Shown: positions 1 to 21,458 of the stretch, in pieces
Numbering within the stretch: the first letter of the stretch is position 1
Layout: every line of letters starts with the position of its first letter
Virus record (IMG/VR): IMGVR_UViG_3300037489_000046
Location: 1 to 21,458 of that record
Origin: a virus
Direction: 5' to 3' (one strand)
Length of the DNA stretch: 21,458 nt
The notes under the pieces: generated by a model
The model's input: the letters and a program-made list of their open reading frames with translations, nothing else
Databases searched by the model: none
Told to the model about the DNA's origin: nothing
Made by a program: the position numbers and the translations under genes

Positions 1-1317
1 CTTAATCCGCTCATAGACTTTGGCAATAGCGATATTCGATTGAGCATCGACTGTTATCGAATAAGGTTCTGCTGTTCCCGTGTTATCATGATCGACAGTC
101 GTATGCCCAATAGTTATGGTGACATTCCCGCCTTCACCGGAAGTCGTATCTGTCGGCCCACCAAGATTTACGCCAACCGTTCCGGTGGTTGCATCAAAAT
201 CACCATCGGCCAGGGTTGTGAAATCATACTCTGTGATCGCCGTAGTGCTACCAATATCGGTCAAATCACCGACCAGATAGTATTCGAGATCGGTATTACC
301 GTTTGTCTCAGTAATTACGCCTTTGGCTGTTGCTGTGGCCCACGTACCTCCAACATAGATGCCATTCCCGACTGTGGCTGTTCCTGTAATTCCAGATAGA
401 GTCCCGGTAGTACGATAACCCGTTGTGTTATTAATGTCTGGAGCAGATGCTAACGGAAGTGCTGAGAATCCACCTGCTGCAACATTTAGCCGGAAATTAT
501 CATACAAAGAGCCGTATTTATGGGCAAAGACTTCTATATCACCCGATGCTATCTGCACTCCTGAGTCTCTTGTAGTCACAAGAATGGATATGATCCCAAG
601 TGAAACGTCTGGATCGGTAGTCCACCATTGGAAAGTATTTGTAGCGGCATCCGTTAACTTAATTCTATCTTGTATAGCATAGACATCAGTAGCTGCTGGA
701 ACACTACCAATCGCTTGAATAGCAACATGATCGGTCTGTCCTGAAATACCGGCAACACTCGTTGCAGTCACACCTACACCACCGACTACTGTAATTATGC
801 CTGTCCCGTCAAAAATATCACCCGTTCCAGGTGTTGAGTCATCTGGCCTTACCCACATAACCAAAGAACCGTCTGGATCGGTATCAAAATCCAACAATGT
901 GCCAGTATCTAGCGTAGTTGCTTGCGATACTTGCCTTCCTATGTCCCCAGAATCAAGGGGTGTATCGTCAGTATACCCGACCTTCAATACACCCCGCCCC
1001 GAGTCATTCCCGGCAGATCCAACAAGAGAATAATCTGCCTTAATCGTCCCTTCTTTCAGAAACTCTTTTGAAGTCCTTGAAATAAAAGCCTTATTCTCCA
1101 GCGTGTATTCATTTGGTGTTACTGGAAGTATCGGGTTTTTAAACCCCATCGCCGTAAATTCATCAAGTGTAGCCGCAGCATCTGAATAAAGCGCATTAGT
1201 CGTGATAACAGCGCCGGATATATATACAAACATCCGTGTCCCGGTAACGCCTGAGCCTACCGTTTCATCCTCAAACTGGTATTCCCAGGTTCCGCCAAGT
1301 AGAGATAATGTAGTCAT
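1..1317 (-). CDS. Fibre-like phage structural protein, C-terminus cut by window edge
   Basis: Open frame of 439 codons from an ATG at 1317 to the left edge with no stop, so the gene continues outside the window. The product starts MTTLSLLGGTWEYQFEDE and is rich in Thr, Gly, Ser, Asp and short alternating hydrophobic stretches, as in beta-structured phage tail fibre or baseplate-decoration proteins. No signal peptide, membrane segment or enzyme motif is visible. A purine-rich AGAGGAC lies just ahead of the ATG, and the upstream fibre-like gene stops 11 bases earlier, so the two are probably co-transcribed. A role in host adsorption is inferred from composition and position; I do not recognise a specific family. 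Confidence 0.85.
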   Translation of the reverse strand, partial: MTTLSLLGGTWEYQFEDETVGSGVTGTRMFVYISGAVITTNALYSDAAATLDEFTAMGFKNPILPVTPNEYTLENKAFISRTSKEFLKEGTIKADYSLVGSAGNDSGRGVLKVGYTDDTPLDSGDIGRQVSQATTLDTGTLLDFDTDPDGSLVMWVRPDDSTPGTGDIFDGTGIITVVGGVGVTATSVAGISGQTDHVAIQAIGSVPAATDVYAIQDRIKLTDAATNTFQWWTTDPDVSLGIISILVTTRDSGVQIASGDIEVFAHKYGSLYDNFRLNVAAGGFSALPLASAPDINNTTGYRTTGTLSGITGTATVGNGIYVGGTWATATAKGVITETNGNTDLEYYLVGDLTDIGSTTAITEYDFTTLADGDFDATTGTVGVNLGGPTDTTSGEGGNVTITIGHTTVDHDNTGTAEPYSITVDAQSNIAIAKVYERIK

Positions 1318-1328
1318 TGTTTTGTCCT

Positions 1329-4300
1329 CTAGTCTGTATCTACAAATTTAGAAATTGTATCTTCCTGCCATGAAGCGATATCGGATAATCCTGTTCCAGA
1401 TACTATAACCCTTTCTGCGGTATATGGAAGATATCGAGTAACATCCAAAACAGCATTTGATCCAATAGGAACCTGTGTAATTGTCCCTGCCGTTGATAAT
1501 CTTGCTCTAACGTAATATAGCGGGCCTTGTGAATTAACTGTTGTTGTGGCCCAATCTCCAGGTAAAGTAAACGTCACTAATCCCTGCCCTAATGTCTCAA
1601 AGCCACTCGTGCCATCAGACACCCCGGATAGTGATACCCATGCACCGTTCCAATACTCCCATGTTATTGTTGGTTGAACCGAGAACGTAAGTACAGTGCT
1701 AACCGTTAATTTTAATCTTGAAAATTGCTCATTATGAGCGAGGTAATAAGCGTCATTAACTATAGGCACAGCAGGTAACAGGGTCATATCTGCTGTTGTA
1801 TTTGAACTTGCTTCTTCGGTCTCATCAGTAAAGGCTGGGGTATCTTCCGCTATAGCCGCTACAGCAACACCCTGATTCCTTGCGCTTGTTATAACATCAA
1901 GCCCAGAAGGGTCGAAAGCACCCTCATAATTAAAGTCGGTTATTTCATATTCGCCAGTGCTATCAGCAAAACCAGAGGCTATAACATCGCCTTCGGTGAT
2001 TGATCCCACTGTCTCATTCGCTATGATCGTGATACTTGTTCCTTCTGTAACACCACTAACTCCTGCGGGTACCGCATTTGTAACAACTGTCGTTGCACCA
2101 ACAGCATTTCTGAATGAAGGCGGATCGCCCGCCGTCACACCTATCGTCAGTGTTCCGCTTGATGTGCTGTTATAAACAGCCGCATTCGCTGAATATAAGC
2201 TATGGGTTTCGCTACCATTCGTTGTAAGATTAATCGCTGCTGTACTCGCTATCGCCGAAGCTCTTGTTAGATGAACTGTCACCGTGTCTGTATCTATAAC
2301 GTCCACATAATACTTAGTATCATCTGTAAGACCGATAGCCGCTGTTCCGCCTTCTTTATTGTAATAAACAGCGTCTCCAGCAGTAAATCCATGGGCTGCA
2401 TCGGTGTTTAAGTTTTCACTGGTAAATGCCTGGGCTGTTGAGAAGTTCCAACCTGTGTCTGCGGGAACCCAGTATCCAGATAAAGAGTTATCCCAATTTT
2501 CAGAAGTGGCAGCCATCATCTCTATGGCATGTCCGTACTGTTCAGCAGTAAATGAACAGCCTGTGATTAGATCGAGATCGTCAGTAACGGTTAACCCCTC
2601 TCCTTCTTCAGTCGATTGGCCTGATATATTAGAATCCGTAAGTGTTCCGCCGTTTAGTAGAATCTTGCCAATTCCGACAATATTGCTTGAGATGTCTACT
2701 CCGGTATAGCTTGAAATCCGTCTGGCATTAAGTATTGATCCACCAATTAAGTCGGCATCACCTGAAGCGACAAATGAAGTTATTGTGGTATCGTCAGCAG
2801 AGTATGGATCGGCATTATCTACCCCATTCGTCGCCACCCAGCTACCGCTCAAGGTCTGAACTTCCAATACACTACCGCTGATCCCTCTGACGATTCCTAC
2901 GCCATCATTTCCAGAGTCTCCATCCCCGGTAATTGGGCCACCCACGACAAAATTAGTCGCACTGGCTACAGTCATCGAGATTGTGACTGATATATCCGGT
3001 CGGGTGTCTGGTTGTCTTGCTAAACTGTGGTTCTCACGGCTTGCGCCATCTGAAAGCCCTATACCGCCATTTGTCGATTCGATGGAGGAAATAGTCGTAT
3101 CGTCAGACGAATAAGGGATTTGATTGTCTACACCATTACCAGATACCCAAGAACCAGTTAGGGTATATACAGTGACATCATTACTCGTTACTCCGACGAC
3201 GATACCTTCACCATCATTACCACCGTCACCATCTCCAGCTATTTCTGTGCCATAAGTAAACGAGGAAGCATCTGCCAAGACAAGTCTTACATCTCCCTTT
3301 TGCGCTGCCCATCTTCCATCGCTTAGGGCTATCGCATCATCTGTGACTTTTATTACATAATAAGCAGTCGCATCAGTCAAACCACCAATAGCATTGGAGC
3401 CACCTTCATCGGAATATAAAACAGGATTGCCTGTCTCCCATCCATGAGAAGTTATATCTATTTCATTATTAGCAGCATCGACACTCGAAATATTATCAAT
3501 GTAATGCTTGCTTCCAGACGCACCCGTGCCAACTATTGTATTATCAGTCAAATCAGTATTATTAGAGGCATTCCCCAATCCAAGAACAAGTCCCGTATGT
3601 CCTGCATCTGTCAGTCCTGGTTCAAATACAATAACTTTGTTTGAATCTGCAAAAGCAGTTAATGTGCTATTGCCTATTGTCAGTGTGCCAGCACAATATA
3701 ATACCCCGCTTCTGGAAGAAATTAAGCCATATCTATTAGCAATAGTCCCTTCGTCATAATCTATAAAATCCTGAAAAACACTACTCGTTCCAGTTATAGT
3801 TAATCCTGTTCCTGATGTAAGATAGTCAACTGCATCAATGGCAACATTGTCATCACGTACTGTTGTTGACATCATGCCTTCAACTGCATAGTAATCAATA
3901 GCCGTCAATGATGGTGTGCCTGTTGTCTCGTCTACCCATTCGGTTACGTTTGGATCGATAGGAACTATCTGCCAGCCGCCTGCTGCCGGGTAAGTGTCAC
4001 TCCCATGAATATAATAAAGTTGAAAATTGCTTTGATCGCTCCCGATACGGTTATTAAGACCACCAGTGATAAGTTGATCGGAGGAAGGATCGTTTTTGCC
4101 CCTTTCCAATAAAACACCAATGGTCGTGATTAAGTCTTTGAATATGACCACACGTTTTGGGGAGGTATAATCAACAGTCGAGGCATGTTCATATTCAGAA
4201 CCATCCACACTTGTCGTAGCTTTAATTGAAATAGAGCCGGTATTCTGATAAAAGAAGTCGTTATTCAACAAGGCTTTCGTTGAGGTATCGAGTTTATCCC

Positions 4301-4358
4301 AATTCCCTACAGCATCAGCCGCATCAACCCGCGTAACCTCGTCAGTAACCGTGGCCAT
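1329..4358 (-). CDS. Large fibre-like / receptor-binding candidate protein (1009 aa) with internal duplications
   Basis: The largest gene in the window. Residues 1-180 look like a distinct N-terminal domain (GGWQIVPIDPNVTEW near 127-141), followed by a long Asp/Gly/Thr/Ser-rich beta region typical of beta-helical phage fibres. Two modules are duplicated: residues 360-428 resemble 463-531 (both carry GDGDxGNDGxGIV, then GSWV, NGVDN and PYSxDDTTI), and residues 296-348 resemble 646-698 (both carry HGxxxGxxVxY, then GGxxAIG, LTDxTxYYV). A C-terminal module around 898-965 (WEYWNGAWVSLSG ... LYYVRARL) is of a type I associate with phage tail proteins. Start and stop of the upstream gene overlap as TAATG, with GGGAG about 9 bases upstream. 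The role in adsorption is inference; there is no catalytic motif and no obvious chaperone domain. Confidence 0.85.
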   Translation of the reverse strand: MATVTDEVTRVDAADAVGNWDKLDTSTKALLNNDFFYQNTGSISIKATTSVDGSEYEHASTVDYTSPKRVVIFKDLITTIGVLLERGKNDPSSDQLITGGLNNRIGSDQSNFQLYYIHGSDTYPAAGGWQIVPIDPNVTEWVDETTGTPSLTAIDYYAVEGMMSTTVRDDNVAIDAVDYLTSGTGLTITGTSSVFQDFIDYDEGTIANRYGLISSRSGVLYCAGTLTIGNSTLTAFADSNKVIVFEPGLTDAGHTGLVLGLGNASNNTDLTDNTIVGTGASGSKHYIDNISSVDAANNEIDITSHGWETGNPVLYSDEGGSNAIGGLTDATAYYVIKVTDDAIALSDGRWAAQKGDVRLVLADASSFTYGTEIAGDGDGGNDGEGIVVGVTSNDVTVYTLTGSWVSGNGVDNQIPYSSDDTTISSIESTNGGIGLSDGASRENHSLARQPDTRPDISVTISMTVASATNFVVGGPITGDGDSGNDGVGIVRGISGSVLEVQTLSGSWVATNGVDNADPYSADDTTITSFVASGDADLIGGSILNARRISSYTGVDISSNIVGIGKILLNGGTLTDSNISGQSTEEGEGLTVTDDLDLITGCSFTAEQYGHAIEMMAATSENWDNSLSGYWVPADTGWNFSTAQAFTSENLNTDAAHGFTAGDAVYYNKEGGTAAIGLTDDTKYYVDVIDTDTVTVHLTRASAIASTAAINLTTNGSETHSLYSANAAVYNSTSSGTLTIGVTAGDPPSFRNAVGATTVVTNAVPAGVSGVTEGTSITIIANETVGSITEGDVIASGFADSTGEYEITDFNYEGAFDPSGLDVITSARNQGVAVAAIAEDTPAFTDETEEASSNTTADMTLLPAVPIVNDAYYLAHNEQFSRLKLTVSTVLTFSVQPTITWEYWNGAWVSLSGVSDGTSGFETLGQGLVTFTLPGDWATTTVNSQGPLYYVRARLSTAGTITQVPIGSNAVLDVTRYLPYTAERVIVSGTGLSDIASWQEDTISKFVDTD
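2265..2423 (-). repeat. Fibre protein module B, copy 2
   Basis: Encodes residues 646-698 of the 1009-aa protein. Key residues are HGF, GDAVYY, EGG, AIGLTDD and YYVD. It is 350 residues downstream of copy 1, on the far side of the module A pair. Confidence 0.65.
2766..2972 (-). repeat. Fibre protein module A, copy 2
   Basis: Encodes residues 463-531 of the 1009-aa protein; see copy 1 at 3075-3281. The two copies are separated by about 34 residues. Confidence 0.8.
3075..3281 (-). repeat. Fibre protein module A, copy 1
   Basis: Encodes residues 360-428 of the 1009-aa protein. The protein matches the copy at 2766-2972 in register, 103 residues apart, with shared GDGDxGNDGxGIV, GSWV, GVDN and DDTTI. 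The DNA copies have diverged clearly, so this is an old duplication. Confidence 0.8.
3315..3473 (-). repeat. Fibre protein module B, copy 1
   Basis: Encodes residues 296-348 of the 1009-aa protein. Key residues are HGW, GNPVLY, GG, AIGGLTD and YYVI. It resembles the more distant copy at 2265-2423. Confidence 0.65.
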
Positions 4359-4798
4359 TAGACTGAACTCCCGGCAATTCTTTGGATTCGTCTCTCATAG
4401 AAGTCCAGTACAATAACGGGTCTGTCCATAGACTTAGAAAAGCGATCAATAACCTCTTGAGCTTCTTGGGTCTCCTGGTGTTTGTGCTTTAATGGTTTAG
4501 CTTCAACAGAGTTTAAAATCCCATGAGAACAATCAAACAGCATCAAAGATTTATCAGGCCGGTCTCCTTCGTCTCCGAAACCAGCCAACCATGCACAACG
4601 GTATTCACTACACATCTTGGGTTGGTGGTCGTATATCTTGCAGTTATTACAAGATTTCCCTGTGTATTCCTTTACCCTGTCGTTTTCAGGAATAACCACG
4701 TCCAGGTGCTTACAATGCACCATGGCGTCCTTTTTCAGTTCTGGGTCGTCAATGCGCTGGTAAACACAGCAAACAACGCATTCACCGCAAGACCTCAT
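4358..4798 (-). CDS. YkgJ-like cysteine-cluster (Zn/Fe-chelating) protein
   Basis: A 146-aa protein with a dense Cys pattern: C4, C7, C10, C11 (CGECVVCC), C29 in HCKHL, C50 and C53 (CNNC), C63, C68 and C90. The N-terminal CxxCxxCC followed by CxHL and a later CxxxxCxW is the pattern of the YkgJ / zinc- or iron-chelating domain family, whose biochemical role is poorly known. The C-terminal 50 residues are Lys/Glu-rich without further Cys. I chose the ATG at 4798 because it makes a 4-base ATGA overlap with the upstream stop and follows GGTGGAG; an in-frame ATG at 4810 would add four residues but lacks a spaced Shine-Dalgarno site. It lies between two tail/fibre-region genes, which is unexpected for a soluble metalloprotein. 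Confidence 0.85.
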   Translation of the reverse strand: MRSCGECVVCCVYQRIDDPELKKDAMVHCKHLDVVIPENDRVKEYTGKSCNNCKIYDHQPKMCSEYRCAWLAGFGDEGDRPDKSLMLFDCSHGILNSVEAKPLKHKHQETQEAQEVIDRFSKSMDRPVIVLDFYERRIQRIAGSSV

Positions 4799-5781
4799 AT
4801 CTCCACCCATCCTGTGCCGGTCTCGTAATAAGCGATCAGTGAATCATCAGACCAATCGTATACCTCCCATCTGTTTTCGTCACTATTCCAGTGGAAAATC
4901 ATGTCTTCATGGTCAAGCGTTGAGCCATCGAAAATCCATCGCATGTCATCCAAGTCACTACTTCCCATAGAAGCACGATACTCTTCCATGGCGCTATAGG
5001 CCGTAATGGAATTGGCCCATCGTCTAGCAGTCGTCCCGGTCTTTGCTGCCCGGCAGTTTCCTATTGAGGGTCTAATTAGATAAGTTTCGTGAATCGTGAC
5101 ATTCGAGGCTGCTGTGCCACCTGTCGTTCCATCACGCTGACCACTAGTGTGTTCGCTCTGAACAGTGCCTGCCGTGTCTTCTAATGGGCCATTGGAGCCA
5201 AAAGCACAACTATGGTAGGTCTCAGCCTTGGTCGTAGTAACGGCTGTTCCTGTCGTCGGATTGGTTGTAGAGGTCTGGGCATTCCTAGATCCAACGTCTT
5301 TTGGGCCTGCGCCGTCGATTTCAGTACAATAACAAGCCCTGGCATTCAGGTTAGAGGGCCATGTGATCGTCGGGGTTCTGGAGTTTGAACCACCAATCAC
5401 CCCGCGCCATTTCTCTGTCGTCAGAGTGGAATTTGTCTCTGTAGTACGTGATAGAGCGACTAATTTAAGGGCGCGAGTCCCGAAAGTCACACCTGATGGA
5501 TGCTCTGCGGCTGTTCCTGTGCCACTTCCTACACCTGTGGCGGTGAACTTTGTTCCAGGGTTACTGTCGGCAGCTCCAATCAGGGTAAAGTCAGTCGTTC
5601 CAGTAGTTAAGATTGTATAATCATTACCTATGGTGAACGATCCTGCCGTCACGGAGCTTAGATAAGTAAACCCAACTTCAAGTAGCGATCCAGCCGTGAC
5701 TGAGAAAGCCGATGGGCTTAATGTAGTCCCTGCTGTTTTAGCAATCGCGGTTCCTTTTACTGTACGTGTAAAGTTTGTCAC
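4795..5781 (-). CDS. Phage structural protein with an inserted GTTDFT-type module (328 aa)
   Basis: Starts with GTG at 5781, preceded by AAGGA six bases upstream. Residues 1-44 and 92-328 read as one Thr/Ser/Gly-rich beta protein (the TAGSLLEVGFTYLS and HPSGVTFGTRALKL stretches), interrupted by residues 45-91, a module with GNDYTI, GTTDFTLIGA and FTATGVGSGTGTA. That module is one I know as widespread in phage tail and virion proteins. The C-terminal 60 residues are acidic and aromatic (MRWIFDG, WNSDENRWEVYDW). No enzyme motif is visible. Its stop overlaps the start of the Cys-cluster gene. A surface-exposed virion role is inferred. Confidence 0.8.
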   Translation of the reverse strand: MTNFTRTVKGTAIAKTAGTTLSPSAFSVTAGSLLEVGFTYLSSVTAGSFTIGNDYTILTTGTTDFTLIGAADSNPGTKFTATGVGSGTGTAAEHPSGVTFGTRALKLVALSRTTETNSTLTTEKWRGVIGGSNSRTPTITWPSNLNARACYCTEIDGAGPKDVGSRNAQTSTTNPTTGTAVTTTKAETYHSCAFGSNGPLEDTAGTVQSEHTSGQRDGTTGGTAASNVTIHETYLIRPSIGNCRAAKTGTTARRWANSITAYSAMEEYRASMGSSDLDDMRWIFDGSTLDHEDMIFHWNSDENRWEVYDWSDDSLIAYYETGTGWVEI

Positions 5782-5795
5782 GCTGGTTCCTTTAA

Positions 5796-6038
5796 TTATG
5801 GATAACTCAGCGTTTCCCGGTCATCCCATACGTTATCAAATGACCCGCTTCCTTTTGCCCACTTAAAGATGGAGCCAGTCGTATCATCAATTTGCAGTAT
5901 TTGCCACTTAGCCTCACTTGTCGGTGTAGATGGCTTTGCTTTTCCAATATAGGAGATGTTCGCATCTGTACTCTTCACCTGAATATCAATAGTCAGGTTA
6001 GCTGTATTAACATCCGTTATCCGAACATCCCTGGACAT
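5796..6038 (-). CDS. Small phage structural-region protein (80 aa)
   Basis: An 80-aa protein ending FDNVWDDRETLSYP, with a KWQILQID strand and a TGSIFKWAKG loop. This WQI...W..R..L.YP layout is one I associate with small conserved proteins in phage structural operons, of unknown role. The start at 6038 is two bases after the stop of the upstream 213-aa gene; the Shine-Dalgarno site is weak, so translation may be coupled to that gene. No Cys, membrane segment or coiled coil. Confidence 0.75.
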   Translation of the reverse strand: MSRDVRITDVNTANLTIDIQVKSTDANISYIGKAKPSTPTSEAKWQILQIDDTTGSIFKWAKGSGSFDNVWDDRETLSYP

Positions 6039-6040
6039 GG

Positions 6041-6682
6041 TCAGCAGTCCGTTTGGGTCAAATAGATCTGGGTCTCTGCCGTGTTCGTGTATGAGTTATA
6101 AATCAATCTGACTCCGGTAGCCCCTGCCGCTGATGATGAGGTCGTATCTGCCGTCTTACTGGCTAAGGCGGTTATATCTACCCATAGACGAATCTGATCG
6201 AGGTCTTGAATAGGAACAAACGTCTCCTGAACGGTAAAGTTCAATGTACCAGTCACATCGACAGTAATGTTAGCGCCATTCTCTGAACGCCAGTTAAGCG
6301 GGATGGTTTGACCCGATACTTCGTCAACAGTGCCGATATCTACAGTAGAGCCAGCTACAGGGCTTGCTATAGCCACACTTGTAACTGTTAGGAAATATTC
6401 ATCAAGCTCAACAGATGCACCAGACCCAGGCCCGGCCCTGGACGCAACCTTAACCCGTCCATCCACATCGGTTCCGGTGAAGGTATAGGTCGCTGTGGTT
6501 TGGTTATGAGCACCAGCATCAGTGATAACGAATTGACGGCCTAATCCATCGGCAGAGGTAAACGTACCGCCAGAGGTCAAGGTGCCGTCTAATGTAACGG
6601 TAGCGCCAGCACTTGTATTCCCATCGGCCAAACCGTCAGCAACAACATTAGCCGGGTCTATATCCAGTTTAATGGGCCTCAT
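6041..6682 (-). CDS. Beta-rich phage structural protein (213 aa)
   Basis: Begins MRPIKLDIDPANVVADGLAD and is dominated by Gly, Thr, Ala and Val, with repeated short strands (ATVTLDGTLTSGGTFTSAD). The C-terminal part carries ETFVPIQDLDQIRLWVDITA and ends in Cys. The composition suits a head-decoration, neck or tail-tube-like virion protein, but I cannot assign a family. The start overlaps the stop of the upstream coiled-coil gene as ATGA, which suggests coupled expression. Confidence 0.75.
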   Translation of the reverse strand: MRPIKLDIDPANVVADGLADGNTSAGATVTLDGTLTSGGTFTSADGLGRQFVITDAGAHNQTTATYTFTGTDVDGRVKVASRAGPGSGASVELDEYFLTVTSVAIASPVAGSTVDIGTVDEVSGQTIPLNWRSENGANITVDVTGTLNFTVQETFVPIQDLDQIRLWVDITALASKTADTTSSSAAGATGVRLIYNSYTNTAETQIYLTQTDC

Positions 6683-7161
6683 GATAACTCTCCTGCTGTC
6701 GCCTGAATCTGACCCGCCCAGTCTTTCAAGCGGTCTTTCTCAGCTCTTAGATTAGCAAGCTTTTCCTCGTACTCTGAACGAAGCTGACCGACCTTTTCAC
6801 GCTCTTTCTCAAGAGATGAAACAGCCTTTTCTCTATCATCCAGCTCACTGACACGCTCATGAAACAGACTATTATCACTAGCGACCTTCGCTCTGTGGGC
6901 ATCTATCTGATTCGATAGCTCACCGACGTTCTCAAGGTGTTTATCCTCTCTACTGGAGATGGCATCCTCAAGCTTGCCTAGTCTAACGGACTCAGAAGTT
7001 CGCCAAGCGTCAATATTATCTATCTGGCGCTTCTTCTCGACTAGCTCCTTATACTCTTTAGACGCTGCCCTGACATCCTCAATAAGCTTTTTATACTCAT
7101 CAGGATTCGATAGAAAGTCTAGGAACGCGCCAAAGTTCTCGATCTGCTCTAACTTGTGCAT
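6679..7161 (-). CDS. Coiled-coil protein in the structural operon (160 aa)
   Basis: After a short N-terminal region (MHKLEQIENFGAFLDFL) nearly the whole protein is a charged heptad-type helix, from about residue 22 to 150 (KLIEDVRAASKEYKELVEKK; REKVGQLRSEYEEKLANLR). It has no Cys, signal peptide or membrane segment. It is far too short for a tape-measure protein. Position between two beta-rich structural genes suggests a virion-assembly or scaffolding-type role, but this is inference. Confidence 0.75.
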   Translation of the reverse strand: MHKLEQIENFGAFLDFLSNPDEYKKLIEDVRAASKEYKELVEKKRQIDNIDAWRTSESVRLGKLEDAISSREDKHLENVGELSNQIDAHRAKVASDNSLFHERVSELDDREKAVSSLEKEREKVGQLRSEYEEKLANLRAEKDRLKDWAGQIQATAGELS

Positions 7162-7173
7162 GGCCAGCTCCTA

Positions 7174-7665
7174 TTAACTTGTTACTTCATCATAGATAAT
7201 AACGATATCGAAAACGGCTGTGTCTGAACCACCTGAACAAGTGTAAGAAACCGGGTCACCACCTGCCGTAATGTCAGGCATACGAGCTGCTGCTGTGGTT
7301 GTTTCAGTAATCTCATACAGTAAAACGCCACGAGTCACCGCGCCGTCAGCTAGAGAGCCGTAGACAAGCCCTGCATCATTCACCGAAGCCGCATCCAGAT
7401 AGCCGTCAGGGTCGTTAGATGTTCCTTGGGTGCCTACATCGACTGTTTCACCAGCATCAAGAGCGATAACATTCAGGAATACATCGTGAACAATGGCAGA
7501 GTCAGGCAGTGTAAAGCCTGTCTGTGTCTCTGATGTTTGTGCATCACAGCGAATTACTGCTGTCTTGCGTGTAAACTTGGTAGATGCTGAAGCCGCTGAT
7601 AGATAAGTGCTAGATCCATCATACTGCTTCCTTGTTGCTAATCCATGGGGATAATTAGTGCTCAT
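7174..7665 (-). CDS. Phage structural protein downstream of the capsid gene (163 aa)
   Basis: First gene after the capsid terminator. Starts MSTNYPHGLATRKQYDG. The middle contains LPDSAIVHDVFLNVIALDAG and VDVGTQGTSNDPDGYLDAASV, a layout I associate with small phage head or head-fibre proteins. The C-terminal half has TETTTAAARMPDITAGG and a terminal beta strand FDIVIIYDE. An AGGAG site lies seven bases before the ATG. Likely a minor virion protein; exact role unknown. Confidence 0.75.
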   Translation of the reverse strand: MSTNYPHGLATRKQYDGSSTYLSAASASTKFTRKTAVIRCDAQTSETQTGFTLPDSAIVHDVFLNVIALDAGETVDVGTQGTSNDPDGYLDAASVNDAGLVYGSLADGAVTRGVLLYEITETTTAAARMPDITAGGDPVSYTCSGGSDTAVFDIVIIYDEVTS

Positions 7666-7707
7666 TTCATTCTCCTAACAGTTTTCACCAGCCCGAGGGC
7701 CATTAGG

Positions 7708-7726
7708 GAAAGGGGCCGAAGCCCCT
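7708..7726 (-). terminator. UUCG hairpin terminator after the major capsid gene
   Basis: On the minus strand AGGGGC-TTCG-GCCCCT forms a perfect 6-bp stem closed by a C(UUCG)G tetraloop, followed by TTCCC. It starts 5 bases after the capsid stop codon. The T-tract is short, so it may be partly leaky or also act as an mRNA 3' stabiliser, which would suit continued low expression of the tail genes. Confidence 0.75.
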
Positions 7727-7731
7727 AACAT

Positions 7732-8655
7732 TTAAACGCCTGCTGTGCCGTACAAGCCGCGAGCATCTGACCAGCCGACGGAATAACGTTCGTCAGCCTT
7801 AAAGCGAGCATTCGAGGTGCCGAAATCGTTATCCTGTCCAAATTCAACAGTTTGACGATTTTTGAATTTCACGCCATCCGGTGCATTAGTCTTAATGAAC
7901 CAGGCAGTGCTAGAGGTCAGATAGTTATTGACCATGTAGCCGCCTGGAAGCATTCCAGTAGAACGAAGCGCGTTGACGGCATTCTCAGCCGTATCGCTCT
8001 GTAGCGTGCTTTTGAGGATGCGCTCAGACTCAAACCCTAGTGCAGATGGTACGATCAACTTCATGCCTTTAAGCGCAATGCGTAGACCGCGAGGGTCAGT
8101 TGCATCACCAATCTGAATCAGCAAATCTTCCAAAGAAGCCTGAGACAAAGCAGCCGCCGTGCCTAAGATATTGGAAAAAGTAGTTGAATCAGAAGGGCCA
8201 TTTACATGATCTGAATCTAGAAGCTGTTGACCATCGCCGCCATCCATCACGTAAGAAGAGTTGAAGCCGCGATTGTACATATTCGCTACCACATTCTCCT
8301 TGGTCTGTTGCATGGAAAACGCCAAAGACCGTGCCCGGCGAGCAAACAAATCATATAGATTGTCCCTCAATGCCTCTTTCGTTGCGATAAAGCCCTTCGC
8401 ATAGGTCAGGTTTGGGTATTTGGGAGTGAAGCCTTCCTGTTGAGAGTCATAAGAAACGCCATCACCCTCTTGTTTAACAGGAGCTAATCCGAATCCTTCA
8501 AACTGTTGATCTAGCTCAAACGCTTTCTTGCTGCTTTCTTCATCTACAAGCATCGTCCACTGTGTTTCGTGAGCGTCATATGCTTGCCCGAATACATTTG
8601 CAACGCCTTCTTGTAAAAGGCGAGAAATGTTGCCTGTAGTAATTACACCAGCCAT
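7732..8655 (-). CDS. Major capsid protein, HK97-fold, Phage_capsid_4-like
   Basis: A 307-aa protein that I recognise as a major head protein of the Mu gpT-like / Phage_capsid_4 type. Supporting stretches are NISRLLQEGVANVFGQAY at the N-terminus, YPNLTYAKGFIATKEALRDN and FARRARSLAFSMQQTKENV (about 80-125, the spine-helix and E-loop region), NRGFNSS, and the C-terminal ARFKADERYSVGWSDARGL. The length is normal for an unfused capsid subunit. A strong AGGAG lies eight bases before the ATG. It follows the scaffold and decoration genes and is closed by its own terminator, as expected for the most abundant virion protein. Confidence 0.93.
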   Translation of the reverse strand: MAGVITTGNISRLLQEGVANVFGQAYDAHETQWTMLVDEESSKKAFELDQQFEGFGLAPVKQEGDGVSYDSQQEGFTPKYPNLTYAKGFIATKEALRDNLYDLFARRARSLAFSMQQTKENVVANMYNRGFNSSYVMDGGDGQQLLDSDHVNGPSDSTTFSNILGTAAALSQASLEDLLIQIGDATDPRGLRIALKGMKLIVPSALGFESERILKSTLQSDTAENAVNALRSTGMLPGGYMVNNYLTSSTAWFIKTNAPDGVKFKNRQTVEFGQDNDFGTSNARFKADERYSVGWSDARGLYGTAGV

Positions 8656-8667
8656 AATATCTCTCCT

Positions 8668-9237
8668 TTATACGCCGACAGCGCCGCCAGTTGTGGACTC
8701 GTTAATGCGTACAAGCAAAGTTGTACCGATGGCAGCAGGATAGGTCAAATCACCCGAATTCTTTACGCCAACGACACGAATTTGCTCAGTAGTGCTTGCA
8801 GCATTACCAGTTGCATTAACAGTCATGTTTGAATTAACCAGATTACCCGTAGCAGTAGCGGCAGTGATAACAGCGGGTAAGTTACCGCCTACGTCAGTCA
8901 GTGCGAATGTACCACCGGATGTTTCGGCTTCGTAGATAGTGTTGGGATCAACATTAACCTTAACAGATCCACCAGTAGAAGCGGGTAAGCCGCTCTGCTC
9001 CAGATCTGAATAGTTGGGGTCGATTGATGTGATAACGCCGGTAATCAGATTACCAGTTCCAGCAGTAGACGCATCAACCTCAGAAAGACCAGTTGCAGCT
9101 TCGACATTGCCGGTTTCGGTGACTAAATCACCAACGCTTAGAAGGGTAGCATGCGTTGCATCTACCGCGAATGTTTGAATCTTCCCAGTGTAGGAACCAC
9201 CGGATAGATCCTGAATGGGACGAAATCCGCCAGCCAT
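8668..9237 (-). CDS. Capsid decoration-like protein (189 aa)
   Basis: Lies directly upstream of the capsid gene, 12 bases apart, after a 186-base leader carrying a strong Shine-Dalgarno site (CTGGAGGTTC). The protein is small, neutral, Thr/Gly/Val-rich and beta-like (FAVDATHATLLSVGDLVTET at about 23-42; TLLVRINEST near the end) with no Cys, coiled coil or membrane segment. Position and composition match head decoration or cement proteins. Function is inferred mainly from context. Confidence 0.78.
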   Translation of the reverse strand: MAGGFRPIQDLSGGSYTGKIQTFAVDATHATLLSVGDLVTETGNVEAATGLSEVDASTAGTGNLITGVITSIDPNYSDLEQSGLPASTGGSVKVNVDPNTIYEAETSGGTFALTDVGGNLPAVITAATATGNLVNSNMTVNATGNAASTTEQIRVVGVKNSGDLTYPAAIGTTLLVRINESTTGGAVGV

Positions 9238-9392
9238 AATGAACCTCCAGATATAATTTGCTAAAAAGTACCCTCTCGGGTTTCTAACAAATCAATCTGG
9301 CGTGCTAACCATGGCTTGATTTGGGGGTCTGAATACGTCTATACACAGCCCGCTTTCAATATTTTGGGCCAACTTTCGGCCACTTACCTCTA

Positions 9393-9421
9393 ATAGTAGC
9401 GAATGTCCGCTAACATTACAA
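9393..9421 (-). promoter_or_regulatory. Candidate capsid promoter with dyad in the spacer
   Basis: On the minus strand TTGTAA (9421-9416) and TACTAT (9398-9393) are separated by exactly 17 bases, each 4/6 to the sigma-70 consensus. The spacer and -10 edge hold two overlapping perfect inverted repeats, AATGT/ACATT and TAGCG/CGCTA. The rest of the 186-base gene-free stretch 9238-9423 has a short GAGA-loop hairpin followed by five T (9263-9281), too weak to call, and the Shine-Dalgarno site of the decoration gene. Prediction from sequence only. Confidence 0.4.
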
Positions 9422-9423
9422 GC

Positions 9424-9900
9424 CTACACTATGACCTCTCGCTCTAGTACGCCTTGTCTGTCTTTTGGTACATATTCGCCCTCTTTAAGCCTGGCGCTCT
9501 CAACAAGGTTATCATTAACGCGGTCTTGCTGTTTCTGTATGTCTTCATCGTAATACTGCTGAGGAATACGCATTAGATAATGAGTTTCACCGTTACCGGC
9601 TGGGGTTGTGATCTTCCTGCCATCCTTCTTGTCAGTGACAAACTCCCACCATGCCGCCTCGAATCGCTCTAAGTCACCAGGACGATCAACAGCCCAATAG
9701 TATTGAAATCCTGCTATTTTCAAGCTATCAGGAACATCAAGTTTCCCACCGGCACTCATTGATACTCTTGGGGCGCGTCCTTCCATCTTATGCTCTAGCC
9801 CTCTGGCATGTGGATCGCGCTCTGGGGTAGCTATCTCTGGAGCCGTAGTTTCCTGGATAACCTGTCTTGTTTTCTGTGTTTTCTGCTTCTGCTTGCTCAT
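9424..9900 (-). CDS. Conserved-looking head-region protein between scaffold and capsid (158 aa)
   Basis: Starts MSKQKQKTQKTRQ at 9900, one base after the upstream stop and preceded by AAAGGGGG; an in-frame ATG at 9927 would extend back into the scaffold gene without a site. The first 45 residues are basic and Gln/Lys-rich, then comes a compact aromatic domain (FQYYWAVDRPGDLERF, then AAWWEFVTD) and YLMRIPQQYYDED, and a charged helical C-terminus. I do not recognise a characterised family. Position between scaffold-like and decoration genes suggests a head-assembly role. Confidence 0.75.
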   Translation of the reverse strand: MSKQKQKTQKTRQVIQETTAPEIATPERDPHARGLEHKMEGRAPRVSMSAGGKLDVPDSLKIAGFQYYWAVDRPGDLERFEAAWWEFVTDKKDGRKITTPAGNGETHYLMRIPQQYYDEDIQKQQDRVNDNLVESARLKEGEYVPKDRQGVLEREVIV

Positions 9901-9901
9901 C

Positions 9902-10747
9902 TTATGCCCCCTTTCGTGCGTCTGCACATGCTTTTAAATACTTGGTTTCGTCACCACTCCACATAGAATCACCCGTTTGTGCCCACATCATGCGCTCATC
10001 TGTGTTTAAGTCATTCATAGTTAGTTTACGGGCTGAACCTCTTGGTGTCTTTGTTACTGTCGTCTCTGTAGCAGGGGCCGCGTCTCGCCTGGGATTACCT
10101 ACCGGGGGCGTAATCTTAGCAACAATCGAATCAACGTGGGCTAGTGCCTGCTGAACGCTTGCATCTTTATTCTTAGCAATAAAGTTATTCCATGCTCCAG
10201 TTGCAGTGGCAGCCCTGGGGTCGTCGTCATCGTCAATCCATGTGTTTTTTGCCTCCCACTCGGTAATCAGAGGGTCTTTTGTCGGTGCTGCTGGTGCTTC
10301 CTGAAGTGCATCAATCTGCTTCTGGTGAGCATCGTAAGCCTCTACATCGGCCTCGCTAGCCGCCACTCGCTGTTTGTCCTTGAGGGATGCAATATCCGCT
10401 TCACGCTGGGCCTGATGAAGTTTGTTGACGTTCTCCAGTCGATCATCAAATTCTCTTGCTTTGCGGTCAAACTTGGCGGCCTGGTCTTTCATTGCGCTCT
10501 GAATCTTGCCGTATTTGACATACTCATGGGCTGAAGACCATCTTTCGGGGTCGCCACCATCAGCAACAAACTCATCTTTGCGCTTCCAGTTGCCCATATC
10601 TATGGCTTCCTGCTCAATGGCCGAGAATTCTACTACCTCTTCTTCCTCTTCTTCCTTCAATAACTCGCCTTTATCAACGGACATACCTGCTATTTCATCT
10701 ATCACCGCTGTAAGCTGGTCTTCTGTGTCTGCTTCTGGTGTGCTCAT
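9902..10747 (-). CDS. Scaffold-like head assembly protein
   Basis: A 281-aa acidic protein with a run of six Glu (about 32-37), then an EFVADGGDPERWSSAHEYV stretch (59-77) that I associate with scaffolding proteins of tailed phages. A long charged helical region follows (about 80-150), then a Pro/Ala/Thr-rich linker and a C-terminal basic helix (YLKACADARKG). Internal scaffolds typically have this helical, highly charged layout and a basic tail that binds the capsid subunit. It lies downstream of the portal and co-chaperonin genes and upstream of capsid, the usual scaffold position. The family assignment is by composition and position, so a distinct head protein remains possible. Confidence 0.8.
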   Translation of the reverse strand: MSTPEADTEDQLTAVIDEIAGMSVDKGELLKEEEEEEVVEFSAIEQEAIDMGNWKRKDEFVADGGDPERWSSAHEYVKYGKIQSAMKDQAAKFDRKAREFDDRLENVNKLHQAQREADIASLKDKQRVAASEADVEAYDAHQKQIDALQEAPAAPTKDPLITEWEAKNTWIDDDDDPRAATATGAWNNFIAKNKDASVQQALAHVDSIVAKITPPVGNPRRDAAPATETTVTKTPRGSARKLTMNDLNTDERMMWAQTGDSMWSGDETKYLKACADARKGA

Positions 10748-10748
10748 G

Positions 10749-11075
10749 TCATTCCTCCATCACTGCTATGATGTCATTGTCTTGGATAAGCCTGTAATTC
10801 TTAAGGCTTTCGTCTTGTTCTGCCAATCTTGGCATTTTCCCGTCATATCGCCGGAACTCCACTAAGTCGCCTCGCTTCACTCCGTAATCCTCCGGGCCAT
10901 CACATCCAGCAAGTGATTTGTAAGCAATAGGGCCAAAGTCTACGATTTTGCCTATGTCACGCCCGGCATGTTCTTTGTCTACCAAGTCTTCAGGTAGGAC
11001 AATGCCTCCAGGTGTTGTTTTCTCTACTGGAACGACCTCTATCAGTACCCATATTCCAACTGGTCTAGCTTTCAT
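10749..11075 (-). CDS. GroES-like co-chaperonin (Cpn10 family)
   Basis: A 108-aa protein aligning along its length with bacterial GroES: an RPVGIWVLIEVV strand at the N-terminus, mobile loop with TPGGIVLPED at 21-30 (GroEL-binding tripeptide IVL kept), GKIVDFG at 42-48, VKRGDLVEF at 66-74, and a C-terminal DNDIIAVMEE like the ESDILAIVEA end of GroES. The roof-loop region (about 50-95) is longer than in host GroES. I chose the ATG at 11075, eight bases after AGGAG; an upstream ATG at 11090 would contain that site. It would work with host GroEL to fold the capsid protein, as T4 gp31 does; the pairing is inferred from position among head genes. Confidence 0.9.
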   Translation of the reverse strand: MKARPVGIWVLIEVVPVEKTTPGGIVLPEDLVDKEHAGRDIGKIVDFGPIAYKSLAGCDGPEDYGVKRGDLVEFRRYDGKMPRLAEQDESLKNYRLIQDNDIIAVMEE

Positions 11076-11286
11076 CGGGTATCTCCTCATCTATCATATT
11101 GAGGATTTCACTAATCCCCTCTATCCATGCATCCCTCTCATAAGCATTCTTGAGAGTTTCATCTGCATCTTTGCCTACTATTGGCCGCTCTCTGTATTGA
11201 TTAATTGCCTCTTGTACCAGTTCGCACATTGCTCTTGTGCATGGGGTTGCTTTCCAGTCTTGCCAGTCTTCTTTTGTTAAGTCCAC
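11065..11286 (-). CDS. Small head-region protein, GTG start (73 aa)
   Basis: Starts with GTG at 11286 that overlaps the portal stop by one base (TAGTG), with AGGAG seven bases upstream. The product is an acidic helical protein (DLTKEDWQDWKATPCTRAM; DAWIEGISEILNMIDEE) of a size common between portal and scaffold genes in phages. No motif is recognised. Its 3' end overlaps the co-chaperonin start by 11 bases, so the three genes are probably translated in series. Confidence 0.75.
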   Translation of the reverse strand: MDLTKEDWQDWKATPCTRAMCELVQEAINQYRERPIVGKDADETLKNAYERDAWIEGISEILNMIDEEIPDES

Positions 11287-13343
11287 TATTGACTCCTGTT
11301 GGTTTCCTCACTCTGAGGGGGTTTAATGAAAGTGTTGAAAACATCTACGTCATTCTTTATGTCTTCCGTTTCTGCCTTCTCTAAGGTTAGAACATTGTCA
11401 GCCCGTGTCTCTGCGTTCTTACGCTCCTGGTCATCTGCTTTAATGCTTAATTCCAGGTCAAGACGTGCCTGTTCACGCTCTTGGCCTTCAATCTGAGCCT
11501 CAAGAAGTATCTGATTCCTTTCCTGTTCCTGTGATATCAGTTCTGCAAGGTCAGGATTCTCGGCCAACAGGCGCTGTAGTATCTGCATTGGTTCCTCTTC
11601 GGGGAATATCTGCTCAACATTGCTCGAACCAATCGCATCAAAGAATCCTTTAACAATAGGCCGTATATCGCCACCAGCGGCCATGACAGCCTCAAGGTTA
11701 GATAGTTCAGCTTGGGCTAACTGAATGCGCTGTATCTTACTGGAAACCTCTGGATTAGCAGTAGGGACAATATCCATATCACGAAGATTGAAGTCTTGAG
11801 CAAAGTCAGCCTCTGGATCATCCAAGACCATTTGGTACTCTTCAGGGTCAAGGAACTTGGAGTTAAGCACGAATAACTTACTAAACTCCTCGGACATAGA
11901 CCGATAGATTCTAAGAATCACGGCACCGGCTGATAGCTGCTGTTCCTGGATTAGTGCAAGAGTAGTGGTAGCTGGTGCATTAGCTCCGAGCGCGCTGGTA
12001 AGGTCTGCTGATGCTGATAGTTCTTGTGAACTAGTCACCATCATTTGCATAAGGGCAAACAGGACAGAACTAGGCTCTTTGATTGGATAAGGGAAAACGC
12101 CTGATTGCAGGTCTTGGGCTGATAGTCCGGTTTGTTGGAATACTCCAGCCTGAATCTTTGCGTTGCCCATCCTCTTGCGGAAACCCTTAGCCAACCAACC
12201 ACCCTGCACATTAGACAAAGTACCAGCATCTATGAGCTGATTGGTAGAGGCATTGATACCAGACGTTAAAGCACCTAGTAAATGACCATAACCTACATCC
12301 AGGAAGCCGCCTTGTGGGTCTCTCAAGAAACCATACTTAGTAATATTGTTATCAGGCTTGATCCGCATTATCTCACCTGATACAGCACCGTCTTGCATGA
12401 GGATATCGAGGCGCGAAGCTTTGTCACCATTCTTAATCAGTACATCTTTAGGTTCAAAGCGGGGGATAATTCGCATAACTCGTTGCGTAGCCAGATGAAC
12501 AGTGAATACATAAGGCTCTGCATAGCCATCACCGTCAATGTCGTAAACGCCTTGCTGTTCGATGAATGCCTGTATCTTATCGCTTTCAGCCTCAGTATCA
12601 GACTTCTCTTCGTCTGTGGTGAATCCCTCAACGGAGATATCAAGCCATAATCCTTGTGATTGGCGCTCAAGCACCTCATTGTGACGTAGTTCAAAGTCTT
12701 CAGAGAATCGGGGTAATCGGGTGAGTGAATCTGCTGTGTTACTGACTACAAAGTTAGGATATGAGACAAGGTTTGATACATTACGTCCTAGCCTGGGGTT
12801 AAAGAATGTCTTTTTAAACTGAGTACCGATGTAAGGAAGGTCATATAGTAACTTGTCCTGTTCCTCTCTCCATTCTGGCATCTCTACATTAATCTGGTAG
12901 TTCTGGAACTCTGCTACTCTGTCGGCTCGCTCTGCCTTCTGTCCTTCATCATCCTTGCCGATAACGGTGGTCTTTACAATGTCCCTACCTCGCAATAGCT
13001 CAGTAGATGCTCTATCTGAGAACTTCAGCGCTGCACTCATCAGGGTAGGGGACTTGAAATTAGCCGCATTCTCCCATGGCTCACTTCGGGCTGACTTCTC
13101 CTGTTTAACCAGCTCAAGGCCAAGCTCTACGCCGTCTACCCAATCCTGCATCGAGTCTTTATCAGTGTTATAACCTTCAACTACATTCCGGCCTATCTTG
13201 CTCAACAGGTCGTCGTCAAGGTCTTCAGCGATGTTCTCAAGGGCCACAAAGACTATACCAGTCGGCCCCGGCTTCATCTCGAAGTAGGCTGCTATAGACT
13301 CTATTCCTTTCTGGTCTTCTGTGTTCTCAGGCATAATCGGCAT
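11286..13343 (-). CDS. Portal protein
   Basis: A 685-aa protein recognised as a tailed-phage portal. Supporting stretches are EPWENAANFKSPTLMSAAL (about 88-106), MPEWREEQDKLLYDLPYIG and KKTFFNPRLGRNVSNLVSYP (wing/clip region), WLDISVEG, and a later LGANAPATTTLALIQEQQ segment typical of the stem and crown part. The C-terminal 90 residues are a charged coiled coil (QERNQILLEAQIEGQEREQ), as in long portals with a barrel. It forms the dodecameric DNA entry ring and binds terminase. The ATG at 13343 has GAGG four bases upstream, inside the end of the 57-aa gene; an ATG three codons later is less well placed. Confidence 0.92.
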   Translation of the reverse strand: MPIMPENTEDQKGIESIAAYFEMKPGPTGIVFVALENIAEDLDDDLLSKIGRNVVEGYNTDKDSMQDWVDGVELGLELVKQEKSARSEPWENAANFKSPTLMSAALKFSDRASTELLRGRDIVKTTVIGKDDEGQKAERADRVAEFQNYQINVEMPEWREEQDKLLYDLPYIGTQFKKTFFNPRLGRNVSNLVSYPNFVVSNTADSLTRLPRFSEDFELRHNEVLERQSQGLWLDISVEGFTTDEEKSDTEAESDKIQAFIEQQGVYDIDGDGYAEPYVFTVHLATQRVMRIIPRFEPKDVLIKNGDKASRLDILMQDGAVSGEIMRIKPDNNITKYGFLRDPQGGFLDVGYGHLLGALTSGINASTNQLIDAGTLSNVQGGWLAKGFRKRMGNAKIQAGVFQQTGLSAQDLQSGVFPYPIKEPSSVLFALMQMMVTSSQELSASADLTSALGANAPATTTLALIQEQQLSAGAVILRIYRSMSEEFSKLFVLNSKFLDPEEYQMVLDDPEADFAQDFNLRDMDIVPTANPEVSSKIQRIQLAQAELSNLEAVMAAGGDIRPIVKGFFDAIGSSNVEQIFPEEEPMQILQRLLAENPDLAELISQEQERNQILLEAQIEGQEREQARLDLELSIKADDQERKNAETRADNVLTLEKAETEDIKNDVDVFNTFIKPPQSEETNRSQ

Positions 13344-13349
13344 CCAACC

Positions 13350-13523
13350 TCACGGCTTTATTTTGCGCGGAAGTGTCCGCTCATTGAAATATATCTTTGG
13401 TAAGTCGGGTCTGTATGCCCAAGACCAAAAATCAGCCATAGGCTGTCCGTGGTTTGAGGGCAAATACAACACTCTCCTATATCCAAGCCAATACATAAAC
13501 TTATGCCATTTGCTCTCTATCAT
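13350..13523 (-). CDS. Small basic aromatic protein between large terminase and portal (57 aa)
   Basis: A complete ORF filling the 182-base space between the large terminase and portal genes. It begins two bases after the terminase stop and ends seven bases before the portal ATG; its TGA is part of the portal Shine-Dalgarno region. The product starts MIESKWHKFMYWLGYRR and ends ERTLPRKIKP. It is strongly basic and aromatic (four Trp, five Tyr), with no Cys and no membrane segment. The tight fit at both ends supports a real gene. Function is unknown; a role in packaging or portal assembly is only positional inference. Confidence 0.7.
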   Translation of the reverse strand: MIESKWHKFMYWLGYRRVLYLPSNHGQPMADFWSWAYRPDLPKIYFNERTLPRKIKP

Positions 13524-13525
13524 AA

Positions 13526-15100
13526 TCAATATCCCATAACTCCAACTTCACTATATTCATCATAAACCTCATCCTCTTGTGCGTCCATTACATAGCCACC
13601 AACAAAACCTAATGCCATGTATTGTTCGGCATCAGCAGAGTGAGAGTATCGGTTCTTGTCCGGTTTCTCAGTGTATTTTATCTCAGCACCTGGGACTTGC
13701 ATCTTCCGATACTGATATTGACCATTCTTTCCCTTTCTGAGCATCCGGCAGTTCTTGCTTAACTGATATCCTGGCTCACCGTCTACCATCTTGATCAGGA
13801 ACGCCTTAACAGCGTCTTGTCGCTTTGTAGGGTCGTTTGTGGGCGCTCCCTCAGTAGTGAAACCCATATTCAATGGCTGAATGATATCACCATCGTCATT
13901 GTCTACATAATCATCGTTCAATATACCTACAGCAGACTTGCCCTCTCCCTCACCTCTGGCATTGCCTGAAGGATCGGCAAACGAAAAGGCTATCTCCATG
14001 CCGTGAAAGTTACGTTCTATGAACGGTTTTACTTTATCACGGGCAAACTGTCTTGCAGCCATATCCTCACTGAATATCTCAGCAACCACCCTTAGCTGGC
14101 CGTTAGTGGTCATCTGACCGAATACCACCGCGGGAGTTAGACCAAAGTCCCATCCTATCCCTATCGGGAGGTCTTCGATGATTTTAAGGGGTTGCGGTGG
14201 GCAATGGGTTGAATCTTTGTACTCAGGATATACAGGTCGTCCATCCTGGATGGCACCATAATTACCCAGAACCATCACATTGATGTGGTCTTGAGTGTTA
14301 CCGGCTATCATATCCTCGTAGTATTTGAAGCCACCAGGTAGGAATTTGATGTTCTCAGCGTCAGGATTACGCTTATAACCATCATCTGTCTTGATAAGCG
14401 GGGGAACACCTTTAAAGAACTCGAATATACCTGACACCGCACGTTTGGCTTCCAGTGTCTGACTACCTCTAAGCGCGCCTTCCTCTGCCAGTTGATACCA
14501 CCAGTGATCGTCATCAGGAGGGTTCGTGTCCATTAACAGAGCTTTGCGCTTACATGGCTCTATCTCGCCCTCTTCGTTCCGAGGGGCTTTGTAGTCGCCT
14601 TCATCCTCATAACCATCAATACGAGCAGGATAACGGCCTATGCGTTCTCTGAGAGCCTTTATAACCGCATAAGGGAGTTCTCGGGCCTCATTAGCGAATC
14701 CGCCTGTTACCTCAAGAGACAGAAGTTTCTTAATGTCATCGGGTCTATCCAGGGCCAGGAATATGAACTCAGCGTCTATCTTGGTCTTATCTGGCAACTG
14801 ATAGGTTAAATGGCCCCACATGATAGGAGACATTACGATAGGGCATACTACATCGGGGAGCCACTGCTTAAAGGTCTTGAGTGTAGTGGTTACTAACTCT
14901 TTGTAGGTATTACGGACTAGAACCCATCTTGTTTTACGGATTCCTTCACTATTTGGGTATTGGTCTACAGCTAATCGGTGGAGTTCATTAATACAACAGA
15001 CGGTCTTACCATTACCTACTGGCCCCATAAAGCCTCTTACGACCTTATTAGACCTATGTACCTTGGCCCCGGTCTTGGATGCGAGATAGTTAATCTCCAT
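13526..15100 (-). CDS. terL: Terminase large subunit
   Basis: A 524-aa packaging motor. The ATPase domain shows a Walker A GPVGNGKT at 26-33, a Walker B-like strand ending in GGFANEA with the catalytic Glu at 138, and a coupling motif MDTNPP at 190-195. The C-terminal RNase H-fold nuclease has its three acidic positions: D318 in GWDFG, D376 in ADPSG and D490 in HSADAEQY. All motifs are intact, so the protein should cut and translocate DNA. It is preceded by the small terminase and followed by the portal. The ATG at 15100 overlaps the upstream stop by 11 bases. Confidence 0.96.
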   Translation of the reverse strand: MEINYLASKTGAKVHRSNKVVRGFMGPVGNGKTVCCINELHRLAVDQYPNSEGIRKTRWVLVRNTYKELVTTTLKTFKQWLPDVVCPIVMSPIMWGHLTYQLPDKTKIDAEFIFLALDRPDDIKKLLSLEVTGGFANEARELPYAVIKALRERIGRYPARIDGYEDEGDYKAPRNEEGEIEPCKRKALLMDTNPPDDDHWWYQLAEEGALRGSQTLEAKRAVSGIFEFFKGVPPLIKTDDGYKRNPDAENIKFLPGGFKYYEDMIAGNTQDHINVMVLGNYGAIQDGRPVYPEYKDSTHCPPQPLKIIEDLPIGIGWDFGLTPAVVFGQMTTNGQLRVVAEIFSEDMAARQFARDKVKPFIERNFHGMEIAFSFADPSGNARGEGEGKSAVGILNDDYVDNDDGDIIQPLNMGFTTEGAPTNDPTKRQDAVKAFLIKMVDGEPGYQLSKNCRMLRKGKNGQYQYRKMQVPGAEIKYTEKPDKNRYSHSADAEQYMALGFVGGYVMDAQEDEVYDEYSEVGVMGY

Positions 15101-15329
15101 TAGGCTCGGCTACACATATTCCGATTGTCTCCCCTCTGCGAACAGGAGCGTTTATCATAATCAAATCATAGGTTAGCGGCGCATATATCTGACCGTCTAT
15201 TTTTATCTTATCTCCTATAGCTTCATCCATTCCAGAAAGCTCCCTAGGGGCATCAACAGGGCTTTTGACTATGAATACTGTTTTCCCATCATGCATAGAT
15301 ACTTTATCTACTGAATTCAGCTCATACAT
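15090..15329 (-). CDS. Small beta-type protein between terminase genes (79 aa)
   Basis: Starts MYELNSVDKVSMHDG, with GGAG seven bases upstream. It has alternating strands (TVFIVKSPV, GDKIKIDGQIYAPL, RRGETIGICV) that suggest a small beta barrel, and no catalytic motif. It sits between small and large terminase and overlaps the latter by 11 bases. I do not recognise the family. Confidence 0.7.
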   Translation of the reverse strand: MYELNSVDKVSMHDGKTVFIVKSPVDAPRELSGMDEAIGDKIKIDGQIYAPLTYDLIMINAPVRRGETIGICVAEPNGD

Positions 15330-15331
15330 GG

Positions 15332-15790
15332 TTAATCTCCATCTTTACCGTTAAAGCCCATATTGAAGGAAACAGTTCCAGAATGGCTTACATCAAGCTT
15401 CTCACCGTATTTCTTAGGCTTTAGCTTACTTGCTGCCCATTTCCTTGTGTCTACTCTGAGTCTTGCATGTTGTACTGATGGGCCATCTCTAACCATAACA
15501 GGCTTATCACCCATCATGACTGGCTTGCCTTCAACAAGCACTGGCTGAGACACTTGGTTATCAGCAATATCTAGCATATCTTCTACTAAAGCGTCTGCTG
15601 ATTCTTCCTTTGCTTTCTCGTATTGCTGCCTAAAATCATCCTTTTCCCTTAACCATCTAAATAATGTGGTCATTGCTGGCATAGCGTCATCACGGCTCAC
15701 TGAACGCATAGATTCACCACTAGCTAGGCGTTGACATACACTGTCAGATAGTTCGGATGTGTAGTCTGTTGGCCTTCCTATGTCAGCCAT
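15332..15790 (-). CDS. terS: Terminase small subunit
   Basis: A 152-aa DNA-recognition subunit of the packaging terminase. Residues 1-50 (RPTDYTSELSDSVCQRLASG, then SMRSVSRD and MTTLFRWLRE) form a helix-turn-helix like that of Sf6 gp1-type small terminases, followed by a charged helix (FRQQYEKAKEESADALVED) for oligomerisation and a conserved RVDTRKWAASKLKPKKYG that I associate with this family. Length is normal. AGGAG precedes the ATG by seven bases. It lies directly upstream of the large terminase, separated by one small gene. A cos or pac site might lie near or within it, but none can be seen by eye. Confidence 0.93.
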   Translation of the reverse strand: MADIGRPTDYTSELSDSVCQRLASGESMRSVSRDDAMPAMTTLFRWLREKDDFRQQYEKAKEESADALVEDMLDIADNQVSQPVLVEGKPVMMGDKPVMVRDGPSVQHARLRVDTRKWAASKLKPKKYGEKLDVSHSGTVSFNMGFNGKDGD

Positions 15791-15810
15791 TACTTATCTC
15801 CTGTGGATAA

Positions 15811-16041
15811 CTATTTGAATTTACTTAAATCCTTTGTGAAAGTGTAATTGCCCTCTTCCTTTGAAACAGACAATCCGTAGGTATTGGCTAGTATATCAGC
15901 TCTTCCCATCTCTACCTTTGCCGTTCCGAATTTGCGTCTGTCATCATTACCATATACAGAAACAAACTCGTCTACCGTGATTATAGCAGTATCGGTAATA
16001 CTGGCTAATCTATCATGTATATCTTGTTTAGTGGGATTCAT
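15811..16041 (-). CDS. Hypothetical small protein upstream of small terminase (76 aa)
   Basis: The ATG at 16041 overlaps the upstream stop as TGATG and has GGGGA about seven bases before it; a TTG codon just in front is less likely. The product (MNPTKQDIHDRLASITDTA; NTYGLSVSKEEGNYTFTKD) is mixed alpha/beta with no Cys or membrane segment and may be a small winged-helix-like fold, which is a guess. Function unknown. Confidence 0.65.
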   Translation of the reverse strand: MNPTKQDIHDRLASITDTAIITVDEFVSVYGNDDRRKFGTAKVEMGRADILANTYGLSVSKEEGNYTFTKDLSKFK

Positions 16042-16241
16042 CAATATTCCCCGTTTCCCTTAACTAACCTTACAGGGGGTTCTTTGTGGTGTTTGACGTT
16101 ATATCGTCTCATATGGGCGTCCAAAGCATCATTAACTTCCTCTAGCTTACAGTTGGCCTTCCTCAGTCTCTCAGTGCTGCTCTCTAGCATCTTAAGGGAT
16201 TGGATAGCCCGATCTATAGCTTGGTTTATGTCAGCATTCAT
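16041..16241 (-). CDS. Small coiled-coil protein (66 aa)
   Basis: The chosen start is ATG 16241, overlapping the methyltransferase stop by 11 bases. The longer in-frame extension to 16310 is antisense-like sequence inside the methyltransferase gene and has no ribosome site. The protein is one long helix (MNADINQAIDRAIQSLKMLE; KANCKLEEVNDALDAHMRR) with a basic tail (KHHKEPPVRLVKGNG). Function unknown. Confidence 0.65.
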   Translation of the reverse strand: MNADINQAIDRAIQSLKMLESSTERLRKANCKLEEVNDALDAHMRRYNVKHHKEPPVRLVKGNGEY

Positions 16242-16869
16242 ATGCAAACTCACTGTAATCAAACATACTTTTCTGCCGTGTTTCTTGGTCAAATCGTTGC
16301 TTAGCAGCATTGTAGTAGTCTTCGTCTATCTCTAATCCTATGAAGTCTACACCGAAGTAATGAGCTGCTATGGCACTAGAACCACTGCCTAGATGGGTGT
16401 CTAGTATGCGTTGGCCGGGTTCTGCGTAATTCTTTAGTAGCCAATCGTAGAGCTTTACAGGTTTTTGAGTAGGGTGTATTAATTCGCTCTTTTTATATAT
16501 TTCACACCTGTTCATAACTTTACGTCTCAATGCTCGCTGAAAGCTTGTATAAGCTAACTCTCCATCACTCATTGTTAAATCTTGTCCTTTATCCCAGAAA
16601 CACCATCCCATGCTTGCTGGTAAATGCTGTGTGAAATAATTAGCCCCCCATATAATCTGATTCTTGCTGACCCTTCTCAGTTCATCAAAATACTCTTTAT
16701 TTGGTGGGCTTGCGTCCCATTCTTTAGGTTCATAATATTTCCAGTTTTTTCCTGTTTCTCCACCGTCTCTCCCTATCCCATAAGGCGGATCAACAATAGC
16801 CAAATCAAAGGCGTTATCATCGCAGCCTTTCATGTACTCCATGCAGTCCATGTTGAATAGCTCAATCAT
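16231..16869 (-). CDS. DNA methyltransferase, N6-adenine/N4-cytosine class, beta order
   Basis: A 212-aa amino-methyltransferase. Motif IV DPPY is at 27-30, followed by a target-recognition stretch, HPTQKP at 132-137, and the SAM-binding motif LDTHLGSGSSA at 156-166, so the order is IV then I (beta group). Motif I has LDTHLGSGSS where many relatives have an Asp-x-Phe form. It transfers a methyl group from SAM to an exocyclic base amine; the target sequence cannot be read from the protein. No restriction gene is nearby, so it is probably an orphan phage enzyme for protection or packaging control. Its ATG overlaps the stop of the 50-aa gene as TAATG. Confidence 0.93.
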   Translation of the reverse strand: MIELFNMDCMEYMKGCDDNAFDLAIVDPPYGIGRDGGETGKNWKYYEPKEWDASPPNKEYFDELRRVSKNQIIWGANYFTQHLPASMGWCFWDKGQDLTMSDGELAYTSFQRALRRKVMNRCEIYKKSELIHPTQKPVKLYDWLLKNYAEPGQRILDTHLGSGSSAIAAHYFGVDFIGLEIDEDYYNAAKQRFDQETRQKSMFDYSEFAYEC

Positions 16870-17021
16870 TAATGATATACCAGGTTTTGCAGTAGTGTTT
16901 TTGGGTCTCTGTAAGGTTCACTGTATTCTATTTCTAGGATCTCATCATCTTCACTCAAGTCAATGTTAATGGATACTTCTTTCCCTGAATCCATTACGAT
17001 GGTGACGGTTTGGTATTTCAC
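16869..17021 (-). CDS. Small acidic protein, GTG start (50 aa)
   Basis: A complete ORF in the 148-base space between the methyltransferase and the upstream basic protein. It begins with GTG at 17021 in a 4-base GTGA overlap with the upstream stop and ends in a TAATG overlap with the methyltransferase start. The product (MKYQTVTIVMDSGKEVSINI, then DLSEDDEILEIEYSEPYRDP) is a beta hairpin followed by an acidic segment. The double overlap is strong support that it is real. Function unknown. Confidence 0.68.
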   Translation of the reverse strand: MKYQTVTIVMDSGKEVSINIDLSEDDEILEIEYSEPYRDPKTLLQNLVYH

Positions 17022-17164
17022 TTCTTCTTTATCCTGGCACCACGTTTACGGGCCTTATTCAAAGCAATGGCTATCTTTTGCTTCCTTGGGATATTCTCAC
17101 CCTCGACCTCATGGAAAGCCTTTTTAACTATCTTCTGAGTCTTTGTCTTCTTCTGTTTAGCCAT
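17018..17164 (-). CDS. Small highly basic protein, DUF6496-like (48 aa)
   Basis: Starts at ATG 17164 with MAKQKKTKTQKIVKKAFHE and contains RKQKIAIALNKA, resembling the RKQAIAIALSEA core of small phage DUF6496-type proteins. It is extremely Lys/Arg-rich (ends RGARIKKK), so nucleic-acid binding is plausible. The start codon lies directly after the T-tract of an intrinsic terminator, and the only Shine-Dalgarno-like bases (GGGG) are the 3' arm of its stem. An in-frame extension to 17236 would read through the hairpin and is unlikely. Confidence 0.72.
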   Translation of the reverse strand: MAKQKKTKTQKIVKKAFHEVEGENIPRKQKIAIALNKARKRGARIKKK

Positions 17165-17188
17165 AAAAAAACCCCGTCTTAGCGGGGT
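17165..17188 (-). terminator. Strong intrinsic terminator abutting a start codon
   Basis: On the minus strand ACCCCG-CTAAGA-CGGGGT gives a perfect 6-bp stem, followed by seven T that run straight into the ATG at 17164. It begins eight bases after the stop codon of the 17196-17372 gene. It is directional, with no T-tract on the plus strand. Confidence 0.9.
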
Positions 17189-17195
17189 GAATGTA

Positions 17196-17372
17196 CTACG
17201 GAGAAACCCGCTGAATATGTAGTTCAAGATTAGCAATATCGAGGGTGTTTGTCAAACCAATCACCTCACGATCACCTATAATATTAGGCCCAGCAGTGTC
17301 CTTGCCTTTCAGGATGTCTGCATATTCCTTCTCACCTCTGCGCTCTGCTAAAGCTATCATCTGTTCCATATC
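17196..17372 (-). CDS. Small hypothetical protein ending at the terminator (58 aa)
   Basis: I prefer ATG 17372 because GGAG lies seven bases before it; in-frame ATGs back to 17402 exist without a clear site. The product starts MEQMIALAERRGEKEYADIL and ends LDIANLELHIQRVSP, mixed helix and strand, no Cys. It is the last gene before the terminator. Family and function not recognised. Confidence 0.6.
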   Translation of the reverse strand, partial: DMEQMIALAERRGEKEYADILKGKDTAGPNIIGDREVIGLTNTLDIANLELHIQRVSP

Positions 17373-17412
17373 CATGCTCCAATTATGCATATTTAACCGC
17401 ATTTGTCAACAT

Positions 17413-17697
17413 TTAGGCGATGTTAACATCCTTTAGCCAGTCGTCAACGTCATCTTGCAGCTCGGTTTTGAAGTCCTTTGAATCTTTAGCATTGTTCGAA
17501 GGATCTGTAACGCAAAGACTCGCATTATCAACCATTCTATTGGTTAGACTGTATCTTAAAGAATCATAAGCATCTTGTCGTGCCTGTCCCTGTCCTCCAA
17601 GGCCACCTAATCCAGCCATGCCCTGCTGCCGCGCTAGATCATACTGCTCTCGCTGCTGCTGTTGAAGAGCCGCCAATCCAAATCCATAACCTATCAT
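17413..17697 (-). CDS. Gln/Gly-rich small protein (94 aa)
   Basis: The ATG makes a 4-base ATGA overlap with the upstream coiled-coil gene. The N-terminal half is low-complexity (MIGYGFGLAALQQQQREQYD; MAGLGGLGGQGQ), the C-terminal half is acidic (LQDDVDDWLKDV) and carries one Cys. Gln/Gly-rich proteins of this kind occur near virion or injection proteins in some phages, but I cannot place it. No signal peptide. Confidence 0.65.
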   Translation of the reverse strand: MIGYGFGLAALQQQQREQYDLARQQGMAGLGGLGGQGQARQDAYDSLRYSLTNRMVDNASLCVTDPSNNAKDSKDFKTELQDDVDDWLKDVNIA

Positions 17698-18074
17698 TTC
17701 TTACCCTGCTTGATTTCATGGTTAACATTGTAGTTAGGCAGTCTGCCAAGAATTTCACCGTACATGTCCTTCATACCGCCTAGCTGCTCTTTAAGCTGAG
17801 CCTCAGTCTTATCCCGGTATTCGTCCTTAACCTTAGCGATAGCCTTGGCCTGTTCACCTTCAAGCTTAATCTTCTCCTTCTCAAGCTCGATGTCCTTACG
17901 CTCACGGTCAATCTTAACCATGTGCTTGATGTCTTCCTCCTCCATCTTCTTCTTGAGCTTGAGGTCTCCTACTTCCTCTTTCAGCCCTTTCTTGTCCTTT
18001 TCAAGCGTCTCAATAACTTTCTTGAGGTCTTCTTTCTCCGCTTCTAACTTACTTTCTTTGTTATTCCAAAACAT
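17694..18074 (-). CDS. Lys/Glu-rich coiled-coil protein (126 aa)
   Basis: Begins MFWNNKESKLEAEKEDLKK and is an almost unbroken charged coiled coil to about residue 100, then a less charged end (LGGMKDMYGEILGRLPNYN). A strong GAGGAG lies six bases before the ATG, implying high translation. It overlaps the zinc-ribbon-like gene by 14 bases. Structural or adaptor function is plausible; no family recognised. Confidence 0.72.
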   Translation of the reverse strand: MFWNNKESKLEAEKEDLKKVIETLEKDKKGLKEEVGDLKLKKKMEEEDIKHMVKIDRERKDIELEKEKIKLEGEQAKAIAKVKDEYRDKTEAQLKEQLGGMKDMYGEILGRLPNYNVNHEIKQGKK

Positions 18075-18231
18075 GATTTTCTCCTCTTTTATATGTCAAT
18101 CTTCGCTGTTCGTCTATCTTCTTTATTTTCTCTATGCAGAACTCGCACCTGGGACGCTTACCCTTGCGCGTAACCTTAATCTTATTGTCCCTGTCGGCTG
18201 AACAACCAAGACAGTAGAATTTATCCTTCAT
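18061..18231 (-). CDS. Zinc-ribbon-like small protein (56 aa)
   Basis: Starts at ATG 18231, overlapping the upstream stop by 11 bases, with GAGAAGG upstream; an extension to 18270 lies inside the previous gene. C7-x2-C10 (YCLGC) and C29-x2-C32 (RCEFC) form a four-Cys metal site joined by a basic stretch (KIKVTRKGKRPR), with a charged helix at the end. This is typical of small phage zinc-finger proteins that bind nucleic acid or host factors. Target unknown. Confidence 0.72.
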   Translation of the reverse strand: MKDKFYCLGCSADRDNKIKVTRKGKRPRCEFCIEKIKKIDEQRRLTYKRGENHVLE

Positions 18232-18424
18232 AGATGGCCTTCTCAAGTTTCTTATAGTCTTTTGGATCACCGAAATCCCTGATAAACTCTTGTATTGTGT
18301 ACGTTTTCAGCAAAATCTCTTTGTTAACAAGAGGATGCGTTTGTACATAAAGCTCCCCTAGATTCACTCCGCGTGATTTGTATTTATCCCGGTAGTTATT
18401 GACTGCTTTAGTTAATAGATTCAT
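18221..18424 (-). CDS. Hypothetical small protein (67 aa)
   Basis: The ATG overlaps the stop of the Tat-signal gene as ATGA. The product (MNLLTKAVNNYRDKYKSRG; EFIRDFGDPKDYKKLEKA) is mainly helical and charged with no Cys. Coupled translation with the exported protein is likely; a functional link is not shown. Not recognised. Confidence 0.65.
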   Translation of the reverse strand: MNLLTKAVNNYRDKYKSRGVNLGELYVQTHPLVNKEILLKTYTIQEFIRDFGDPKDYKKLEKAIYEG

Positions 18425-19023
18425 ATCGCCACCACAAGGCTATAATCATTAATTACTTCTTGTTCAAACTTAGTAGCATACTGTTCATCAACAGCGATAA
18501 ACTCTAGCTTTGTACCTACTGGCCATTGGATATAGGGTCTGATATATAAAGAATTATCTTTCCTATACATATTACCCATATACATATCATTATGGATGGC
18601 TTCGCCGTTTATGTATATTTCTGCTATATCATCAAGTCGCCACGATATTATTTGAATAGTTAAAATGCCCTCTATGTAACAACCTATCAACCCTTCTCTG
18701 CCGACAATATGCCAATCCTCGCTAAATCCAAATACTGAACTCCATTTTTTCTCAAAAATATCTCTGGAAATCGGTATCATCGGACTGCTTCGCACAACTC
18801 CATAACTGTCTTGATCTTGATAATCTTGTATCTTCCGGTATATATCTTCGCCATCTATACTGCCTGTGACGTGCATAATGCATTGCTTGAAATCCATCAA
18901 GACATTGCCATGCTCGCCCTCAATGCGGTATAGCCCCTCACCTTCACTCTTGGCTGATATGCTAGGAGCTGCTGTAATCGCTCCTGCTGCAAAAGTATGC
19001 TTTAAAAAGTCTCTTCTATTCAT
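18421..19023 (-). CDS. Protein with twin-arginine (Tat) signal peptide (200 aa)
   Basis: The N-terminus MNRRDFLKHTFAAGAITAAP matches the Tat motif (RR-x-F-L-K, Arg3-Arg4), followed by a hydrophobic h-region (about 9-22) and a likely cleavage site after A24 (SISA-KS). The mature part (about 176 aa) is beta-rich with two Cys (about 48 and 114), and has IDGEDIYRKIQDYQDQD, SSPMIPISRD and a C-terminal strand region. The IYxxxxxY...SPM...W layout recalls a small domain seen in some phage tail-associated proteins, a weak resemblance. A perfect AAGGAGG precedes the ATG. Export of a folded protein to the periplasm is inferred. Superinfection exclusion, lysis accessory or host-surface change are possible; no catalytic motif is seen. 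Confidence 0.75.
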   Translation of the reverse strand: MNRRDFLKHTFAAGAITAAPSISAKSEGEGLYRIEGEHGNVLMDFKQCIMHVTGSIDGEDIYRKIQDYQDQDSYGVVRSSPMIPISRDIFEKKWSSVFGFSEDWHIVGREGLIGCYIEGILTIQIISWRLDDIAEIYINGEAIHNDMYMGNMYRKDNSLYIRPYIQWPVGTKLEFIAVDEQYATKFEQEVINDYSLVVAI

Positions 19024-19033
19024 AACTCCTCCT

Positions 19034-19051
19034 TAAAAAGCTCCGGCTTTT
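19034..19051 (-). terminator. Weak hairpin between two accessory genes
   Basis: On the minus strand AAAAGC-CGGA-GCTTTT forms a 6-bp stem with only two G-C pairs, then one more T and AAGG. It lies in the 69-base leader of the Tat-signal gene, just before its Shine-Dalgarno site. Could be an attenuator or chance. Confidence 0.3.
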
Positions 19052-19092
19052 ACACCGGGGAACGCTCTAGCTACCGTTTAAATTCATTCATC

Positions 19093-19317
19093 TCAACTTC
19101 CTTCCGCTTCTCTGAACCTGTCTGCTTCATTATCGGGTTCAGGGTTTAGTAATTGAGTTTCCCCTGCTTTTTCAAGATAAGCCTTTATCGCACCCCATGT
19201 CGATTCATAATAACCATGTTTGTGGGTTTCACCATTCTCCTTCCAGTACTCCCAAAATGCGTCACATGCCTCGTGCGATAAAGGAAAATTATCTCTTAGC
19301 TCTTGTTCTTTAGCCAT
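19093..19317 (-). CDS. Hypothetical small acidic protein (74 aa)
   Basis: GGAGG lies seven bases before the ATG. The product (MAKEQELRDNFPLSHEACDA; FWEYWKENGETHKHGYYES) is acidic and aromatic at the N-terminus and helical later (AIKAYLEKAGETQLL). No known motif. It sits between the HNH endonuclease and the Tat-signal gene. Confidence 0.7.
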   Translation of the reverse strand: MAKEQELRDNFPLSHEACDAFWEYWKENGETHKHGYYESTWGAIKAYLEKAGETQLLNPEPDNEADRFREAEGS

Positions 19318-19349
19318 TGTCTACCTCCGGCCTTGTGTTTAGGTGATAC

Positions 19350-19982
19350 TCAAGTAATACCCCTGATTCGATCATACTTCCTTTCTGTGCTGTCGCTGAC
19401 CTTTGCCAGATGTGTCTTTTTCTCACCGTATACAGCATCATAGTCACTATATCCCATCTGTAATCTACGCCTTATAGTTGACCCGGTAACATTCACGGCC
19501 GGCACCCTTGACCATGCCTCTGCGCTCATAGTCTTTCCGTCTATCGTTGCAGAGTATCGGCCCATAGAATCTGGCGTATGCCCCCTAAAAACATTGCACG
19601 GCCGGCATAAAGCCCTCAGATTCTCTACAGCATTGTTTGTGACATCACCGTCCATATGGTCAATGTGGCAGTTCCCCCAAGTTATAGGCTCACCGCACAG
19701 GGCGCATGAATCGACGGTGTTGCTAACTTTGTTGTAGTAAACAAACCGATGCTCATACACATACCCGTCAGAGTTAACCAGAGGGTGTGCCGGCTCATTC
19801 AATTTCTGGTAGCCGGCCGGGTTCTGCACCCTGTATCGCTTAGTCCTCTGGTACTTCTTACGCATCTCACTTCTAAGAGTATCGTAAGTACCGTTACGCA
19901 TGAATCTGAAATAATGCATTTGACATACCTGCTGAGCCTTATACATTGCGTCTCGATCACATCCATCAACCTTACATTTCAT
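19350..19982 (-). CDS. HNH homing-type endonuclease
   Basis: A 210-aa protein with three parts. Residues 3-23 hold a small Cys/His finger (C3, C8, C20, H23) followed by YFRFMRNGTYD, common in phage HNH enzymes. The nuclease core at 93-129 has C93-x2-C96, HIDH at 106-109, N117, N121 and C126-x2-C129. The C-terminal part (TMSAEAWSRV, GSTIRRRLQMGYS) is a helix-turn-helix DNA-binding element of the kind linked to homing nucleases. All catalytic residues are present, so it is probably active in DNA cleavage. It stands as a free gene between ninG and accessory genes, as mobile HNH genes often do. Start ATG 19982 directly follows an inverted repeat. Confidence 0.93.
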   Translation of the reverse strand: MKCKVDGCDRDAMYKAQQVCQMHYFRFMRNGTYDTLRSEMRKKYQRTKRYRVQNPAGYQKLNEPAHPLVNSDGYVYEHRFVYYNKVSNTVDSCALCGEPITWGNCHIDHMDGDVTNNAVENLRALCRPCNVFRGHTPDSMGRYSATIDGKTMSAEAWSRVPAVNVTGSTIRRRLQMGYSDYDAVYGEKKTHLAKVSDSTERKYDRIRGIT

Positions 19983-20317
19983 ATAATTACACCTAATTTC
20001 TATGTAATTATTTTAGCATATTAGCCCGCTTTGTAAAGATCCTTTTGACTCTCTTTAGGTATTCGATGTCATACCTGGCTATGTCGTTGCAGTTATCCAA
20101 CAACTCAACACGGCCGGCACCTATCTTTTTGGTGAGCCTGACCCTGTACTCAACTAGATTCCCACTCAATATAGCATTGCACTGCATACAACTAGCGTGG
20201 ACATTCCATGTATTGAACCTAAGCGCCGAACACGCCTTAACGCTTCTGTAGTGTGACGCATGACGCTGGTGATAGCCGTCATTTGGTTTATCACAACTGA
20301 TACACGGCCGGCCGGCA
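19494..20317. repeat. Four copies of 11-mer CACGGCCGGCA across ninG and HNH genes
   Basis: Exact copies at 19494-19504, 19597-19607 and 20109-20119, plus a four-base-expanded copy at 20303-20317, all in the same orientation. Partial relatives lie at 19789-19795 and 19812-19820. I did not find the full 11-mer elsewhere in the window by eye. Confidence 0.7.
19983..20011 (-). promoter_or_regulatory. 9-bp perfect inverted repeat at the HNH start codon
   Basis: ATAATTACA (minus 20011-20003) and TGTAATTAT (19991-19983) are exact inverted copies with an 11-base spacer; the ATG follows the second arm with no gap. The Shine-Dalgarno-like TTAGGTG spans the loop and the start of the 3' arm. It could be a DNA operator or an RNA hairpin limiting translation of the nuclease. 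Confidence 0.55.
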
Positions 20318-20547
20318 TCTCTAACCCTAATAAACCCGTTAAACGCATCCTGCGCCTCCCTCATCCAGTCAGCCTTTGACTTGATAGCCTTCTTCATCTG
20401 GCGCGTTTCCTTGTCAAACTCCTTCTTTTTGTCCTTTCCCACCAGGGCCAGGGAGCATTGCCATGTACATGCTTTCTGTGTAGTGGTTCGAGGGGTATAT
20501 TGTCCTCCACAGGCTTTACATTTCTTTTGTTTAACGGGCTTGCTCAT
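20008..20547 (-). CDS. ninG: NinG-type recombination protein (lambda Rap family)
   Basis: A 179-aa homologue of lambda NinG/Rap, a structure-specific nuclease acting on recombination intermediates in phage recombination. Visible features are an N-terminal zinc site (C10-x2-C13, C27, C31 in KKCKACGGQY and ACTWQC), a middle helix region, RDAGRPCISC at about 76-85, HASHYRS at 96-102, and an HNH-like end with H117, C120, C123 and N124 (NVHASCMQCN). The conserved RDAG-x-PCISC signature is diagnostic. It supports a lambda-like recombination module. The ATG makes an ATGA overlap with the upstream gene. Confidence 0.93.
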   Translation of the reverse strand: MSKPVKQKKCKACGGQYTPRTTTQKACTWQCSLALVGKDKKKEFDKETRQMKKAIKSKADWMREAQDAFNGFIRVRDAGRPCISCDKPNDGYHQRHASHYRSVKACSALRFNTWNVHASCMQCNAILSGNLVEYRVRLTKKIGAGRVELLDNCNDIARYDIEYLKRVKRIFTKRANMLK

Positions 20548-20786
20548 GGGTTAGTGTTCATTATGGCGCTAAATACGTCACTATATCCCGCTCTCAACCC
20601 ACCTGAATCAGTACGGGGCCATACTTCTTCCGCTGACTGAGCACAAGCACGACGTATTTCTCTGTCTTGTTCTTTGAGTAACTTTATCATTCTTGCTTTA
20701 AAGTCCTGATTGAAAAACACATCTGGATAATCACCGAGCATTAACTCAGCAAACTCAGTCGCTTTTTCCTCTATTGTTTTCATCAT
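20544..20786 (-). CDS. Hypothetical small protein upstream of ninG (80 aa)
   Basis: Two adjacent ATG codons could start it (20786 or 20783), after AGGGGTG. The product (MKTIEEKATEFAELMLGDYP; FKARMIKLLKEQDREIRRA) is helical and charged, then SAEEVWPRTDSGGLRAGYSD. No motif recognised. Overlap with ninG suggests coupled translation. Confidence 0.68.
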   Translation of the reverse strand: MMKTIEEKATEFAELMLGDYPDVFFNQDFKARMIKLLKEQDREIRRACAQSAEEVWPRTDSGGLRAGYSDVFSAIMNTNP

Positions 20787-20792
20787 GCACCC

Positions 20793-20996
20793 CTATTCAT
20801 TGAGTTCTCGCATAGCTTCCTGATAAAGCTCTTTGTTTTCATCATCTTGTAGCTCACATTTGCTAGCAAGCAATACAGGGCAGGTAACTGTGCAGCCATA
20901 AGTCATCCCATGATGCTCGCAATCCGTCATAACACTCGAGGCTGTTGTGCCTAAATGCCGGTCATTTATCGTCTTGGCAAAGCTTAAACTTCCCAT
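20793..20996 (-). CDS. Small Cys/His-rich protein (67 aa)
   Basis: I prefer ATG 20996 because GAGAGG is about eight bases upstream; an in-frame GTG at 21005 is the alternative. A cluster C-x2-H at CEHH, then YGCTVTCPVLLASKCE, suggests a metal site of four or more ligands, of a type seen in small phage proteins of unknown role. N-terminal MGSLSFAKTINDRHLG is otherwise featureless. Confidence 0.65.
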   Translation of the reverse strand: MGSLSFAKTINDRHLGTTASSVMTDCEHHGMTYGCTVTCPVLLASKCELQDDENKELYQEAMRELNE

Positions 20997-21010
20997 ATCA
21001 TGCACCTCTC

Positions 21011-21334
21011 TTATATATTCCCGGTTCGCCTGTTAGCGTTCTCAGAGCGCCATACATCGACTATCAGGGCGTTAGTGGTACGCTTGTTGTGCAAGATGGC
21101 TTCATCAGCCACAGCGTTCTCATACTTCGCCACAACGGCTTGATATTCCTGTGACTTGTAAGCAACAGCCTCTTTCTCTGCCATCGTTCCAGTAGCTTGC
21201 AGGAAAGCGATAGATTTAACCGTTTTGCGTGATTGCTCCAGACCTTTCACTAGAGCTTTGGCGTGGGCGTGTTCCTCGTCTGTTTCGGCAAGGTAGGTTA
21301 ATGCCTTCTTAACTCTGTCTTCTGTGGTTATCAC
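21011..21334 (-). CDS. Helical phage protein in recombination module, GTG start (107 aa)
   Basis: Starts with GTG at 21334 in a GTGA overlap with the upstream stop. The product is almost fully helical (TEDRVKKALTYLAETDEEHA; EYQAVVAKYENAVADEAIL) and ends IVDVWRSENANRRTGNI, a pattern I associate with coiled-coil proteins near recombination genes of phages. No enzymatic motif. A role with ninG is positional inference. Confidence 0.72.
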   Translation of the reverse strand: MITTEDRVKKALTYLAETDEEHAHAKALVKGLEQSRKTVKSIAFLQATGTMAEKEAVAYKSQEYQAVVAKYENAVADEAILHNKRTTNALIVDVWRSENANRRTGNI

Positions 21335-21458
21335 TCTGGCTTCATTCCTTTGATATTGCCGTATGTGCCTTTGATCCTTTCAAGATGCACTCTAGTTTGT
21401 TGAATCTTCCTTTCCCACTTATCCATTAGATATAAATGTGCCTCTTCCCATGTATCAA
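21331..21458 (-). CDS. C-terminal end of a gene cut by the right edge
   Basis: An open frame runs from the right edge to a TGA at 21333-21331 with no stop. The visible end reads DTWEEAHLYLMDKWERKI, then QQTRVHLERIKGTYGNIKGM and KPE. An internal ATG has no Shine-Dalgarno site, so the true start is probably outside the window. Charged and helical; function unknown. Confidence 0.6.
   Translation of the reverse strand, partial: DTWEEAHLYLMDKWERKIQQTRVHLERIKGTYGNIKGMKPE

Follow-up and report, generated by a model that had tools for sequence, protein, structure and literature searches.

Phage proteins that reach the host envelope, such as moron and superinfection-exclusion proteins, usually carry Sec signals or are membrane proteins, and in characterised phages Sec-type signals are known in both lysis and exclusion proteins. 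A Klebsiella phage study that applied SignalP-6 to all phage-encoded proteins identified no Tat motif in any of them (PMC13412088), and full-text literature searches found no paper having phage-encoded Tat substrates as its subject. The DNA analysed here, termed the window, is the complete IMG/VR virus record IMGVR_UViG_3300037489_000046 of 21,458 bases, itself a fragment of a phage genome, and it encodes a 200-aa protein (P0001) with a twin-arginine leader. In a set of 64 further virus records that had been retrieved for purposes other than the Tat question, the NCBIfam model TIGR01409 exceeded its cut-off in one, by a match in the interior of a 4412-aa frame (G047); in another (L011) it fell just short. 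This count and the Klebsiella survey bear out the claimed rarity of such leaders in phages. Comparison of leader peptides with annotated phages gave no match, in a search that has little power with 25-residue queries. In L011, the TerL region and the portal gene flank a 67-aa ORF with a Tat-like leader (2712-2915, plus strand), and the stretch after its leader, DRARALALAMRRTKEQMAADIFNRAFG, resembles by eye part of the major head protein of the window. Tat-like leaders were also seen internal to very long phage ORFs of 4412 aa (L064, G047) and 931 aa (L116, 2327-5122).

The phage origin of the window was evident from TerS, TerL, portal, and major head protein being encoded on one record. Every likely gene reads from the minus strand. 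Profile searches of the window ORFs identified a NinG-like gene (20547-20008), which is followed by an HNH gene (19982-19350; phrog_4160, E=3e-35), a 74-aa gene, the Tat-leader orphan gene encoding P0001 (18421..19023), several small genes, and a DNA methyltransferase (16869-16231, by profile search). After the methyltransferase come, in order, the small terminase, large terminase, portal, GroES-like, scaffold-like, major head protein, and tail/baseplate genes. The GroES-like co-chaperonin (11090-10749; phrog_3188, E=6e-12), located between the portal and scaffold-like genes, was kept in the relatives L002, L004, and L023. A 150-aa cysteine-rich protein with CxxCxxCC and further cysteines (4810-4358, minus strand) overlaps tail/baseplate genes at both ends, and its only PHROG match, to an unknown family, is weak. 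At window positions 1317-3 (minus strand), an N-terminal tail-type domain, LYSxxMDxxDxxxxxDxxVPMSAQTPxEYTLINGW, was shared with L079-L091 and occurred in many IMG/VR contigs, while the members scanned had no PHROGs match and none was found in annotated phages.

The predicted ORF was found at its exact position on the minus strand, encoding 200 aa, and its codon-position G+C pattern was that of the neighbouring genes. The open frame reaches just three codons above the ATG at 19023, which is therefore the only plausible start. As predicted, the Shine-Dalgarno site is strong: AAGGAGG was read from the sequence at 19028..19034 (minus strand) with a 4-nt spacer to the ATG. By the ORF list, the stop of the Tat gene and the start of the downstream 67-aa gene (18424-18221) share the sequence ATGA at 18421..18424 (minus strand), an overlap that probably couples the two genes, such that they would be translated together. 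In the gap that separates the Tat gene from the gene upstream of it, a terminator-like hairpin (19043..19058, minus strand) folded no better than shuffles, the number of such hairpins being near chance, and no promoter-like site was found between it and the Shine-Dalgarno site of the Tat gene.

The leader occupies residues 1-24, MNRRDFLKHTFAAGAITAAPSISA (18952..19023, minus strand), with its class taken from TIGR01409 and its cleavage point placed by eye. It scored 19.0 bits against TIGR01409, above the curated cut-off of 16.7, and 21.9 bits (E=7e-6) in a one-genome search, and it missed the 22.7 cut-off of Pfam PF10518 with a score of 17.5. The twin-arginine motif RRxF[L]K is present in the n-region (MNRRDFLK), where RRDFL matches the TatP motif RR.[FGAVML][LITMVF] as quoted in PMC6085387. 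Fifteen uncharged residues (T10-A24) follow the arginine pair and form a weakly hydrophobic h-region (best 12-mer, mean KD 1.44). Of the three-part Tat signal originally proposed, the RR motif and the hydrophobic stretch were recovered, and the candidate cleavage site, ISA|KS, is plausible yet not AxA. When the window was shuffled 150 times with a Markov model, a loose TatP-type pattern appeared somewhere in the six frames of 11 shuffles. The combination of RRxF[LIM]K with a hydrophobic stretch was reached by none of the 150. An origin by chance or artefact was rejected. On its motif and on one of the two curated profiles, the leader of P0001 is of Tat type.

Relatives were collected via the large terminase (44 loci, 35-74% identity). 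One of them, L003 (TerL 67% identical), has a short NinG-to-TerS interval with no Tat gene in that slot, and no gene of the segment that runs from the NinG-like gene to the small one preceding TerL was found in six larger relative records. The G+C content of the Tat gene was 39% compared with 47-48% for TerL, portal, and MCP. The Tat gene is accessory because it is absent from the L003 slot, its block was not found in the six larger relative records, and it is AT-richer than the core, in agreement with the accessory block that had been claimed.

The predicted exported body (residues 25-200; 18424..18951, minus strand) had no detectable relative. Consistent with the "unknown function" of the original prediction, it matched no family in Pfam, PHROGs, NCBIfam, or PDB. 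Further searches by tblastn in annotated phages and plasmids, by pattern scans of IMG/VR and GTDB genomes, and by a six-frame search of 14 related phage records likewise found none. One IMG/VR scan was weaker than it appears, with three of its six patterns spanning joints made in the query, and pattern scans detect close relatives only, so that more distant ones may exist. The same four databases gave no similarity to a known exclusion protein, no confident virion similarity was found in PHROGs, and the neighbour genes of the Tat gene had no match in annotated phages. AlphaFold2 gave unusable models both from the single sequence (pLDDT 37.4) and from an alignment that included tail-domain rows (pLDDT 41.6). 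Any role for P0001 must be inferred because its body has neither a relative nor a confident fold.

Exact MNRRDFLK starts were scanned in 2.9 million IMG/VR contigs, yielding 65 stretches (L092-L156) with 59 distinct ORFs of median length 135 aa, almost no two of which had related bodies. A hydrophobic, nearly uncharged stretch followed the motif in 56 of the 59, and Pfam TAT_signal was matched at E<=0.01 by 44 of 54 members scanned (window gene included). The retention of this stretch despite unrelated bodies indicates that selection maintains the leader. The recognisable bodies form two groups. Envelope-type enzymes or spikes are represented by a GDSL lipase (L124), a polysaccharide deacetylase (L129), and a beta-helix (L102), and virion or packaging proteins by gp23-type capsid homologues, a large terminase, and single PHROG matches to scaffolding and tail-spike families. 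Three ORFs with a strong Tat leader were gp23-type capsid homologues (L156, 4527-5630, minus strand; L149, 572-1612, plus strand; L122, 3160-3960, plus strand), with Pfam Gp23 E-values down to 5.8e-15 and TAT_signal at about 2e-8, and each was the only gp23 match found in its contig. A large terminase (L101, 838-2424, plus strand; phrog_2, E=1.5e-22) likewise starts with a leader of Tat type, and a GGAG site of its own, a good Shine-Dalgarno, precedes the leader start. A lipase or deacetylase makes sense as an exported protein, and a capsid or large terminase does not; because such virion and packaging proteins also bear the leader, its presence on a phage protein may not be a sure sign of export. 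Tat-type ORFs adjoin TerL or the portal gene in L011, L101, L105, and L116/L145. A second Tat-type ORF of L101 (3776-4042, plus strand) lies directly after a GroES-like gene. Almost leader-only ORFs were of two types, one of 31 aa (L135, 8227-8322, and L151) and one of 41 aa (L130, 1669-1794), possibly representing membrane peptides or Tat decoys. Contamination of IMG/VR with host DNA was largely rejected as a source of the other Tat ORFs for the loci examined; the same contigs carry terminase, portal, DNA polymerase, gp23, and a 16-tRNA array.

Multiple leaders per genome were identified by TIGR01409 in the jumbo-like, 84.5 kb contig IMGVR_UViG_3300018080_004888 (G052), with 13 Tat-type leaders, and in its 36.7 kb sister contig (G053), with six. 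G052 also encodes a gp23 homologue and a phage-type sigma factor, and its 16 tRNA genes form a single cluster. The Tat-leader gene arrays lie at 4524-9595 and 17756-18211 of L187 and 1-645 and 10330-15731 of L188 in G052, and at 1-3513 and 12738-13367 of L192 in G053. In nine aligned genes from the two contigs, the leaders (first 72 nt) were 81-94% DNA-identical in all but two, while the next 144 nt were 22-34% identical, which is the level of chance, except for one pair. Some bodies are paralogues or have shared sub-domains, and the common pattern is one leader with unrelated bodies. This points clearly to a swapped leader module, copied from gene to gene, in this group of large phages. The leader behaves as a functional unit in phages, because it is shared at this level of DNA identity while the bodies are unrelated. 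Literature searches, short of a full review, found no earlier description of leader swapping in phages, and the swapped module is a more surprising result than the single window gene.

Starting from the observed frame, leader class, accessory position, and orphan status, P0001 may be an accessory, moron-like phage protein that depends on host Tat for export and acts on the envelope, a reading whose chances we put at about even. It would be made in the infected cell, where its leader would be recognised by the host TatBC complex, and it would cross the inner membrane in a folded state. Cleavage after about residue 24 would then release a soluble product of roughly 176 aa acting in the periplasm or envelope, most likely to modify or shield the envelope of the infected cell through exclusion, lysis timing, or a surface change. 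This reading is favoured by the TIGR01409 score, the 0/150 shuffles, the strong Shine-Dalgarno, the absence from L003, the AT-richness, the hydrophobic stretch kept in 56 of 59 leader ORFs, the envelope enzymes under the same leader, and the sharing of leaders between otherwise unrelated genes in G052 and G053. Against it stand the PF10518 score, the non-AxA site, the orphan body, and the presence of the same leader on gp23-type and terminase proteins. The phage gene, Tat-type leader, variable block, and rarity of the original prediction held. For its suggested superinfection exclusion or receptor change no specific evidence was found, and the role of P0001 itself is one that we infer.

The leader could instead be a membrane-docking tag that keeps a body related to the virion or its assembly attached to the inner membrane with no periplasmic release. 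This is kept alive because capsid and terminase fusions exist elsewhere, with leaders of identical type on the gp23-type homologues and large terminase described above, and it gains from the Tat-type ORFs adjoining TerL or portal and from the internal leaders in the 931- and 4412-aa ORFs. It was nevertheless judged rather unlikely, since other bodies under the leader are envelope enzymes needing export, the body of the window gene lacks confident virion similarity, and rare recombination could have produced the capsid and terminase fusions. In another reading, also considered unlikely, uncultured phages would use Tat-type leaders as a mobile N-terminal targeting module that can be swapped between unrelated proteins, capsid and terminase homologues among them. 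The module would serve a non-secretory phage purpose, such as tethering assembly or decoy proteins to the inner membrane, and the window gene would be a single-copy member of this class. A leader that is inert or a chance N-terminus, leaving P0001 cytoplasmic like its small neighbours, would fit the absence of an assigned function in those neighbours and the passing of one of two curated Tat models; it is quite improbable given that no shuffle reproduced RRxFLK with a hydrophobic stretch and that many phage ORFs bear the leader, its hydrophobicity being kept in 56 of 59.

The body, rather than the leader, is at issue in a derivation from a phage tail protein, in which residues about 45-85 would correspond to the N-terminal domain of the tail-type proteins at window 1317-3 and in IMG/VR L079-L091. 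The resemblance was first noticed by eye. Three profiles aligned the body in the same register (IMHVTGSIDGEDIYRKIQDYQDQ versus lkHnsGttrvtvnaLYsalmDlfDe), and MAFFT gave the same first-half register unprompted. The real score was reached by 96, 23, and 68 of 2000 shuffles with the three profiles, values that are not significant once the several profiles tried are allowed for. In a glocal test the match ranked second among 56 controls (z=2.97, 8/1000 shuffles), but some controls score equally high and hhalign gave no match. With the second-half register ambiguous, a pLDDT of 41.6 in AlphaFold2 even with the family rows, and the Tat gene far from the tail module, a tail origin has a slim chance. 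Envelope-directed export of P0001 was retained as the working interpretation.

If the leader works, phages would have a second export route, suited to folded cargo, and such leaders would be a simple handle for finding envelope-acting proteins among phage orphans. Whether leaders are transferable is a question that the jumbo-like contigs, with their arrays of shared leaders on unrelated bodies, open to direct testing. Compared with phage moron and superinfection-exclusion proteins, P0001 is alike in its accessory position, short ORF, atypical G+C, and predicted envelope location, but differs in its Tat-type leader, its lack of relation to any PHROGs family, and the absence of any sign of prophage expression. 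It shares with the bacterial Tat substrates described by TIGR01409 and PF10518 the RRDFLK motif, the 15 uncharged residues, and a short, cleavable-looking c-region, whereas it has N before RR where the classical motif has S/T, misses the Pfam cut-off, and is phage-encoded with an orphan body that has no redox-cofactor or known enzyme domain. It also resembles the other MNRRDFLK-leader ORFs, with which it has in common the first eight residues, the hydrophobic leader, the short length, and the phage context, although its body is unrelated to theirs (best phmmer E=1.3) and the window phage carries a single Tat-leader copy compared with 13 in G052.
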